Shown one piece after another: positions 1 through 64,000 of a DNA stretch of 64,000 nt. Both the position numbers and the translations under genes were made by a program. The stretch lies in the NCBI RefSeq assembly GCF_001457775.1, contig NZ_CYSG01000013.1, positions 1-64,000 of the forward strand, written 5' to 3'. Each line of letters opens with the position of its first letter. Position 1 is the stretch's first letter. A model generated the notes under the pieces. That model was not told where the DNA came from. It saw only the letters and a list, made by a program, of their open reading frames with translations, and did no database searches. The stretch is from Phaeobacter sp. CECT 5382 (lineage in GTDB: Bacteria > Pseudomonadota > Alphaproteobacteria > Rhodobacterales > Rhodobacteraceae).

Positions 1-54
1 CTCGTCAGGCTCATAACCTGAAGGTCGTAGGTTCAAATCCTACTCCCGCAACCA
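1..54 (+). tRNA. initiator tRNA-fMet (CAT), 3' part
   Basis: The window opens inside a tRNA gene. Visible are the anticodon arm (stem 5-9 with 17-21, anticodon CAT at 12-14), the T arm (27-31 with 39-43, loop TTCAAAT), the 3' acceptor strand 44-50, discriminator A51 and an encoded CCA at 52-54. The T loop and the CCCGCAACCA end match bacterial initiator tRNA rather than elongator Met or Ile2. Of the three G:C pairs that mark initiators, the first (position 29:41) is A7:T19 here. The 5' half lies outside the window. Its 3' end appears to be the attachment site of the island that follows. Confidence 0.9.
43..54 (+). repeat. putative left attachment core at the tRNA 3' end
   Basis: CTCCCGCAACCA, the last 12 bases of the tRNA gene, recurs exactly at 27069-27080. 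Upstream bases are also partly alike: 18 of 22 match over the T-loop and acceptor region. A repeat of a tRNA 3' end is the usual footprint of tyrosine-recombinase integration. No integrase gene is visible, so this is inferred. Confidence 0.55.
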
Positions 55-82
55 ATATAAAACATACAAAACAAGCGATTAC

Positions 83-105
83 AGCCACCTGCGGGTGGCT
101 TTCTG
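83..105 (+). terminator. hairpin after the tRNA gene
   Basis: AGCCACC (83-89) pairs with GGTGGCT (94-100) around a 4-base loop, followed by TTTCT. This short stem with a weak T run could end tRNA transcription. It lies 28 bases after the CCA end. Confidence 0.45.
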
Positions 106-123
106 CATTTGCGCCAAACGCCC

Positions 124-142
124 GGTGCTACGGTGGTGCTAC
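124..142 (+). repeat. direct repeat GGTGCTAC x2, possible integrase arm site
   Basis: GGTGCTAC occurs at 124-131 and again at 135-142, starts 11 bases apart, about one helical turn. It lies 70 bases inside the island from the attachment core. A second pair with the same spacing lies at 347-366. The arm-site role is inferred from spacing and location. Confidence 0.4.
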
Positions 143-346
143 AGCAGGGAGCAAACAACAGCACCATAGATAGGGCGTGAAAACACCGAATCTAACGGCT
201 TTGGAATCCTGAGCTTCCTTAGATCCATACTCCCGACGCGTATTCACCGTCGGCACTGTCAGCACTGTCAGCCAACGGGACTTCAAGACAAACCGGTAAT
301 TGCGGTCACCTTCGGGTGGTCGTTTGCGTTTGGGCTGTCCGGATCT

Positions 347-366
347 GTGGAAGCACTGTGGAAGCA
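347..366 (+). repeat. direct repeat GTGGAAGCA x2, shared with the right boundary
   Basis: GTGGAAGCACTGTGGAAGCA holds two GTGGAAGCA units 11 bases apart. The same 20 bases recur at 27148-27167, just past the second attachment core. Apart from these repeats and a few short imperfect ones, I see no gene in the 55-473 stretch; its small open frames look like chance. Confidence 0.5.
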
Positions 367-473
367 AAGGGGCCGCCGTGAAGGTACTTTTGCCAGCAGG
401 TAGTATGCCGAAATGAAAAGCGCCCGACCGTTGCCGGTCGAGCGCATGAGCAGTTTTTGCAATGGAGGATGTC

Positions 474-2558
474 TTAGCTATTGGTCAGCTCTATCATTCT
501 CATTCCAGCTTTGCCGGTGCGGTTGAAGCTGATGTTCAGACCCTGACGGCGCAATACTGGCTGGACCCTACGCAGAGCCGCGCCAAATCGTGCATCAGAC
601 CTTGGGAAGCTCTGGCTGTCTTCAGTCATGGCAGGGAAGCGTTCCCGCAGGGTTTGCCGCAGGTCAGTTGCCGTGCCGCTCCAATGCGTACGGCCATCCA
701 AAAGAGACAGGATCGCCAGCGCTACAGGGTTACCTTCAATCGCGGCTTGGTCGCTTCGGCTCCGATTTGCCCCGTAGGAGTCCAGAAACGCTCCCTGAGT
801 CCATCCTAGCGATGGTTCGGCGGCTACCACCCATTTTGCGAAGTCCGCCATTCTGGGGGCTTCTGAGAGGCTCACAGAGTCAATCCGCCCTAAGGCGCAA
901 GACACAGCGTCTAGCAAAGCGCCCAAAATGAAGGGTTTGGCCTTGGCAAAGTCGCGGTTGAAGGCTCCCAGGGTCTTGCGCTTAGCGGCTGGAATTACTG
1001 GCAGGTGAATGCCGATAGAACGGTCTGCCAAGTCAGGCCGTGCTGCCAGATCGGGAATGCCGTTCAGCAGGCAGGGCCGGGTAGCGTTGAATAGGACTTC
1101 GTCGCTGTCACTGTGTAGCTTGCGGGTGCCGAAGCCGCCACCGGTTGCGATCCGGCAAAAGGCATCGGCCATGGCGGGACGAACGGTTGAGAGGTTGTCA
1201 AAGCTTAAGACGTGGTTGTGCATCGCAGCAATCACCAAATCCTGTTCCGAATTTGGCGTGCTGCGGGTACTGGGCTGCGCTGGGTCGATCAGATCACGCA
1301 GGGTTTGCGCGGTGGTGCTTTTGGCGCTGCCTTGTTCACCGGACAGGATCAAAATGGGGTAGGGGCCTTTGGGATGGAAGCAGCCAAGCACCCATGCCAC
1401 CAGCATGCGAAAATCATCCTCGCTGCCGACATTGAGAAACTCACGCAGCAGGTTGATCCCGTCGGGGTGACGTTCCGGTTTGGGGAGCCCTTGCATGGCT
1501 GGTGAGCGACGGAACCGGGCGGGCGAGTGGCTGACCACTTGCCAGCCTTCAGAAGTGATCGCGACGGATTGCCAATCATCATCACCGAGGTCGAGGTAGA
1601 GCGTACGTCCGATAGAGGCGACACGGCTAAAGACGGGGTGGGTCTCGCCCTCAAAGCGGGCCATGCCTTCCAGCATCCGGCGCTTGTCGTCCAGTGTGGC
1701 GTTCGAGGGGGCTTTGCCTTCGGTCTTGTAGTGAGCGTAGGCCAGATAATCCCGAAAGACCTTTGATCCTGTAGCCCAGTTCTCCAAATGCCCTTTCCTG
1801 CGTAGGGTTACGTAGGGCTCGCCCTGCGGGTTCTTCCACAGTTCGAGATCGTCCACTTGCGCGGCAGTATCTCCCGTACGTTTAGTTAAAGGGGGCTGCG
1901 TGTCATTCGCGGCTGGCTCGGTTCGTTTAGTTAAGTAAACGGCAGTGGCATCCGGCAGATTGCAGAAGGTCTTGTTGACGAGGGCGTCAATCTCACCATT
2001 CCCCCAGCCTGCGGCAATCGCGTCGGCAACGTCCCAGCCCTTAGGTAGGTAGTTAGGAATGATCCCGGTTTGATCATGCTCTTTAACAAGGCCTTCTGTG
2101 ATCGGCAGGATTAGCGGAGTTGCGCTATGTAAGGTCACAAGATCTTCTGCCAGTTTAGCCGCGTAGGCATGTCCCGGCTCGTCGTGATCTGGCCAGATTA
2201 TCACGGTTCGGCCCGCCAAAGGAGACAGGTCAGTTTTTGCCAGCGCTTTACTGCCGCCAAAACTGGTTGAGGTCAGATAACCCAAAGCTGCGAGCGCGTC
2301 GGCGCACTTCTCACCTTCTACCCAGATTACGGGTTGATCAGGTTGAGCCTGTGCAATCCGATCCAGATGATAGATTGGGCGGGATAGTGGTGCTTTCCAC
2401 GCGTCCTTGGTCACATCATATGGCAGGAAGAATTTGCCCTTGCCGTTACCTTCGTACCGATTGGCGACCAGCATAGGCGCGCCAGTCGTATCAGTGTAGA
2501 TGTGCCGTGTATCAGCGCGACCCGCAGAGGGGTGTCGTAGGTCTTGCAAGGTGTTCAT
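474..2558 (-). CDS. Toprim primase / SF3-like helicase of a mobile element
   Basis: This 694-residue protein joins a primase half to a helicase half and probably replicates the mobile element. The Toprim core is visible with Glu at E81 (VIWVEGEKCADAL) and the Asp pair D124 and D126 (WPDHDEPG). The C-terminal half carries a P-loop GEQGSAKST at 407-415 and a downstream acidic segment of the phage and plasmid DNA helicase type. Its start overlaps the stop of the small upstream gene by 4 bases (ATGA), so the two are co-translated. The layout matches the DUF927/Toprim replication proteins of integrative elements and satellite phages. No origin-binding domain is obvious. The family assignment is good; the replication role is inferred. 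Confidence 0.8.
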   Translation of the reverse strand: MNTLQDLRHPSAGRADTRHIYTDTTGAPMLVANRYEGNGKGKFFLPYDVTKDAWKAPLSRPIYHLDRIAQAQPDQPVIWVEGEKCADALAALGYLTSTSFGGSKALAKTDLSPLAGRTVIIWPDHDEPGHAYAAKLAEDLVTLHSATPLILPITEGLVKEHDQTGIIPNYLPKGWDVADAIAAGWGNGEIDALVNKTFCNLPDATAVYLTKRTEPAANDTQPPLTKRTGDTAAQVDDLELWKNPQGEPYVTLRRKGHLENWATGSKVFRDYLAYAHYKTEGKAPSNATLDDKRRMLEGMARFEGETHPVFSRVASIGRTLYLDLGDDDWQSVAITSEGWQVVSHSPARFRRSPAMQGLPKPERHPDGINLLREFLNVGSEDDFRMLVAWVLGCFHPKGPYPILILSGEQGSAKSTTAQTLRDLIDPAQPSTRSTPNSEQDLVIAAMHNHVLSFDNLSTVRPAMADAFCRIATGGGFGTRKLHSDSDEVLFNATRPCLLNGIPDLAARPDLADRSIGIHLPVIPAAKRKTLGAFNRDFAKAKPFILGALLDAVSCALGRIDSVSLSEAPRMADFAKWVVAAEPSLGWTQGAFLDSYGANRSRSDQAAIEGNPVALAILSLLDGRTHWSGTATDLRQTLRERFPAMTEDSQSFPRSDARFGAALRRVQPVLRRQGLNISFNRTGKAGMRMIELTNS

Positions 2559-2818
2559 GCCTGAACCCCCAGACGTTGTGCAAGTGCCCGTGCAGCCTGC
2601 CCCTGTTGCAACCCATTCAGGTAGGCAAAGAGGCTGATTGCATCACCGCCTTTGTCGTCCGTGGCAAAGTCAGCCCATAGGCAGTTGTCCATATTGATCC
2701 GAAACGAGCCGGGGGAGCGATCCGCACGGGTGGGGTTCAGTGCCACCCATTCGCGTCCGATGCGTCGCCCATCGGGCAGCCATTCGGCCAACAGGTCGAT
2801 CAGATTTGTGAGGGTCAT
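2555..2818 (-). CDS. small primase-associated domain protein
   Basis: This 87-residue protein is encoded just before the primase/helicase. It carries the pattern ALNPTRADRSPGSF, then SFRIN, then WADFATDDKGGDAISL, which is the usual N-terminal segment of phage and plasmid Toprim primases. Here it is split off as a separate gene. The zinc-binding cysteines found in many such domains are absent. I chose the ATG at 2818 because AAGGAG lies just upstream at the right spacing; a longer frame to 2860 has no such signal. It probably presents template or primes together with the following protein. Confidence 0.65.
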   Translation of the reverse strand: MTLTNLIDLLAEWLPDGRRIGREWVALNPTRADRSPGSFRINMDNCLWADFATDDKGGDAISLFAYLNGLQQGQAARALAQRLGVQA

Positions 2819-2894
2819 TCGCTTCTCCTTCGGTTGTGGACACACAAAAACCAACAACAAGATGAGATCGGTGGCCTGCTACGGTTGGTCGTTT

Positions 2895-2925
2895 ACGCCC
2901 GCACAGAGAGGATCTGTGCGGGCGT
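2895..2925. repeat. 12-bp perfect inverted repeat
   Basis: ACGCCCGCACAG (2895-2906) is the exact complement of 2914-2925 around a 7-base loop. It lies between the 3' end of the 3017-4026 gene pair and the primase pair. It could be a terminator or a regulator-binding dyad. No T run follows on either strand. Confidence 0.5.
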
Positions 2926-3016
2926 CTCTGTTTGGGCGGCGCGCTGACATCTGTAGCAGCAGAAGGATCGCCAGCGCGCCTGACGCGGGGTGTCTAAGCC
3001 CGCGTGTCTCTGAAAA

Positions 3017-3463
3017 TCAAAGGCTCTGACGCAACGCGTCCAAAGCCTCCTGCGCGTGCATCAGGTCGTGCACGGCTTGCAGGGTCTCGTAGAGCTCGAA
3101 GAACATAATCATTGCGCGGCCCAGCTCATCCGCCCGCGCTGTTGTGCGCGTCTCCTGCCAGCAGGCAGGTGCCGAAACGTTGCACTCATCATAGTCGCGG
3201 TGCTGATGCACAGTTGTGCCCTTGTCGATCTCCCGGGTGAGGAAATCCATCTGCACGTCCAGTTCCTCCAGGATCTCTGGCTTGAAGATCTGGCGGGCTT
3301 CGATGATCTTGATCAGCCGCTCAATGCCGACGCGTTCCAGCGGTTGAATGTTGTGCAGCACGTCCATCCTGATCGCCGTGATGCAGTCACGGGATTTGGC
3401 AAAAGCTGCCGCGGCGATGGCTTCGATATTGTCATATGTAATGGGCAGAAGTTGGTGGGTCAT
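3017..3463 (-). CDS. hypothetical protein, possible partner of the PemK-like gene
   Basis: This 148-residue protein is not recognised. It is largely helical and acidic, without signal peptide or membrane segment. It opens with MTHQLLPITYDNIEAIAAAAF and ends with a Leu- and Ala-rich helix. Its start overlaps the stop of the PemK-like gene (ATGA overlap at 3460-3463), so the two are made together. The placement would suit an antitoxin or partner of a growth-inhibiting toxin, but the sequence itself does not show a DNA-binding domain. Confidence 0.5.
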   Translation of the reverse strand: MTHQLLPITYDNIEAIAAAAFAKSRDCITAIRMDVLHNIQPLERVGIERLIKIIEARQIFKPEILEELDVQMDFLTREIDKGTTVHQHRDYDECNVSAPACWQETRTTARADELGRAMIMFFELYETLQAVHDLMHAQEALDALRQSL

Positions 3464-4026
3464 ACGAGACCTCCTTTGAGTTTGGGGGTGATGGCTGCGC
3501 GAGATGCGCGGTTCCGCTCCAGGAAACCGCGCTCTTCGCGTAGCCTTCGCGCCTGTTCCTCCCGACGCTCCCGCCGGGCCTCGGCCTTGATGTCTGCCTC
3601 GGCCTGCAGGCGGGCGCGCACGTCGTTCATACGGTCCAACAGGGGCGGATCGAGCCGGCCAATGAGGGGGCTGCGCTCCTCGTCGCCCTCAAACCCGGGA
3701 TGGTTGACACTGACGATCACGCGGCGGGCACAAACAAAGCGGGAGGGGCGATCCAGCCCCGCCGCGTGGCAGGAGGCAGTGTTTCCAACGCGGACCTCAT
3801 ATCCTCTGTTGGCCTTGGTGCGGGCGGAGGTGCCATAGGCGAGTTCGACAAACTTGGTGCCGTTCAGCTCAAAGACATCCAGCACGAGGCAGGGGCGCCG
3901 CTTGGGCTGCTCTGCCGGACCTTCGGCATCCTCGTTGGTCGGAAAGGCGAACAGAACAACCTCACCACGCTCGACGAGGTCTTTCCAGTCGAAGTCCGGC
4001 ACGAAGGATTGGGGGGAGTAATACAT
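3460..4026 (-). CDS. PemK/MazF-like (SH3-fold) protein
   Basis: This 188-residue protein has an N-terminal segment like PemK/MazF ribonuclease toxins: RGEVVLFAFPTN, then KRRPCLVLDV, then KFVELAYGTS. The first strand pair with G-x-V-V and the R-R-P-x-L-V-L run are typical of that family. The C-terminal third (about 125-180) is a highly charged helix rich in Arg and Glu, which is unusual for a classic PemK. It is the first gene of a two-gene unit with the 148-residue protein. Whether it cuts RNA or has been adapted as an accessory protein of the mobile element cannot be told from sequence. Confidence 0.5.
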   Translation of the reverse strand: MYYSPQSFVPDFDWKDLVERGEVVLFAFPTNEDAEGPAEQPKRRPCLVLDVFELNGTKFVELAYGTSARTKANRGYEVRVGNTASCHAAGLDRPSRFVCARRVIVSVNHPGFEGDEERSPLIGRLDPPLLDRMNDVRARLQAEADIKAEARRERREEQARRLREERGFLERNRASRAAITPKLKGGLV

Positions 4027-4082
4027 CTGGGATCTCCATTGATGTGATTGAAAATCGACACCAGCTTTGGAAACCTAAAAGG

Positions 4083-4130
4083 CCTCCCGTTTTGCTGCGC
4101 GTCACAAAAAACGCGCAGCAAAACGGGAGG
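4083..4130. repeat. 20-bp perfect inverted repeat with 8-base loop
   Basis: Bases 4083-4102 are the exact reverse complement of 4111-4130, separated by CACAAAAA. The arms contain GCGCGT and TTTT tracts. The dyad lies 57 bases upstream of the PemK-like start, where a promoter or 5' leader would be. A strong intrinsic terminator for incoming transcription or a protein-binding cruciform are the likeliest roles. Confidence 0.7.
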
Positions 4131-4579
4131 CTAAAAGAACAGGGAGAGCGGCGAGAGGGTGACCCTCTCGTCAAATTTGGAACGAGAGGAAGGAAGGGCG
4201 GATTCCGGACCTTCTCTGCGAGTGCGAGACAGACATGTCGGAAAGTCGGAAGCCGACATTCCGGCAGCGTCGAAATATGATCTCGTTCTGCGCTGCGGCA
4301 GGTCGTTTCAGAGCCCTAACCGAGAGTGTCGAGTCATTGCCGCGAGCGCTTACAGCGCCTACCTTGTCGAAACTGCGCCAAAATTCACGCTGCTCGGCAG
4401 GTCGCTATGCGGTCTTTGAGGCCGGGCGCAGCGGAGATTGGGCAAGCGTTGGCCCTATGGCGAACAATGCGGGCTTACGTCACCTGCGCTCCAATGACGT
4501 ACATGCGACGCAGGCTTGCCGGTTCGCATCAACGTTTCGACGCGCAAAGAACGGCTGTCGTGACCCCGTGGAGGGCCAC
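4131..4579. other. non-coding stretch, no supported gene
   Basis: Open frames run through this stretch on the plus strand, but they lack ribosome-binding sites and recognisable domains, and they continue across a pseudogene on the other strand. I read it as decayed intergenic DNA. Nothing else is supported here. Confidence 0.5.
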
Positions 4580-4822
4580 TCAGCCGCCCGCTTCGATAGA
4601 GCGGCGGAAGAGGAGGAGACTGACAACCAAGAACACGGCACCGAGCCCGGCGATTGTCACGATCTTTGGCCAGACCACATCAAGGCCGACGGTTCGCAAC
4701 AGAACGCTTTCGGCGAGGGCGAGATAGTGCCGCGAGGGCAAGAATCAGGTGATGTTTTGCAGGTACCCAGGCTGGTTTTCGACCGGGCTGACACCGCCGG
4801 AGAGGATCAGTCGGGATTTCAT
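4580..4822 (-). pseudogene. ABC-2 type permease C-terminal remnant with in-frame stop
   Basis: Read on the minus strand this gives LILSGGVSPVENQPGYLQ, an in-frame TGA, then FLPSRHYLALAESVLLR, and a last membrane helix ending RRSIEAGG. This is the conserved C-terminal end of YhhJ/YhiI-type ABC-2 export permeases. The TGA replaces what is normally a Trp codon (the family reads I-T/S-W-hydrophobic-P-S-x-H). The N-terminal nine tenths of the gene are missing. An ATG with AGGAG before it (4820-4822) happens to open the fragment. It is dead as a transporter. Confidence 0.75.
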
Positions 4823-4850
4823 GGGGGTTTCTCCTATTCTGGCGGGGAAG

Positions 4851-4886
4851 CGGGCGGCGAATACCGGGTTTGGCACCCGCCGCCCG
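4851..4886 (-). terminator. GC-rich hairpin after the tandem-OsmC gene
   Basis: CGGGCGGCG (4851-4859) pairs with 4878-4886. It lies immediately after the stop codon at 4896 of the tandem-OsmC gene, read on the minus strand. There is no clear T run, so termination is only probable. Confidence 0.4.
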
Positions 4887-4895
4887 AGATCTGTG

Positions 4896-6170
4896 CTATT
4901 CCACCACTGTACCATTCACATAAAACCCCGTTTCGATCGGGGTTTTGTTCTCAAATGCGTCCCCGGCAAAACAGGCTCGCAGGGACAGGCTGAAATACTC
5001 CTCCAGCGCCTCCCGGGGCTCAGAGCTGTTCACCACGATCCGCGTCTGCACGTTGTCGGTGAAGCCCGCCATATCCGCTGTCATAAACCCGTCCTGGCGA
5101 TAGTTGAACTGGTGCTCGACCCGGTAGTCGTCAATATCTAGCTGCAAGGCCATGGGCACAGCAGCCAGCTGCGTCATCAGACAGTGTGAAGTTCCGGCGG
5201 TCAGGTAGTCGAGCGAGGTCGGCGCCTTGTCGGTGCGCGTCGCGCCATAACTGTCATCGGCAAAAAGTTCCCATCCGGTATAGCCCTGCTGCAAGGCCCG
5301 AACGTTGATTTTCTGAAGATAGGGCTGTTCGGCGTCACCAGCGGAAGTGACGATGGCCACGACCGAGAATTCCACGACATCAGGGGCGCTCTGGAAAATC
5401 AACATGTCCAGATCTTTGCCCAGCGTGAAACTTTCCGGGCTTGGAGTCGGGATCTTGTGCGACAGTGTCATGCCGTTGTCGACCGAGACCGGATCGGGGA
5501 CGTTGCCGGGCACAGCGCCTTTGTGTTCCCAATGTGCACCGTTCACGGCGAGTGCGGTCTCGATCTCGGTATCATTGGCCAGCCCCTCACCAGCGACCCA
5601 GCCGCGCAGTGCCATCTCTTTTAGTTCGGTCAGTTTTTCGGGAGGCTCGTCGCTGACGATCAGGATATTGGCGATGACCTTATCGGTGAACCCGTCCCAG
5701 TCACGGGTTCCCGGGACGTCATAGCGATAGAACACTTGAACCTCGACCTTCATGTCGTCAATCGATAAATCCATCACCTCGGCTGCACGCTGCAGGCTTG
5801 TATAGAGGTTCGCGGAGATCCCAGAGGTCAGGTAGCTCAACGGATTAGGAGCAAGCTGCTCATGTTCGACGCCGCCTTCATCACTGGCAAGCTGCCAGGC
5901 GCTAAAGCCCTCGGCACCCACCGGCTGCACTGTGGTGTATTTCAGCATGGGGTTGTCGGGAACAAGAATGCGTTCTGACACCGACAGGACATTTTCGGTG
6001 ATCGCGCCGTCGCGCGGGGCGGCGGCAGTCGGGACAAGCGCCGTCGGCGCTGCGCTGCCTTCGATCCGGGTTACGACCAGATGATCAACCAATGCTTCTT
6101 CGGCGAATGCGATCGTAGAAAGCGCGGCGAGGGAGGCGGCGCTCATCAGCGCAAGTGTCCGGGTTTTCAT
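4896..6170 (-). CDS. exported protein with two OsmC-like domains
   Basis: This 424-residue protein starts with a clear signal peptide (residues 1-23, ending AFA before EEAL), so it should act in the periplasm. Two OsmC/Ohr-like units follow, about 75-225 and 265-424. The second keeps both cysteines of the peroxidatic pair, C330 (SHCLMTQ) and C400 (RACFAGD). In the first the same places hold N121 (ISANLYT) and W191 (RGWVAGE), so only the second can be redox active. OsmC proteins normally are single-domain cytosolic thiol peroxidases; a secreted fused pair is unusual. It is followed across 76 bases by DUF2218, upstream in the same orientation, and the LysR gene at 6645 is divergent. A paralogue with the same domain layout but no signal is at 19205. 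Confidence 0.8.
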   Translation of the reverse strand: MKTRTLALMSAASLAALSTIAFAEEALVDHLVVTRIEGSAAPTALVPTAAAPRDGAITENVLSVSERILVPDNPMLKYTTVQPVGAEGFSAWQLASDEGGVEHEQLAPNPLSYLTSGISANLYTSLQRAAEVMDLSIDDMKVEVQVFYRYDVPGTRDWDGFTDKVIANILIVSDEPPEKLTELKEMALRGWVAGEGLANDTEIETALAVNGAHWEHKGAVPGNVPDPVSVDNGMTLSHKIPTPSPESFTLGKDLDMLIFQSAPDVVEFSVVAIVTSAGDAEQPYLQKINVRALQQGYTGWELFADDSYGATRTDKAPTSLDYLTAGTSHCLMTQLAAVPMALQLDIDDYRVEHQFNYRQDGFMTADMAGFTDNVQTRIVVNSSEPREALEEYFSLSLRACFAGDAFENKTPIETGFYVNGTVVE

Positions 6171-6246
6171 TGTCTTTTCCTTTTCATCTTACAGAAGGTG
6201 GTTGCATTTGTGGGCGCGGGCTGACCGCTCTCCTAGCCAAGCTGAC

Positions 6247-6537
6247 TCACTGGGACGGCTCTGGTTTCCACGTGATATCAAGGTCTTCTCGGAAGGCAAA
6301 ACGCTCCAGATGTCTTTGAACCACGTCTTGCATCTGCTCCAATTGCTCGGATGTTTGAGCTGTTAGCGACAAGGTCAGCGATGACCCGTTCGCCAGCAAC
6401 TCCGCGCGCCCCATCGGCAGTTCGACCCAACCGCTTTGGTCGTCATAATCGGCTGGAACCTTGTGTTGAAAATGCTTGCAGAGCTGCTTGAGGTAGCGCT
6501 CCGACTTTGGCGTCTCGATATGTGCTTCTGACTTCAT
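6247..6537 (-). CDS. DUF2218 protein
   Basis: This 96-residue protein belongs to DUF2218. It shows the family pattern: an N-terminal YLKQLCKHFQHKVP, a middle GWVELPMGRAEL, and a C-terminal HLERFAFREDLDITW. No biochemical role is known to me for the family. It is the first gene of a minus-strand unit that continues with the exported tandem-OsmC protein, and it lies 107 bases from the divergent LysR gene, its likely regulator. A second DUF2218 gene at 23538 has the same position beside another LysR gene, which implies a repeated functional module. Confidence 0.8.
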   Translation of the reverse strand: MKSEAHIETPKSERYLKQLCKHFQHKVPADYDDQSGWVELPMGRAELLANGSSLTLSLTAQTSEQLEQMQDVVQRHLERFAFREDLDITWKPEPSQ

Positions 6538-6644
6538 GATGACCTCTATGACCTCTCGCTCATCGTCTCACCTCCAGTATATTGACTTCCAGAGTAGTGA
6601 GAAATACGAATTGATGAACTTCATTGTTCTGGAATTCGAACAGT

Positions 6645-7532
6645 ATGATTGACCAGATCCGCGCGATGGCCATCTTTGCCAAGGTTGCTGAAACCGGCTC
6701 CTTCCGAGGGGCTGCGCGCATTCTTGGCCTATCGCCTTCGGTGGTCAGCCAGCACGTCGCCAATCTGGAAACGAGACTTGACGCGGCGTTGATCTATCGC
6801 TCTACGCGCAGCTTTTCGCTAACCCCTGACGGGGTAAAGTTGCTGGGATCGGCGCAAAGAATGGTCGCCTCGGCTGAGGAGGGACTTGGAGCCTTTTCTG
6901 ATATTTCCAGTGAACCGGTTGGTGTGATCCGCGTGGCTATGCCCGAGCTTCTGAACAATCCGATCATGATCCGCGAATTGACGTCCTTCGCCGATCTTTA
7001 CCCGGGCATCGCCTTGCGCATCAGTTTCTCGGACATCCAGAGCAACTTGGTCCGAGATGGTATAGACTTGGCTTTTCGTATCGGACAATTCAGGGACAGC
7101 ACCCTGAAATCCAGGAAAATTTCCGACGTTCCTAGGTGCCTTGTGGCCAGTCCCGGCTACGTCGCCCGCCACGGGAAACCCAAAGAGCCTGCTGATCTGG
7201 AGAGTTGGAAGTTCATCCGGCTGGACGCGATACCGGACGAGACGCTTGTGACCCATCCCAGCAAAGGGAAAGTCACCGTCCACGGAGAGGATCAGATTTC
7301 CGTGGATAGCTCTGCAGCTCTTGTCGCGTTCACTCTGGCCGGTTCCGGGGTCGCCGCCATGCTGGAATTCGCTGTACGGGAAGACATCGATGCAGGACGT
7401 CTGGTGAAACTTCTACCCGACTGGGAGATGAGCAAACCGGGCCTCTATGTCGTTTGGCATCCCAATGCATCCCGCCATGGCCTGGCCCGAAAGTTGCTTG
7501 ATCACCTGGAACAGGAATTGCCCCCCCCTTAG
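6645..7532 (+). CDS. LysR-family transcription regulator
   Basis: This 295-residue regulator has an N-terminal winged helix (MAIFAKVAETGSFRGAARILGLSPSVVSQHVANLE, given here as family pattern over residues 7-40) and a C-terminal effector-binding domain of the periplasmic-binding fold. The ATG at 6645 is chosen because the family starts right before MIDQIRAM; a longer frame begins at 6624 without support. It belongs to the group with a short C-terminal domain (CrgA-type). It is divergent from the DUF2218/OsmC unit, and LysR proteins usually control the divergent neighbour, so it probably senses the stress or electrophile that this unit handles. Confidence 0.85.
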   Translation: MIDQIRAMAIFAKVAETGSFRGAARILGLSPSVVSQHVANLETRLDAALIYRSTRSFSLTPDGVKLLGSAQRMVASAEEGLGAFSDISSEPVGVIRVAMPELLNNPIMIRELTSFADLYPGIALRISFSDIQSNLVRDGIDLAFRIGQFRDSTLKSRKISDVPRCLVASPGYVARHGKPKEPADLESWKFIRLDAIPDETLVTHPSKGKVTVHGEDQISVDSSAALVAFTLAGSGVAAMLEFAVREDIDAGRLVKLLPDWEMSKPGLYVVWHPNASRHGLARKLLDHLEQELPPP

Positions 7533-7970
7533 GGTGCGTGCTCCGAGTTTCAGCGCGCAAATAACGTGCTGAATTCTCGCATGTCGGGCTTTCTCAAACA
7601 TGCCATACTATCGCCGAGTGCGTCTCGTAGAGGCGAATGTGGCGTTGCGGACTTCGCTGGATCGGCTGCCACGGTGTGCCGATAGTTGCTATTCGGCGAA
7701 TTCTCACTTCGTCCCGCTCAGTGTGAATTGACTAAACCCTCAGTTTTGCTGGCGCAGCGAATGTCGGCAATGCGGGCTGCTACCGCAGCATGACAGCACC
7801 ACGTCGAGTGACTGGTATGGGCCGTTCGAGTTGATCGACACCATGGGCGGAGAGCTGCCGTTCGCCGCGAATGCCGCATGAATTCGCAATCCTCGATAAA
7901 GCGGACAACAAGAACTACGATTTCTGTGCAACCAAAGGCCTTTTGTCTTTTCGTAGAACGTGCGTTCCGC
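7533..7970. other. 438-base gene-free stretch
   Basis: I see no supported coding region, RNA gene or strong hairpin between the LysR gene and the convergent Rieske gene. Small open frames here lack start signals. Codon-like composition fades, which suggests decayed sequence. Confidence 0.5.
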
Positions 7971-9062
7971 TTAACCCCGCATAAGTGCCCGGCCTTCGGC
8001 CTTGAGCTTCTTGTTCAGGATCTGGCGCACCTTTATGCCAGCTCCGTCAGCCCCCAGAGTGACTTCCAGGAAGTCCAGGCCCTTTGGGTCGGCCTCGACA
8101 CTCGCCTGGAGTTTCTCCAGCAGGTGTTTGTCCTCGTCAAAGGCGGCGGTTACGCTCTTGCGGGTTTTCTCTGCCACCTCATCCGTCAGGCTGGGCACAT
8201 CAAACGCCGCCATCCAGAAATAATGCGTTTTGCCCCGTTGTGCCGGTGTCACGATATGGCACCCACGCACGATGAAATCTGATTGCCGCCCCTCTTCCGG
8301 GGCGGGGTCGTGGACGTTCCAATCGGAAAAGGAAATCGCCAGCGATGGCATCCGGCCCTTCTGCACCCGTTTGATCGGCTTGTCCTCGGGCAGCCCCATT
8401 CCGGCACAAAACAGCGGCGACAGCGGCGCAAGGTCGAACTCTTGCTCGTAACAGATCGTCTCGCCATCCATGTAGGTGTCTGGCGCGGTGATCCAGTCAT
8501 CCTGCTTGAAGGTATTCTTGTGCAGGAATGCGATATGGGTCAGATCCAGCACGTTCTCGCGGATCAGCACCCAGTTTGCGGCCACTTCATAATAGCCATG
8601 GACCGGCGTCCAGCCGGGATCGGTCTGGTAGCCCACCTCGGGCGGGTCGCAGTCAATCGCCTCCCTGTCGCCCATCCAGATCCAGATGTAGGCCCCGGCC
8701 TCGCGCACCGCGAAGGATGGGATTTCGGCCGTCTTCGGCTTCATATGCTGTGTCGGCGCCTTGGTGCAGCGCCCGGCGGTGTTGAACTCCATCCCGTGGT
8801 AGGGGCAGATGATCTTGTCACCCTCCACATGGCCCTCGCTGAGCGGCGCCCAGCGATGCGGACAGCGGTCATATAGCGCCGCAGGCGTGCCATCTTCGAG
8901 ACGGTACAGAACGACGGGTGTCTCCAGCAGCCAACGGGCCAGTGGTTTTGTCGTCACCTCATCGCGGTGGGCGGCGACCCACCACATGTTGCGGGGATAG
9001 TTGTCCTCCAGCATCCCGTTGGGAATGGTCTGGCCATTTGTCCGCTTTGCATCGTCTTTCAT
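7971..9062 (-). CDS. Rieske non-heme iron oxygenase, VanA-type
   Basis: This 363-residue protein is the oxygenase component of a Rieske O-demethylase or hydroxylase of the vanillate demethylase class. The [2Fe-2S] ligands are visible as C67-x-H69 and C86-x2-H89 (RCPHRW and ICPYHG). The mononuclear iron site is in NVLDLTHIAFLH with H176 and H181, and D173 is the bridging Asp. The family uses NADH through a separate reductase (VanB), and no reductase gene is present in the window, so electrons must come from elsewhere. It overlaps the PanB-like gene by 4 bases, so the two are co-translated. The substrate is probably a methoxylated or carboxylated aromatic; this is inference from family and neighbours. 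Confidence 0.85.
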   Translation of the reverse strand: MKDDAKRTNGQTIPNGMLEDNYPRNMWWVAAHRDEVTTKPLARWLLETPVVLYRLEDGTPAALYDRCPHRWAPLSEGHVEGDKIICPYHGMEFNTAGRCTKAPTQHMKPKTAEIPSFAVREAGAYIWIWMGDREAIDCDPPEVGYQTDPGWTPVHGYYEVAANWVLIRENVLDLTHIAFLHKNTFKQDDWITAPDTYMDGETICYEQEFDLAPLSPLFCAGMGLPEDKPIKRVQKGRMPSLAISFSDWNVHDPAPEEGRQSDFIVRGCHIVTPAQRGKTHYFWMAAFDVPSLTDEVAEKTRKSVTAAFDEDKHLLEKLQASVEADPKGLDFLEVTLGADGAGIKVRQILNKKLKAEGRALMRG

Positions 9063-9925
9063 GTCGCATCCTCCCTGTTCAACAGCGCGGCAAACCGCTC
9101 GATTTCTTCGGGTTTCATCCGATAGCTGTGGTCAGCGTCCGGAAAACGCCCTGACCGCACATCCTCGGCATAGGCCGCAAAGGCATCTGTCGCATCCTGG
9201 GCAAGGCTGGCATAGCGCTTGGCGAACTTTGGCTTGAAGGTGTCAAAAGCCCCAAGCAGGTCGTAGCCATTCAGCAGCTGACAGGTGCCCGCCGCGCCTG
9301 CGCCGATGGAAAAGGTAAAGATGTCCACGGCCTCATCCACGGCCTTGCCAACCTCGTAAGGCATGGCTTCGATCTCAAGGCCGATGGCGCCAGCCGCTTC
9401 TATCGCGCGCGCATTCTCGACGATCTCCATCGCGGCCTCAGCCGTGCGGCCCTGCATTCTGAAACCGCCCATCTGGTGGACCTTATGCGGCAACAGGCCG
9501 ACATGGCTCATCACCGGTACGCCAGCATCTGCGACAGCGCCGATGATATGCGCGCCTTCGCGGCCCAGCTGCAGCTTCAGCGCGTCGGCGCCACTTTCTT
9601 TCATCATGCGCACCGCGTTTGTGACCGCCAGCTCGGGCGTCGCGTAGGAGCCGTAGGGCATAGACACGAGGCACAGCGTATTGGGCGCCCCGCGCCGGAC
9701 CGCCTGCGTGTGCATGATCATCTGATCAACGGTCATCGCAAGGGTGTTTTCATGGCCATGTAACGTCATGCCCAGACTGTCGCCCACACCGACAATATCG
9801 ACGCCTGCGCGCTCGGCCCATGTTGCGGTCAGCACTTCGCCGACGGCGACCATGACCAGCCGTTCGCCTGCGGCTTTCTTCTGCGCCAGCTCGGGCAGAG
9901 TTAGTTTTTGACGTGTCTCGGTCAT
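9059..9925 (-). CDS. PanB-like ketopantoate hydroxymethyltransferase family enzyme
   Basis: This 288-residue TIM-barrel protein belongs to the PanB family, which moves a hydroxymethyl group from 5,10-methylene-tetrahydrofolate onto an alpha-keto acid. It shows VGVGDSLGMTLHGHENTL at the metal-binding edge and the later VMSHVGLLPHKVHQMGG signature. I chose the ATG at 9925, where homologues begin; the frame is open upstream to 10090. It is coupled to a Rieske oxygenase rather than to panC. Hence it may be a catabolic paralogue that uses C1 units on methylene-THF, perhaps those passed on from the GcvT-like enzyme across the divergent promoter. Confidence 0.8.
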   Translation of the reverse strand: MTETRQKLTLPELAQKKAAGERLVMVAVGEVLTATWAERAGVDIVGVGDSLGMTLHGHENTLAMTVDQMIMHTQAVRRGAPNTLCLVSMPYGSYATPELAVTNAVRMMKESGADALKLQLGREGAHIIGAVADAGVPVMSHVGLLPHKVHQMGGFRMQGRTAEAAMEIVENARAIEAAGAIGLEIEAMPYEVGKAVDEAVDIFTFSIGAGAAGTCQLLNGYDLLGAFDTFKPKFAKRYASLAQDATDAFAAYAEDVRSGRFPDADHSYRMKPEEIERFAALLNREDAT

Positions 9926-9959
9926 CTGGCTCACTTGCGACAAGGGAGGGTCGTTTTTA

Positions 9960-9977
9960 TTGTTCCATTTGGAACAA
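9960..9977. promoter_or_regulatory. palindromic operator in the panB-like/marR divergent promoter
   Basis: TTGTTCCATTTGGAACAA is a perfect 7-4-7 dyad. It lies 34 bases upstream of the PanB-like start and 66 bases before the MarR gene. This is the position and shape expected for the binding site of the adjacent MarR regulator. Confidence 0.65.
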
Positions 9978-10043
9978 CATGCGCTAAGAAGATGACCGCT
10001 GGCAATAGCAAATCCGGCAGGGAAAGAATCGACAGGCACAAAA

Positions 10044-10517
10044 ATGACCGATGTAAATACCCCAGATCTGATGCAGATATTCGATACCATCGAATATCCC
10101 GAAGCCTATCGGATCACCTATCTGGCCAATGCCATTGTGTTCCCGGCCTATGCCGATATCAAAAAGGACTTCGGGCTTGTGCGCGCCGAATACATCCTGC
10201 TGGCCTGCCTGTCGCATTTTGATGTTTTGACGGCGCAGGAGGTTGCCCGCATATCTCGTCGCCCGCGCAACACGATCAGTCGTGCGGTACACAGGATGCT
10301 CGACGAGGGGTATCTTGACCGCGCGCCCGATCCGCATGATGGGCGTCAGGCACGGCTGCGCATTACCTCCTCGGGGCGCAAACTGCATGACAAGATATCC
10401 GGCTATCTCAGCCGCAGACAGGACGAGGTCTTGGGAAATCTCAACGCCGATGAACGTCAGTCTTTAACCCATCTTCTGAAAAAGGCGGCCCTCCATGCCG
10501 CCAATCTCGATAACTGA
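10044..10517 (+). CDS. MarR-family transcription regulator
   Basis: This 157-residue protein has the MarR winged helix in the middle: LTAQEVARISRRPRNTISRAV followed by the wing YLDRAPDPHDGRQARLRIT. MarR proteins usually repress and release DNA when a small aromatic ligand binds. It is divergent from the PanB-like/Rieske pair and directly upstream of the GcvT-like gene, with the dyad at 9960-9977 in between. It is therefore the likely local regulator of both arms. The ligand is unknown. Confidence 0.85.
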   Translation: MTDVNTPDLMQIFDTIEYPEAYRITYLANAIVFPAYADIKKDFGLVRAEYILLACLSHFDVLTAQEVARISRRPRNTISRAVHRMLDEGYLDRAPDPHDGRQARLRITSSGRKLHDKISGYLSRRQDEVLGNLNADERQSLTHLLKKAALHAANLDN

Positions 10518-10527
10518 GGCTCTTGCT

Positions 10528-11631
10528 ATGGCTGAAATCGGACCCAACACCCGTCTGCGCGTCTCGCCTTTCTACGAGGCCACAATTCAGGCGGGGGTCA
10601 CCGCCTTTTCTCCTTACAACTCGATGCTCATGCCGGTGTCCTATGGCGCCCCGGATGCTGAATATGACCGGCTGATGAACGGCGTGTCCCAATGGGATGT
10701 CAGCGTTGAGCGCCAGGTGGAAATCAAGGGACCAGATGCCGCGCATCTGGTGCAGCTTATGTCCGTACGAGACCTTTCGACCATTGACGTTGGCAAGGGC
10801 AAATACATCCCGATGTGTGACCATCGCGGTGTGCTGATCAATGACCCCGTGGTCCTGAAACACGAGGACGGGACCTTTTGGCTCTCAATTGGGGACAACA
10901 ATATCCTGATGTGGGCACGCGCCATTGCTGCTGAACGCGGCCTGAAGGTTCAGATTTGCGAGCCCGACGTTTCGCCCATGGCGGTGCAAGGCCCCAAAGC
11001 CGAGGACGTGGTTGCAGCGGTGTTCGGCGACTGGGTGCGCGCGCTGAAATACTTCTGGTTCGCCCCGGCGGAACTCAACGGCATCCCGCTGATCATCCAG
11101 CGGTCGGGCTATTCCAAGCAGGGCGGTTTTGAGATCTACCTGCGCGACGGCTCCCGCGGCACTGAACTGTGGAACATCGTCAAAGAAGCCGGCCAACCCT
11201 GGGGCATTGGCCCCGGCAACCCCAATCCGATTGAGCGGATCGAAAGCGGCTTGCTGTCCTATGGCGGCGACACGGACGATCAAACCAATCCGTTCGAGGT
11301 GCGGCTGGGGAAATACGTCGATCTTGACCTTGATGACGATGTGGTCGGCATCAAAGCCCTGCGACAGATCAAAGCCGAGGGGATCAAGCGTCAGCAATTG
11401 GGCATCGTGCTGGACAATTCGGAACGCCACCCCGGTCACGCGATTTGGTATGACCTGCTGAAAGACGGCCAGCGCATCGGGCATATGACCTGCGGAGCGT
11501 GGTCGCGCCGCGCGCAAACAATGATCGGCTTCGCTCTGGTGGACAGCAAATGCCGCGTAGGTGATGCCATCGACGTCAAACGGGGAGGCTATATGGATCA
11601 CGCAAGCCTTTGCGAGCTACCCTTCTTTTAA
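10528..11631 (+). CDS. GcvT-family THF-dependent demethylase (LigM/DmdA-like)
   Basis: This 367-residue protein belongs to the glycine-cleavage T-protein family, which transfers a methyl or methylene group to tetrahydrofolate. The family signature and an intact C-terminal barrel are present. No glycine-cleavage partners are around. In Rhodobacterales and sphingomonads such free-standing members demethylate DMSP (DmdA) or vanillate and methylgallate (LigM). The aromatic-type neighbours favour the second. I placed the start at 10528 with GAGG 8 bases before it; an ATG at 10495 would overlap the MarR gene by 23 bases. It shares the regulator with the Rieske/PanB-like pair. Confidence 0.7.
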   Translation: MAEIGPNTRLRVSPFYEATIQAGVTAFSPYNSMLMPVSYGAPDAEYDRLMNGVSQWDVSVERQVEIKGPDAAHLVQLMSVRDLSTIDVGKGKYIPMCDHRGVLINDPVVLKHEDGTFWLSIGDNNILMWARAIAAERGLKVQICEPDVSPMAVQGPKAEDVVAAVFGDWVRALKYFWFAPAELNGIPLIIQRSGYSKQGGFEIYLRDGSRGTELWNIVKEAGQPWGIGPGNPNPIERIESGLLSYGGDTDDQTNPFEVRLGKYVDLDLDDDVVGIKALRQIKAEGIKRQQLGIVLDNSERHPGHAIWYDLLKDGQRIGHMTCGAWSRRAQTMIGFALVDSKCRVGDAIDVKRGGYMDHASLCELPFF

Positions 11632-12182
11632 TGCTGAAAGAGCAATGTCTCCTTCGACGGGCCGCACCGCAGCACTTGAGCCCCCTATCGGAAGGCCGGT
11701 GTAGGCCGAAAGCGCTTATGATGCTCTCGGATTTACCGTCGGAGACGCGGGACAGGGTGCAGGGATAGACGGCGAGTGGTCCTTGCCTTGGAGTGTCCAG
11801 AGAGGGGAAGGCCCCTCTTTGGTCCCAGCTGGACAGGCTGCCAAGGGGTGCAGGGGGGGGCTCGGCGAGTGCCTACCTGCGAGTGGGGATGAAAGGGGTG
11901 GGCGAAACCTCCCTTTCTCGGGCTGAAAGCCCCGTGAGGGTTTGGGAGAGTTGGACGTCTCCTAAGGCCGCCGCAGGCGGCCAGGGTCCAGGGGCGCGTC
12001 CCTGGCGAACGCGCAGCTCGAACGGAGAACCGAAGGGCCGGAGTGCGAGCTGCTTAGTGAGTAAATGACCCGCGCTTTGAACAGGAATACAAGTCACTTA
12101 CGGCCCGGATTTGCCGTTCGTGCTGAGTGAAAACAATGGCCGGTTTAGAGCCACTGTAGCCTGGTATGCCGGGCGCTGATCG
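11632..12182. other. GC-rich structured intergenic stretch
   Basis: No gene is supported between the convergent GcvT-like and SDR genes. The stretch holds several hairpins, for example AGAGGGG (11801-11807) with CCCCTCT (11812-11818), and GGCCGCC-GGCGGCC near 11970. The section 11800-12060 differs in texture from the flanking genes and resembles plasmid-type non-coding DNA. Small open frames here are not convincing. Confidence 0.5.
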
Positions 12183-12935
12183 TTATGTGTTCACCTTGCC
12201 TCCATCGACGTTCAACGTCTGGCCGGTGACGAAATCGCTGTCGGATGATGCAAGGTAAAGCAGGGTGCCCAGCAGGTCTTCGGGTAGCATGTCACGCTTG
12301 ATTGACCGGCTTGCGACGGTGGGGCCGCGTGCCATGTCGAAACCGGAATTACCACGCAAGCCTTCGCTTTCGGTCAGACCGGGGGCGATGGCGTTGATCT
12401 GAATGTTCTTGTCGCCCAACTCGCGCGCGTGGCAGCGGGTCAGCGCGATGACCGCACCTTTTGAGGCTGTGTAGTGCGATAAGCCCGGAGGGCCGTAATA
12501 AAAGGTACCGGACGCGATATTGACGACCTTGCCGCCGCCCTGCGCAATCATGGTCGGAACGATGGCGCGCATGACCTGATGCACGCCCCGCGCATTGACC
12601 CGCATGATCGTGTCGAACTCTTCGTCGGTGATCTCGAAAAACGGTTTGGGCGTCAGCGTGGCAAAGATCGAGGCGTTGTTGACCATGATGTCCAGCCCGC
12701 CCATGGCCTTGGCTGCCTCGACCATAGCGGCAAGGTCATCATTGTTGGTAACGTCGACTTTCATACCCTGCGCGACTCCACCCGCATCAGTGATCGCCTG
12801 AACGGCGGCCCCCGTGTCCTGCACATCCGTCACCAGAACTTGCGCGCCGTGTTCCGCCATCGCTTTGGCCATCAATGCGCCGATGCCCTGTGCAGCACCG
12901 GTGATGACGGCGGTCTTTCCTGTCAGTCGTCCCAT
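12183..12935 (-). CDS. short-chain dehydrogenase/reductase (SDR)
   Basis: This 250-residue classical SDR has the nucleotide-binding TGAAQGIG (12-19), NNAS (86-89), and catalytic S142, Y155 and K159 (YTASK). D37 at the end of the second strand favours NAD over NADP. The ATG at 12935 follows a strong AAGGAGGAGG. It is the last gene of the catabolic run: TRAP transporter, aldehyde dehydrogenase, GST, SDR. In aryl-ether breakdown such SDRs oxidise the alpha-hydroxyl before GST cleavage (LigD/L/N type). That role is plausible from context but not shown by sequence. Confidence 0.85.
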   Translation of the reverse strand: MGRLTGKTAVITGAAQGIGALMAKAMAEHGAQVLVTDVQDTGAAVQAITDAGGVAQGMKVDVTNNDDLAAMVEAAKAMGGLDIMVNNASIFATLTPKPFFEITDEEFDTIMRVNARGVHQVMRAIVPTMIAQGGGKVVNIASGTFYYGPPGLSHYTASKGAVIALTRCHARELGDKNIQINAIAPGLTESEGLRGNSGFDMARGPTVASRSIKRDMLPEDLLGTLLYLASSDSDFVTGQTLNVDGGKVNT

Positions 12936-12984
12936 GGGTTCCTCCTCCTTTGGTGCCTTATCGCTTCGCAGCTTGAGGCCTTGT

Positions 12985-13803
12985 TCAAATTTCGATTTCA
13001 AGGATCTTTGCGACCTCGGGCCAGCTCTTGGCGCCGTTGTTTCGCAGATCGTTTGTCAGGTCTTCGGGCACCCAGTCGATCAGGCACCGTTGGAAATTCG
13101 GGCGTGCCCCAATCCGTGCGAACCATTTTTCGACATTGGGCATCCTTTCGCCCTCCCACAACCCACGCATAGACATCATGGCAAGGCGATTGACGTAGGG
13201 CGTCATGGCGATATCGGCGATCGAAAACCTGTTGCCAACCAGCCAGTCATTGCCGTCCAGCGCGTCCTCCATCTTGTGCAGATAGCTATCATAGAGCCGG
13301 ACCTTATCCGCAGCCCCCGGAGCATCGAAACCGTAGCGGACGTAGCTGTCCTTGAGATCCTTCCAGTTCGACGTGACCGAGGCCTTGGGGGTGGACGCGA
13401 GGAACGTCTTCACGCCGTCTTCACCAAGATTTTTCAGCACCGTGTGACGGTGCGAACAGACAAAGGTGACCGCGCCGCAGGCCGGGTGCAGGTCCTCGTC
13501 CACGGCTTTGGTCCAATAGCGCGCTTGCGCCCTTTCCCACGGGTCGGTGGGGTGGACGGATGTCTCGGGTGCAATCTGGTCGAGGTATTCGATGATCACC
13601 GTGCTGTCGGGAATGACGGTGGTGTCATGCATCAGCGTCGGCACGACGCCCTTGGCGTTCAGCTTAAGGTATTCAGGCGTGAACTGCTCACCCTTGAGGA
13701 TGTCGATATAGACTCCATCCCAAGGCAGCCCCTTTTCATCCATCGCGAACCGTACCTTGGCGGCGCAGACAGAGGACCCGTGGTGATAAAGTGTGAATGT
13801 CAT
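12985..13803 (-). CDS. glutathione S-transferase-like protein, possible beta-etherase type
   Basis: This 272-residue GST has the thioredoxin-fold N-domain (LYHHGSSVCAAKVRFAM, then VVPTLMHDTTVIPDSTVIIEYL) and an all-helical C-domain. A long insert lies between helices (about 95-150, with YWTKAVDEDLHPACGAVTF), as in LigF-type and related dehalogenating or ether-cleaving GSTs. Its start overlaps the aldehyde dehydrogenase stop by 4 bases. Glutathione attack on an aryl ether or haloaromatic is the natural guess, and it would fit the SDR and aldehyde dehydrogenase around it. Alternatives are maleylacetoacetate isomerase-like activity or detoxification. Confidence 0.8.
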   Translation of the reverse strand: MTFTLYHHGSSVCAAKVRFAMDEKGLPWDGVYIDILKGEQFTPEYLKLNAKGVVPTLMHDTTVIPDSTVIIEYLDQIAPETSVHPTDPWERAQARYWTKAVDEDLHPACGAVTFVCSHRHTVLKNLGEDGVKTFLASTPKASVTSNWKDLKDSYVRYGFDAPGAADKVRLYDSYLHKMEDALDGNDWLVGNRFSIADIAMTPYVNRLAMMSMRGLWEGERMPNVEKWFARIGARPNFQRCLIDWVPEDLTNDLRNNGAKSWPEVAKILEIEI

Positions 13804-15239
13804 AGCTGCACCGTGACCCATTTCAGTTCTGTCATCGCTTCCATGTCGGCATCCGTACCTTCGCGGCCCACGCCGGATTCGCCATTGCCGCCAAAGGGCA
13901 CATGCGCCTCGTCATGGATGGTGGGGCCGTTGATGTGGCACATGCCGGCGCCGATGTTGCGGGCGAAATGGAAGGCGCGGTCGATGTCTTTGGTAAAGAT
14001 CGCAGACGACAGACCGTATTCGGTGTCGTTGGCCTTTTCCAAACCTTCTTCATAGCTGTCGACGGGATAAATTGCAGTGACCGGTCCAAAGGTCTCGGTC
14101 CTGCAAAGTGTCATTTCTTCGGTCACGCCGGTCAAAAGTGTCGGTTGGCACCGATTGCCTTCCCATTCGCCGCCCGCAGTGACAGTCGCCCCCTTGGCGA
14201 CTGCATCGGCGATATGATCCTTCACTCTTTGGCGTTGTCTATCCGAGATGATCGGCGCAATCACGGTATTCGGGTCGCGCAGGTTGCCCATACTGACCTT
14301 GCTTGCGATCATGGCAAACCGGTTGACGAACGCCTCGTAGATCGGGCGTTCGACGTAAAACCGGCTGGAGCCGATGCAGGCCTGCCCACCGAACATGAAG
14401 ATCGACCGCGCCGCCAGCGGTACCGCCTTGTCCAGATCCGCATCGGCAAGGATCAGGGTGGGGCTTTTCCCGCCCAGTTCCAGCGTGTTGGGTGTCTTGT
14501 TGCGGGCGCAGATCTCGGCGATGTGTTGGCCGACCACCGTTGACCCCGTGAAAGTCACGAAATCCACATCCTCGTGGCCAGTCAGAGCATCACCGATCTC
14601 TGCCCCGTAACCTGTAACCACATTGTAGGCCCCCTTGGGGAAGCCAGCCTCTGCCACGATCTGGGCAAACAATACCGTCAGATGCGGTGCCATCTCTGAC
14701 GGCAGATGCACGACGGTGTTGCCAACGGCCAATGCGTTGGCGACAAGGCGCGTCGTTTTGATCAGCGGCACGTTGAAAGGCGTGATGACCGCAACCACGC
14801 CCAGCGGTTCCCGTACCGACATGGAAAATGTGCCGGGCCGGTCCGAAGGAAAGGTTTCCCCCCGCACGTTACGACACATGCCAGCGGCCGCGCGCACCAT
14901 GGTCAGACCCTTGTCAAATTCGAACATCGCCTTCTGGATGGGCGAACCAATCTCGTCGATCAGGCAATCCAACAGCTCCTGCTTACGGTCTTCCATGATC
15001 TCGGCCACGCGGAGCAGCCAGCGCTCGCGCTCTTTTGGCAGGGTGTCGCGAAAGTTGACAAATGCGGATTTCGCGGCGGCAACGGCGCGGTTCATGTCCT
15101 CTGCGCTGCCCCGCGCCGCACGGGCATAGGGGCTATCGTCCAGCGGGTTGAGCACCTCGAAGGTCTCACAGGCTGCGGCGTCTGCCCAATCTCCGCCGAT
15201 GAAATGCTGCAATGATTTGATGTCTGTCTTGGTGTCCAT
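13800..15239 (-). CDS. aldehyde dehydrogenase, aromatic-aldehyde type
   Basis: This 479-residue enzyme oxidises an aldehyde to the acid with NAD(P). Catalytic residues are N155 (PFN), E254 (LELGGKSP) and C288 (GGQACIGS). The C-terminal segment HINGPTIHDEAHVPFGG is typical of vanillin, benzaldehyde and salicylaldehyde dehydrogenases. One odd point: the coenzyme-binding Lys usual in V-V-x-K-P-S-E is Leu here (VVHLPSE, L179). It is co-transcribed with the GST and SDR downstream and follows the TRAP permease. An aromatic aldehyde substrate is a family-level inference. Confidence 0.88.
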   Translation of the reverse strand: MDTKTDIKSLQHFIGGDWADAAACETFEVLNPLDDSPYARAARGSAEDMNRAVAAAKSAFVNFRDTLPKERERWLLRVAEIMEDRKQELLDCLIDEIGSPIQKAMFEFDKGLTMVRAAAGMCRNVRGETFPSDRPGTFSMSVREPLGVVAVITPFNVPLIKTTRLVANALAVGNTVVHLPSEMAPHLTVLFAQIVAEAGFPKGAYNVVTGYGAEIGDALTGHEDVDFVTFTGSTVVGQHIAEICARNKTPNTLELGGKSPTLILADADLDKAVPLAARSIFMFGGQACIGSSRFYVERPIYEAFVNRFAMIASKVSMGNLRDPNTVIAPIISDRQRQRVKDHIADAVAKGATVTAGGEWEGNRCQPTLLTGVTEEMTLCRTETFGPVTAIYPVDSYEEGLEKANDTEYGLSSAIFTKDIDRAFHFARNIGAGMCHINGPTIHDEAHVPFGGNGESGVGREGTDADMEAMTELKWVTVQL

Positions 15240-15259
15240 TTCGAGTGTCCTGTGTTTTG

Positions 15260-16621
15260 CTATCCGCCAACGATCGTCTGCGGCAGGAAAAGCGCGATCT
15301 GAGGGAAGAGGATGAGAAGACCGATCATCGCCGCCATTGCGAACCAGAAAGGCCAGATCCCACGAAAGATCGTGCTCATCGGTACATCGGGCGCGATGGA
15401 TTTCACGATGAAAACATTGATGCCGACCGGCGGGCTGATCATGCCCATTTCAAGCACGATCACGATGATGATCCCGAACCAGATCAGGTCCCAGTCAAGG
15501 CCGATGGCGATGGGGATCACGACCGGAATGGTCAGCACCAGCATCGCCATGCTTTCCAGGAACATGCCGAGAAACATATAGGCAAGGATGATGACCAGCA
15601 GCACGCCGACGTCCCCAATCGGCAGCGAGGTCAGAAGTATGACCAGATCCGCAGGCAGTTCGGTCAGCGACATGAAGGGGATAAAAACGAAGGCCCCGAT
15701 GATGATCAGAAACACCGTTGCCGTGGCGTTCATGGTTTGCAGGATCACCGTCCGCGCTGCGCTGAGCGTCAGAGACCGGCGCCAGATGGCGATCAGCAGC
15801 GTGAAGAACGCGCCCACCGACGAAGCCTCTACCGGGGTGAAAAACCCGGTGTACATGCCTCCGATAGTGACCAGGACAACACCAAGGATTGGTGCGGCGC
15901 GCCCGAGGGAGGCCATGCGTTCGGCCCGGCCAGAGCGTTCGCCGCGCGGCCCGGCTTCTGGGTTGCGTGACACAACGATGTATATCGCACCGATGAACAG
16001 CAGCGTCAGGATGATGCCCGGAAAGACGCCCGCCATGAACAGCCGCCCGATGCTCTGCTCGGTCAGGACGGCGTAGATGATCATGCCACCCGACGGCGGG
16101 ATCAGAAACCCAAGCGTGCCGCCCGCAGCGACCGCCCCCGTGGCAAGGCTGTCGGAATACTTGTACCGCTTCATTTCCGGCAGGGCGACGCGGCCCATGG
16201 TGACGGCAGAGGCGAGCGAAGATCCGGACAGAGCCGCGAAGCCCGCACAGGCCGCAATGGTGGCCGAGGCCAGCCCGCCGCGCAGATGCCCCATCCAGCG
16301 GTAGGCCGCGTTGAACAGATCATTCGACATGCCCGATACTCCGGCAAGGTTTCCCATAAGCACAAACATCGGGATCACGAGCAGATTGAAATTCGATGCG
16401 GCCTCGAAGGTTTCCCCGGCAAGGTTGGAATAGGCGATCTTCCACCCGCGCGCCCATGCCTGGTCCGCGCCCATGCCTACGTTGATGAACTTGTTGGCAT
16501 TGGCAATGATGGTGCCGACGAAACCAACCCCCAGCATCGACAGGGCAACGGGCATCCTCAGAGCCAGAAGGACGAAGAGAGTGAGCAAGCCCAAAAGGCC
16601 AAGGACGGTCATGTCAATCAT
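15260..16621 (-). CDS. dctM: TRAP transporter large permease (DctM)
   Basis: This 453-residue polytopic membrane protein has about 12 hydrophobic segments and the DctM motifs, including SGSSLASAVTMGRVALPEM and PPSGGMIIYAV. It forms the proton- or sodium-driven channel of a tripartite ATP-independent periplasmic transporter. It overlaps the small permease gene by 4 bases and is followed 20 bases later by the aldehyde dehydrogenase. Its substrate is probably the organic acid or aromatic that the downstream enzymes metabolise. Confidence 0.92.
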   Translation of the reverse strand: MIDMTVLGLLGLLTLFVLLALRMPVALSMLGVGFVGTIIANANKFINVGMGADQAWARGWKIAYSNLAGETFEAASNFNLLVIPMFVLMGNLAGVSGMSNDLFNAAYRWMGHLRGGLASATIAACAGFAALSGSSLASAVTMGRVALPEMKRYKYSDSLATGAVAAGGTLGFLIPPSGGMIIYAVLTEQSIGRLFMAGVFPGIILTLLFIGAIYIVVSRNPEAGPRGERSGRAERMASLGRAAPILGVVLVTIGGMYTGFFTPVEASSVGAFFTLLIAIWRRSLTLSAARTVILQTMNATATVFLIIIGAFVFIPFMSLTELPADLVILLTSLPIGDVGVLLVIILAYMFLGMFLESMAMLVLTIPVVIPIAIGLDWDLIWFGIIIVIVLEMGMISPPVGINVFIVKSIAPDVPMSTIFRGIWPFWFAMAAMIGLLILFPQIALFLPQTIVGG

Positions 16622-17157
16622 TGCAAGTCACCGTCGATCCGCAGCAGCGAGACCGCGCGACCGCTCATCAGTCGAACAATGTCCAGCACCAGCACCACGG
16701 CATAAAGGGCGATCGAAATCGCCAGCATGTAATAGAATGGCTGGTACGAGATCAGCAGTTGCTGTGTCGTCTCGCCAAACCGTTCGGCGCTGTCGCCCGC
16801 ATGCCAAAGCTGCTGCGCCATGACGACCAGCAGCGCGAGGCCAAGCAGTTTGACGAAGATCATCGACCAGCGGGCAAAACCCTGCGACATGGCGCTTTCC
16901 AATACCTCGATCTCGATATGTGCACCGCTTCGTGCGCCAAACGGAATCGCCAGCGCGACGACCGCAACCAGCGACAGCACCAGTAGATCCTCGGCGCCGA
17001 CGATGGGGTTGTTCAGCGCCTTGCGCATGATCAGCACGTTCCAGACCGAAAACAGTGTCATAAAGGCCAGCGTCAGTCCGCCGCCGATCAATGCGACCCA
17101 GGACAGGACTGCATCCAAAAGCCCGGTCACGCCGGGGGGCCTGTGGTTGAATATCAT
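16618..17157 (-). CDS. dctQ: TRAP transporter small permease (DctQ)
   Basis: This 179-residue protein has four membrane helices and the DctQ conserved segment GARSGAHIEIEVL after helix 2-3. I chose the ATG at 17157, with AGAGGGGAA in front, over the open upstream start at 17190, because the latter adds a non-conserved N terminus. It pairs with DctM and the periplasmic binding protein from the gene just upstream. Confidence 0.9.
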   Translation of the reverse strand: MIFNHRPPGVTGLLDAVLSWVALIGGGLTLAFMTLFSVWNVLIMRKALNNPIVGAEDLLVLSLVAVVALAIPFGARSGAHIEIEVLESAMSQGFARWSMIFVKLLGLALLVVMAQQLWHAGDSAERFGETTQQLLISYQPFYYMLAISIALYAVVLVLDIVRLMSGRAVSLLRIDGDLQ

Positions 17158-17208
17158 TGGATTCCCCTCTCTGAGGTGGCTCGGGGCCATGCGGCCCCGA
17201 CGCCGGTC

Positions 17209-18219
17209 TTAGCGGTTGATGGCGTTGTAAATCGCTTCTGCATTGTCGATGCCGCGATCAGCGTAGTCGGCAAAGATCATCTTCAGGCCTTTGGTCACCG
17301 CTGCGTCCATCTTGGCGCGCTCTTCGGCAGATACCTCGACCAGTTCGTAATTCTTGCCGGTGGTGTCCCGCATCATAGACAGCGACTTTTCGTCCGCCCC
17401 GTCAAAGCCTTCTGCCAGCTTGAAGGACGCCGCTTCGCCAGCCAATTCATCGATGATGGAACGGTGTTCGTCGCTCAACCCTTCGTAGCGTTCGCGGTTC
17501 ATCACGACAAAAATAACGGCGTGTTGCACCGGGACGTTGGTCACGAAATGCGAGGCGACATCCCAGAAATTCCACGGCGGCGTCATGTTGTTGTAGGTGG
17601 AATAGGCCCCGTCAACAGTGCCGGTTGACAGGCCGGTATACATCTCTGTCACCGGCATTTGTACCGGCACGCCCCCCATTGCCTCGATGATCGGAGTGGT
17701 CAGCGCGGCATAGGGGACCACTTTGGCCCCTTGCAGACCGTCCATGGTCGACACGTCACGGGTGGCGGCAATTCCGATTCCGGCGGCGGTGGTCAGGGCG
17801 ATCACCTTTACGTCTTCGTATTCGTCTGCAAGGTGTTCATCGAAAACGGCCAGCAGCCGTTCCGTCGCCTCGTGCGAGGTTTCGGCCTTGCCCGGCGGGA
17901 TCATCAACATGGTCTTGGGGAAAAGCGCTGGCGTATAGGCCGAGACGCCGAATGTTATGTCAGCCACGCCTTCGACGGCACGCTTGTATTGCTGAACAGG
18001 ACCGGCACCCAGTTGACCCGCTGGGTATAGCTTCATTGTCAGATCTCCGCCCGAGCGTTTCTCAAGTTCCTCCCCGAACCATTTGAACATTACCGTGTTC
18101 GAATGGTGCTGCGGTGGCACAAAGGTCGCAACAGATAGCTCCTCTGCGCTGGCGGTTTGTGTAGAAATGGCAAGCCCGGCAGCAAGTGCCAAGGCGGAAG
18201 TAAAGCGTGCAAAAGTCAT
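17209..18219 (-). CDS. dctP: TRAP transporter periplasmic substrate-binding protein (DctP)
   Basis: This 336-residue protein starts with a signal peptide (ATG at 18219 after GGGAGGA; cleavage near TASA-EEL). The mature part matches the DctP family (TAXI/TRAP type with the QLGAGPVQQYK and PYAALTTPIIEAM regions). It is the first gene of the minus-strand run and lies next to three copies of a palindrome that should bind the divergent GntR regulator. This makes the whole transport and oxidation run substrate-inducible. The ligand is not identifiable by eye. Confidence 0.9.
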   Translation of the reverse strand: MTFARFTSALALAAGLAISTQTASAEELSVATFVPPQHHSNTVMFKWFGEELEKRSGGDLTMKLYPAGQLGAGPVQQYKRAVEGVADITFGVSAYTPALFPKTMLMIPPGKAETSHEATERLLAVFDEHLADEYEDVKVIALTTAAGIGIAATRDVSTMDGLQGAKVVPYAALTTPIIEAMGGVPVQMPVTEMYTGLSTGTVDGAYSTYNNMTPPWNFWDVASHFVTNVPVQHAVIFVVMNRERYEGLSDEHRSIIDELAGEAASFKLAEGFDGADEKSLSMMRDTTGKNYELVEVSAEERAKMDAAVTKGLKMIFADYADRGIDNAEAIYNAINR

Positions 18220-18258
18220 AGTGTCCTCCCTTGATGGATTTACGATGCGACGGTGCAT

Positions 18259-18270
18259 TTGGGATCCCAA
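18259..18270. promoter_or_regulatory. GntR operator copy 1, TTGGGATCCCAA
   Basis: Perfect 12-base palindrome 40 bases upstream of the dctP start. Identical copies lie at 18333-18344 and 18396-18407. It is probably the binding site of the divergent FadR-type regulator. Confidence 0.75.
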
Positions 18271-18332
18271 CCTCGAAACAGCACCACCCACCGCGACCGA
18301 TTCTCGTCGTGTCATCGGTAGGAAACACTCTT

Positions 18333-18344
18333 TTGGGATCCCAA
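18333..18344. promoter_or_regulatory. GntR operator copy 2, TTGGGATCCCAA
   Basis: Same palindrome, extended here to TTTGGGATCCCAAA (18332-18345). It is 74 bases from copy 1 and 63 from copy 3. A degenerate relative, TTGGATCTCAA, lies at 18366-18376. Confidence 0.75.
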
Positions 18345-18395
18345 ATCAAGCAAATTCTGCAATTTTTTGGATCTCAATACTATAACGCCTTGACT

Positions 18396-18407
18396 TTGGG
18401 ATCCCAA
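18396..18407. promoter_or_regulatory. GntR operator copy 3, TTGGGATCCCAA
   Basis: Third exact copy, 18 bases before the regulator's ATG. Its position would let the regulator block its own transcription. Confidence 0.75.
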
Positions 18408-18424
18408 GTGGAGTGAATGCGTTC

Positions 18425-19168
18425 ATGGATTCAATTGATACAGAACTCGCCGCGCGCATTCGGAACGACATCATCACCGGCACCTATGCCGAGGACGAAC
18501 GCCTGTCCGAGGCGCAGCTTTGCAAAACACACAACGTCTCACGCACGCCAGTGCGGCTGGCCCTGCGTCTGCTTGAGCGCGAGGGCCTTATCCGAAGGAA
18601 CGAAGGACGCGGGTATATCGTTCATAGTCCGAGCGTTGACGACATTCTTCAGGCCGTACAGGTTCGGGGACACCTCGAAAGCCTTGCAGCACGCCTGATG
18701 GCACAGGCGTCCGATCGTGCCGATCACCTGCCCGACATGGCCCAGGCCATCGAAACAATCGACGCGCTGATCGAGACTGGCAGCGTCAATGACGAGATGA
18801 TCCGCAAGATGCAGGCGGCAAACCGTCAGTTCCACAGCACCATATTGAAAGCCTGCGGCAACAACTACGTCGGCTACACGTGCGAACAGATCAGTCATCT
18901 GCCCATGCTGGCAGTCGGCTCGATGGTCTTCGACCGCGCGGTGTTCGAGACCCCTGAACAGCTCGAACGTGGGTTGTTTCGCCTGCGGTTGGGCAACGCT
19001 CAACACAAGGTACTCTATGAGGCCATTGAGAAGGGTGATGCGGTGCGTGCCGAAGGAATGATGCGAGAACATTCGCATACCATGATCGAGTACATCCGAA
19101 TTTTCGAAAAGCGCGACGCAAATCTGACCGTCGCCGATCTGATCGCCTTTTCCGGGGGCGCGCACTGA
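18425..19168 (+). CDS. GntR-family regulator, FCD (FadR) subfamily
   Basis: This 247-residue regulator has the GntR winged helix (LSEAQLCKTHNVSRTPVRLAL, then EGLIRRNEGRGYIVHS) and an FCD effector domain. The start at 18425 has GGAG at 18410-18413; a GTG at 18413 is also in frame. FCD members usually bind carboxylic acids. Three exact palindromes between it and dctP suggest that it represses itself and the transporter run. It is followed closely by the second tandem-OsmC gene. Confidence 0.9.
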   Translation: MDSIDTELAARIRNDIITGTYAEDERLSEAQLCKTHNVSRTPVRLALRLLEREGLIRRNEGRGYIVHSPSVDDILQAVQVRGHLESLAARLMAQASDRADHLPDMAQAIETIDALIETGSVNDEMIRKMQAANRQFHSTILKACGNNYVGYTCEQISHLPMLAVGSMVFDRAVFETPEQLERGLFRLRLGNAQHKVLYEAIEKGDAVRAEGMMREHSHTMIEYIRIFEKRDANLTVADLIAFSGGAH

Positions 19169-19204
19169 TCGCCCCGTCATCATCATCCACAAGGAGGACA
19201 CCCC

Positions 19205-20407
19205 ATGCCACAGGGGCCAAATATTCTTGCCGAAAGCGGTAAGCCGCTTTTCTTCGAATTGCTCAACGCCGCGGACGTGGGCATCGTCCCGCCCGAGACC
19301 CGCATGGGGGACAGCCTGCGCACATGGGTGCGGTCCCTGTCGGTCTTCCAAAAAGAGGCACTGGTGGCGTCGTCCAGAACCGGCAAGGTCTGGCGGCTGG
19401 CATCTGATGAAGGCCCGTATCTGGACGGGCACGATGAAGCGCCTTGCCCATTGGCCTTCCTCAGCGCCGGGATGGTCGCCAGCTACATGAACGAGATCAC
19501 CGCGCTGGCGAAGCAGCAGGGCGTTACGATCCGCAAGCTGAAGCTGACGCAAGACAATTATTACACCATGTCGGGTTCCATGCCGAAACGCACCATGGTG
19601 GGCGGCGCGCTGCCTGTGGAACTGCTGGTCGAGATCGATTGCGATCTGGACGATGCGGCTCTGAACCAGTTTCTCATGAATGCAGTCCACGCCTCACCGT
19701 TGAACGGATTGATGCGGGGGCACCTTGAAAGCCTTTTCTCCCTGTCCAAAAACGGGGTCGAACTGGAACCGGACAAAGCGCTACGCATCAAAGGGCCGGT
19801 GTACCCCGATCCCGGCGATCATTTTTCAAAAGCGCGCCCCGTTTCGGACCCCGCGATTGAGCGACTGTCCTGGCCCGAAGGGATCACTCCCAAAAAGCCA
19901 GTCACCGGCGGAACAGCGACCGCGGGATCATCATTGGCAAACGAGCAGAACAGGACGCTGAACATCGGCGCGACATGTACCCTGCGTGAGGACGGAATGA
20001 AGGAGATCGTCCAACTGCAGTATTCTCCACATGGGACTTCGTTCAATTTCATCTCGGAAGAGGCGCCGGAAAACGGAGGGCAAGGCCGCGCGCCGGATGC
20101 CAACACCTATATCAGCGCCGGGATCGGATTTTGCTTCATGACGCAGTTCGGGCGGTTCGTGAAGATGCTCAATCTTGATCTGAATGATTACCGGATTGTT
20201 CAAGACAGTCATTTTTCCCTCGGGGGAGCCTCGGGCGGAACCGGCGAGGCCGGTAAGGCGGATCCGCTTGAAACCCATGTCTACCTAGAGACAGGTGAGA
20301 GCGACGATGTCGCGCGCGAAATGCTGGATATATCGGAGCAAACCTGTTTCCTGCATGCTTTTTGCAAGACAGATCTGAAGACAAAACTGAAAGTCCAGCG
20401 CGTCTGA
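19205..20407 (+). CDS. cytosolic protein with two OsmC-like domains
   Basis: This 400-residue protein has no signal peptide. Two OsmC-like units can be traced, about 45-200 and 250-400. The second retains both reactive cysteines, C310 (GFCFMTQ) and C381 (EQTCFLHAFCK). The first has a Cys in CPLAFLSAGM (C81) but no second one. Its second half is clearly related to the exported protein at 4896 (both read L-D-L/I-x-D-Y-R after the C-F/L-M-T-Q motif). It follows the GntR gene by 36 bases with AAGGAGG in front, so it is probably part of the regulated catabolic set. A thiol peroxidase or thioester/hydrolase role are both possible. Confidence 0.75.
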   Translation: MPQGPNILAESGKPLFFELLNAADVGIVPPETRMGDSLRTWVRSLSVFQKEALVASSRTGKVWRLASDEGPYLDGHDEAPCPLAFLSAGMVASYMNEITALAKQQGVTIRKLKLTQDNYYTMSGSMPKRTMVGGALPVELLVEIDCDLDDAALNQFLMNAVHASPLNGLMRGHLESLFSLSKNGVELEPDKALRIKGPVYPDPGDHFSKARPVSDPAIERLSWPEGITPKKPVTGGTATAGSSLANEQNRTLNIGATCTLREDGMKEIVQLQYSPHGTSFNFISEEAPENGGQGRAPDANTYISAGIGFCFMTQFGRFVKMLNLDLNDYRIVQDSHFSLGGASGGTGEAGKADPLETHVYLETGESDDVAREMLDISEQTCFLHAFCKTDLKTKLKVQRV

Positions 20408-20449
20408 ATAATCACGGGCGGCCCACGAGGGTCGCCCGGTCACTTTCGG

Positions 20450-21058
20450 TCACGTCGGTTGCACAGGCTTTGGGCGCAGGTACCAATACCAGACGCGGTA
20501 GGCCTCCAGCAGCCCGAGCGGGACAAAATGAACAAGCGCCGGGCCAAGCCCACCCCAGTCATGCAGTGCCGCCCAGTGCAGCAGCGTCAGAACCGCCGCG
20601 GCATAGGTCATGCGTTGAAGTGTCTTCCAGTTGCGGCCCATCTTCCGCACGAAGTAGTCCGACGAAGTGATAGCCAGCGGCACAAAGATCAGGAAGGCGA
20701 CCCAACCGGTCCAGATGTAGAGTTTCGGCAGGTCCGCCATGACCTTCTGCACCGTGCCCAGGTCGATCAGGTACAACACCGTATGCGCCAGCGCGTAAAA
20801 GAAGGCGGCAACGCCAAAATAGCGGCGGTTCTTTTTCAGCCAACGCGGCCCACGCCAACCCCTGAAAACCAGCGCCAGTGGTGACGCCAGCATGGCAATG
20901 ATCATGAACCGCGCGCCGAATTCACCGGTGGGATGCAGAGCAGCGTGAATGGCATCTGCATCGGTAGCGTTGTGAATGCCTGCAAAGACTCCAATGCCGG
21001 GCAGCGCCAATAGCGCCCACAGCCAATAGGGAGAGAGTCGTGGCAACATGTCGGTCAC
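20450..21058 (-). CDS. MsrQ-like ferric reductase-type membrane protein
   Basis: This 202-residue protein has six predicted membrane segments and the layout of the MsrQ/YedZ heme subunit. Conserved His residues are in FFYALAHTVLYL and in LTLLHWAALH, and the LPKLYIWTGWVAFL segment fits the family. MsrQ passes electrons to periplasmic MsrP, which repairs oxidised methionine, but no msrP is in the window. It ends a minus-strand run of exported SnoaL-like proteins and an NmrA-like reductase, so it may serve a different partner. Confidence 0.7.
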   Translation of the reverse strand: MTDMLPRLSPYWLWALLALPGIGVFAGIHNATDADAIHAALHPTGEFGARFMIIAMLASPLALVFRGWRGPRWLKKNRRYFGVAAFFYALAHTVLYLIDLGTVQKVMADLPKLYIWTGWVAFLIFVPLAITSSDYFVRKMGRNWKTLQRMTYAAAVLTLLHWAALHDWGGLGPALVHFVPLGLLEAYRVWYWYLRPKPVQPT

Positions 21059-21132
21059 CTTTCGTAACGTTTACAGCAAAGAGATCCGGGTAGTTAGTTG
21101 TTGTACGCCGAGACGCAGTCTTTCCGTCGCGA

Positions 21133-21978
21133 TCAGGCACCAAGCGACGTGAAATAATCCTCCCAGGATTGATGCGGGCGTCCGACAACTGTCTCGAAAT
21201 CACCGGGACGGTCATAGACACCTTGCCGGATGCCTTCATAGATCCCACCGATGATCGGGCCGAGGAAGTCACCAAGCTCGGCGCTGCGGTCGGCGACGAA
21301 GGCTTCGGGCGTCATTTCGCGGTAGTTCAGGTCGGTGCCGAAGGTCTGGTTCATGTATGCGACCAGTTCTGACTGAGTGATCGACGTACCATTCAGATCA
21401 AACGTTCTTCCGTTCAGGTCGTCACGCGTCAGCAGGGTGGCATAGGCATGGGCCAGCTCCGACCTTGTGGTGTAGCCGCATTTGCCGTTACCGGCGCTAT
21501 TGGCGATCTCGCCGCGTGCCTTATAGCTGTCGATATATTCGATATCGGGTTCGATATAGATGCCGTTGCGCCCGATGGCCCAGTCAAGACCGCTGGCCTT
21601 GATATCCTCTTCGGTCTGGCGATTGCTCTGCACCACGGGGGAAAAGCCTGTGCCCTCCTCGGGGCCGATGATGCTGGTATAGACCAGTTTTTGCACCCCC
21701 GCCGCACGGGCAGCATTGATCACGTTACGGTGCTGCTGGATGCGATCCTCGGGCGCCGCCATGCCGGAGACGATCAGCAGTGCGTCGACCCCGGCCAGCG
21801 AGGTCTGCAACTGCTCCGGTTGGTCATAATCGCCCGGGCGCACCTCGATGCCAAGGTCGGTGACCTTGCTGGGCCTGCGGGCCAGCCCGATGACGGGCGT
21901 GCCGTCCGGCAGGGCGATGAGTTTTTTGGCGATTGCGCGGCCAAGATGGCCCGAGACGGCGGTGACGGCATAGGTCAT
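21133..21978 (-). CDS. NmrA-type NAD(P)H-binding reductase
   Basis: This 281-residue Rossmann protein is an atypical SDR of the NmrA/QorB kind. The nucleotide loop reads AVSGHLGRAIAKKL (VTAVSGHLG at the start), and the family motif VYTSIIGPEEG follows in the middle. The ATG at 21978 is preceded by AAAGGA. QorB-type members reduce quinones with NADPH; NmrA members sense the NADP ratio. It lies third or fourth in the run driven from near 23834 and may detoxify quinones or electrophiles. Confidence 0.8.
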   Translation of the reverse strand: MTYAVTAVSGHLGRAIAKKLIALPDGTPVIGLARRPSKVTDLGIEVRPGDYDQPEQLQTSLAGVDALLIVSGMAAPEDRIQQHRNVINAARAAGVQKLVYTSIIGPEEGTGFSPVVQSNRQTEEDIKASGLDWAIGRNGIYIEPDIEYIDSYKARGEIANSAGNGKCGYTTRSELAHAYATLLTRDDLNGRTFDLNGTSITQSELVAYMNQTFGTDLNYREMTPEAFVADRSAELGDFLGPIIGGIYEGIRQGVYDRPGDFETVVGRPHQSWEDYFTSLGA

Positions 21979-22049
21979 GGTCTGTCCTTTATCTGAAATG
22001 CGGGTGGACGGAGCCGCGGGATAGCGCGGCTCCGCCAAGGGTGGGCAGG

Positions 22050-22541
22050 TCAGCCGTGGTAGGCTTGGCTGACGGCAAAGCTGTCCTCGAACCAATGCCA
22101 CAGGATCACCTTGCCATCTTTGACCTTGGCGCGCAGGGCAAAGGTGAATGGGCCGGTTTCCTTTCCGGAATGCGGGGTGATGCCGTTCATCTTGCCGAAG
22201 ACGGCGACCGTATCGCCCGAGCCAAATGCATCGGTATTTTCCCATGCGGTGGTCTGGAAATTCTCGGAGAACGTGCCGAGAAAGGCGAAGACGTTTTCCT
22301 TGCCTTCCGCGCCGCCGATCCACGGCAGGGTGGCGTCGCCTTCGTTGTGCCAGACCATGTCATCGGCCATCAGCCTGCCCATGGTCTCCATGTCACCCGA
22401 TCCCATCGCGCCCATGAAGGCCATGACGGTGTCAAAGCTGGCTTTTGTCTGTTCGTCCATTGTCTGTGCTCCTGCATGTTGTCCAACGATGATCGCGAGC
22501 GTCGCGCCCAGCGAGGTTTTCAGTAGGGTTCTGCGGTTCAT
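22050..22541 (-). CDS. Tat-exported SnoaL-like (NTF2-fold) protein
   Basis: This 163-residue protein begins with a twin-arginine leader (MNRRTLLKTSLGATLAI, cleavage near AGA-Q) and then one SnoaL/NTF2-fold domain with the MADDMVWHNEGDATLPWIGG and WHWFEDSF parts. The start at 22541 is chosen because it opens the Tat leader. Such folds often are hydrolases, isomerases or binding proteins; no catalytic set can be claimed. It is exported folded, as would be the case if it carried a cofactor or bound a partner. It lies in the DUF2218-SnoaL-NmrA-MsrQ run. Confidence 0.75.
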   Translation of the reverse strand: MNRRTLLKTSLGATLAIIVGQHAGAQTMDEQTKASFDTVMAFMGAMGSGDMETMGRLMADDMVWHNEGDATLPWIGGAEGKENVFAFLGTFSENFQTTAWENTDAFGSGDTVAVFGKMNGITPHSGKETGPFTFALRAKVKDGKVILWHWFEDSFAVSQAYHG

Positions 22542-22590
22542 GTCTTGCTCCGTGCTGGCACCCAGAACTGGCCCGGGTGCCGGGTTGCGA

Positions 22591-23433
22591 TCAGAATTTG
22601 CCGGCTTCGTTATGCGGGGCATCGGGGGTGGGCATCGGCGCGATGACGTCCCAATGCTCGACGATCAGCCCGTCTTCGAGACGGAAGAGGTCGTAGAAGG
22701 CGGTCGGCTCACCCCCCAAAGCCCCTTCGGACAGGGTCAGCACAAAGTTTCCCTCGCCGATCACCTGGTGGATCTCGGTGTAATCCATGGTAATGCCTTG
22801 GCTGGCCATCTCGGCCATGAAGGCGCCGAAGCCTTCCAAACCGTCGGCCACCATCGGGTTATGCTGCGCGTAGTTGGCGGGGTTGATGTATTTGGTGTAA
22901 TCGAGCTGTTCGTGCTCGATCAGCGCCTTGGTGATGAACTCTTCGACCTTGGCCTTGTTCGCCTCGGTCTTGTCCAGGTCGGAAATCGCGGTCGCGCCGT
23001 CGATCTGGGTGCGGCCTGAGGGGTTCGCGGGCTGCTCGGGGATCAGGTTGTCCCAGTGCTCGGCGATCTTGCCGTCCTCGACGCGGAACACGTCGAACGC
23101 GATCATCGGCGTTTCGCCAAAGCCCTCATAGCGGGCATGCACGGCGACGAGGTTATCATCCGCGATGACGCGCACATACTCGGCCTTGAAGCTGTCATTA
23201 CCGGCGAGAAAGCCGATGACGCCTTTCTGCGCCGCGATGCCGTTGGCGAACAACTCGTTGTGCTGGATGATATCCTCGGCGAAATACTGATCGACCGCCG
23301 ACACGTCGCCCGCCAGCAGAGTGTTTTCCAGTGCTTCGAGAACGAAGGCTTTGGTGTCTGCACTGTCGGCTTGCGCCGCAAATGGCAGGGTCGCGACGAT
23401 TGCCGCCGATGCAAAGAGTTGGGTGAGTTTCAT
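22591..23433 (-). CDS. exported double SnoaL-like protein
   Basis: This 280-residue protein has a signal peptide (1-22, ending AQA before DSAD) and two SnoaL-like domains, about 27-140 and 160-280. The two share DxxxxYIxxxxxQHN-type and RxEDGxIxEHWDxIxP motifs (IIQHNELFANG and YAQHNPMVADG; KIAEHWDNLIP and LIVEHWDVIAP). It is a tandem duplicate like the OsmC proteins elsewhere in the island. Its substrate in the periplasm is unknown. It lies between DUF2218 and the Tat-exported SnoaL gene. Confidence 0.8.
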   Translation of the reverse strand: MKLTQLFASAAIVATLPFAAQADSADTKAFVLEALENTLLAGDVSAVDQYFAEDIIQHNELFANGIAAQKGVIGFLAGNDSFKAEYVRVIADDNLVAVHARYEGFGETPMIAFDVFRVEDGKIAEHWDNLIPEQPANPSGRTQIDGATAISDLDKTEANKAKVEEFITKALIEHEQLDYTKYINPANYAQHNPMVADGLEGFGAFMAEMASQGITMDYTEIHQVIGEGNFVLTLSEGALGGEPTAFYDLFRLEDGLIVEHWDVIAPMPTPDAPHNEAGKF

Positions 23434-23537
23434 TGTGGTCTCCTCGGGTGTGTTCTGGACATGCCCTCTCTGGTCGCGCTCCGGGATGGGGCGCGTTCGG
23501 ACATGTCCTGGGGTGAAAGGGTGTTAGCGGGCGGTCC

Positions 23538-23834
23538 TCAGGCCTTGGCGCCCTCGGTGAAGGTCCATGTCAGCTCGGGATTTTCGCGAAAGGCAAAGCG
23601 GTCGAGGTGGCTGGAAATGACGTCGATGATCCTGTCCAGCGTGGGACGGTCGCTGGCCGTGGCGGTCAGGCCCAGCCCCGTGGCATCCGCGCGCAGTTCG
23701 CACCGGCCGAAGGGCAGTTCGATGCGGCCTGCGCCGGGCTCCTGGGTGACCGGAACCTTGTGGCCGAAATGCTTGCAGAGGGTGCCCAGATAGCGTGGGG
23801 CGTTTTCGGTGGTGAAGAATGTGCTGGCCTTCAT
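23538..23834 (-). CDS. DUF2218 protein, second copy
   Basis: This 98-residue DUF2218 protein matches the one at 6247 in its key segments (YLGTLCKHFGHKVP, RIELPFGRCEL, HLDRFAFRENPELTW). The ATG at 23834 follows AAGGAA; an upstream frame to 23864 is not supported. It heads the minus-strand run toward the exported SnoaL-like genes and is 96 bases from a divergent LysR gene. The same arrangement at 6.2-7.5 kb makes this a repeated module. Confidence 0.82.
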   Translation of the reverse strand: MKASTFFTTENAPRYLGTLCKHFGHKVPVTQEPGAGRIELPFGRCELRADATGLGLTATASDRPTLDRIIDVISSHLDRFAFRENPELTWTFTEGAKA

Positions 23835-23930
23835 GGTGTCGTTCCTTCGTGTTGCAAAATACATCTATCCCCGCCGCATTGATCCGGGTATCCACCCTTT
23901 GCGGAAGTCATAATTCGGGCAGGCGGAACA

Positions 23931-24839
23931 ATGATCGAGCATCTGCGCCACATGGCGATCTTTGCGCGGGTCGTCGACGAGGGGTCGTTCCGGGCGGCGG
24001 CCAAGGCCATCGGTCTGGCCCCGTCGCGTGTGAGCGAGACCCTGTCAGAGCTTGAGGCGTTCCTTGGCGTGACGCTGCTGTATCGAACGACACGCAAGAT
24101 CGCACTGACCAACGAAGGGCGCATGTTTTATGCCCGCGTGGCGGAGATGCTGCGCAGCGCCGAAAACGGCTTGAACGAACTCAACGCCCTGTCGCTGGAA
24201 CCGGTGGGCGCGCTGCGCGTGTCGATGCCGGCCTTCATGTCCTCATCTTCGCTGGCCACGGCCATGGCCGAATTCGTCCGGCGGCACCCGCAGGTCGCGC
24301 TTTCGGTCTGTTTCACCGACGGGCGCACGGATCTGCTGGAGGATGGGTATGACGTGAACATCCGGGCCGGGTGGCTGGACGACAGTTCGATGATGTCGCG
24401 CAAGCTGGGCGAAAGCCCCCGGGCGCTGGTGGTGGGGGCAGACTACGCCGCGACGCGCCCGCGACCCGCGCATCCGTCACGGATGGAGGATTGGGACTGG
24501 ATCCGCTACCGGCATCGCTCCGAATACACCAAAATGGTTGGCCCTGACGGTACGGAGGTAAAAATCCTCGGTCAGACCCGTCTGGAGGTCGACAGCGTCG
24601 ACGCGCTCTATCACTTCACCTGTCAGAATCTCGGCGCGACGGTCCTGCCCGAACACCTCGCCGCCCGGGGCGAGGCCGCGGGCGAACTGGTGCGCCTGTT
24701 CCCGGACTGGCGGTTGCTCCCGCTGGGCATCTTCGCCGTCTGGCCGGACACCTCCCGCCGCGAGAGCCTGACGCTGTTGTTTGTGCGCTTTGTCGCGGAA
24801 TGGCAGGTAGGCATGGTGCCCCAATCAACGGGCAATTGA
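23931..24839 (+). CDS. LysR-family transcription regulator
   Basis: This 302-residue CrgA-type LysR regulator starts MIEHLRHMAIFARVVDEGSF, similar in layout to the regulator at 6645 (MIDQIRAMAIFAKVAETGSF). The helix-turn-helix lies at about 18-40 (AAKAIGLAPSRVSETLSELE). It is divergent from the DUF2218 run and probably controls it. The close match of the first 60 residues between the two regulators supports descent of both modules from one ancestor. Confidence 0.87.
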   Translation: MIEHLRHMAIFARVVDEGSFRAAAKAIGLAPSRVSETLSELEAFLGVTLLYRTTRKIALTNEGRMFYARVAEMLRSAENGLNELNALSLEPVGALRVSMPAFMSSSSLATAMAEFVRRHPQVALSVCFTDGRTDLLEDGYDVNIRAGWLDDSSMMSRKLGESPRALVVGADYAATRPRPAHPSRMEDWDWIRYRHRSEYTKMVGPDGTEVKILGQTRLEVDSVDALYHFTCQNLGATVLPEHLAARGEAAGELVRLFPDWRLLPLGIFAVWPDTSRRESLTLLFVRFVAEWQVGMVPQSTGN

Positions 24840-25149
24840 TTGCCCGAGTGATCAAACCCGCATCGACATTGCGCATCCAATACGAGGTGTATGGATGAAA
24901 CGGCATCAGCGTTTACCTCGTTCCTGACCAGATCTTGCGTCCTCGCATTGGAAGTTTGCCGAACATTCCAGACCTTCACACAAAATGCAGCGAACTTCAG
25001 CTTCCCGCCGAATCCACCTGCGTTTGACCGGCCCATGTCAGTCCATCTCTGAGGTGATTTCTTTCACCTGAAAGCTTCGACGTGTCCAAATTATGGTCTC
25101 GAAAACCGCATAACCATTTTTTCGTCTCCACCACCAAGGAGATGATAAA
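24840..25149. other. 310-base gap before the relaxase, possible transfer origin
   Basis: No gene is supported here. Near its end two overlapping short dyads lie at 25052-25069 (AGGTGA with TCACCT) and 25061-25074 (CTTTC with GAAAG). MOBV relaxases usually nick at an origin just upstream of their gene, so this is the first place to look for oriT. That is inference. Confidence 0.4.
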
Positions 25150-26466
25150 ATGGATGGTTCACACTTCGAAACACGCTACCCGGTTGTCCTGTGCTTTGAG
25201 GGCATCGGGCCTGAACACCTCGCAGGCTATGAGAAACACCGCAAGCGGGTCGGCGGTGACATCGGCCACATTCTTGAACATCCGCCAGCGCCAAATCGCT
25301 TGCTGATCGGAGGCGAGGACTGGGCTGCCAATGCCTTGGCGGAGATCGCAGCTATTAAGGCGCAGAACTTTGCGGCAGAACTGGAAGCCCTGGAGCAGCG
25401 CAAGCGCAAAAAAGACATTCAGAAACGCTTGGCAGAAGGGCCGCACAACCCCTGGCGGCCAACGCGGCACGGGCCGATGCGCGAGATGATCTTGACGGTC
25501 AACAAGGCGTGGTTCGATGCTGACCCCGCAGCTGTATTTGGCGAAGGCGTCGAGCACAATCAACGGATTGCGGATTTTGAAGAGCGGTCCATCGCCTGGC
25601 TGAAGGATGCATTTGGCGATGATGTCATCCACGCCCGCGCAGACCTTGATGAAGAGGCCTACCACATTCACGCTGTGATCATGCCGCGCGTGCAGGTTGA
25701 GATGACACGAACGGACAAAAAGACCGGCGAGAAAAAAGTCATCGCCACCCGGCTGATGCTGCAGCCTTCCAAGTTTGATGTGATCGAAGATTATGAGCAC
25801 GCCCAAGATAGCGTTGGCGAATGGTTCTCCGAGATAGGTCTTGACCGTGGGGAACGGCGTAAGGCGGCATACCGCGAGGCCATCGCCAAGGGCGAGACAC
25901 CGCCTCCAAAGCGGATGCACAGTAAAACACGCGACTGGCGGCGCAAGAAGGACCTTGAGCTGGCCAAGCGTGAGCGTGACCTTGAGACCCGCTCGGCCGT
26001 CGTCGAAGAGAAAGCGGCGGAGGCAGAGACCATCATTGAAATCACCGAGGCAGTGGCGCAGGGCGCGGTCGATCCTGTTGCGCAAACCGCTGAGGGGGCG
26101 TTGGCTCCGGTCAAAGGGCGTGAGCAGGACGAAGTGTTCTTGCGGGCGCAGCGACATGCGCAACGTTCACCCAAAGGGGCATCGCGCATTGCAAAGGCGT
26201 TCCGCTGCGGATGGGGCGCGATGTTCGAGACGGCGCGCAAAGAAGCGCTTGCGCGGGTCAATGCAGACTTCCGCGCCGCCAATAAGACGCTTGAAGAGGT
26301 GAGGGGGCTATTGGCCAAGATTGGCGGGACTTTGGGAGCCGATCTGTCGGGCAATATCAGCAAGCTTCCAGACCTGGCCCGACGCCTGAAAATGACGATT
26401 TCGGCAGGAAATCTTTCACATGAAAGATCCACGGAGAGCCGACGGACAGTGCGGAAAAAATATTGA
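25150..26466 (+). CDS. mobV: MOBV (Mob/Pre) relaxase
   Basis: This 438-residue protein is a mobilization relaxase of the Mob/Pre type. The metal-binding motif HARADLDEEAYHIHAVIMP (161-179), with H172 and H174 and the acidic D165-E169 run, is the family's third motif. The region from about 275 to 300 is a charged coiled coil, as in other MOBV proteins. Such enzymes nick at oriT and can carry a non-self-transmissible element with the help of another conjugation system. No coupling protein or secretion genes are near. It forms the right-hand functional end of the island. Confidence 0.8.
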   Translation: MDGSHFETRYPVVLCFEGIGPEHLAGYEKHRKRVGGDIGHILEHPPAPNRLLIGGEDWAANALAEIAAIKAQNFAAELEALEQRKRKKDIQKRLAEGPHNPWRPTRHGPMREMILTVNKAWFDADPAAVFGEGVEHNQRIADFEERSIAWLKDAFGDDVIHARADLDEEAYHIHAVIMPRVQVEMTRTDKKTGEKKVIATRLMLQPSKFDVIEDYEHAQDSVGEWFSEIGLDRGERRKAAYREAIAKGETPPPKRMHSKTRDWRRKKDLELAKRERDLETRSAVVEEKAAEAETIIEITEAVAQGAVDPVAQTAEGALAPVKGREQDEVFLRAQRHAQRSPKGASRIAKAFRCGWGAMFETARKEALARVNADFRAANKTLEEVRGLLAKIGGTLGADLSGNISKLPDLARRLKMTISAGNLSHERSTESRRTVRKKY

Positions 26467-26497
26467 CAATACAGAGGGTTGATCCGAACACAGCTGA

Positions 26498-26538
26498 TTT
26501 TCTCGGAGAAAAACGATTACCCGCAGAAAATCGTTTTT
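26498..26538. repeat. two overlapping hairpins after the relaxase
   Basis: TTTTCTC (26498-26504) pairs with GAGAAAA (26506-26512). AAAAACGATT (26509-26518) pairs with 26529-26538. The A-run is shared, so only one can form at a time. Termination of the relaxase transcript or a binding site for element control are possible. Confidence 0.5.
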
Positions 26539-26604
26539 ATCTAATTGTTACGCCGCCGGGCAACCCCGCCCCAAGGTGAAAACACCAAACCAAAGGACCC
26601 TAAA

Positions 26605-27021
26605 ATGAGCAAACGTATGTTCCGCAAGCCCGTCAAATCTACCCGTAAGAACCGCGCTGCGGCTCCGATGACCCCGGCGCTCCAAGCTGCCGTGTTCCAG
26701 GTCGCGAATGTCGCGGCGAATATGTCCAGAAAGGACGAGGCCACACAACAGGCCGCCCGCAAGGCGATCGCCGAGACGATCGAAGATTGGATCGGGTTTT
26801 TGGCCGAGGACCAGCCCGAAGTCGTTGAGGTTTTTTACTACGAGGTCTGCATGCTGGCGACCGCCGGCAATCGCCGCCGCATCGCAAAACACAGCCCTAT
26901 GCCTGAGGGCGTCTTCGAGCGGGTTGAAGATGATCTGCGCGAGCAGAAGGAAGAAGCAAAACGCGAGGCTGAACAGCAGAAAGGCACTGAAGACGATACC
27001 AAAGAGCTGGTCTCGGAATAA
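26605..27021 (+). CDS. small helical protein of the mobile element
   Basis: This 138-residue protein is not recognised. It has a basic N terminus (SKRMFRKPVKSTRKNR), a helical middle and an acidic tail rich in Glu and Lys. The ATG at 26605 has AAAGGA before it. It follows the relaxase and precedes the right attachment core by about 50 bases. A DNA-binding or mobilization accessory role would fit, but nothing in the sequence proves it. Confidence 0.5.
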   Translation: MSKRMFRKPVKSTRKNRAAAPMTPALQAAVFQVANVAANMSRKDEATQQAARKAIAETIEDWIGFLAEDQPEVVEVFYYEVCMLATAGNRRRIAKHSPMPEGVFERVEDDLREQKEEAKREAEQQKGTEDDTKELVSE

Positions 27022-27068
27022 GTCTCAGCCACCGATAGTCAGAAAAGTTCGCCAAAGTCCAACTCCAC

Positions 27069-27080
27069 CTCCCGCAACCA
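27069..27080 (+). repeat. putative right attachment core
   Basis: CTCCCGCAACCA, identical to the last 12 bases of the initiator tRNA gene at 43-54. The base run before it (CCAACTCCAC) also resembles the T-loop end. There is no functional tRNA here. Confidence 0.55.
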
Positions 27081-27147
27081 AAAAATATAACAATATCAAA
27101 TGCATAGAGCCCCAAGGGGCGCATTGTGCGTTTTGGGAACCAATTCC

Positions 27148-27167
27148 GTGGAAGCACTGTGGAAGCA
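27148..27167 (+). repeat. second copy of the GTGGAAGCA x2 repeat
   Basis: The 20 bases are identical to 347-366, with the two units again 11 bases apart. It lies 68 bases past the right core, in the same order and orientation as at the left end. This suggests the left end of a second, tandem element. Confidence 0.5.
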
Positions 27168-27291
27168 TTTGGAGGCAGCTCGCGTTGTGGTAACCCTGCC
27201 ACATGGGGAAATAGTCGGATCAAGGGACGATCCTCGCTTTGCGGCCATCCGCCAAATTTTCAGAGAGCTTTAGCTCCTCTAGAGCTGCCGT

Positions 27292-27771
27292 TCAGGGGGC
27301 CTCAAACACTGGCCCCTCGAACCATTCATGCTGAACCAGCCCCAATTCAGCTTCTGGTCCTGTCGACAATCGCAGGAACAATCCGTTTCGGTATCGCAAC
27401 TGCCAACATAGCGCACGAAGCTTAGCGTGGTCATGTTCATCACCGATGGGATTGGTGGATTTCTTCACCTCGATGACCAGGAGGTTGCGAAGGTTATGTC
27501 CTCGTTCATGCACTATGATGTCTGGAAGAACTCGACCGGTCGTCAATACGCCGTTCTCATCTGGCATTTCGATGTCCTTCGGCTCCAGGCCTAGGCCCTT
27601 GCGATTGTATTCAATGTCCACGCTATATAGAGGGAACATTGGGGCCATAAGCATTGCCAGTCGCCCGCATATTGCTTGCTCACCGATGTCTTGAGCTAGG
27701 ATCTGCCCATCTTGATTGTAAAGCTCTTGCAAGCATTTTCTCACTATTTCATCGAGCTGATCACGGTTCAA
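27292..27771 (-). CDS. PD-(D/E)XK nuclease-like protein
   Basis: This 159-residue protein has the spacing of a PD-(D/E)XK nuclease core: LPDIIVHERG (Asp in the second strand) and NLLVIEVKKS (Glu and Lys in E-x-K) about 18 residues later, with helices on both sides. No other domain is present. It follows a truncated UvrD-type helicase gene with about 50 bases between, in the same orientation. Small nucleases beside helicases are common in phage defence, but this pair does not match a named system I can confirm. Confidence 0.55.
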   Translation of the reverse strand: MNRDQLDEIVRKCLQELYNQDGQILAQDIGEQAICGRLAMLMAPMFPLYSVDIEYNRKGLGLEPKDIEMPDENGVLTTGRVLPDIIVHERGHNLRNLLVIEVKKSTNPIGDEHDHAKLRALCWQLRYRNGLFLRLSTGPEAELGLVQHEWFEGPVFEAP

Positions 27772-27819
27772 ATCTGTGTTTCCTGTGAATGCTTGTAAGG
27801 TGTTTGGGGGGAGAAGGGG

Positions 27820-28821
27820 CTAGTTCAATTGATCAAGTGGGAGTTCTTCAACCCCTTCTGGCCCAAATAGATGCGTCGCTGCCTTCAGCGCAATTTCAGA
27901 CATAGTCTGGGTCGCAAGTACCGCTAGACGTTTCCTTGGGCGGGATATCGACACGTAGAACAGGTTTCGAGAGCGGTAGTAACTTTTGGATTTGTTTTTC
28001 GGTATCTTTTTTGTCTCCAAAAACTCGAGCAATTGGGGCCAGTTGTAGTGGTTCCATCCGCCCCCCAAGACAACGAGAACATTCTCGAACTCGGCACCTT
28101 TAACGCTGTGCTGGGTGGCGAAAGGAGTGGCCCCCTCAACGAACTTCGCAACTTCAAGGATCTCCGAATAGGGAACTTCTCGCAACGCGGCATGCCTTTG
28201 TAACGCCCCCATTTCTTGAGGGATCGATTCATCCTTAAGTACATCAAGATCGTTCTCCCTCCTTACTATGCGTGACGCGAGAACCGGTCGTCCTGTCTTC
28301 TTAAGATGATCAAGGACTTGGCCGATGCTTCCCTCTCTTCGCAGTTTGACGAGTTGATCCATATCGGCGCGCCAGGACAGTTTGTCTGCATGGCACTTAA
28401 TGGATGGGGCGGCCCCTTGAATTTGGAACATTTCCCCATAATTTCCTGCCAAATAGGCTGCGCACATTGGCTCGATGACCTCGGCAGAGAACTTGACGAC
28501 AGGATCCTCTTTCCTAACGAACTGATCATTCCTGCCCTTGAAGACTTCGGCAATGCCGGGATAGCCCTGCTCGGCGGCAAGCACGCTGTGGGTGAGCATC
28601 AAGACTTTTGTCTTTTCTGGCACCCAACCTTCGGCTTCCAAGCGCGCCATAAGCTTGATCCTTACAGCTCTTGCCATTTCGGAAGGCAAGTCCTTCTTAG
28701 AATGAGCGGAGTTAGTTCTCTCTCCTTTGTAGGCATTTGTGTGGAAAAACCGCGCCTCCCCAGGGAGTTCAGGGTGACTAACTACCTGAGGTAGCTCAGG
28801 GTCGAGATGACCCTCTCGGGA
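27820..28821 (-). pseudogene. UvrD/Rep-type helicase, N-terminal half missing
   Basis: The frame is open from 28821 to 27820 and reads like the C-terminal half of a superfamily 1 helicase. Motif V (ATQHSVKGAEFENVLVV) and motif VI (FYVSISRPRKRLAVL) are intact. The Walker A and B half is absent, so it cannot hydrolyse ATP. Homology seems to stop near 28800, just before an IS-like transposase remnant that probably caused the loss. A TTG at 28689 is not a credible native start. Confidence 0.7.
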
Positions 28822-28852
28822 TCATGATCATGCTTCGCATAACCCTGCCGGG

Positions 28853-29050
28853 CAGAGGATACATTGTGTGAAACAGCTCGGGCAGAGCGTCATGGCCCGG
28901 GACTTCGACCGGCAGGTCGCAGAAATCCAAGTCCGCATGGCCGTGCTCAACCGTTACACTGCTCTTGGAATACCCGTCACAGAGGCCGTAGGATAAGTCT
29001 GTCCGGGGAAAGGGGGAGTACGTTCAAAACCCGATTTGTGCTACAAAGCC
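28853..29050 (+). mobile_element. IS6-like transposase tail with terminal inverted repeat
   Basis: On the plus strand 28853-28996 reads as the last 48 residues of an IS6-family transposase (LGQSVMARDFDRQVAEIQVR, then VLNRYTALGIPVTEAVG and stop). At 29021-29050 the complement of the typical IS6-type terminus GGCTTTGTAGCACAAATCGG follows. The rest of the element is gone. Its left border coincides with the break in the helicase gene. Confidence 0.65.
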
Positions 29051-29242
29051 GAGCGGTGACCTATTTCGGTCACCGCCAAACAAAGGATTGAACTGTCCCA
29101 AATCAGCGACCTATTTCAGTCGGTCAATAGAGCCGCAGAACCTGACCTGTTCCTGGTATTGGAAGCGAAACTTCAGCAACACAGGGTTTATGAAGTTTCT
29201 TGAAACGATGGGTCAAGGCCACAGGGGAGGGTGAGAAATGGC
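29051..29242. other. intergenic with short dyads
   Basis: A stem GCGGTGAC...GTCACCGC occurs at about 29053-29076, and a related GACCTATTT unit recurs at about 29108. No gene is supported between the IS remnant and the chemoreceptor stop at 29243. Confidence 0.4.
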
Positions 29243-31129
29243 TTAGGCTGTTTTCACCATTGGCCCGTCATCGCCCAGAATGTACTCGTCATCAATGGTC
29301 TCCGCGATGGTCTCGTCAGTTGAAAAACCACTAGCCAGCTGATCGACGTGATCGTCTTGAACGTAGTCGGTTTCGGCGTTCAGTTCGTCATCAAAATCGT
29401 CGTGTTCAGTGCGCAGCACAAACTGTCCAACGAGCTGATTCAGACCGAGAGTTTCGCTGTTCATCGACTGAATTGCGCTGCTGGAGTCTTCGACCATTGT
29501 CGCATTTTGCTGAGTGACCTGATCCAGCTGAGAGACACCGATATTGACTTCGTTGATACCGTTAGCTTGCTCGACCGAGACGTTGGAAATGCCGGAAACC
29601 AGTTCTGAGATATGGGCGACCTGACGTACAACTGCCGAGAGTGCCTTACCGGCGCCATCTACCTGCTGAACCCCATCCTGAACGTGTTTAGAACTGGTGC
29701 TGATCAGGATCTTGATTTCGTTCGCGGCTTCAGAAGAGCGCTGTGCCAGCCCACGGACCTCCGAGGCTACAACTGCAAACCCTCGACCTACTTCTCCGGC
29801 ACGTGCCGCCTCGACGCCTGCGTTGAGAGCCAGAAGGTTGGTTTGGAAGGCGATATCATCAATGACGCCGATGATCTGCGAGATGCGGCTAGAAGAGGCC
29901 TCAATTTCATTCATCGCTTCGATTGCGCCTTCGACAACCCGTCCGCTGTGTTCCACATCAGCCCGGGCTTCTATCACGGCTGCTTCGACGTCTTTGGTGT
30001 TCTGGGCGGCGGTATTGACACTGTTCGTCATCTGCTCCAACGCAGCCGCAGTTTCTTCGAGTGTAGCGGCTTGGCTGGCGGTGCGAACCGACAGGTTTTG
30101 CGAGGCTCCGTGAATTTCTCCGGACCGCGCCTGAATGCCGTTGCTGGACTGGACGACCTGTGACAGCAGCTCGTTCAGTTTGTCGACGGTTTCATTGTAG
30201 TCTACCCGCAGTGATTCATAGTCATCGTTGAAGGTTCCTGAGATCCGGTCGCTGAAATCACCTGCTGACAGTTTGCGAAGACCGGTTCCCAGCCGGGTGA
30301 TCACACGCTCGCTTTCGCTCCGCAGTACATTCTGCTCTTCGAGGGTTTTGAGAACACGTTCCGAGATCATATCGATATCATGCGCAATCTCGCCAAAGTC
30401 ATCAGCTCGCATGCGATCAGAGATCTTCAGGCCAAAGTCTCCTTCGGCGACGTCTCTCAGGGCAGTGCGCAGACGTTCAATTGGTCTTGTGATCGTCAAA
30501 GTCACTTTGCGGGCATTATGCAGAACTAGAGCAATTGTAACCACGGCGACTGCCAGCAAAAGGTAGAGCATTTGCATATCGTGGGCGCGAGCTGCAAGGG
30601 CAGATTCAGCAGCAAATTTTTTCAACTCACGGCCAAGCGGGTGCAGCATTTCATCCAGAGCTTGGAAAGTCCGGTCAAACTCGGGCAGCGCCTCGAGACC
30701 CTGATCCCGACCGGAGAAACCAATCAGCAGGGTCTTCTGGCTGGCAGCAATGAATTCCTCACCCAAGGGTATTGTCTGATCTACCAGCGCAGTGATTTCA
30801 GGAGATATATCCATGTTTCGCAGTGCGATCAAAGCGGAGCGGAAAACCTCGATGTCTTCTTCGAGGGCGGTCTGTATAGAGGCTCGCTTGGTCGCAGAAG
30901 CCCCCGGGCCCTTCAACAGCCCGTAGATGACCCGCGCGTCCATGGATTCGTGCTTCAAATCTGCAGTCAGTTCGTGGTGAGTCGCCTCGGTCATTTCGAT
31001 CTGGCGCTCCAACTCCAATTCACTTTGCCAGAGGCTATATACCGAAATGGTCGCTAACGTGACAATTGCCAGAATTGAAATTACGCCGGAAAGAACCAGC
31101 CGCTTTTTGATGGGGAGAGTACGAAACAT
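29243..31129 (-). CDS. methyl-accepting chemotaxis protein
   Basis: This 628-residue inner-membrane chemoreceptor has a first membrane helix near 12-33, a periplasmic helical sensor, a second helix near 185-204, two HAMP-like segments, and a signalling coil with the universal tip INLLALNAGVEAARAGEVGR type (FQTNLLALNAGVEAARAGE at about 430-450). The C terminus is acidic without the NWETF pentapeptide. It passes a ligand signal to CheA/CheW. No che genes are nearby, so it is a free-standing receptor. The sensor domain is of the short helical-bundle kind, ligand unknown. Confidence 0.93.
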   Translation of the reverse strand: MFRTLPIKKRLVLSGVISILAIVTLATISVYSLWQSELELERQIEMTEATHHELTADLKHESMDARVIYGLLKGPGASATKRASIQTALEEDIEVFRSALIALRNMDISPEITALVDQTIPLGEEFIAASQKTLLIGFSGRDQGLEALPEFDRTFQALDEMLHPLGRELKKFAAESALAARAHDMQMLYLLLAVAVVTIALVLHNARKVTLTITRPIERLRTALRDVAEGDFGLKISDRMRADDFGEIAHDIDMISERVLKTLEEQNVLRSESERVITRLGTGLRKLSAGDFSDRISGTFNDDYESLRVDYNETVDKLNELLSQVVQSSNGIQARSGEIHGASQNLSVRTASQAATLEETAAALEQMTNSVNTAAQNTKDVEAAVIEARADVEHSGRVVEGAIEAMNEIEASSSRISQIIGVIDDIAFQTNLLALNAGVEAARAGEVGRGFAVVASEVRGLAQRSSEAANEIKILISTSSKHVQDGVQQVDGAGKALSAVVRQVAHISELVSGISNVSVEQANGINEVNIGVSQLDQVTQQNATMVEDSSSAIQSMNSETLGLNQLVGQFVLRTEHDDFDDELNAETDYVQDDHVDQLASGFSTDETIAETIDDEYILGDDGPMVKTA

Positions 31130-31275
31130 AACTAATTACACCATACAGTTGTTTTGAGTGACTCTATGGGTTGTTCATTAAAAAAGTGAAAATGGGATTT
31201 CTGAAAGAAAGTTTGCGGGGCGCCAGAGGGCTCTGGATCGGTTGGAACGGGCCGGACGAAAAGACACGAAAGTTG

Positions 31276-31470
31276 ATGACGAAGCGCGTCGACAATTATT
31301 TTGATCCGGATAAGTCACTCGGATGCACAAGAAAATATGCACCGCGAGAGAGTGGACCTCTCGTGGAATACCACACCTCGACGGAACTGGAAGGCGCCCT
31401 TTCTCTCTTGGCCAAGCAAGATATGAGCATAGTTGCAGGTGGCACGGACCTACTCCTAAAGGAAGGGGGA
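31276..31470 (+). pseudogene. molybdo-flavoprotein FAD-subunit fragment
   Basis: The frame reads FDPDKSLGC, then PLVEYHTSTELEGALSLLA, then SIVAGGTDLLL, which is the N-terminal FAD-binding signature of XdhB/CoxM-type subunits (LEEALALLA and AGGTDLL). After DLLL the similarity stops. No C-terminal remainder or molybdenum subunit is present. It is a leftover of a deleted operon. Confidence 0.5.
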
Positions 31471-32012
31471 ACTCCGGCTGGAGGCTGCTCTTGCCAGTGT
31501 GCTGCCCAGGTGTACCGGTCATCAAATAGTTCTGGCGGTAGTATGGGTCGCAGGAGGGCCGAATGCGGGCCACAATCAGGTAGAAGAGAACCCGGTGCGG
31601 CCTTATACTTCGGGGCAGGTGGTATCTCCGTGATGGATGATGTACCCAAATTTTTTGCAGCGTCTTTGGGCTATGTGTCGGCGCAGGCCTTGGTCACTCC
31701 GATCGAACTCACCATGCGGGTCGGTGACTATACCGCTTGAGGGCCAAAGGGATGAACTCAGAGCCGTAGCGACGGTGACCTGCGAGCGAATTCGCATGGT
31801 GGTCCCTGACAGTGACCTTGGCGCAGGCCTCGCCACCCCCTATTGCCCGCTGCTTGCCGCTCTGGACATTGCGTCAGCCCTCGCAGTCGGAGGTCAGCGG
31901 GGGCAGTCTCTTGTTAGGGCTGGACATATCCATGCCGCTGCTCTTTTCCTGAAGGGAGAGACCCATGCCATTGGGTGTGCAGGGGTCACCGTAACAGATA
32001 GGACATGTCTAC
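31471..32012. other. decayed coding sequence, unrecognised
   Basis: An open frame runs at about 31637-32020 on the plus strand with a coding-like run (PYCPLLAALDIASALAVGG). I cannot place it in a family. A different frame near 31541-31620 also looks coding-like (GGPNAGHNQVEENPVRPY). Together they suggest fused remnants of at least two genes rather than one living gene. Confidence 0.35.
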
Positions 32013-32594
32013 ATGCCTGAGGTCATTGTTAGAAAAACGGTTTTCTCGCTTGAAGAGATCTTTCACGAAGGTGGTCCCGTTGCCAATCAGCCTTTGATGC
32101 GCGGCGCGGTGCTGGCGATCATCAAAAACCCATTTTCCGGAGGCTATGAGCCAAGTATTCAGGGGTTCATGGAAGATTTGAAACCGCTGGGGCTAGAGAT
32201 GGCGCGGCGGTTGATCGATCTTTTGGGCGGTGCTGACCGGATTGAAGGTTACGGCAAAGGGGCGCTGGTTGGTGCGAGCGGCGAGCTGGAGCACGGCGCA
32301 CTCTGGCACGCGCCGGGCGGCTATGCCATGCGCCAGCTATTGGGCGATGCCAATGCCATTGTGCCGTCGTCGAAAAAAGTTGGCGGTTTGGGCGTAAGAC
32401 TTGATGTGCCGATCACCCATATCAACGCCTCCTATGTACGGGGTCATTTTGATTCCATGGAGGTGGGCTGCAACGATGCGCCACGGGCGGATGAGCTGGC
32501 ATTTGTGCTGGTGATGACGACGGGCGCGCGTATCCATTCGCGGTCCGGTGGGCTGGAGCTGCAGGACGTGAAAGGTGAGGATGGTTTGCGATGA
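32013..32594 (+). CDS. DUF1185 (amino acid synthesis family) protein
   Basis: This 193-residue protein matches DUF1185 (named amino acid synthesis family), with PLMRGAVLAIIKNPFSGGYEP near the start, then EGYGKGALVGASGELEHGALWH and the C-terminal LDVPITHINASYVRGHFDS. Length and ends look complete. The biochemical role is not established. It lies in front of a broken Liv-type ABC locus; such pairing is often seen with ring-opening amidohydrolases and ABC importers, which here are lost or broken. Confidence 0.7.
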   Translation: MPEVIVRKTVFSLEEIFHEGGPVANQPLMRGAVLAIIKNPFSGGYEPSIQGFMEDLKPLGLEMARRLIDLLGGADRIEGYGKGALVGASGELEHGALWHAPGGYAMRQLLGDANAIVPSSKKVGGLGVRLDVPITHINASYVRGHFDSMEVGCNDAPRADELAFVLVMTTGARIHSRSGGLELQDVKGEDGLR

Positions 32595-32753
32595 ACGCGA
32601 GCAGCCGCAACGATCGCCGTCGTTGATAGTGGACGCCGATTGCCGCGTGTTGGCGAGATGACGACAGCACAAGCTGTCGGCAAAGACGGACAGAAAAAAG
32701 CATCCAACGTCTAACCGCCTGAGGTGCAACACCCAAGGGGCCAACAAGGAGAA

Positions 32754-33413
32754 ATGAAAATGAGCATGCGTCGTTTGCTGCTCGGGTACTTTCCTGTCCA
32801 ATATTGCCTTGCGGTGGCGGATTTTGCCAAACAGAAACAGGTGCTTTTCCTGGCATCAGAGCCGCTTTCGGATGCGATCTTCAACGTGACCTTTGGTGGT
32901 GATCTAGCCAAATTCGTGCGCGAAGGCTCGATCCGCTATCTGTTTGAAGACCGCGCCGTGGTCTCGCTGTTGACGGGGGAGCCGGAATACCTGACGCCGC
33001 TGGGCGCGGAAACACCCGATGGCTGGATCGTCACCGGCTATCCCGGCGCCGACATTGCAACCGAGACGCACGAACGTTTTGCCAGCGCCTATGTGGCAAA
33101 GTTTGGCGAAGATCCCAAAACAGGCTCAATCCTGGGCTATAACTCAGTGCTGACGATTGCAGCAGCCCTGTGCAAGGCGGGTTCGACTTAGACCGAAGCG
33201 CTGCTGGCTGCCATGGGCGGTTTGCAGATTGAAACCAGCCCAACCGGGCCTTTCATGTTCCGCGCGGCAGATCACCAATCCACTATGGTGGCCTATGTTG
33301 GCAAAACTGCCCTGGTCGATGGTAAGTCCAAAATGGTCGACTGGAGCTATGCCGATGGTGCCGCTTATCTGCCTTCAGAGGCTGAGGCGGCAAAACTGCG
33401 CCCGGCTGACTAA
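32754..33413 (+). pseudogene. branched-chain ABC substrate-binding protein, broken
   Basis: It starts with AAGGAG and MKMSMRRLL (signal-like) but then jumps straight to the middle of a Liv-type periplasmic protein (VADFAKQKQVLFLASEPLSD). It reads to an in-frame TAG at 33189-33191 and continues in the same frame (TEALLAAMGGLQIET to KLRPAD). Both an internal deletion and a nonsense codon are present, so no working binding protein can be made. Confidence 0.8.
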
Positions 33414-33499
33414 AACGACCCAAGAACAATAAAACAAAAAGCGTTGGAGCGGGGAGCCCGCTCTGACGCGGATTGCCAGCACAGCAGGGACAGCACGGC

Positions 33500-34717
33500 A
33501 TGGGTTAATATTTCGCACAATTACTGACCGGGCTGGCGAATGCATCGTCGTTGTTTCTGATCGCCTCGGGTCTTTCGATCATCTTTGGCGTCACGCGGAT
33601 CGTGAATTTCGCCCATGGCTCTTTTTACATGGTGGGGGCCTATCTGGCCTATTCCCTGGTCACCACGCTGAACCTTGGTGTTTTTGGCCTTTGGTTCTCT
33701 GTCCTTGCGGCGGCGCTTTTTGCGGTCTCGTTGCATTTCATGATGGGGATTGGTGGCATGGTCAGCTTTGGTCATGCCGCCTATTTTGGCGTCGGGGCCT
33801 ATGGGGCTGCACTGGCCGTGAAGGTTCTTGGGCTGGGCATGCTACCCGCCCTGGCCCTAGCCCCGGTTGCGGCAGCCGCTGTGGCCCTGTTCTTTGGCTG
33901 GTTCTGCGTGCGGCTGTCAGGGGTCTATCTTGCGATGCTCACCATGGCGGCCGCGCAGATCCTGTGGGGAGTCACGTTCCAGTGGCAGGATTTCACCGGC
34001 GGCGATGATGGTATTCTGGGCGTCTGGCCTGCCCAATGGGCCAGATCGGATCAGGCCTATTTCTATGTGGCCATTGTTTTGTGTATCGGCGATACTTGGT
34101 TCTTACACCGTGTCGCTCATTCTCCCTTTGGCTACACCCTGCGCGGCATTCGCGACAGCAAGATCTGGCGCATGGGGGGCGGGCGCACCTTTCAGATCAC
34201 CGAGACGTTTCAGTCGATGACAGTGCTGGAAAACATCCAGATGGCGCTGATCTCGCATCATCGCCGCAGCCTTGATCTGTTTGCCCGCGCCACCCGGCTC
34301 TATCTCCAGGAGGTCGAAGAGCTGTTGGCGCTGGTATCGATGCAGGAACACGCGGCACGCTCCTGTTCAGAGCTGGCTTATGGTGACCTGGAACGGCTGG
34401 AACTGGCCATTGCCCTGGCGCATGGGCCGGATCTTTTGCTGATGGACGAGCCAACTGTTGGTATGGCGTCCGCGGAACGGCTTGCCTTGATGGCCCTGAC
34501 GGCAAAGATCGTCGCCAGTGGCAAGGTTAGCGCGGCCTTTTCCGAACGCGACATGGATGTGGTCTTTGCCCATTCCCACCGTACTCTGGTGCTCAACCGT
34601 GGTGAGTTGATTGCCGAAGGCATCAGCGCCGAAATCCGGGCCGATCCACTGGTGCAGGAGGTCCATCTTGGCGGTGGTTCGGTGTTTGAGGCCAAGCAGG
34701 AGGCGAGCTATGCTTGA
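33500..34717 (+). pseudogene. LivH-LivM-LivG fused by in-frame deletions
   Basis: The frame starts ATG GGT TAA (stop at codon 3), then reads FAQLLTGLANASSLFLIASG, the start of LivH. After about 60 residues it passes into the middle of LivM (MGIGGMVSFGHAAYFGVGAYG, later SPFGYTLRGIRDS) and then into the middle of LivG (GGGRTFQITETFQSMTVLENIQ, DEPTVGMAS). The LivG Walker A is deleted. Three genes are joined without a frameshift, leaving about 388 readable residues from an internal start. It cannot form the transporter. Confidence 0.8.
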
Positions 34718-35411
34718 GGTCGAAAATCTAACCTCTCGCTACGGACGAGCCCAGATTTTGCATGATATCTCGCTGACCGTTGGGGAAACCGAGGTGGTGG
34801 CCTTGTTGGGGCGCAAGGGCGCCGGGAAATCTACCACGATGAAATCGCTCATGGGGATAGTGCGACACAAAGCCGGGCGTATTCGCTATGATGGGCAGGA
34901 TATCATCGACCGCTCCAGCCACGTGACTTGTCGCGCCGAGATCGGCTATGTGCCTGAGGGACGCCGCATCTTCAGTGGCCTCACGGTCGAAGAAAACCTC
35001 GAAGTGGGGCGACGCGACAAACGTGCGGACACGCCGGAATGGACGCTTGAACACCTGTTTGTGCTGTTCCCCAATCTGCGCGAGCGCCGCCGCAACCTTG
35101 GCAAACATCTCTCTGGTGGCGAGCAGCAGATGCTGACGATTGCCCGCACGTTGATGGGCAATCCAAAACTTGTGCTGCTGGATGAACCCTCCGAAGGGAT
35201 CGCGCCGGTGATTGTCGAACAGATGGCCACTGTGATTGCGGAACTCAAACGCGAAGGTCTGTCGGTGCTGATTTCAGAGCAGAACCTGCATTTTGCCCGG
35301 CTGGTTTCAGATCGGGCCTATATCATCGAAAAAGGCGCGTTGCGCTATGACGACAGCTTTGCAGATCTTGATCACCACCCAGAGGTGAGCCAGAAATATC
35401 TGGCAGTTTAG
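34710..35411 (+). CDS. livF: LivF-type ABC ATPase
   Basis: This 233-residue ATPase is the only complete part of the Liv locus. Walker A reads GRKGAGKST (34-42) where the family normally has Asn in place of this Lys. The signature LSGGEQQMLTIARTL and Walker B VLLDEPSEG are normal. It overlaps the fused LivHMG frame by 8 bases. It has no partner permease or second ATPase here and so is probably inactive or in decay. Confidence 0.85.
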   Translation: MLEVENLTSRYGRAQILHDISLTVGETEVVALLGRKGAGKSTTMKSLMGIVRHKAGRIRYDGQDIIDRSSHVTCRAEIGYVPEGRRIFSGLTVEENLEVGRRDKRADTPEWTLEHLFVLFPNLRERRRNLGKHLSGGEQQMLTIARTLMGNPKLVLLDEPSEGIAPVIVEQMATVIAELKREGLSVLISEQNLHFARLVSDRAYIIEKGALRYDDSFADLDHHPEVSQKYLAV

Positions 35412-35583
35412 GGGATCAAAGTCTCGCGAAATCGGCTTGGTTAAACCCCGTTTCCGGTCGCTGCCAAGTGTCCAGTTTCCGCAGCTTCCCTCTACGGGCC
35501 ACATAGCCACTGGCGAAATTGACAGCGTATTCGTTTGAAGGGCGGGCGGTGTCAGGAAAAACTGGCTTTGAATAGCCACCGTT

Positions 35584-36318
35584 TTATCGGGATTCAGGTG
35601 CGCCACTTTGCAGGGTCATGGCGACAAACTGCAGGTGTGTCTGCATGGCATTGGTTGCGGCATGGCCGTCGCCGCGCAGAATGGCCTCTGCCAGGGCCCG
35701 GTGTTGTTGCCCCAGACGGGCGGTCACTTCAGGAGAATATGTGGCGGCGCGCTGCTGCGTCCAACCCGCTTGGGCACGGACAGATCGAATTGCCTCGTAG
35801 ACGGTCAGAAACAGAGGGTTCTGTGCCATTTCTGCGATCATGTAGTGAAAGATGTCATCGGCGGCATCGTAGGCCGCCTGATCGGGCGCAGCCCATGTGG
35901 CGTCTGCAGCCTGTGCGAACTTGCGGCGGGCCTGATCATCTGCGCGCAGTGCGGCCAAACGGGCGAGGGCGGGTTCGATTTCTAGCCGAACTTCCATCAC
36001 CTCCTGTGCGGTAACACGTCCCGCCAGGCTTTTGAGCCGAGCCGCATCGGTCGCGGGCGGTGGCTGGACGAATGTGCCCTGACCGCGACGACGAAACAGG
36101 CACCCGTCGCCTTCCAGCTGGTCCAGAGCCTGACGCAGGCGGGCGCGGCTGACGCCGAACTGAAGCGCCATTTCTCGTTCTGGCGGCAGGCGGTCGCCCC
36201 TTTTCAAGACCCCGGCAGCAATGTCGCGCCGCAAAATTGCAGCGAGATCATTCTGCGCCGAGACCGCATCAGACGGGGGCGACGCAGACTTGGAGGGCTT
36301 CTGTTTGGCTGGAGGCAT
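35584..36318 (-). CDS. GntR-family regulator, FCD subfamily
   Basis: This 244-residue regulator has the GntR winged helix near 30-90 (RLPPEREMALQFGVSRARLRQAL) and an FCD domain after 105. It is the last gene of the unit GGT, TauE, GntR on the minus strand and is 8 bases past the TauE stop. The dyad at 39020-39040 in front of the GGT gene is its likely site. FCD ligands usually are organic acids. Confidence 0.88.
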   Translation of the reverse strand: MPPAKQKPSKSASPPSDAVSAQNDLAAILRRDIAAGVLKRGDRLPPEREMALQFGVSRARLRQALDQLEGDGCLFRRRGQGTFVQPPPATDAARLKSLAGRVTAQEVMEVRLEIEPALARLAALRADDQARRKFAQAADATWAAPDQAAYDAADDIFHYMIAEMAQNPLFLTVYEAIRSVRAQAGWTQQRAATYSPEVTARLGQQHRALAEAILRGDGHAATNAMQTHLQFVAMTLQSGAPESR

Positions 36319-36325
36319 CAGAAGG

Positions 36326-37150
36326 CTAAAACCCGATGAGATCGCTGAACATACGCAGGGAGGTTAGCATCAGGAACAGGCCAAAGGCCAGCCGCAAGGC
36401 GCGGCGGGGAATGCTATGGGCCAGCTTCACGCCGACGCGTGCAAAGCTGGTGCTAAGCGGGATGATCACAGCGGCGCAAAACAAGTTTACATACCCCAAT
36501 GAAAACGGCGGCAGTCCTTCGGCGCCAAATCCCGTTGCCATGTAGATCAGCGCACCTGGCACGCCGATGACAAAGCCAATGGCGGCAGAGGTGCCGACGG
36601 CCTTGCGAATGTCATAGCCCAGAAAGTTAAGCAGGGGCACGCAGACGGTGCCGCCGCCAATGCCCATCATTGCTGAGATTGCGCCGGCAACAACGCCGAA
36701 GGCCGCCCAGACCGGCTTGGAAAAACTCTTTGGTGTGGCGCTGTCTGCGGCTTTGCGAAAGATCATGTCCAGCGCCACAAGGGCCGCGACGCTGGCAAAG
36801 ACCGCGATCAGCACCTTGCCCGACACAATGCCACCGAGAATGCCGCCGATGACCACCCCAACCAGGATCGAAGGGGCCCAGAGTTTCAGCAGCGCCATGT
36901 CGATGGCGCCTTTGCGATAGTGACCGTAGCCTGATGACAGCGCAGTAAAGACGATTGTTGCCAGCGAGGTGCCGACCGCGACCTGCATGGTCAGCGCGGC
37001 CTCCATTCCGGTGAGCGAAAGCGCCAGATAAAGGGCGGGGACAATAACAATGCCACCACCAACGCCCAGCAGCCCGGCCAGAATGCCGCCCGCAATACCA
37101 GACCCAGCGGCGACGGCGGCCAGGGTGATCAGGGTCTCGGTCTCAAACAT
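36326..37150 (-). CDS. TauE/SafE-family membrane exporter
   Basis: This 274-residue protein has about eight membrane helices and the TauE/SafE pattern (GGILAGLLGVGGGIVIVPAL near the start and MMGIGGGTVCVPLL in the middle). Members export sulfite, sulfoacetate or other small organic or sulfur anions. It lies between a gamma-glutamyltransferase-type gene and a GntR regulator. Export of a product of that enzyme, or sulfur release from glutathione-like compounds, would fit. Confidence 0.85.
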   Translation of the reverse strand: MFETETLITLAAVAAGSGIAGGILAGLLGVGGGIVIVPALYLALSLTGMEAALTMQVAVGTSLATIVFTALSSGYGHYRKGAIDMALLKLWAPSILVGVVIGGILGGIVSGKVLIAVFASVAALVALDMIFRKAADSATPKSFSKPVWAAFGVVAGAISAMMGIGGGTVCVPLLNFLGYDIRKAVGTSAAIGFVIGVPGALIYMATGFGAEGLPPFSLGYVNLFCAAVIIPLSTSFARVGVKLAHSIPRRALRLAFGLFLMLTSLRMFSDLIGF

Positions 37151-37202
37151 GCGGGTTTTTCCTTTTAGTCTGTTCTAGCGGCTTGTGAAAAACGGTCAAC
37201 AT

Positions 37203-38996
37203 CTAGCGTCCGACCGCATAGGCCTGCATCAGGCGCGGTGTTGCAGCCGCCTGCAGGCTGCCATCGGGGTGGCGTAGGGCAGCCGTGAGACGACCGACTG
37301 TCCAGTCATCCGCCACGGTGATGATATGCCCACGGGCGCGCAGATCGGCAATGACGTCCTTGCCTACTCCGCGTTCGATCATCATCTCGCCGGGCAGGGC
37401 GGCACGGGGGAAAAAGCTGCCCTGAAAGTGCATCGTATGAAACAGCGGCGCGTCCAGTCCTGCCTGCAGATCCAACCCGTGATGTACAAAGCGCAGGAAC
37501 CAGATCAACTGCCATTGGTCCTGTTGATCCCCACCGGGTGTGCCAAATACCAGCTGTCTGCCGTCGGCGTGTTCCGCAAGGCTGGGCGTCAGGGTCGTGC
37601 GTGGACGTCGCCCCGGTGCTAGCGAGGTCGGCAGACCTTCCTCAAGCCAAAACATCTGCGCACGACTGTTCAGCGGAAAGCCGAGGCCGGGAACTACCGG
37701 ATTGGACTGCAACCAGCCCCCCGAGGGTGTCGCTGAAACCATATTGCCCCAGCGGTCGATCACATCGAGATGCACGGTATCGCCGCGTTTTTCGGTCAGA
37801 TGCGCCATTGTTGGCTCTTGAGGCGGGGCGTCGGTGATGCCGAAATCCCGCGCCGCGCGCGCCATATAGGCCTCTGCCTGCTGTTCAAATCCAGCTAGGC
37901 GCCCGGGGCGTTGTTCCAGCGAGGCCTGATCTGTGATCAACCCGGCGCGCTGGGCGTTGTAGTCATCCGACAGTAGCTGCTCCATTGGCACCGCGCTGTG
38001 ATCGGGGTCGCCATAATAGGCCTCGCGGTCGGCATAGGAGAGCTTCATCGCCTCGATCACCGTATGGGTGAACTCCGCGCCCATGGGATCCATTGCAGCG
38101 AGGTCAAAATGCTTCAGGATGGCTAGGCTTTGCAGCAGGACCGGTCCCTGCGACCAGCACTGGGTCTTGTGCACGCGCCAGCCATGGTAATCGTAATGCA
38201 GCGTTTCTTCATAACCGGCACGCCAGCCTGCGAGATCCTGACGAGTGAGAACGGCGCGGTTCTTTTGCTCGGAGACATCATGGACATTGGCGACGTCCAG
38301 AAATTCGCCAATGGCCTCGGCGACAAAACCTTCGGCCCAGGCGCTGCGGGCGGCGTCGATTTGCACCACGCGGTCGCTGCCTGCGGCCTCGGCGGTATCG
38401 ACGAGACGCTGATAGGTGGTTGCAAGATCGGGGTTTTTGAAGTTGGCGTTTGGTGCGGGCGGTTTTGCACCGGGGCACCAAACTGCTGCTGAGCTGGGCC
38501 ATTCACGGGCAAAATAATCTGCTAGCCCAGCGATGGTATGGGCCACGCGGGGCAGAATGGGATGGCCGTCGCGGGCATAGGCAATAGCCGCTTCCATCAC
38601 TTGCGCCAGAGTCATGCTGCCATGATCACGCAGCATCAACATCCAGCCATCAAAGGCGCCCGGAATGACGGTCGACAACAGGCCCGATCCGGGGATCAGC
38701 TCCAGTCCCTGGGCACGGTAGTGTGCGATGGTTGCCGCTGCTGGTGCCGGGCCTTGGGCCGCCAGCACCTGTGTTTTGCCGCTGGCGTGCACATGAAAAA
38801 TCGCGGGCAAATCACCGGCTGGCCCGTTCAGGTGTGGCTCGACCACCTGCAGCACCAATCCGGTGGCGACGGCCGCGTCAAAGGCATTGCCGCCCCGTTC
38901 CAGAATGCCAAAACCGGTGGCCGAGGCGATCCAGTGGGTCGAGGTGGCAACGCCAAAGCTGCCGCGAATTTCCGGGCGGGTAGTGAAGTCTTGCAT
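37203..38996 (-). CDS. gamma-glutamyltransferase-family Ntn hydrolase
   Basis: This 597-residue protein belongs to the GGT superfamily of self-processing amidases. The N-terminal-nucleophile Thr is T407 (RGDTVHLDVID), and the NMVSATPSGG glycine region follows. No signal peptide is seen, unlike periplasmic GGT. Family members include glutathione hydrolases, cephalosporin acylases and the oxamate amidohydrolase HpxW; which of these it is cannot be told. I took the ATG at 38996; a start at 39026 would fall inside the operator. It leads the TauE/GntR unit. Confidence 0.85.
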   Translation of the reverse strand: MQDFTTRPEIRGSFGVATSTHWIASATGFGILERGGNAFDAAVATGLVLQVVEPHLNGPAGDLPAIFHVHASGKTQVLAAQGPAPAAATIAHYRAQGLELIPGSGLLSTVIPGAFDGWMLMLRDHGSMTLAQVMEAAIAYARDGHPILPRVAHTIAGLADYFAREWPSSAAVWCPGAKPPAPNANFKNPDLATTYQRLVDTAEAAGSDRVVQIDAARSAWAEGFVAEAIGEFLDVANVHDVSEQKNRAVLTRQDLAGWRAGYEETLHYDYHGWRVHKTQCWSQGPVLLQSLAILKHFDLAAMDPMGAEFTHTVIEAMKLSYADREAYYGDPDHSAVPMEQLLSDDYNAQRAGLITDQASLEQRPGRLAGFEQQAEAYMARAARDFGITDAPPQEPTMAHLTEKRGDTVHLDVIDRWGNMVSATPSGGWLQSNPVVPGLGFPLNSRAQMFWLEEGLPTSLAPGRRPRTTLTPSLAEHADGRQLVFGTPGGDQQDQWQLIWFLRFVHHGLDLQAGLDAPLFHTMHFQGSFFPRAALPGEMMIERGVGKDVIADLRARGHIITVADDWTVGRLTAALRHPDGSLQAAATPRLMQAYAVGR

Positions 38997-39019
38997 GCAG
39001 GCACCCTGTACGTCGGTCT

Positions 39020-39040
39020 GAACCAATTCAACATTGGTTC
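39020..39040. promoter_or_regulatory. operator-like dyad before the GGT gene
   Basis: GAACCAAT (39020-39027) and ATTGGTTC (39033-39040) form a perfect 8-5-8 palindrome, 24 bases upstream of the GGT start. It is a good candidate for the GntR regulator encoded in the same unit. It also lies 28 bases from the eda stop at 39068, so there is no room for a separate promoter further up. Confidence 0.7.
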
Positions 39041-39067
39041 AATGCGCACCAGAAATCGCTCTGGATG

Positions 39068-39718
39068 TCAAGCTTCGCGCAATTGGCAGGCAGCCTTTGC
39101 CAAGGCTTCAATCGCGGCCCAGTCCCGTGCAACGATCAGATCCGCTGGGGCCACCCAGCTGCCGCCCGCACAGATGACATTGGACAGGGACAGGTAGCTT
39201 GCGGCATTGCTGGGGCTGACGCCGCCTGTGGGACAAAAGGAGATCTGCGGCAGGGGCGCGCCAATGGCCTTGAGAGCGGGGGCGCCGCCAGAGGCTTCGG
39301 CGGGGAAGAATTTCAGCATGTCATAGCCCCGCGCCAGAAGCCGCATCGCTTCGGTGGCGGTGGCGGCGCCTGCCAACAGGGGCAAGTCGGCCTCTTCACA
39401 GGCGTCGAGCAATTCATCTGTTGCACCAGGGGAGACGCCGAACTGGGCACCGGCTTCGACGGCGGCAGTGACATCTTGGGGCGTGATCAATGTACCGGCC
39501 CCGACAATGCCCCCCTTGACCTGTGACATCTCGCGGATCACCTCCAGCGCGGCAGGGGTGCGCAGGGTGACTTCGAGTGCGGGCAAGCCACCTGCCACCA
39601 GAGCTTCGGCCAGAGGGCGGGCAACTGCGGCGTCATTGACGACCAGAACCGGGACGATGGGGGCCAGCCCACAAATCTCGCGGGCGCGTTTACTTGCGTC
39701 CTGTGGTGTGATGGGCAT
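39068..39718 (-). CDS. eda: KDPG aldolase
   Basis: This 216-residue enzyme splits 2-keto-3-deoxy-6-phosphogluconate into pyruvate and glyceraldehyde 3-phosphate, the last step of the Entner-Doudoroff pathway. The Schiff-base Lys is K136 (DMLKFFPAE), with E49 (ALEVTLRTP) as acid-base. Length is normal. It follows edd by 14 bases on the same strand. Confidence 0.95.
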   Translation of the reverse strand: MPITPQDASKRAREICGLAPIVPVLVVNDAAVARPLAEALVAGGLPALEVTLRTPAALEVIREMSQVKGGIVGAGTLITPQDVTAAVEAGAQFGVSPGATDELLDACEEADLPLLAGAATATEAMRLLARGYDMLKFFPAEASGGAPALKAIGAPLPQISFCPTGGVSPSNAASYLSLSNVICAGGSWVAPADLIVARDWAAIEALAKAACQLREA

Positions 39719-39732
39719 GAGGGCAACGCTCC

Positions 39733-41550
39733 TTATGATTCTGGGAGGTCAAAAACTGTGGCGCCGGTATCAGCAGAGGTCACGGCGCGGCGAAACAACC
39801 CGAACATCTCGCGGCCTGTGCCATGCTGATAGGCGCTGAGGTCTGCGGTGATCGCCACGCGATCCTCTACGCCGGGTGTCAGGATCTGCAACGTGCCTGC
39901 CTTGGCATCCAGCCGGATGATATCGCCGTCGCGCACCTTGGAAATAGTGCCGCCATCCAGCGCTTCGGGCACGACATGGATCGCGGCAGGAACCTTGCCG
40001 GACGCGCCAGACATGCGGCCATCGGTGACCAAGGCCACCTTGTGGCCCTGTCCCTGCAGGATCCCCAGCATCGGTGTGAGACTGTGCAGCTCTGGCATGC
40101 CGTTGGCTTTGGGGCCCTGAAAGCGCACAACCACGATGACATCGCCGGTCAGATTGCCAGCCTTGAAGGCCGCTTTGGCCTCGTCCTGGTCGTGAAAGAC
40201 ACGAGCCGGGGCTTCGACCACATGATGGTCTTCGCTGACGGCAGAGACTTTGATCACGGCGGTGCCAAGATTGCCGGTGAGCCGTTTCAGCCCGCCGGTT
40301 TTCTGAAATGGTGCATCGGCGGGACGCACGATCGCCTCGTTGAGTGAGATCTTTGTGCCGGGTTGAAAGATCAATCCATCATCGCCCAGAAACGGCTCTT
40401 GTGTGTAGTTTTCCAGGCCTTCACCTGCGACGGTTTTGGTATCTGCGTGCAGAAAGCCTGCGTTCAGCAGCTCGCCTATCATGAAGCCAAGGCCGCCCGC
40501 TGCGTGGAAATGGTTCACATCTGCCAGGCCGTTTGGATAGACCCGCGCCAAGAGCGGCACCACGTCAGAGAGATCTGCAAAATCCTGCCAGTCGAGGATA
40601 ATTCCACCGGCCCGCGCCATGGCGATGAGGTGGATCAGCAGATTGGTTGAACCCCCTGTGGCCATCAGGCCAGTGATCCCATTGGCATAGGTTTTTTCGT
40701 CCAGCACCTCGCAGACGGGCGTGTAGCTGTTGCCAAGCGCACTGAGGCTGAGGGCGCGTTTGGCCCCCTCCAGCGTCAGAGCCTCGCGCATCGGCGTGCC
40801 CGGATTGACAAAACTGGAGCCAGGAAGATGCAGTCCCATGAACTCCATCAACATTTGGTTGGAATTGGCGGTGCCATAGAAAGTACAGGTGCCGGGGCCA
40901 TGATAGGCGGCCATCTCGGCCTTGAGCAGCTCATCGCGACCGATTTCACCGGCGGCGTATTTCTGGCGGATCTGCGCCTTTTCGTCATTGGCCAACCCGC
41001 TGGTCATCGGCCCTGCAGGCAAAAACACGGCGGGGATATGGCCAAAGGCCTGCGCACCGATCACCAGTCCGGGCACGATCTTGTCGCAGACCCCCAGATA
41101 GACGGCGGCGTCAAAGACATTGTGGCTGAGCGCGATGCCGGTGGCCATGGCAATGGTGTCGCGCGAAAACAGGCTCAGCTCCATGCCGGCCTCGCCCTGG
41201 GTGACGCCGTCACACATGGCAGGCACCCCGCCGGCCACCTGTGCTGTGGCACCGGATTTGCGCAGGGCGTCGCGGATCAGGGCGGGATAGGTCTCGAACG
41301 GCTGATGCGCTGACAGCATGTCGTTATAGGCAGTGACAATTCCCAGATGACCTGTCTCGGCTGTGGCAAGCCTGTCCTGATCGGTGCCGGTTGCGGCATA
41401 GGCGTGGGCCTGACCCGAACAACTGAGGTGGGCGCGGGCCGGGCCTTTGCCGGTCGCGGCTGCCATTCGGTCCAGATAGGCGCGGCGTGTCGGTGCGCTG
41501 CGGGCGATGATCCGGTCGGTGACCTCGGCGAGTGTAGTGTTCAAGCGCAT
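39733..41550 (-). CDS. edd: 6-phosphogluconate dehydratase
   Basis: This 605-residue [4Fe-4S] enzyme removes water from 6-phosphogluconate to give KDPG. It reads through the IlvD/Edd signatures [12 protein letters not shown] and the C-terminal [18 protein letters not shown]. It lies between zwf and eda. It has the length of bacterial Edd (about 605) and no internal damage. Confidence 0.95.
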
Positions 41551-41620
41551 CAGAGGGACCTTTCGGGTGTCAAACGATGGGTGACATCAAGAGAAATGCC
41601 AACAGAGGGAGACCGGAGCG

Positions 41621-43084
41621 TCATGTGCCAATGCCCCGCCAGCGGCGGTGATCACGGTGCATCAGCAGCAAAGAGTCATCTGGGCCAGAGCTGCCGGGAT
41701 CATAGGCCTGTGGTGCCAGATCGCCGGACTGCTCCCAACTGGCAATAATGGGGTCGGCCCAGGCCCAGGCGGCTTCGACCTCGTCGCCGCGCATGAACAG
41801 GGTCTGGTTGCCGCGAATGACATCCATGATCAGGCGTTCATATGCATCCTGCGGGCGGCCCGCTTCCGGCAGGGAGTCGGCGAAGGTCATGTCCAGATTG
41901 GCAGAAGTCAGACGCATGCCGCCGGGGCCGGGATCCTTGATGGTGGTGCGCAGCGTGATGCCTTCGTCGGGTTGCAGGCGGATCACCAGAACATTGCCAT
42001 GCACGCCTGTCGCGCCTGCAAAGATGTTATGCGGCGGGTCGCGAAAATAGACCGCGATCTCGCTTTCGCGGGCCCGCAGGCATTTGCCGGTCCGCAGGTA
42101 AAACGGCGTGCCGGCCCACCGCCAATTGGCCACTTCGACCTTCATGGCAACAAAGCTTTCAGTTGTGCTGGTTGGATTGCCCGCGTGATCCAGATAGCTG
42201 TCTTGTTTGGTGCCGCCAGGGCTGGCGCGGTATTGGCCGCGGGCGATATTGTCCAGTGAGACAGGCTCTAATGCTTCGATCACTTTGACCTTTTCGTCGC
42301 GCACCGCGTTAGGAGTGAACCGTGAGGGCGGCTCCATCGCGGTGAGACACAGAAGCTGCATCAGATGATTTTGCACCATATCCCGCATCGCCCCGGAGCG
42401 ATCGTAGTATTCTCCGCGCCCCTCGACGCCGATTTTTTCGGCGACAGTGATTTGCACATGATCCACATGGGTGGAATTCCACAGCGGCTCAAACAGGGAG
42501 TTGGCAAAGCGCAGCGCCATCAGGTTTTGCACGGTTTCTTTGCCAAGGTAGTGATCGATCCGGTAGATCTGGCTTTCCTGGAAATGTGCCCGAAGGGCAC
42601 TGTTCAGGGCCTGTGCCGAAGCCAAATCATGGCCAAAGGGTTTTTCCAGCACGACGCGGCTGTCTGCCGTGGCAATCTCACAGGAGCTAAGCCGACTGGC
42701 AATCGCAGGAAACAGGCCGGGACCTACCGACAGATAGAAGGCGCGGACCACATCCGGGCGCAAGAGTGACTTTAGCGCGCTCCAACCGGCATCCCCCTTG
42801 GCGTCCACTGGCACATAGTCGAGCAATTGCACAAATGCTGCGATGTCGTCCTCGCCAGTTTCCCCCGCCTGGCCAAATTCGCGGATCGCCGAGGCGACAA
42901 GATCTTGAAAACCGGCACGGTCAAGCTGGCTGCGGGAGGTGCCGATGATACGGCTTTGGGCATCGATCTGGCCGATCTGAAACCGGTGAAACAGGCTGGG
43001 CAGGATCTTGCGCCGGGCAAGATCACCGGTGGCACCAAAAAGAACCAGATCAAAGGGGTCAACGGGGATGACGCGGGAAACCAT
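41621..43084 (-). CDS. zwf: glucose-6-phosphate 1-dehydrogenase
   Basis: This 487-residue enzyme oxidises glucose 6-phosphate with NADP to 6-phosphogluconolactone. GATGDLARRKI (17-27) binds the coenzyme and RIDHYLGKE (175-183) is the active-site signature. In many relatives pgl for the lactonase lies between zwf and pgi; here only 45 bases separate zwf from pgi. The lactone must hydrolyse by itself or by an enzyme coded elsewhere. Confidence 0.95.
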   Translation of the reverse strand: MVSRVIPVDPFDLVLFGATGDLARRKILPSLFHRFQIGQIDAQSRIIGTSRSQLDRAGFQDLVASAIREFGQAGETGEDDIAAFVQLLDYVPVDAKGDAGWSALKSLLRPDVVRAFYLSVGPGLFPAIASRLSSCEIATADSRVVLEKPFGHDLASAQALNSALRAHFQESQIYRIDHYLGKETVQNLMALRFANSLFEPLWNSTHVDHVQITVAEKIGVEGRGEYYDRSGAMRDMVQNHLMQLLCLTAMEPPSRFTPNAVRDEKVKVIEALEPVSLDNIARGQYRASPGGTKQDSYLDHAGNPTSTTESFVAMKVEVANWRWAGTPFYLRTGKCLRARESEIAVYFRDPPHNIFAGATGVHGNVLVIRLQPDEGITLRTTIKDPGPGGMRLTSANLDMTFADSLPEAGRPQDAYERLIMDVIRGNQTLFMRGDEVEAAWAWADPIIASWEQSGDLAPQAYDPGSSGPDDSLLLMHRDHRRWRGIGT

Positions 43085-43129
43085 AACGAGATCAGATCCT
43101 AGAATGAGCGGAGCGCCGCAGGCGCGCCC

Positions 43130-44755
43130 CTATGTTGCAGGTTTGGGCGGGGTCAGTTTGGCCACCAGCCCCAGCGTAGAGCCGTCCTTGCTCTGGTCCT
43201 GGGCCCCTTGCACCAGCGGCAACAGGCTGAGCGCCAGCTCTTTGCCCAGTTCAACCCCCCATTGATCAAAGGAGTTGATGCCCCAGATGGCGCCTTCGGT
43301 GAACACGCGATGTTCGTACATCGCGATGATCTGGCCGAGGGCAAAGGGGCTGAGCTGCGGGTAGGCGAGGGTGACAGAGGGCCGGTTGCCCGGAAAGGTC
43401 AGGTGCGGAGCCATGCGATCCAGTTCGCGGCCTTCAAAGCCCCGGCTCAGGGCCAGAGCACGGGCTTCCTGTGAGGAGCGACCTCGCATCAGGGCTTCGG
43501 ATTGTGCGAGGCAATTGGCCTTCAGCAGGTCATGATGATGCGCCAGTTCCGGGGTGTGACCGGTGGCGGCGATCAGGAATTCAGCAGGGACTACATGTGT
43601 GCCTTGGTGCAGCAGTTGGTAAAAGGAATGTTGGCCATTGGTGCCCGGCTCGCCCCAGATAATCGGTCCCGAGGCACGTTTCACCGGGGTGCCGTCATGG
43701 GTAACACCCTTGCCATTGCTCTCCATGTCGAGCTGTTGCAGATAGGCGGGCAGCCGTGCCAGATTTTGATCATAGGGCAGAACAGCGCGGGTGGCATAGC
43801 CGCAGATGTTGTTATGCCAGATGCCGACAAGGCCCAGCAAAACTGGCAGGTTGTGGCGCAGGCCGGTGGTTTGAAAATGCTGATCCATGGCTGCAGCACC
43901 GCTGAGAAAGGCGCGGAAATTGTCGCGCCCGACTGCAATCAGCACCGGGAGGCCGATAGGCCCCCAAAGCGAATAGCGCCCGCCGACCCAGTCAGAAAAC
44001 CCAAAAACGCGCTCCGGCGGGATGCCAAAGGCCGCAGTTTTATCCAGCGCAGTGGAAACTGCGGCAAGATGCCTGTCGGCCTGATCCCCGAGATCGGCCC
44101 GCAGCCATTTGAGCGCGGTATCAGCATTGGTCATCGTTTCAATCGTGGTGAATGCTTTGGAGGCGATGATGATCAGGGTTGTCTGCGGGTCCAGCCCTTT
44201 GAGGGTTCCGGTTATGTCAGCGTCATCCACATTCGAGACAAAATGGCAGCGGGGGCCGTCGTGGTAGGGGCTAAGCGCCAGAGTCGCCATTACGGGGCCC
44301 AGATCCGAGCCACCAATGCCGATATTCACCACATCGGTGAATTTGGCTCCGGTTACCGATCTGTAATCGCCGCTGCGCAGAGCGCCGGCAAAGCCTTCCA
44401 TACGTTGCAGCGTGTGGTGGATCTCGGGCATGACGTCTTGCCCCTCCACCAACAGGAGCTGATCGCTCTGGGCGCGCAGGGCGCTATGAAGCGCGGCGCG
44501 GTTTTCGGTAGTGTTAATGGCCTCGCCGCGAAACATCGCCGCGATCTTGGCTTCCAACCCGGTGGACGTAGCCAAAGAGACGAGCAGATCCAGCGCGGTT
44601 TCATCCAGGGAAGTTTTGGAGAAATCCAGTAACAGCCCATCGCTGTGAACAGAGAAAGAGGCGAACCGGGTGGGGTCGTTCTGGAATAGTTCGGCTATCG
44701 AGGTCTTTGAGGTTTTTCTGCGATGAGCGTTTAACTCTGTCCAGACGTCGTTCAT
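43130..44755 (-). CDS. pgi: glucose-6-phosphate isomerase
   Basis: This 541-residue enzyme interconverts glucose 6-phosphate and fructose 6-phosphate. Both PGI signatures are seen: [15 protein letters not shown] and the C-terminal [32 protein letters not shown]. The start at 44755 ([13 protein letters not shown]) matches the family; the frame is open to 44866. It is the first gene of pgi-zwf-edd-eda, behind the GTTAGCGCTAAC operator. Confidence 0.95.
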
Positions 44756-44816
44756 TGAAGAATACCCTTTGAGAAACCATGTAGCCGAATCATACCTCCT
44801 GTTCTTATGCAATACA

Positions 44817-44828
44817 GTTAGCGCTAAC
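44817..44828. promoter_or_regulatory. LacI-type operator before pgi
   Basis: GTTAGCGCTAAC is a perfect 12-base palindrome with the central CG pair typical of LacI-family sites. It lies 62 bases upstream of the pgi ATG. The sugar regulator that binds it is not encoded in the window. Confidence 0.75.
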
Positions 44829-45021
44829 AAAAAGGCAAGGTGTATATTCGTTTCCGCTTTTTCCAAAGGGTTGTTCCCAACGCGGTTCTTACTGCGGCAG
44901 ATACAAGGCGGCAGAGGGAAGGAGATCGAGAAAAAATCGGCCGCAGACTTGAGCTGGGGATCAGAAGTGAATTTCCGGATAGGACGCTGAGATCAGCGGA
45001 ACAACTGGTCTTACGGCGCTC

Positions 45022-45073
45022 TCTGTGTCCCTTCTTTGACCCTGTTTTCTGTCAGAGAAGGGACACAGAAAAC
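45022..45073. repeat. two competing inverted repeats
   Basis: TCTGTGTCCCTTCT (45022-45035) pairs exactly with 45056-45069. GTTTTCTGT (45044-45052) pairs exactly with 45065-45073. The right arms overlap, so the two stems exclude each other. The rest of the 44829-45205 gap holds no gene. Confidence 0.55.
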
Positions 45074-45205
45074 TCGGGTTAAGAACTCAGGCCGAAAACT
45101 CAGCCTGGGATGCCCGGGCTAGGTCAACGTCAGAAAGGACAAAAGGCGACCCGTTACAGATCGCCTAAATATCAAGATATCAACCAGAGTGAGCCTAGCC
45201 TCGTT

Positions 45206-45430
45206 TCAGAGATAATAGCTGTCTGAAAAGACATGGTGAACCAACTCATCGCGTTTCAAACCGCGTCTGGCCAGCTCAGCATCGCTTTGGGCCATCAGAC
45301 CGCGCAGCGTCTGGTCGCGGTGGTTGGCTTCGCCAATAGCGACAAGCAGGTTGCCAAAGGCCACGAATGGCTTGGCAAGAAAGCTCAGAACGTCATGGGC
45401 GACGGGATGTTGTGAGACGGTATGGGCCAT
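45206..45430 (-). CDS. DUF1127 protein
   Basis: This 74-residue protein ends with the DUF1127 motif (LRGLMAQSDAELARRGLKRDELVHHVF). Small DUF1127 proteins are common in alphaproteobacteria and act in RNA-linked or phosphate and stress responses. It has its own start and stop and no operon partner on either side. Confidence 0.8.
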   Translation of the reverse strand: MAHTVSQHPVAHDVLSFLAKPFVAFGNLLVAIGEANHRDQTLRGLMAQSDAELARRGLKRDELVHHVFSDSYYL

Positions 45431-45543
45431 TGGAGATCACTCCTGTTTTGTTGCTGTCTCCCTTGAGACACAACATAGGGATGAACTGCTGACCCAGCTA
45501 GGGGGTCCTGGGTATAGCCGCCATGCGTGGTTCGCAAAGGCAA

Positions 45544-45960
45544 CTAATTCACCTCGATCATGCTGCGCAATTGATCCCGGCGCTGGCGGGTAAGTTCGGC
45601 CTTGCAGATCGTCACCATAAGGGGCTCGAAACTGCCACCGCGAAACTGAAACCCTTCGGCGATGCAGGCGGCATCGCGAAAGGGAATCCAAGCGCGCTGT
45701 GCCTGCAACAAGGCATCTTCTGCGCCTCTCAGGGTATCCGGCAGATCCCTGTCCAGATCATGCATGGACTGGCGGGCCGCCTTATAGGCGCGGTTCAATT
45801 CTGCGTCAGCAAGGTCAAAATCCTGCCCGGCGCAAATGCGCATTTCTCGGGTGGTCTGGGCGTCATCGCAGGCGGCCAGTGCAGCAGTTGCGAGAAGGCC
45901 GCTCAGTGGCAAGGCCAGACAAACCTGGATCAGGCCAGAGGTTGAAAATCGGTGGGGCAT
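45544..45960 (-). CDS. LprI-like (DUF1311) exported protein
   Basis: This 138-residue protein has a signal peptide (LPLSGLLATAALA, cleavage before ACDD) and a DUF1311/LprI-type domain (TTREMRICAGQDFDLADAELNRAYKAA, then LLQAQRAWIPFRDAACIAE). Four Cys probably form disulfides. Some members inhibit lysozyme. I chose the ATG at 45960, with AGGAA before it, and not the long frame to 46197, which has no leader. Confidence 0.75.
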   Translation of the reverse strand: MPHRFSTSGLIQVCLALPLSGLLATAALAACDDAQTTREMRICAGQDFDLADAELNRAYKAARQSMHDLDRDLPDTLRGAEDALLQAQRAWIPFRDAACIAEGFQFRGGSFEPLMVTICKAELTRQRRDQLRSMIEVN

Positions 45961-46175
45961 CAAAAGTTCCTGTCTGAAATACATAGGATGACATGCCCTG
46001 AAACAGCATGCTTTGGCACTGAACAGGACAGATTTCGCCTGCGTCAAGCCATGATTACTGTGGTTCTTACTGTGGTTTGCCGTGAGCGGCTGGCAGGCAA
46101 GGAATGTGCCAGGGGTGATGAGACATGCAGGATTTTCCCGCTTGCACTCTCGTTCTGGCTGTTGAACTTGGGGGC

Positions 46176-46787
46176 ATGAAGGAATTGCATTGCCCAAACT
46201 GCGGCGCGTTGGTCAGCCCGGCGGTGGCCAGCGTCAAGATGATCACCTGTACATCCTGCAGCACGACATTGCTGTTGCAGGACGGGGGTCTGCGTCTGGC
46301 CGGGCGGCAGGGAGTTCTGCATGATGGGCCAATGCTGTTTGGGCTGGGTGACACCGCCACGATTGCCGGGATCGACTATCACATCTTAGGCCAGGCACGG
46401 TTCTCGTATGAGCGTGGTAGCTGGGATGAGTTCTGGGCTACGGATACCGTCGGAGCTGCTTTCTGGATCTCGGTGGACGAAGGCGACCTGATCCTGCAGC
46501 GCAGCCTGTCGCGGCAGGATTGGCCGAAATATGATGGCTACCTCTCCCTTGGCAGCACTTTGCGCCACCGGGATGAAGAGTTCACCGTGGCCGAGCAGGG
46601 AGACGGAACCTGTACCGGCCTGCGCGGCAGCTTTGGTCATGCGTTGAGCGTCGGGGAAAGCTATCGTTTTCTGAACCTGCAGGGCGAAGATGGCAGTGTT
46701 CTGTCGGCTGAAATCGAAGCCAGGCAATATGAATGGTTTCTGGGCCAATGGATCGACCCGTTTGATGTCACGGTGAGACGATCATGA
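46176..46787 (+). CDS. DUF4178 protein with zinc ribbon
   Basis: This 203-residue protein begins MKELHCPNCGALVSPAVA, with a second Cys pair CTSCSTTLL (a C2-C2 zinc ribbon), and then a DUF4178 domain (GIDYHILGQARFSYERGSWDEFWATD). The start at 46176 is the family-like one; 46125 is also possible. It overlaps the next gene by 4 bases. It is the first gene of a five-gene membrane system with a second DUF4178, a small membrane protein, DUF350 and an aminopropyltransferase. Confidence 0.75.
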   Translation: MKELHCPNCGALVSPAVASVKMITCTSCSTTLLLQDGGLRLAGRQGVLHDGPMLFGLGDTATIAGIDYHILGQARFSYERGSWDEFWATDTVGAAFWISVDEGDLILQRSLSRQDWPKYDGYLSLGSTLRHRDEEFTVAEQGDGTCTGLRGSFGHALSVGESYRFLNLQGEDGSVLSAEIEARQYEWFLGQWIDPFDVTVRRS

Positions 46788-48097
46788 GCCTAAATCCTGA
46801 GTTGAAGAGCATCAATTGCACGGCCTGTGGTGCCGGGCTTGATGTGCTGGGCGGTGGCCGGGTCACCACTCATGTCTGTGCCTATTGCGGCAGCGCATTG
46901 GATACGCTGGACAACTATCAGGTGCTACAAAAGTTCGATCTGCTAAACCGTCCGGAAAGCCCTTTCAAGATTGGCATGACCGGCACGCTGTTCGGGGTCG
47001 ACTATACCGTAATCGGCATGTTGGAGCATGAAGAAGTCTGGGGCCCGCGTCGCTGGACCTGGGTTGATCATCAGTTGTTTTCCCCCACCCATGGCTATGC
47101 CTGGCTGACGCTTGAGGATAGCCATCTCACCTTTTCGCGGCGCTATCGAAAACCGGTGGGCTGGATGTCCGTGACCTGGGTCGAGACGGCGGAAACTCGG
47201 CCAAAGCTGCATGCGGGCGGGGTGGTCTACAAATACTATGAGACCTCCAGCAGTTCGGTAATCTTTGCCGAAGGGGAATTCACCTGGTCGCCAAAGACAG
47301 GCGAGAAGACCACCGCAGTCTCTGCCATGTCCGAGGATGCGGTCCTGTCGTTTTCACAGACCGGACAAGAGCGCGAAATCTACCGCACGGTCTATCTGGA
47401 TTGGTGGGCGACGGAACAGGCCTTTGGGCTTGCAGCAGCGCGCGCGCCGCGCGGTGTCCATGCGCTGCAACCGGCCAAGTTCGGCCCCAACGCTCAGTTT
47501 CTAACCAAATCCGGCCTGCTGATGATGGCGCTTTGCTTGGTCCTGGGGATCTTGCTGTCAGCCTTTCAGGGCAGTTCAGCCTTTGGCACGCAGCGCTTTG
47601 ACATTGCAGATCTGCCAGTGACTGTGCCCTTTAAGGTGGTGCAGCCAAGGCGCTTGACGCGGGTGCACCTGAAGGGATCTGCCCACAACAGTTGGGGCTA
47701 TTTCGCAGTCGAGCTGGAAGACCCCGAAGGTGAGCTGCTCTTCGAAACCGGCCGTACGGTTGAGTATTATCAGGGCCGGGACAAGGATGGCAGCTGGAGC
47801 GAGGGCAGCAACCACGCGATGCTTGGCTTCTTTCCACCTGTCGCGGGCACCTACTCCCTGTCGCTGGCCCTGGAAGAGGGCGGGCTATGGGGGCCGAATT
47901 CAAGCGATGTGCATCCAACTGATCGTCCCATGCAACAGCTGGAGGTTTCCATTCGCAATGGGGTGTCCAGTGGGTATTGGCTGTATCTGCTGGGGCTTGG
48001 ATTTGGTGTGATTGGCGGTCTGCCACTCATGCGTCGGTTTTTGCACTACAAAGCACGTTGGCGGGGCAGTGACTGGGTAGAAGAGGGGGACGATTGA
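46784..48097 (+). CDS. larger DUF4178 membrane protein
   Basis: This 437-residue protein has an N-terminal zinc ribbon (CTACGAGL and CAYCGSAL), a DUF4178 domain (about 60-215), a membrane helix near 244-262, a beta-rich exported part and a last membrane helix near 400-418. It is thus anchored twice. The zinc ribbon side is presumably cytoplasmic. It is read in one run with the genes before and after it. Confidence 0.75.
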   Translation: MSLNPELKSINCTACGAGLDVLGGGRVTTHVCAYCGSALDTLDNYQVLQKFDLLNRPESPFKIGMTGTLFGVDYTVIGMLEHEEVWGPRRWTWVDHQLFSPTHGYAWLTLEDSHLTFSRRYRKPVGWMSVTWVETAETRPKLHAGGVVYKYYETSSSSVIFAEGEFTWSPKTGEKTTAVSAMSEDAVLSFSQTGQEREIYRTVYLDWWATEQAFGLAAARAPRGVHALQPAKFGPNAQFLTKSGLLMMALCLVLGILLSAFQGSSAFGTQRFDIADLPVTVPFKVVQPRRLTRVHLKGSAHNSWGYFAVELEDPEGELLFETGRTVEYYQGRDKDGSWSEGSNHAMLGFFPPVAGTYSLSLALEEGGLWGPNSSDVHPTDRPMQQLEVSIRNGVSSGYWLYLLGLGFGVIGGLPLMRRFLHYKARWRGSDWVEEGDD

Positions 48098-48098
48098 G

Positions 48099-48257
48099 AT
48101 GACTGTTTTTCGCCTGGTCTTTTTGCTGCTGTCAGCCTCGGCTGTCGGTGGAACCAGCTATGTGGCCTACCTGGGGCATGGCGGCGAAAGCCGTGATCTG
48201 GATCGCTCTATCCGGGCTGTCAGCGCTGGGCGGGGATTGAATGGAAGTATCAAATAG
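48099..48257 (+). CDS. small membrane protein of the DUF4178 system
   Basis: This 52-residue protein starts 1 base after the previous stop. The first 20 residues are hydrophobic (FRLVFLLLSASAVGGTSY), and the rest is polar and basic (LGHGGESRDLDRSIRAVSAG). It may be a signal-anchored or secreted small protein. Its place in the run (before DUF350) is what supports it being real. Confidence 0.6.
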   Translation: MTVFRLVFLLLSASAVGGTSYVAYLGHGGESRDLDRSIRAVSAGRGLNGSIK

Positions 48258-48268
48258 AGAGGGCTCTG

Positions 48269-48493
48269 ATGGAGTATCTTGCTGCAATTCAACTGGCTGA
48301 GCTGATCAGCACCGTGTTTTACACCTTTGTCGGTGTGGCCCTGATGGGGGCAGTCTGGAAGGTGGTCGACTGGCTGACGCCATTTCCGATCATGAAAGAG
48401 ATCGAGCAAGATCAGAACATGGCACTGGCGGTACTGATCGGGATGCTGTTCATTTCGATCGCCATTATCATCGCCGCCGTCATTGTCTCCTGA
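48269..48493 (+). CDS. DUF350 membrane protein
   Basis: This 74-residue protein has two membrane helices (about 14-35 and 50-73) with a short polar loop (PIMKEIEQDQNMALAVL), the usual half-length DUF350 layout. E. coli YjfL is a DUF350 member next to a glutathionylspermidine synthase-like protein. Here the partner is a membrane-bound aminopropyltransferase overlapping by 11 bases. A role in the membrane for polyamine-modified or related compounds is a guess. Confidence 0.75.
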   Translation: MEYLAAIQLAELISTVFYTFVGVALMGAVWKVVDWLTPFPIMKEIEQDQNMALAVLIGMLFISIAIIIAAVIVS

Positions 48494-50078
48494 TCCGGAC
48501 GTGACTGACAGCAAAGCAGACGCATCGACGCAGGCGCAGGTGAACAGGGCAGCCCTGCGTCTGCGCGAGACCTGGCTCTTGGTGGCGACCTTTTTGGTGG
48601 CTGTGGCAGGCCTCATCTATGAACTCATCGCGGCGACGCTGTCGAGCTACCTGCTGGGCGATTCCATCCGTCAGTTTTCCTATGTCATCGGTATATTCCT
48701 GTCGTCGATGGGGCTGGGCGCCTGGCTGTCGCGCTATGTGGCGCAGCCGGTGTCCGGCTTTGTCTGGGCGCAGATCCTGCTGGGCATCGCGGGGGGCTTC
48801 ATGGCGCCGCTGGTGTTTTTCACCTTTGCCTGGATGGAGAGCGTCACCCTGCCGCTATATGGGTTGCTGATCACCGTGGGGCTGTTGTCGGGCATGGAGA
48901 TCCCGCTGATTGCCCGGGTTCTGAAAGAGATCGGCGCGCCGGAGTTTCGTTTTGAGAATGTTCTCAGCGTGGACTACATCGGCGCACTGGCGGCCTCGTT
49001 GGCCTTTCCGCTGCTGATTATCCCGCACCTGGGACTGATGCCGGCCAGCCTCACTTTCGGGGCGCTTAACCTGGTGGTGGCGGGACTGTCGTTGTGGATC
49101 TTTCGAAGCCAGACCAGTGCCCTGCAGGTTGCTGTCTGGGCACTGGCGCTGACAGGCACATTGGCAGCCCTCTGGCAGGCAGAACGTCTGGTGTCGGCCA
49201 GCGAGGCGGCCTTGTTTGAGGATGATATCATCTTCAGTGAGGCAACGCCCTATCAGCAGATCACCGTGACCCGCTATCGCACCCGCACCCGGTTGTTTCT
49301 GGACTATTCCATCCAGTTCGACAGCCTGGACGAGCATCGCTATCACGAAAGCCTGGTGCACCCGGCGATGGCGCAGGCGCCGCGGCGCAAATCGGTGCTG
49401 ATCCTGGGCGGCGGTGATGGGATGGCAGCACGTGAGGTACTGCGCTGGGCTGCTGTCGAAGAGATCACGCTGGTGGATCTGGACCCCCGCGTGACGGAAT
49501 TGTTTCGCGACCATCCGGATCTGTCGGCCCTGAACCAGGACGCGCTGCGCGACCCAAGAGTAACAATTCACAACACAGATGCCTGGCGTTTCGTCGAGGA
49601 CAGCACCGCAGTCTTTGACGTGATCATCATTGATCTGCCGGACCCCAAAAACCTGTCCCTGTCCAAGCTGTATAGCCGCCAGTTTTACGGCACCCTGGTG
49701 GAGCGGCTCAGCGCGCAGGGGGTGATGGTTACCCAGGCAGGATCTCCGCTATTTGCCCGTGAGGCCTTCTGGTCGATCAAAACCACCCTCGCGGCAAGTC
49801 GTAATCCGAACCGTCCCGGACAGGGGTTATATACGCGCCCCTACCATGCCTATCTGCCGAGCTTTGGCGACTGGGGTTTTGTGATGGCCAGTGTAATGCC
49901 CCTTACAGACCGTCCAATTGGGCTTCCTGCGGGGCTGAAATATCTGTCACCCGAGGTCTGGCAGGCCGCGCAGGTCTTTGACCTTGAAACCGGACCGCTG
50001 GAGGTTTCAGCCAATACGCTGCAATCGCATGCGTTGGTGGGCTATTACCTGGATGGCTGGGCGCGCTGGTTCGAATGA
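48483..50078 (+). CDS. membrane-bound aminopropyltransferase (SpeE-like)
   Basis: This 531-residue protein has seven N-terminal membrane helices (about 30-230) and a spermidine-synthase-like Rossmann domain. The SAM-type loop GGGDG is at 309-313, and the acidic site IIIDLPDP follows. The start at 48483 is a TTG; a GTG at 48501 is an alternative. Such N-terminally membrane-anchored SpeE proteins are often next to DUF350 and DUF4178 genes. It may add aminopropyl groups to a membrane or exported substrate rather than make free spermidine. Confidence 0.8.
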   Translation: MSPDPDVTDSKADASTQAQVNRAALRLRETWLLVATFLVAVAGLIYELIAATLSSYLLGDSIRQFSYVIGIFLSSMGLGAWLSRYVAQPVSGFVWAQILLGIAGGFMAPLVFFTFAWMESVTLPLYGLLITVGLLSGMEIPLIARVLKEIGAPEFRFENVLSVDYIGALAASLAFPLLIIPHLGLMPASLTFGALNLVVAGLSLWIFRSQTSALQVAVWALALTGTLAALWQAERLVSASEAALFEDDIIFSEATPYQQITVTRYRTRTRLFLDYSIQFDSLDEHRYHESLVHPAMAQAPRRKSVLILGGGDGMAAREVLRWAAVEEITLVDLDPRVTELFRDHPDLSALNQDALRDPRVTIHNTDAWRFVEDSTAVFDVIIIDLPDPKNLSLSKLYSRQFYGTLVERLSAQGVMVTQAGSPLFAREAFWSIKTTLAASRNPNRPGQGLYTRPYHAYLPSFGDWGFVMASVMPLTDRPIGLPAGLKYLSPEVWQAAQVFDLETGPLEVSANTLQSHALVGYYLDGWARWFE

Positions 50079-50119
50079 AAACTACCTGTTCTGTCCAAAA
50101 AGCTGCCCCCGAATATGAG

Positions 50120-50160
50120 AAAGGCCCGGGCTGTTGCGCCGGGCCTTTTGTATTTTTTTT
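50120..50160. terminator. bidirectional terminator after the aminopropyltransferase gene
   Basis: AAAGGCCCGG (50120-50129) pairs with CCGGGCCTTT (50139-50148), followed by T-rich sequence. It lies between the plus-strand run and the minus-strand hmuV gene and could end both. Confidence 0.8.
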
Positions 50161-50168
50161 TGTGGATG

Positions 50169-50981
50169 TCAGGCTGAGCGCGCAGCCAGATCGATCCGAG
50201 CCTGCGGCAGCAGAAAGGGGATCTGGGCCGGTGGGGTGGTATTCACGGGTACCGGGCAGCCATAGGTGCGGGCCAGGGTTTCATCCGTCAGCACCTCAAA
50301 CGGGGTGCCGGTTGCCGCAATCAGCCCTGCCTCCATCAGCACCACATGATCGGCAAACATGGCGGTGAAGTTGAGATCATGCATCACTGCCACCACGCCA
50401 CCACCGCGTGTCGCATAATTGCGGGCCAGATCCATCACCGTGAACTGATGCCCGATATCAAGGCTCGCTACCGGTTCATCCAGGATCAGCCAGCGCGGAG
50501 TGCCGTCAACCACAGGCTCCCAGACCTGGGTGACAACGCGAGCCAACTGCACCCGCTGCTGTTCGCCGCCTGACAGATCCTGATACATACGCCCGGCAAA
50601 ACCAGCCAGCCCCACGGCTTCGAGCGCCTGTAGGGGCACTGTGCTATCCGCAGCTGACAACCCGGCGCTGAGGCCAAGGCGCACGATTTCGAGCACGGTA
50701 AAGGGAAAGGCGATGCTGCTGTTTTGCGGCTGCACCGCGCGGATCGCAGCCAGTTGCCAAGGCTTCATATCGGTCGTGTCTGCACCATTCAGGCGGACTT
50801 TTCCCCGATGGGCTATCTCCCCAGTCATGGCGCGCAACAATGTGGTCTTGCCAGACCCATTTGGGCCGACAATTGTAGTGACACGACCAGCCGTGGCGCT
50901 GAAATCCACATCCTTCAGGACTTGGCGGCGCCCCAGTTTGACGCTGATGCCCTTGGCTTGCAGGGTGAATTCTTGCGTCAT
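50169..50981 (-). CDS. hmuV: heme ABC transporter ATPase
   Basis: This 270-residue ATPase powers heme import through the inner membrane. Walker A is GPNGSGKT (39-46), signature LSGGEQQRVQLARVV, Walker B LILDEPVASLD. Its start overlaps the permease stop by 4 bases. It is the last gene of hmuS-hmuT-hmuU-hmuV. Confidence 0.93.
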   Translation of the reverse strand: MTQEFTLQAKGISVKLGRRQVLKDVDFSATAGRVTTIVGPNGSGKTTLLRAMTGEIAHRGKVRLNGADTTDMKPWQLAAIRAVQPQNSSIAFPFTVLEIVRLGLSAGLSAADSTVPLQALEAVGLAGFAGRMYQDLSGGEQQRVQLARVVTQVWEPVVDGTPRWLILDEPVASLDIGHQFTVMDLARNYATRGGGVVAVMHDLNFTAMFADHVVLMEAGLIAATGTPFEVLTDETLARTYGCPVPVNTTPPAQIPFLLPQARIDLAARSA

Positions 50982-52084
50982 ATCCCCAATCCTCCGCGGC
51001 GTTTCAGCAGGATCCAAAGGAACACAGGCGCGCCCAGGATGGCGGTAACGATGCCGATGGGCAGTTCTGCCGGGGCCACAATGATACGGGCGATCATATC
51101 AGCAGCGAGCAGCAATGTTGCCCCGAGCAGGGCCGCGTTGGGCAGAAGGCTGTGGTGATCAGGGCCAGTGGCCAGACGCAGCAGATGCGGCACCACGATG
51201 CCAATGAACCCAATGCCACCTGAAACCGCAACCGCAGCTCCGGTGGCCCCGGCAACGGCCAGAATGGCGATATTCTTGACGCGTTGCACGGCTATGCCGG
51301 TGTGACCGGCGGCGGCCTCTCCCAGCGCCAGCGCATTCAGGCCGCGCGCCAGAAATGGCGCGGTGGCCAGCGCCAGACCGATGATTGGCAGGGCCGTCAG
51401 AACCTTGACCCATGTGGCCCCGGCCAGGGATCCCATGCCCCAAAAGGTCAGATCGCGCAGCTGGGTGTCATCTGCGATATAGACAAGAATGCCAGAGGTG
51501 GCCCCGGACAAAGCCCCCAACGCGATCCCGGCCAGCAACATGGTGGCAACCGATGTCTGTCCACCACGGGTGGAGACCCGATAGAGGATCAGGGTCGAGG
51601 CCCAGCCGCCAAAAAACGCAGATAATGGCACAAGCGCAGAGCCTACGAGTTGCTGCACCGTCGCAGGCAGCAGGCTGCCCAACACGATGGCAGTGATCGC
51701 GGCGAGCCCGGCGCCGGCACTGACCCCGACAATGCCGGGATCAGCCAGGGGGTTGCGAAACAGCCCCTGCATCACCGCGCCAGAAACCGCCAGAGAGGCC
51801 CCGACGAGGATCCCCATGCACAGCCTAGGCAGGCGTATATCCAGCAGAACCACCCGCTCCATTGTGGACAGCTCCCGACCGGCCAGCAGATCCTGCAGCA
51901 CCGCCCACAAGGAGGTGCCAGAAGCACCAGTGGTGAGCGACAACAGCGAGACCAGTCCCAACAGCAAAACCAGAAGTAGTGTGAGCTGCCGCGCCCGAAT
52001 GCGGCGGTCCACTGCGGGGCTGATGAGCTCTGGCTTGGATGCTCCCGCCTCTGGATTGGCGATATCAGTGGTGGCGAGACTCAC
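50978..52084 (-). CDS. hmuU: heme ABC transporter permease
   Basis: This 368-residue FecCD-type permease has about nine membrane helices and the family segments RLPRLCMGILVGASLAVSGA and GLARLATGPDHHSLLPNAAL type (LLRLATGPDHHSLL). It overlaps hmuT and hmuV by 4 bases each. No signal for damage. Confidence 0.92.
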   Translation of the reverse strand: MSLATTDIANPEAGASKPELISPAVDRRIRARQLTLLLVLLLGLVSLLSLTTGASGTSLWAVLQDLLAGRELSTMERVVLLDIRLPRLCMGILVGASLAVSGAVMQGLFRNPLADPGIVGVSAGAGLAAITAIVLGSLLPATVQQLVGSALVPLSAFFGGWASTLILYRVSTRGGQTSVATMLLAGIALGALSGATSGILVYIADDTQLRDLTFWGMGSLAGATWVKVLTALPIIGLALATAPFLARGLNALALGEAAAGHTGIAVQRVKNIAILAVAGATGAAVAVSGGIGFIGIVVPHLLRLATGPDHHSLLPNAALLGATLLLAADMIARIIVAPAELPIGIVTAILGAPVFLWILLKRRGGLGI

Positions 52085-52950
52085 TGTGCTGCTCCGTAGA
52101 TGGCTGTGGAAAGCTCTGCTACAGCAGAGGCCGTGCGCGGCCCGAAGCCCAGAAGGTGCAAGCCGTTCATCCGGATCAGGTGCCCGGATTGTGCGGCGGG
52201 TGTCAGGGCAAGGGCTGGCAGCTCCAACATGGAAGTTTTGGTCAATCCGTGATCCCCGCCGCGATCCATCGCCAGGATCACATCTGGCGCGGCAGCGGCA
52301 ATGGCCTCGTCTGTCATTTGCTTGTAGCCACTAAACTGAGTGATGGCATTGATCCCGCCAGCCATCTGGATAATGCCATCTGCGGCGGTGTCCCGACCGC
52401 CGACCATGACGCGGCCACCCTGCGTTGAAAGCACAAACAGGATGCGTTTCGGGTGATCCCCTGCGGCCGCTGTTGCGCGCCTCTGCGCGTCAGCCAACTC
52501 GGTGGTGACACGCGCACTGAGCGCCTGCGCGGCTTCGTCCTTTCCCAGAGCTGTGCCGACGGTTTCGATCTTGGTCGCAACTCCGGCGGCTGAATAGATC
52601 TCTGGTACCTCGACATAGATGACATTGGCCTGTTTCAACACATCAAGCGTGGCTGGCGGGCCGGACCCTTCGGTGGCAATGATCATGTCGGGGTCCACCG
52701 ACAGTACCCCTTCGGGGGACAGGGCACGGGCATAGCCGACATTGGGCAGCTCCTCTGCCGCTGCTGGGAAAGAGGAGGTTGTATCGCGCGCCACCAGCCG
52801 GTTCTGTTGTCCTAGTGCGTAGACAATTTCGGTGACGGAGCCACCAATAGACACAATACGGGTGGCACTCTCGGCGCGCCCCATCTGGGCCGCAAAAAGC
52901 GTGAGAATGACTATGTTAAGCCCGGTGAACAGACGAGAAAACAGGCTCAT
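52081..52950 (-). CDS. hmuT: periplasmic heme-binding protein
   Basis: This 289-residue protein has a signal peptide (ending near MGRAES) and a cluster A-II binding fold. The Tyr in PNVGYARAL is the usual heme ligand of HmuT, and SIGGSVTEIVYALG is the family opening. It overlaps hmuS and hmuU by 4 bases. It delivers heme to HmuUV. Confidence 0.9.
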   Translation of the reverse strand: MSLFSRLFTGLNIVILTLFAAQMGRAESATRIVSIGGSVTEIVYALGQQNRLVARDTTSSFPAAAEELPNVGYARALSPEGVLSVDPDMIIATEGSGPPATLDVLKQANVIYVEVPEIYSAAGVATKIETVGTALGKDEAAQALSARVTTELADAQRRATAAAGDHPKRILFVLSTQGGRVMVGGRDTAADGIIQMAGGINAITQFSGYKQMTDEAIAAAAPDVILAMDRGGDHGLTKTSMLELPALALTPAAQSGHLIRMNGLHLLGFGPRTASAVAELSTAIYGAAQ

Positions 52951-54041
52951 TCGGCGGCCTCCGAAGCGGTGGGTGTTGCTGAAAGATCGGCCACGACAGA
53001 GCCGTCCAGCGCAGGCAGGCCGGCAACGAGGTCATTCCAGGCGGGAGGGTGATCTTTGGCCTCGGTGCGGCGGCCAAAGACCTGCAGGATGATGGTCCCG
53101 TCCGCATCAAAGGCTTCGACCGAGATTGCCGCGCCGCGCTGCGTGGGTTTGTTGATGGCCCAGACTTCGGCAATGTGATCAAGACGCAGATGCAGATCAA
53201 ACCCAGGATCGAGGATGTTTTGCCAGGGGCCCATGCTGCGCAGGTTTTTGATCGGGCCGGTGTGGATTTCGATGCAGCCCATATTGCCGACAAAGATCAT
53301 AACCTCGATGCCCTGATCCTGTAGCGCGTGCAGCATGTCATCCACGGAGGTTGGGGCCAGCGCACGTGCCAGGGGTTCGCCTGCAATGCGGTAGGCGCCA
53401 AGCCGGTTCATTTTCAGCTTCGAGGTCAGCTGGCGGAACTGATGGGTATCCGTCATCTTGGCCCACTGGCGGCGCAACTCATCGGCCTTTTTTGGGTCCG
53501 CCTTGGCTGTTTCCGGTGGGGTGCGGGTTGCAACATCCAGCTTGTCATCCTGATCCGGCAACGCCAGGTCAGTGACCAGCGCCTGCCAGGCGGTCAGATC
53601 TGACGCGTCACGCAGATGCACCTTGTGGACGGCGTCGCCTGCGGCATCAAAGAACTGGATCGAGCGGCGGATGCCGGCATCGCTGCTGCGCTCGACCGCA
53701 AAAGCGAATTGAAAATGGCGGGGAAACAGGCGCAGGGCGATGGCGTCAGTCAGAAACATCGAGGCGTGGTTTCCTGGGGGGGAGTCATCATAGACGCCGA
53801 ATTTTTTGATCACGCAGGATGCGTTGCGGGTCAGCGCCCTAACCTCACCCAGGGCTGCGAGCCTTGGAAAGACCTGATCGATATCTGAGGTGATACAGGT
53901 GACGCCTTCACCAACGAAGGCAGCGACCAGCTGGCCTTCGGTGATACCGAATTGACCGGCAAAATCGCGGTCGCGCAGCTTGGCGTTTTCATTGCGTGCT
54001 TGACGGATCGCCTGCGGTTCCAGGGTGGGGGACTGGCTCAT
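52947..54041 (-). CDS. hmuS: heme-degrading / heme-trafficking protein
   Basis: This 364-residue cytosolic protein has the duplicated HemS/ChuS fold, each half with the helical-beta layout (FPRLAALGEVRALTRNASCVIKKFG and WQNILDPGFDLHLRLDHIAEVWAINKPT). It takes up heme after import and in several bacteria cleaves it. It is the first gene of the minus-strand run; the promoter must lie in 54042-54281. Confidence 0.9.
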   Translation of the reverse strand: MSQSPTLEPQAIRQARNENAKLRDRDFAGQFGITEGQLVAAFVGEGVTCITSDIDQVFPRLAALGEVRALTRNASCVIKKFGVYDDSPPGNHASMFLTDAIALRLFPRHFQFAFAVERSSDAGIRRSIQFFDAAGDAVHKVHLRDASDLTAWQALVTDLALPDQDDKLDVATRTPPETAKADPKKADELRRQWAKMTDTHQFRQLTSKLKMNRLGAYRIAGEPLARALAPTSVDDMLHALQDQGIEVMIFVGNMGCIEIHTGPIKNLRSMGPWQNILDPGFDLHLRLDHIAEVWAINKPTQRGAAISVEAFDADGTIILQVFGRRTEAKDHPPAWNDLVAGLPALDGSVVADLSATPTASEAAE

Positions 54042-54150
54042 GTTGGCCCTTTCGAGAGTGCAAGGTTTTGCGGGAAAGGGCTGGCTTTGGCCGCGCTAAG
54101 GGGCGCGGGTCAGGCTGGCAACTACATTTGTAGCAGGGTGGAATTTATGT

Positions 54151-54165
54151 TGACTGTTTTTATCA
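54151..54165. promoter_or_regulatory. possible RirA-type iron-rhodo box
   Basis: TGACTGTTTTTATCA fits TGA-N9-TCA, the site described for the alphaproteobacterial iron regulator RirA. It lies in the hmuS/hmuR divergent promoter. Such a short pattern can occur by chance in a 240-base gap, so support is moderate. I do not see an obvious Fur or Irr box. Confidence 0.4.
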
Positions 54166-54281
54166 CCTTTACTATCAGGCTCAAGCGGAAAGTGACGATT
54201 CCGCCAGGAACATAACAAACAAACTACCGCGCCAGCCTTTTGCAAGCACTCGGTCAAGAACGTGATGCAAAGGGACATGTG

Positions 54282-56306
54282 ATGGGGAAAATACGGCTGA
54301 ATCAGCATTTGCTGGGGACCGTTTCCATTTTGGGTTTGACCATGGGGTCAGGCCTTGCGGCGCAGGAATTGGCGGCAGACCAGTCGGAAATTCTGCCTGC
54401 AGAGATCCAGGAAGACGGGTTTCTGGGCACGGTTGAGCTGGGGCAGGGCAAGCGCGAAGTGCAGGTCAGCACAGCGGTGCCTGTGACGGTGATCAATCAG
54501 GAAGAAATCGACGATCGCCAGGCGGGCACAGTGGCAGAGCTGATCGATTCCGTTCCGGGGGTATCGCTGGTGAACGGCTCGCGCCCCGAAGGGTCAGGCA
54601 TCAATATTCGTGGCTTTGGGGCCAATGGCACCTACGGCACCGACCAGAAGGTGGCAATTGTCATTGACGGGGCAACGACGGGATCAGAAGAGATCTACCG
54701 GATCGGCACGCAGCTGTTCACGGATCCATCACTGTACAAAAGCGTTTCGGTCATTCGCGGCACTGTCGGGTCCTTTGAGTTCGGTTCGGGCATTGTTGGC
54801 GGCGTGGTGCAGTTTGACACCAAGGATGCGTCAGATTTCACCGGCGGCGAGCTGGGCCTGCGCCTGCGCCAGACGCTAGGCTATACCTCCAATGGCCAAG
54901 GCTATCACAGCTCGACAATTCTGGCCTGGCAGCCGCTGGAAAACCTTGAGGTTCTGCTGAACTACACCAAGCGCGACAGCGATGCTTACAAGGATGGTGA
55001 TGGCAATCTGGTCACCTATTCCGCAACCGAGCCATATTCCGGTCTGGCCAAGTTGAAATACACCTTTGGGGAGGCCAACGAACACGGGCTGACCTTCAGC
55101 TATCAGAAAACAGCGACCGATGAATTTGACGCGCCTTATGATGCTTTCAACGTGGTCAATTTCGGCAATGTGAACCGTCAGACGGAATCCGAAGTCGCCA
55201 CGCTGAAGTACGAATACAATCCGGTCGGCAATGATCTGATCGATTTGTCGGTGCAGTACTCCTATTCGGATATCTATATCGAAAGTGAGCCGACCAACCC
55301 TGGTGGGTTTGCCGACTACCTGCTGGATGGGGATCACGACTATACCGTCGACAAGCTGACCTTGAAAAACGCGATGTACTTCCAGACCGGGGCGATCTCG
55401 CATGATCTGCGCTTTGGTGTGGAATGGATCAAGAAAGACCGACTGGAAAGCCAGGTGAGCCCGACCTCTGGCAGTGTTTCCGTCCCCGGCGGCACGGATG
55501 AACGCATTGCTTTGTTTGTGGTGGATGAAATTGATCTGGGCAACAACTGGTCAATCAGTCCAGCCCTGCGCTGGGAAGACCAGACCATCAAGGGAGCCCA
55601 GACCTACGCAGGCGATACCTATGACAACTCGGCCCTGATGGGTGGGATCTCTGCACGCTACGAATTCAATTCGGGTTTGGCGCTCTTTGCCAGTGCAGCC
55701 TATACCGAAAGCCTGCCGATCATCGATGATCTGAGCAACCCCACCTACATGACGCAGCCTGAAAAATCGCGCACCTATGAGGTCGGCGCTTCCTATGTGG
55801 CGAGCGATATCTTCACCGGCGAGGACAGCCTTCAGGTCAAGGCGAACGTCTTTGTGAGTGAACTTTGGGATATCACCTCCTATTCGGGCACCGGTATCGT
55901 CGAAAGCCAGGGTATCGAACTCGAAGCTACCTATGCCTTGGCAAATGGTCTCTATTTCGATCTCAACGCGGCCTATGGCGACTACGAGGCAACAAGCACG
56001 GCTGGTGTCACTGGCGACTGGGGCAACGCGCCTGCAAACTCAGCCCGTTTCACGGTTGGCAAACGCATCGCAGAGGCCTGGGATCTGAGCTGGGAACAGG
56101 TTGTGGCTGAAAACGGCAACAACAACTACGGCGGCTACGGCGTCAGCAATCTGCGCGCCACCTTCCGTCCACAATCCGGGGTGATGAACGGCGCCGAGGT
56201 GCGGTTTGGTATCGAGAATGCCTTTGACCGCACCTATCAGGCAAATCTGGCAACGGAATCCGCGCCTGGCCGTAACTTCAAGGTCACCCTGGCCAAAACC
56301 TTCTGA
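54282..56306 (+). CDS. hmuR: TonB-dependent heme receptor
   Basis: This 674-residue outer-membrane receptor has a signal peptide, a plug domain (VPVTVINQEEIDDRQAGTVAELIDSVPGVSLVNGS) and a beta-barrel ending in aromatic F (VTLAKTF). The plug shows the INIRGFG segment and the VIRGTVGS turn. The start at 54282 gives a proper leader. It is the first gene of the plus-strand run with exbB, exbD, exbD and tonB, so the uptake and energy parts are made together. Confidence 0.92.
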   Translation: MGKIRLNQHLLGTVSILGLTMGSGLAAQELAADQSEILPAEIQEDGFLGTVELGQGKREVQVSTAVPVTVINQEEIDDRQAGTVAELIDSVPGVSLVNGSRPEGSGINIRGFGANGTYGTDQKVAIVIDGATTGSEEIYRIGTQLFTDPSLYKSVSVIRGTVGSFEFGSGIVGGVVQFDTKDASDFTGGELGLRLRQTLGYTSNGQGYHSSTILAWQPLENLEVLLNYTKRDSDAYKDGDGNLVTYSATEPYSGLAKLKYTFGEANEHGLTFSYQKTATDEFDAPYDAFNVVNFGNVNRQTESEVATLKYEYNPVGNDLIDLSVQYSYSDIYIESEPTNPGGFADYLLDGDHDYTVDKLTLKNAMYFQTGAISHDLRFGVEWIKKDRLESQVSPTSGSVSVPGGTDERIALFVVDEIDLGNNWSISPALRWEDQTIKGAQTYAGDTYDNSALMGGISARYEFNSGLALFASAAYTESLPIIDDLSNPTYMTQPEKSRTYEVGASYVASDIFTGEDSLQVKANVFVSELWDITSYSGTGIVESQGIELEATYALANGLYFDLNAAYGDYEATSTAGVTGDWGNAPANSARFTVGKRIAEAWDLSWEQVVAENGNNNYGGYGVSNLRATFRPQSGVMNGAEVRFGIENAFDRTYQANLATESAPGRNFKVTLAKTF

Positions 56307-56344
56307 TCAAACAGTCTGATCTTAAGTCATTCGAGAGGAAACCA

Positions 56345-56806
56345 ATGGGATATCCGGGTAAAGACGCCCTCGCTCTGGCAGCCTTTGGGCTGTCAGTTTG
56401 GGCAGGTGGTGCAGCGGCACAGACGACTGCGGGAACTGTGACGGCCGCGGCAGCGGATAGGCCGGATATCTCCATCGAGCTCAGCGCGGTGGAAGAGGTT
56501 GGTGCGTCCTGCACCCTGTCTTTTGTGGTGAAGAACACCCATGCCAAAAACATCGTTCAGGCGGTTTATGAAACCGTGTTGTTCGATGCGCAGGGGCAGG
56601 TGGCTCGGCTGACCCTTTTGGATTTTCAGGATCTTCCTGCCGGGCGCTTGCGCGTGCGGCAGTTTCAGTTTCCCCATGCCTGCGCTGATATCAGCCGGGT
56701 GCTGATCAACGGTGCTGAAACCTGCAGCGCGCCAGGGCTGTCTGCAGGTGCCTGTTCCGAACATCTGCAGTTGCAAAGCCGTACAGAGATGGAGCTGTTG
56801 GGATGA
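56345..56806 (+). CDS. exported protein of the heme-uptake run
   Basis: This 153-residue protein has a signal peptide (cleavage near GGAAA-QTT) and a small beta-rich domain with four Cys after the leader (CTLSF, CADIS, CSAPG, CSEHL). It is not recognised further. It overlaps exbB by 4 bases and lies directly after hmuR. It is probably a periplasmic helper of the receptor or TonB complex. Confidence 0.65.
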   Translation: MGYPGKDALALAAFGLSVWAGGAAAQTTAGTVTAAAADRPDISIELSAVEEVGASCTLSFVVKNTHAKNIVQAVYETVLFDAQGQVARLTLLDFQDLPAGRLRVRQFQFPHACADISRVLINGAETCSAPGLSAGACSEHLQLQSRTEMELLG

Positions 56807-57510
56807 GTTTGATCCGTGATGCCGTGATGCGTGTTCTGGATCTTGGGGGACCTGTGGTTTTGCTGCTCTTGGCGGTATCGGTGCTGACTGTGGCACTGGT
56901 ACTGTACAAGCTGTGGCAATACCAGGCGGCACGGGTGGGGCGCCACCGGCAGCTGGCAGCAGCTGTCGCCGCCTGGGATCAGGGGCAGCAGGCACAGGCC
57001 CTGCAGGCCCTTGATCAGAGCCGGTCTTATCTTGGCCCGGTCCTGCGTCTGGCACTGACGCAGGCGCAGGACGCGGATCTTTCGGCCCGCATAGATGCCG
57101 AGGCCGAAGATCGGTTTGCCCGCTTGGAACGTGGGCTGGGCGCGCTGGATATGGTGGCGCAACTGGCGCCCTTGATGGGCCTGTTTGGCACTGTCATTGG
57201 TATGATCGAAGCCTTTCAGAAATTGCAATCCGCGGGCTCTTCGGTGGACCCGTCGCTGCTGGCAGGCGGCATATGGGTCGCTTTGCTGACGACCGCTGCC
57301 GGGCTGGCCGTGGCAATGCCCACCTCGCTGGTGCTGAGCTGGCTGACAGCCCGAATGCAGCGAGAACGGGTCTTTGCCAATCATGCGTTTCGGGTTGCTT
57401 TTGCCCCCCGTGTCTCCCTTGAGACAGATACAGCTACGGTTGGCGCGACGCAGCAGGCATCGGTGCCAGTGCAACCCGATCAAGGCGGATCATTGGCTCA
57501 TGCCGTTTAA
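56803..57510 (+). CDS. exbB: ExbB/MotA-type proton channel protein
   Basis: This 235-residue protein has three membrane helices (about 15-35, 120-142, 160-182) and the ExbB signature (LAPLMGLFGTVIGMIEAFQ). It forms the proton channel with ExbD that drives TonB. It overlaps the first exbD gene by 11 bases. It is specific to this heme locus. Confidence 0.9.
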   Translation: MSLIRDAVMRVLDLGGPVVLLLLAVSVLTVALVLYKLWQYQAARVGRHRQLAAAVAAWDQGQQAQALQALDQSRSYLGPVLRLALTQAQDADLSARIDAEAEDRFARLERGLGALDMVAQLAPLMGLFGTVIGMIEAFQKLQSAGSSVDPSLLAGGIWVALLTTAAGLAVAMPTSLVLSWLTARMQRERVFANHAFRVAFAPRVSLETDTATVGATQQASVPVQPDQGGSLAHAV

Positions 57511-57883
57511 ACTGCAGGGGCCAAGACGCGGGCGGATGTCGATGACCTCGCTGATTGATGTGATTTTTCTATTGTTGCTGTTTTTCATGCTGACCTCGAC
57601 CTTCTCAAAATACGGCGAGGTAGAGCTGATGGCCGCCGGGCAGGCGCAGGGGGGAGCGGATCGTCAGATGCTGTTTGTCACTTTGGCCGCGTCGGGTCTG
57701 GCTCTGAACGGACAGCCCGTGGATCTGGGGAGGATTGCCGATTTGGTGCGGTCGCAGCCACAGGATGGCGGTGGACATCTGGTGTTGATCAGCCCGGACG
57801 ATAGGGTAAGCGCGCAGGCGCTGGTTGATCTTTTGGCCACCCTGCGGCAGGTGGAAAAACTGCAAACCGTGGTGCTGGGCTGA
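57500..57883 (+). CDS. exbD: ExbD-family protein 1
   Basis: This 127-residue protein has one N-terminal membrane helix with the functional Asp (MTSLIDVIFLLLLFFML) and a periplasmic C-terminal domain. I chose the ATG at 57500; an earlier frame begins at 57374 inside exbB. It overlaps the second exbD by 1 base. Confidence 0.88.
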   Translation: MPFKLQGPRRGRMSMTSLIDVIFLLLLFFMLTSTFSKYGEVELMAAGQAQGGADRQMLFVTLAASGLALNGQPVDLGRIADLVRSQPQDGGGHLVLISPDDRVSAQALVDLLATLRQVEKLQTVVLG

Positions 57884-58272
57884 TGCAGTTGAAACCCCGT
57901 GCCACCAGTCAGAAAGAGCCGACGATTGCCCTGATCAATATCGTCTTTCTGATGCTGATCTTCTTTATGATTGCGGGCACACTGGCGCCGCCACTCGATA
58001 AGGATATCAGCCTGATCAAGACAGCGGATCTGGAGGGGCGGGAGCCTCCCGACACATTGGTGGTGCATGCTGATGGGCGTCTGTCTTTGCGTGGCGTTGC
58101 GGTAGCGGATGCTGCCGCCTATATGGCCGGGCTTGCGCCCGATGTGCGCGCTGAGGTGCGGCTGGTGCCGGATCAGGCTTTGTCTGCCAAAAAACTGGTG
58201 CAATTGGGCAATGCGCTGCGTGCGAGCGGCGCCCAGCGGGTGTTGCTGGTGTCAGAACGGGCCTTGCCATGA
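57883..58272 (+). CDS. ExbD-family protein 2
   Basis: This 129-residue protein is a second, diverged ExbD (PTIALINIVFLMLIFFMI). The conserved Asp of the helix is replaced by Asn (I-N-I in place of I-D-V), so it may not carry protons itself. The C-terminal domain is kept. Two ExbDs per operon are typical of this locus type in the Roseobacter group. Confidence 0.82.
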   Translation: MQLKPRATSQKEPTIALINIVFLMLIFFMIAGTLAPPLDKDISLIKTADLEGREPPDTLVVHADGRLSLRGVAVADAAAYMAGLAPDVRAEVRLVPDQALSAKKLVQLGNALRASGAQRVLLVSERALP

Positions 58273-59396
58273 CGGCTCTACCTCCATCAGCCGTCTGGCC
58301 GCAGAGTAGGCATCTAGAGCAGCAGTCGCGGTCTGTGCCAAGCTCCCGACTTGCGGCACTGGCAGCACTGGGGCTGGCCTTTGTCGCTCACGCGAGCTTT
58401 GCCTTTTGGGGGGCTACAGTTCCTGTTGAACAAGCAGGCGGAAATACCGCCTTGGCGGCGCAGGGAAACAGTTTTGCGAATATGGCAACCGGTGTGCAAA
58501 CCCCGAAGCCTGCTGTTGACGCCCAGCAGGCACAAGAGCCGGAAAAACCGGCCCCTGAGCGGCCCCAAACCCCGGTAGCGTCACTGCCTTCTGCCGCTGA
58601 AAAGGTCACACCAATCAAACCTGTTCGGAATCAATGGCCAAAAGTTCAGACGCCAGCCAGTTCCGCTGAGGCGACCCTAGCGGCGCAGGGCGACATACCT
58701 TTGCTTGCTGCGAAGAGCCCCGAGACGACCGATCCTGTCGCCAAACCAATACGGCAGTTACAGGCACAGGCTCCGCCTGCACAGACATCTGGCCCTGAAG
58801 ACGTTTTGCAGGTCGAGGCCCTGTCACCACAAATGGAAACGGTACAGAAAAAGCCGGTACATTTGTCACAACCGGACCCTGTCAAAGCGCGGCCTCCAGA
58901 GCCGCAAAGCCCTCAGGTAGAGCGATCACTACGCCCTCCGGAGCGGCCACAAACCCCTGACCCGGAACCTGTTCTGCAAGCACAAAGGAAACCTGCGCCG
59001 AAGACGGTACCAAAGACCGCGTCAAAACCGCAGGGCAACGGAGAGGTCAATGCAACCCGAGGTGTGGCACAATCGAGCCGCCAGAAATCTGGGGGGCAGG
59101 CGCAAAACACTGCAGGTCAAGCCAAGGTTCAAGGGAGTGCCGCAGCAAGCAACTATGCGGGCCTGGTGATGCGCCGGATCCAGCGTGCCAAGCGCCGGGC
59201 TGCTGTCAAAGGAGTCGCCATGGTACGGTTTTCAGTCACAGCCAGTGGTGCCTTGGCGGGAGTCAGCATCGCCCGCAGCTCCGGGTCGGGTAAACTGGAT
59301 GGGGTCGCGCTGGCACAGGTGCGCCGGGCCGCGCCCTTTCCGCCACCACCAGCAGGGGCACGCACTACGTTTACAGTCCGGATCAAGGGCAACTGA
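58269..59396 (+). CDS. tonB: TonB-family protein
   Basis: This 375-residue protein has an N-terminal membrane anchor (about 27-48), a long Pro-, Lys- and Gln-rich spacer (50-290) and a C-terminal TonB domain (GLVMRRIQRAKRRAAVKGVAMVRFSV to AARRAAPFPPPPAGARTTFTVRI). It transmits the proton-motive force to HmuR. It overlaps the second exbD by 4 bases and ends the run. Confidence 0.88.
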   Translation: MTALPPSAVWPQSRHLEQQSRSVPSSRLAALAALGLAFVAHASFAFWGATVPVEQAGGNTALAAQGNSFANMATGVQTPKPAVDAQQAQEPEKPAPERPQTPVASLPSAAEKVTPIKPVRNQWPKVQTPASSAEATLAAQGDIPLLAAKSPETTDPVAKPIRQLQAQAPPAQTSGPEDVLQVEALSPQMETVQKKPVHLSQPDPVKARPPEPQSPQVERSLRPPERPQTPDPEPVLQAQRKPAPKTVPKTASKPQGNGEVNATRGVAQSSRQKSGGQAQNTAGQAKVQGSAAASNYAGLVMRRIQRAKRRAAVKGVAMVRFSVTASGALAGVSIARSSGSGKLDGVALAQVRRAAPFPPPPAGARTTFTVRIKGN

Positions 59397-59520
59397 TCCA
59401 GGCTGCCCTCGCCGCAATTGTATTTTGATCAAATTCTTGCGGGCGGGTGTCTGCCTGGGCTAAGCATCGCTCAGAAACGTTCACCAAGGGGGCAATCCCC
59501 GTGCAAGGAGAGATGCCCTC

Positions 59521-60639
59521 ATGACCACTAGATCCGGGACCCCGCTTTCTGGCCTCAAGGTTGTTGAACTTGCCCGTATTCTGGCCGGCCCCTGGATTGG
59601 GCAGTCACTGGCGGATCTTGGAGCCGATGTGGTCAAGGTCGAAAGCCCCGAAGGCGATGATACCCGCCGTTGGGGCCCTCCGTTTATCGAACGTGACGGC
59701 GACAAAACAGCCGCCTACTACTATGCGGCCAATCGCGGCAAAACCTGCGTGACGGCAGATTTCAGAACGGATGCGGGTCGCGCGCAGGTGCTGGATCTGA
59801 TCCGCGACGCTGATATCCTGATCGAGAATTTCAAAGTCGGCGGGCTGGCCAAATATGGTCTCGACTATGACAGCGTTGCGCAGGTGAATCCGCGCCTGAT
59901 CTATTGTTCGGTCACAGGGTTTGGCCAGGACGGGCCCTATGCCAAACGGGCTGGTTACGACTTTTTGTTGCAGGGGATGTCGGGGCTCATGTCGATCACT
60001 GGTGAGTCCGCGGGCCAGCCGCAAAAGGTCGGCGTGGCAATCACCGATGTGGTTACCGGACTTTATGGTACCATCGGCATTCTGGCAGCGGTGGAGCAGC
60101 GTCACAGATCCGGGCGCGGCCAGCATATCGACATGTCCCTGCTGGACTGCGCTACGGCGGTATTGGCCAATCAGGCGATGAATTATCTCGCCACCGGAGA
60201 AAGCCCGACCCGACTGGGCAATGAGCATCCCAATATCGCCCCCTATCAGGTCATGATGGTTTCTGACGGCCATATCATTCTGGCGGTAGGCAATGACGGG
60301 CAGTTCCAGCGGCTGTGCGATGTGCTGGGGTTGGAGGGGGGGAAAGCGGATGCGCGCTTTGCCTCTAACCAATCACGGGTTGCCAACCGGCAGGCGCTGA
60401 CAGCGCTGCTGGAGGCGGTAGTGACGGGCTGGACGCAGACGGAGCTGCTTGCCGCACTAGAGGCAGCAACCGTGCCCGCAGGCCCTATCAACACGGTTGG
60501 TCAGGCCTTTGAAGATCCCCAGATCCAGCATCGTCAGATGCAGATCGCACCCGAGGGGATTCCCGGCGTGCGTGGTCCATGGAGGTTTTCGGATGCTGAG
60601 CTGGCGCTGGACAAATCCGCGCCGATCCTGCCCAAGTAA
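59521..60639 (+). CDS. CaiB/BaiF-type CoA transferase
   Basis: This 372-residue family III CoA transferase has the N-terminal ELARILAGPWIGQSLADLGADVVKVESP and the middle PYAKRAGYDFLLQGMSGLMSITG. The catalytic Asp is in the AITDVVTGLYG segment. The ATG follows AAGGAG 12 bases up. It stands alone between the heme run and an XRE regulator, so its acid substrate cannot be deduced. Confidence 0.88.
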   Translation: MTTRSGTPLSGLKVVELARILAGPWIGQSLADLGADVVKVESPEGDDTRRWGPPFIERDGDKTAAYYYAANRGKTCVTADFRTDAGRAQVLDLIRDADILIENFKVGGLAKYGLDYDSVAQVNPRLIYCSVTGFGQDGPYAKRAGYDFLLQGMSGLMSITGESAGQPQKVGVAITDVVTGLYGTIGILAAVEQRHRSGRGQHIDMSLLDCATAVLANQAMNYLATGESPTRLGNEHPNIAPYQVMMVSDGHIILAVGNDGQFQRLCDVLGLEGGKADARFASNQSRVANRQALTALLEAVVTGWTQTELLAALEAATVPAGPINTVGQAFEDPQIQHRQMQIAPEGIPGVRGPWRFSDAELALDKSAPILPK

Positions 60640-60660
60640 ACTCTTCAAATGACCAGCGAT

Positions 60661-61452
60661 CTAGTCTGCAGTGGGGTTGATGCTGATCGGCAGCTGGTCA
60701 CCCAGCAGGCGGCGCACTTTTGGGTCCAGCTTGGCGCTTGCCTGTGGATAGGCCCCGGTGAGCGCCAGGGCTTCGCGGGCCGAGACCCGCTCGGGGATGC
60801 GCACCCAGACGGTGCGGGTGGAAAATGGCTGTTGGTCGGGGCGCGCGGAGACCCCAAGCGTCAGCCCCTGTAGGTAAGAAACTTGCTGCGGGTGTTCCGG
60901 CATCATGACTGTTTCGGACAGAAATCCCCCGTCGCGCCGCGGCGTTTCATACATGCACAACCGGTTGCCACGGAAACTCACCAGTCCCTGATAGCGCCCG
61001 CGCTGGCGTATGCTGCCATCACCAGAGGTTGCGCGTTCATAGGTATGCGACACCACATGGCCCTCTTGGGCGCGTAGCTGGATCAGGCTGCGCAGGATTT
61101 GCCCCGGCCAAGTGGGGGTGCGGAAATAGGCGTGATAGGCCCCCAGAAACCGGCGCAAAGGTCGGGCCTGATCCTGAAACAACGCATTGAACTGGGTGAG
61201 ATGCGCGCTGAGGGATTGCGGCGCGCTCTGGGTCTGGGCAGCGCAGAATTCGCGGTGTGTTGCAAAGAGCTCTGCCTCTGACAGGCCGAAATATCGCGCG
61301 ATGCGCCGCAGGTTATGCGCCGAGGGCAGGCCAGCGCCGCTGAGGTAGCGGTTGAACTGCTGACGATTGATGCCAATGCCACGACAGGTCTGGGCAATCG
61401 GCCCAGCTTCGGCACAGAGCCAGCGCAGGTTTTGTGAAAAATCAACTGGCAC
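60661..61452 (-). CDS. XRE-family regulator
   Basis: This 263-residue protein has an N-terminal XRE-type helix-turn-helix (INRQQFNRYLSGAGLPSAHNLRRIARYFGLSEAELF) and a C-terminal domain that I do not recognise. It is divergent from the CocE-type hydrolase, 133 bases away, and may regulate it. The C-terminal part probably binds a ligand. Confidence 0.8.
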   Translation of the reverse strand: MPVDFSQNLRWLCAEAGPIAQTCRGIGINRQQFNRYLSGAGLPSAHNLRRIARYFGLSEAELFATHREFCAAQTQSAPQSLSAHLTQFNALFQDQARPLRRFLGAYHAYFRTPTWPGQILRSLIQLRAQEGHVVSHTYERATSGDGSIRQRGRYQGLVSFRGNRLCMYETPRRDGGFLSETVMMPEHPQQVSYLQGLTLGVSARPDQQPFSTRTVWVRIPERVSAREALALTGAYPQASAKLDPKVRRLLGDQLPISINPTAD

Positions 61453-61585
61453 CAGCTTATCCCTTCGCGGTTTTCTCCAAAGTCGCTTACATTCGCGTCA
61501 CATTACACACAAGTGCTCACTTTCCTTCAGTGCTGCCTTTCGGCAAGGCTGGGGCAAATGCCCTTGCCTGAAAAGAGACCGCCGG

Positions 61586-63589
61586 ATGTCCCGTGCCCCC
61601 TGTCCCCCTTGTGCCTATGATCTGATAGAAACCACCTGGATCCCGCTGCCCGATGGCCGCCGCTTGGCCGCTCGCATGTGGTTGCCACAGGTCGATGGCC
61701 CGGTGCCTGCCATCTTGGAATATCTGCCTTATCGCAAGGGCGATGGGACTGCTCCGCGCGATGAGACCACCCATACTGTGTTTGCTACCGAAGGCTATGC
61801 CGGCATTCGGGTCGACATCGCTGGGACCGGCGACAGCGAAGGGGTGTTTGATGATGAGTATTCCGAACAGGAGCTGAGCGACGGCGAGGCGGTTCTGGCC
61901 TGGATCGCGGCGCAGGACTGGTGTGACGGCAATATCGGCATGATCGGGATCTCCTGGGGCGGTTTCAACGGCTTGCAGCTCGCCTTTCGCCGCCCCGAGG
62001 CGCTCAAGGCGGTGGTCTCCGTGGCCTCGACTACGGATCGCTATGCCGATGATATCCACTATATGGGCGGCTGCCTGCTGAGCGATAATGCCAACTGGGC
62101 CAGCCAGATGTTCGCCTATCAATCGCGCCCAGCGGATCCGGAAAACCGCCCCGACTGGCGCGCCGACTGGATCAAGCGGATGGAGGATATGCCTTTTATG
62201 GCCGCCGAGTGGCTGCGCCATCAGACCCGCGACGGGCAGTGGAAACATGGTTCGGTCTGCGAGGACTGGGCGGCAATCCAAGCGCCGGTTCTGGCGATCA
62301 CTGGTTGGGCGGATGCCTATGTCAACGCACCACCCCGGCTGGCTGCAAACCTCAAGGTGCCTGCCAAGGCCCTCGTAGGCCCGTGGGAGCATCGCTACGC
62401 CCATATCGCTAAGCTGGATCCTGCGGATTTTCATGGCGAAGTGCTGGCCTGGTTCGACAAGTGGCTCAAGGGCGATGAGACGGGTGTCGAGAGCCTGCCG
62501 GATTACCGCACCTACATGCAGGAACACTTCAACCCGACCATGCAGAATAAGCCCCGACAGGGGCGTTGGATCGCCGAGGAAGAGTGGCCCTCTCCCAATG
62601 TGCGGGATCAAGTGATGTATCTTGGGGCGGGAGCTCTGGAAGAAGACCCCACGGCAGGTCGGCAGCTCGTGAGCAATCCTGCGATACTGGGGCAGGCCAG
62701 TGGCTATTTCTGCGCCGGTATGCGCTACGACAACGAGCTGCCGGGGGATCAGTCCGGGGACGACGTGCTTTCTTCCTGTTTTGATACCCCACCGCTGGCC
62801 GCGCCGTTGGAGCTTCTTGGCCGTCCCCGCCTGCGGGTCTCGTTCAGCGTGGACCGGCCGGTGGCACAGCTGGTCGCCCGGCTTTGTGATGTCGCCCCAA
62901 CGGGAGTGTCGCAGCGCATCACGTTTCGTCCGCTGAACCTGACCCATTGCAACAGCCACGAGAAGCCCGAATACCTGGTGCCGGGGCAGGTCTACGAGGC
63001 CGAGATCGAGCTGAATGAATGCGCGCATCATCTGCGGGCCGGGCATCAGCTGCGGCTGGCGCTATCGACATCTTACTGGCCCATCGTCTGGCCTGCGCCC
63101 GAGGCGGCAGAAGTGACGCTGCATCTGGAGGGCTGTGCGCTGGTGCTGCCAGAGCGTCAGGTCGCACAAGAGATCGATCCGCAAAACCCGGCTGCGGCGC
63201 GAGACTACCCGTCTTTACAGTCAGAAGAGTTGCGCGCGCCCGGCGGCAGGTCAGAGACAAAGCTGCGCGCGGATGGAACGCTGGTGCTGGATACTTTTGA
63301 CGACTACGGCAAGGCTGTGGATCCCTATCATGGGATGACAGTTGGGAGTCATGTGTCGATGCACTATGCCATCCACCCCGATGATCCGGCCTCGGCGGTT
63401 TTTGCCAGTGACTGGACCTTCACCTTTGCGCGCGGGGATTGGCAGGTCGAGATCGACACGGAAAACAAGATGACCTGTGACACAGAAAACTTCTATCTCT
63501 GGCGTAGGGTGACGGCCCGCGAAGGCGCGGATGGGGCAGAGGTTTTGGTCAAGGAATGGCGCGAAACCATTGCGCGCGATTTCCTGTGA
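61586..63589 (+). CDS. CocE/NonD-family serine hydrolase
   Basis: This 667-residue alpha/beta hydrolase belongs to the CocE/X-Pro dipeptidyl peptidase S15 family. The nucleophile is S123 in GISWGGFNG; the Asp is in GWADAYVNAP and the His in GPWEHRYAH. A C-terminal jelly-roll domain (about 420-660) completes the fold. I chose the ATG at 61586; the upstream frame to 61367 overlaps the divergent XRE gene. It could be an acyl esterase, amidase or peptidase. Confidence 0.87.
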   Translation: MSRAPCPPCAYDLIETTWIPLPDGRRLAARMWLPQVDGPVPAILEYLPYRKGDGTAPRDETTHTVFATEGYAGIRVDIAGTGDSEGVFDDEYSEQELSDGEAVLAWIAAQDWCDGNIGMIGISWGGFNGLQLAFRRPEALKAVVSVASTTDRYADDIHYMGGCLLSDNANWASQMFAYQSRPADPENRPDWRADWIKRMEDMPFMAAEWLRHQTRDGQWKHGSVCEDWAAIQAPVLAITGWADAYVNAPPRLAANLKVPAKALVGPWEHRYAHIAKLDPADFHGEVLAWFDKWLKGDETGVESLPDYRTYMQEHFNPTMQNKPRQGRWIAEEEWPSPNVRDQVMYLGAGALEEDPTAGRQLVSNPAILGQASGYFCAGMRYDNELPGDQSGDDVLSSCFDTPPLAAPLELLGRPRLRVSFSVDRPVAQLVARLCDVAPTGVSQRITFRPLNLTHCNSHEKPEYLVPGQVYEAEIELNECAHHLRAGHQLRLALSTSYWPIVWPAPEAAEVTLHLEGCALVLPERQVAQEIDPQNPAAARDYPSLQSEELRAPGGRSETKLRADGTLVLDTFDDYGKAVDPYHGMTVGSHVSMHYAIHPDDPASAVFASDWTFTFARGDWQVEIDTENKMTCDTENFYLWRRVTAREGADGAEVLVKEWRETIARDFL

Positions 63590-63668
63590 TTTGTACTCGT
63601 GAACTACCTCTGGTCAGGCCGCCTGCGCCTGACCATACCGTTGGTCCGATCTTTCCGATGGTCTGGGA

Positions 63669-64000
63669 TTAAAAGTCCAACCCCAGATCCAGCGTCTGCG
63701 CCGAATGGGTCAGGGCCCCGGATGAGATGTAGTCCACTCCAGTGGCTGCGACCTCGGCGATGCGCTCCAGTTTCATATTGCCGGAAGCTTCTGTCACCAG
63801 TTTGCCTCGGGCCATTTCGACAGCGCGGGCCAGATCCGGGGTGCTCATATTGTCCAGCAGAACGACATCGGCGCCACCGGTTGCAAGCACCTCTTCGAGC
63901 TGCGCCAGGGTGTCGACTTCAATTTCCACTTTCATCATGTGGCTGACGCTGGCGCTGGCGGCAGTCAGCACCTGAGTGATACCCCCGGCGGCGGCGATGT
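63669..64000 (-). CDS. nadC: nicotinate-nucleotide pyrophosphorylase (carboxylating), C-terminal part
   Basis: The visible 110 residues are the end of quinolinate phosphoribosyltransferase: IAAAGGI at the window edge, then [30 protein letters not shown] and the closing [33 protein letters not shown]. It makes nicotinate mononucleotide from quinolinate in NAD synthesis. The rest lies outside the window. Confidence 0.9.

Follow-up and report, generated by a model that had tools for sequence, protein, structure and literature searches.

What does a membrane-embedded enzyme with the fold of a spermidine synthase act on when it is encoded in one compact unit with DUF4178 and DUF350 proteins and a protein of only 52 residues? 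The window, a stretch of 64,000 nucleotides of Phaeobacter sp. CECT 5382 (contig NZ_CYSG01000013.1, positions 1 to 64,000), contains five head-to-tail ORFs on the plus strand between 46176 and 50078 (Table 1). The first two genes, both DUF4178, share 4 bases, gaps of 1 and 11 bases separate the 52-aa gene from the second DUF4178 gene and the DUF350 gene, respectively, and the DUF350 and 7TM-SpeE genes overlap by at most 11 bases, depending on whether TTG 48483 or GTG 48501 is the start codon of the enzyme. This packing agrees with the original prediction, which read the five genes as one unit. The flanking genes, encoding glucose-6-phosphate isomerase, LprI-like and ABC transporter proteins, lie outside it. 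The hairpin behind the last gene (folding energy of 50112-50165 −24.1 kcal/mol, z −4.54) is missing from the list of the consensus terminator scan. As had been proposed, membrane linkage is predicted for four of the five proteins, and no ATP-grasp family was matched by any of them (Pfam). The expected co-occurrence across genomes was also found: the order DUF4178-DUF4178-small protein-DUF350-SpeE is common to many roseobacter-type loci and to loci of several other phyla (no exact count). That the unit is an oddity of one lineage was ruled out by relatives in many phyla.

Table 1. Features of the five-gene unit and its 3' end, with positions in the window.
Feature	Position	Strand	Evidence
DUF4178 protein 1, 203 aa	46176..46787	+	Pfam PF13785 63.7 bits, ORF
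DUF4178 protein 2, 437 aa	46784..48097	+	Pfam DUF4178 52.9 bits, AlphaFold2
52-aa single-TM protein, proposed acceptor, end ...SIRAVSAGRGLNGSIK	48099..48257	+	Alignment, codon positions, last-residue counts
C-terminal tail of the 52-aa protein, Ser/Gly/Arg-rich (codons 37-52; final codon AAA, Lys)	48207..48254	+	
DUF350 membrane protein, 74 aa, short form	48269..48493	+	Pfam PF03994 49.3 bits, alignment
7TM-SpeE: seven TM helices, then aminopropyltransferase domain (residues ~245-531)	48483..50078	+	NF002956, AlphaFold2, VIA-align
Terminator-like hairpin and T run, closing the unit	50119..50161	+	By eye, folding energy

The last gene encodes the enzyme. It matched Spermine_synth with 123.7 bits (Pfam cut-offs were 22.9 bits for this family, 25 for DUF4178 and 26 for DUF350) and the NCBIfam model NF002956, named polyamine aminopropyltransferase, with 626.5 bits over residues 15-529 (cut-off 472). 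The AlphaFold2 model (pLDDT 91.3) shows seven helices followed by a SpeE domain, the architecture first read from the sequence. Its nearest structures are the Thermus triamine/agmatine aminopropyltransferase and plant thermospermine synthase, and it aligned with 1uir at Z 35.1 and 2.2 Å over 274 residues (VIA-align). Across 50 homologues, the GGGDG, DxxDP and Tyr-His-Glu active-site residues are invariant or nearly so. Also conserved are Q258, Y287, H288, D312, D366, D384, D387 and Q418, which we take to be the equivalents of the dcSAM- and amine-site residues of known SpeE structures. The helices of the 7TM domain contain three invariant acids. Lysine and arginine are more numerous on the N-terminal side than on the other side in all 50 homologues, consistent with the positive-inside rule, and TM7 is hydrophobic in 47 of the 50; the SpeE domain is therefore predicted to lie outside the cytoplasm, on the same side as the tails described below.

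Among the accompanying proteins, DUF4178 protein 1 begins with a zinc-ribbon-like CxxC...CxxC segment, recognised by eye, with Pfam zinc-ribbon matches below cut-off. DUF4178 protein 2 consists of a zinc-ribbon-like N-terminus, the DUF4178 barrel, a TM helix (237-260), a GOLD-like beta-sandwich (262-393), which is predicted to be outside, and a second TM helix (398-425); its AlphaFold2 model (pLDDT 91.7) has two long helices. Alignment with the GOLD domain of TMED1, mainly through residues 262-393, gave Z 9.6 and 3.0 Å over 97 residues (VIA-align), a score that for a beta-sandwich may reflect just a common arrangement. A Foldseek search of the PDB with the whole protein returned no whole-fold match among the matches listed (best TM-score over the query 0.19).

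The 52-aa protein had no Pfam match. The ORF nevertheless looks like a gene: in all six comparisons with relatives, changes fall most often at third codon positions (between 14 of 23 and 28 of 60 differences), and AAA is the final sense codon in seven of seven sequences. In an alignment of 14 such proteins Y21, S37, R39 and K52 are invariant, and the Phaeobacter protein has -SIK as its last three residues. The terminal lysine is also found beyond these sequences. In a set of 137 non-redundant 7TM-SpeE loci, drawn from many phyla, an automatic rule found a gene for a Lys-ended tail near the enzyme in 118, and inspection by eye raised this to 125, a widened search applied to the loci only and not to the controls. 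One chance hit was dropped by eye (L104), two loci were re-assigned (L101, L189) and eight were added (L089, L103, L127, L128, L132, L133, L170, L191), with the tail gene on the opposite strand in L128, L132 and L133 and more distant in L127, L170 and L191. As these tails were selected by their K ending, '125 of 125' would be meaningless; the fair figures are 118/137, 125/137 and 80/82. The last of these comes from a pick blind to the final residue, by a rule drafted once the pattern was known and applied to the 82 of the 137 loci that have a candidate between DUF4178 and the next gene. Both misses (L087, L164) arose because another frame was picked, at loci where K-ending tails are present. 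By comparison, K is last in 50 of 1274 control ORFs with similar tails, 219 of 5503 opposite-strand control ORFs, 5 of 137 SpeE proteins themselves and 3 of 121 DUF350 proteins. Gly, Ser and Arg abound in the tails, and the motif [SN]xR(x)1-3S lies upstream in 95 of 125 tails and 263 of 975 controls, which is weaker evidence than the terminal lysine. In the sister system of ATP-grasp and DUF1190 proteins, the tails end in -GG in 27 of 30 cases and in K in none (0/30).

From these analyses, we tentatively propose that the operon encodes a membrane-protein modification system, in which 7TM-SpeE transfers an aminopropyl group to the lysine that ends the 52-aa protein, at the outer surface of the inner membrane. 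The original prediction had suggested the transfer of aminopropyl groups to a lipid or membrane peptide; its peptide half is now the best reading, with this lysine as the candidate acceptor, and its lipid half fares less well (see below). AdoMetDC, encoded elsewhere in the genome, would supply decarboxylated S-adenosylmethionine (dcSAM), and the 7TM domain with its three acids may carry this cationic donor outward. The SpeE domain would then move the aminopropyl group to the epsilon-amine of the lysine, whose side chain resembles putrescine. This would yield a flexible Gly/Ser/Arg tail with N-epsilon-(3-aminopropyl)lysine at its tip. R286, one of three residues specific to the 7TM family, is a lead for the partner of the alpha-carboxylate of the tail. 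DUF350 and both DUF4178 proteins would be partners in assembly or sensing, and the tail, now more cationic, might stabilise or signal on the envelope, a setting in which relatives carry PspA. Against the proposal, dcSAM, made in the cytoplasm, would have to cross the membrane, and the conserved acceptor-site residues match those found in ordinary polyamine synthases.

The latter point leads to the principal alternative, which we consider unlikely, namely that 7TM-SpeE produces at the membrane a free spermidine- or thermospermine-like polyamine that protects the envelope, and that the Lys-tailed protein is a regulator whose terminal lysine, entering the acceptor pocket as a pseudosubstrate, gates the enzyme. 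Every catalytic or amine-site residue of polyamine synthases that was compared is kept, the nearest structures are enzymes of this kind, and a surface polyamine made through SpeD2/SpeE2 has been reported in Pseudomonas. The distribution of polyamine genes bears on both readings. The supply of the donor speaks for lysine aminopropylation: AdoMetDC was found in 57 of 57 genome entries searched, all of which have the enzyme; in the sample of the family to which the window belongs, it is present in 11 of 11 genomes with the enzyme and in 22 of 138 without it. Nine of these 11 have no further SpeE match above 24 bits, which counts for free polyamine synthesis and for lysine aminopropylation alike; the latter, if correct, would account for the retention of AdoMetDC where another convincing SpeE is lacking. 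In three of the 11 (G054, G072, G063), where neither a second SpeE nor a Sacchrp_dh_C match was found and no NspC match exceeded 26 bits, 7TM-SpeE could be making a free triamine. Against this alternative, the Phaeobacter genome contains another gene for a SpeE-domain protein, beside AdoMetDC (C9), free diamine acceptors would presumably be scarce at the predicted extracytoplasmic site, and a pseudosubstrate would not need so strict a lysine. Use of SAM itself by the enzyme, for want of dcSAM, was also considered and was rejected for this genome and family, Actinobacteria excepted, because AdoMetDC is present in every searched genome entry with the enzyme.

It is improbable that the lysine is conserved for some purpose unconnected with aminopropylation, be it the assembly of a complex, escape from proteases or a modification carried out by an enzyme that the operon does not encode. 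This explanation draws on Actinobacteria: Corynebacterium glutamicum has an NF002956 match above cut-off and no AdoMet_dc match, and for Mycobacterium tuberculosis Rv2599 a single reverse primer listed in PMC3726780 implies a 3' end coding G-D-D-A, and thus no Lys tail, if the primer lies at the gene end. Enzyme, donor and tail are therefore separable. Together with the 12 of 137 loci at which no Lys-tail gene was found (L074, L086, L090, L093, L104, L107, L111, L130, L140, L141, L160, L163), only some of which are accounted for by contig ends, these cases oppose or limit the aminopropyl-lysine reading. On the other side, the tail tracks this enzyme family across several unrelated scaffolds, and it differs in the sister system with its other enzyme class. 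Some of the scaffolds are small TM proteins and others DUF4247 proteins; further ones are long proteins, for which the 4 of 15 tested gave no Pfam match above cut-off, and there are fusions behind tandem DUF4178 domains (2 of 7 tested). On a quickly built tree of 94 loci, of which 83 have a tail, the scaffold changes at least 10 times. We regard a lipid head group or small envelope amine as a similarly improbable acceptor. The Lys-tailed protein would then serve as a subunit for structure or targeting, its basic tail binding anionic lipid. The predicted membrane location of four of the five proteins and the Gly-, Ser- and Arg-rich tails would fit, but none of the five proteins matched a lipid-enzyme family in Pfam, and neither the placing of lysine exactly last, rather than any basic residue nearby, nor the -GG ending of the ligase system is explained.

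The general neighbourhood is already in print, and the earlier description of the system as undescribed was too strong: PMC11237479 describes 7TM-SpeE with DUF350, DUF4178 and a lipoprotein, and floats 'aminopropylation of other substrates'. The PSP-associated polyamine operons treated there share these three families with the operon in the window, which differs in having two DUF4178 proteins, a short DUF350 and the 52-aa protein in place of the lipoprotein. It also differs in having no PspA or CesT/Tir-type gene among its five genes (Pfam); one PspA gene is located elsewhere in the genome (C28). The word 'lysine' does not occur in the main text of PMC11237479, where the Lys tail is unmentioned, and we did not find the tail in print on this system in the open-licence literature. 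With the soluble spermidine and thermospermine synthases (1uir, 6bq2), 7TM-SpeE has the catalytic-domain fold and key residues in common, whereas the 7TM domain, R286, W430, H455 and a shorter loop behind P459-S-F (in comparison with 20 soluble SpeE proteins) are its own features. Diatom silaffins likewise carry propylamine units on protein lysines, and AdoMetDC and an aminopropyltransferase have been proposed as the enzymes for long-chain polyamines in diatoms (PMC3820600); the silaffins are eukaryotic, and are modified with long chains at internal lysines for silica deposition.

A further parallel is found in the YgiB-YgiC and YjfIJKLMC systems of Escherichia coli, which resemble the unit described here in DUF350 (in the yjf operon), in the Gly/Ser/Arg-rich C-terminal tail of a DUF1190 protein and in the adjoining polyamine chemistry. 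They differ from it in that an ATP-grasp ligase replaces SpeE and the tail ends in -GG instead of -K, as in YgiB and YjfM. The neighbours of these two proteins, YgiC and YjfC, are named peptide--spermidine ligases in RefSeq; DUF1190 had no match in the Phaeobacter genome. A study of YgiC and YjfC has reportedly been made by Pederick et al. in 2023. A ligase requires a carboxylate and an aminopropyltransferase an amine, and the contrast between the -GG endings of the ligase system and the -K endings of the SpeE system counts for aminopropylation of the tail. More cautiously still, we suggest that a widespread, unrecognised bacterial modification may exist, in which an extracytoplasmic enzyme, receiving dcSAM via its own 7TM domain, adds aminopropyl groups to the lysine at the C-terminus of dedicated tail proteins tethered to the membrane, in parallel to ATP-grasp enzymes that would act on -GG tails, with tail ending and enzyme class exchanged together. 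If so, the large family of membrane 'spermidine synthases', which databases name for free-polyamine synthesis, would have a different job, and the substrate of the membrane SpeE family would be pinned to one residue. The envelope systems that combine DUF350 with a ligase and with an aminopropyltransferase would then be united by a disordered exported tail, the last residue of which fits the enzyme.

The five tightly packed genes of the original prediction were borne out by open reading frames (ORFs) and profile matches. They lie on contig C13 of the 4.1 Mb genome of Phaeobacter sp. CECT 5382 (G000), whose closest relatives, judged by the 7TM-SpeE enzyme, are roseobacters, and a hairpin and T run follow the last gene on its 3' side (folding z −4.54). 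The AlphaFold2 model of the enzyme (pLDDT 91.3, pTM 0.70) has seven helices followed by the SpeE domain, which structure alignment matched to the Thermus thermophilus aminopropyltransferase 1uir (Z 35.1, 2.2 Å over 274 residues) and Medicago thermospermine synthase 6bq2 (Z 34.7, 1.9 Å over 261 residues). The second DUF4178 protein (AlphaFold2 pLDDT 91.7) is predicted to consist of a barrel, helix, beta-sandwich and helix, in that order, the modelled sandwich resembling GOLD domains (Z 9.6, 3.0 Å over 97 residues). The LprI-type gene, the true start of which is probably inside its longest ORF, is outside the recurring unit. The ABC transporter genes, which we take to resemble a haemin/iron uptake system, reappear beside the operon in close relatives (gene clusters c4, c12 and c21).

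Coordinates of the operon and its flanking genes.
Feature	Position	Strand	Evidence and remarks
Five-gene operon	46176-50078	+	ORFs, profile matches
LprI-type protein	45544-46197	-	Pfam PF07007, 86.9 bits; divergent from operon
ABC transporter genes	50169-52950	-	ATP-binding protein by Pfam; permease-like and binding-protein-like ORFs

In a scan of 84,980 genomes, the best 80 of 99 loci with relatives of the enzyme came, by record title, from Pseudomonadota, Campylobacterota, Planctomycetota, Spirochaetota, Bacillota, Bacteroidota, Chloroflexi and others, including Desulfomonile-type MAGs, Myxococcales MAGs and one cyanobacterial MAG. The enzyme scored above the cut-off in 11/149 genomes of the window's family (one genome per genus), and was present in 44/398 genomes of its phylum sample and 10/299 genomes of the phylum of Halobacillus (G187, the genome of locus L102). 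Three gene orders were prominent: that of the window (DUF4178-DUF4178-small-DUF350-SpeE), DnaJ-like/PspA-DUF4178-long DUF350-DUF4178-small-SpeE, in some cases with an ion channel gene, and, in Bacillota, DUF4178-PspA-DUF4247-DUF350-SpeE. A plasmid-borne version on an Alteromonas mediterranea megaplasmid (L191) reads SpeE, speD, hypothetical gene, toxic-anion-resistance protein, DUF4178, a protein ending ...RNRGPSSGK, and DUF350. At L180, L184 and L185, loci from the window's family, no DUF4178 match was found in the stretch; the lysine tail is on a protein of ~200 aa, with AdoMetDC, the producer of decarboxylated S-adenosylmethionine (dcSAM), upstream in the same stretch.

When the genes between DUF4178 and SpeE were read, the small protein ended in lysine in one phylum after another. 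The test set comprised 137 loci, reduced from 146 by removing those with SpeE proteins ≥90% identical. An automatic rule (Gly/Ser/basic tail, same strand, near SpeE, last residue K) was satisfied in 118/137, and inspection by eye brought the count to 125/137. Among opposite-strand ORFs, K-endings occurred in 50/1274 of those with the same tail composition and in 219/5503 overall, and among the operon's own products in 5/137 SpeE and 3/121 DUF350 proteins. Candidates picked by position and membrane helix only, ignoring their end, had K in 80/82 cases. In 123/125 tails the residue before the lysine was G (67), V (24), I (17) or H (15). The lysine codon is mixed (AAA 91, AAG 34), so selection on the tail end seems to target the residue.

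Small membrane proteins carry 85 of the 125 tails, proteins of 148–225 aa 15, long proteins 13 + 2, DUF4178 proteins 7 (at their own end) and other scaffolds 3. Five of the fifteen 148–225-aa proteins were given to Pfam: those of L102, L174, L176 and L178 matched DUF4247, and that of L185 (~200 aa) had no match. The four long proteins searched had no Pfam match above the cut-off, and the two tailed DUF4178 proteins searched (L129, L092) contain two DUF4178 stretches each. A quick tree of 94 loci (83 tailed) requires at least 10 changes of scaffold, an approximate figure with classes set mainly by length and DUF4178 matches. Given these changes, the tail behaves as a movable module that accompanies 7TM-SpeE. 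For 12/137 loci no lysine-tail gene was found; L086, L093, L104 and L107 among them form one branch, labelled Bacteroidota by record title, and AdoMetDC is present in the genomes of L093, L107 and L111. Neither DUF4178 nor a lysine-tail gene was found at the Flavobacteria-type loci L093 and L107, where the enzyme may be used differently. These two have a cluster c5 (AdoMetDC-type) gene upstream of 7TM-SpeE.

Residues Q258, Y287, H288, E289, D366, D384, D387 and Q418 were invariant in 50 7TM-SpeE homologues, position 312 being D in 46/50 and E in 4/50. R286 (50/50), W430 (48/50) and H455 (49/50) distinguish the family from 20 soluble SpeE proteins and possibly contact the tail or the membrane domain, within the helices of which E47, E139 and D164 are invariant acids. 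Mean K + R was 9.28 on the N-terminal side versus 2.64 on the other, all 50 sequences agreeing, and the Kyte-Doolittle mean of helix 7 reached 1.6 in 47/50. Seven crossings from a positive N-terminal side predict a SpeE domain outside the cytoplasm. The lysine tails are expected outside too, since in the small proteins a helix comes after a short N-terminus and the longer ones have lipobox-like motifs (20/40). Predictions tabulated in PMC8854784 have a Corynebacterium DUF4247 protein exported and anchored by its N-terminus.

AdoMetDC was found in 57/57 genome entries searched. Eleven of these belong to the family sample and 46 were drawn from the 80 named loci; at least two genomes are entered twice (G025/G165, G112/G164). 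Within the family sample it was present in 33/149 genomes: 11/11 with the enzyme versus 22/138 without (Fisher p 1.4e-8, uncorrected for relatedness). Its gene adjoins the operon in some relatives; in G000 it is on contig C9, adjoining a second, shorter SpeE-domain gene. At L045, L048, L049, L053, L055 and L079, a cluster c5 gene is directly behind SpeE, convergent on the opposite strand, and the L079 copy matches AdoMet_dc.

In 9/11 enzyme-bearing family genomes no further SpeE match scored higher than 24 bits; a match in G056 reached 23.3 bits, barely over the cut-off of 22.9. NspC, an alternative spermidine route, is represented in 4/11 (three above the cut-off; G112 at 400.7 bits versus 409), and a Sacchrp_dh_C protein in 8/11. 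G054, G072 and G063 gave neither a second SpeE, nor an NspC match scoring over 26 bits, nor any Sacchrp_dh_C match, so 7TM-SpeE may make free triamine in these three. The control genome of Corynebacterium glutamicum has the enzyme and gave no AdoMet_dc match in the profile search. The Mycobacterium tuberculosis Rv2599 primer printed in PMC3726780 implies no lysine tail if it sits at the gene end. Like the 12 loci without a tail gene, these last two cases weigh against tail-lysine aminopropylation, though they are compatible with joint loss of donor and tail in one lineage; each is a single case.

As the most likely mechanism, we propose that dcSAM produced by AdoMetDC would be delivered by the 7TM domain to the outer SpeE domain, which would aminopropylate the lysine at the tail tip, with DUF350 and DUF4178 proteins in putative assembly or sensing roles. 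We hold this tail-lysine aminopropylation outside the membrane tentatively, at slightly below an even chance, mainly because of the predicted topology and the inferred dcSAM passage. Such chemistry has a precedent in diatom silaffin, the lysines of which bear propylamine units (PMC3820600). The suggestion that the genes may add aminopropyl groups to a lipid or membrane peptide is partly supported and sharpened by the lysine tail as candidate acceptor. The neighbourhood is a variant of an already described kind, PspA-linked forms being covered in PMC11237479. Against the open-licence literature searched, the new points are the lysine tail, its contrast to -GG tails and the predicted outside enzyme.

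The -GG tails belong to a sister system. E. coli has two sets of such genes: yjfIJKLMC, with the DUF350 gene yjfL, yjfM for a DUF1190 protein, and yjfC, and the pair ygiB-ygiC. RefSeq names YjfC and YgiC peptide--spermidine ligase. Among the 30 best places from 39 matching genomes out of 299, which are mutually homologous and thus not independent, DUF1190 proteins ended in GG in 27/30 and in K in 0/30, and a YgiC/YjfC relative was near in 26/30 of the short stretches fetched. YgiB and YjfM themselves end in -GG, whereas 7TM-SpeE-linked tails end in -K. This contrast is one of chemistry: a ligase couples an amine to a carboxylate and an aminopropyltransferase requires an amine; we infer that the C-terminal carboxylate of YgiB and YjfM is the ligase site in E. 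coli.
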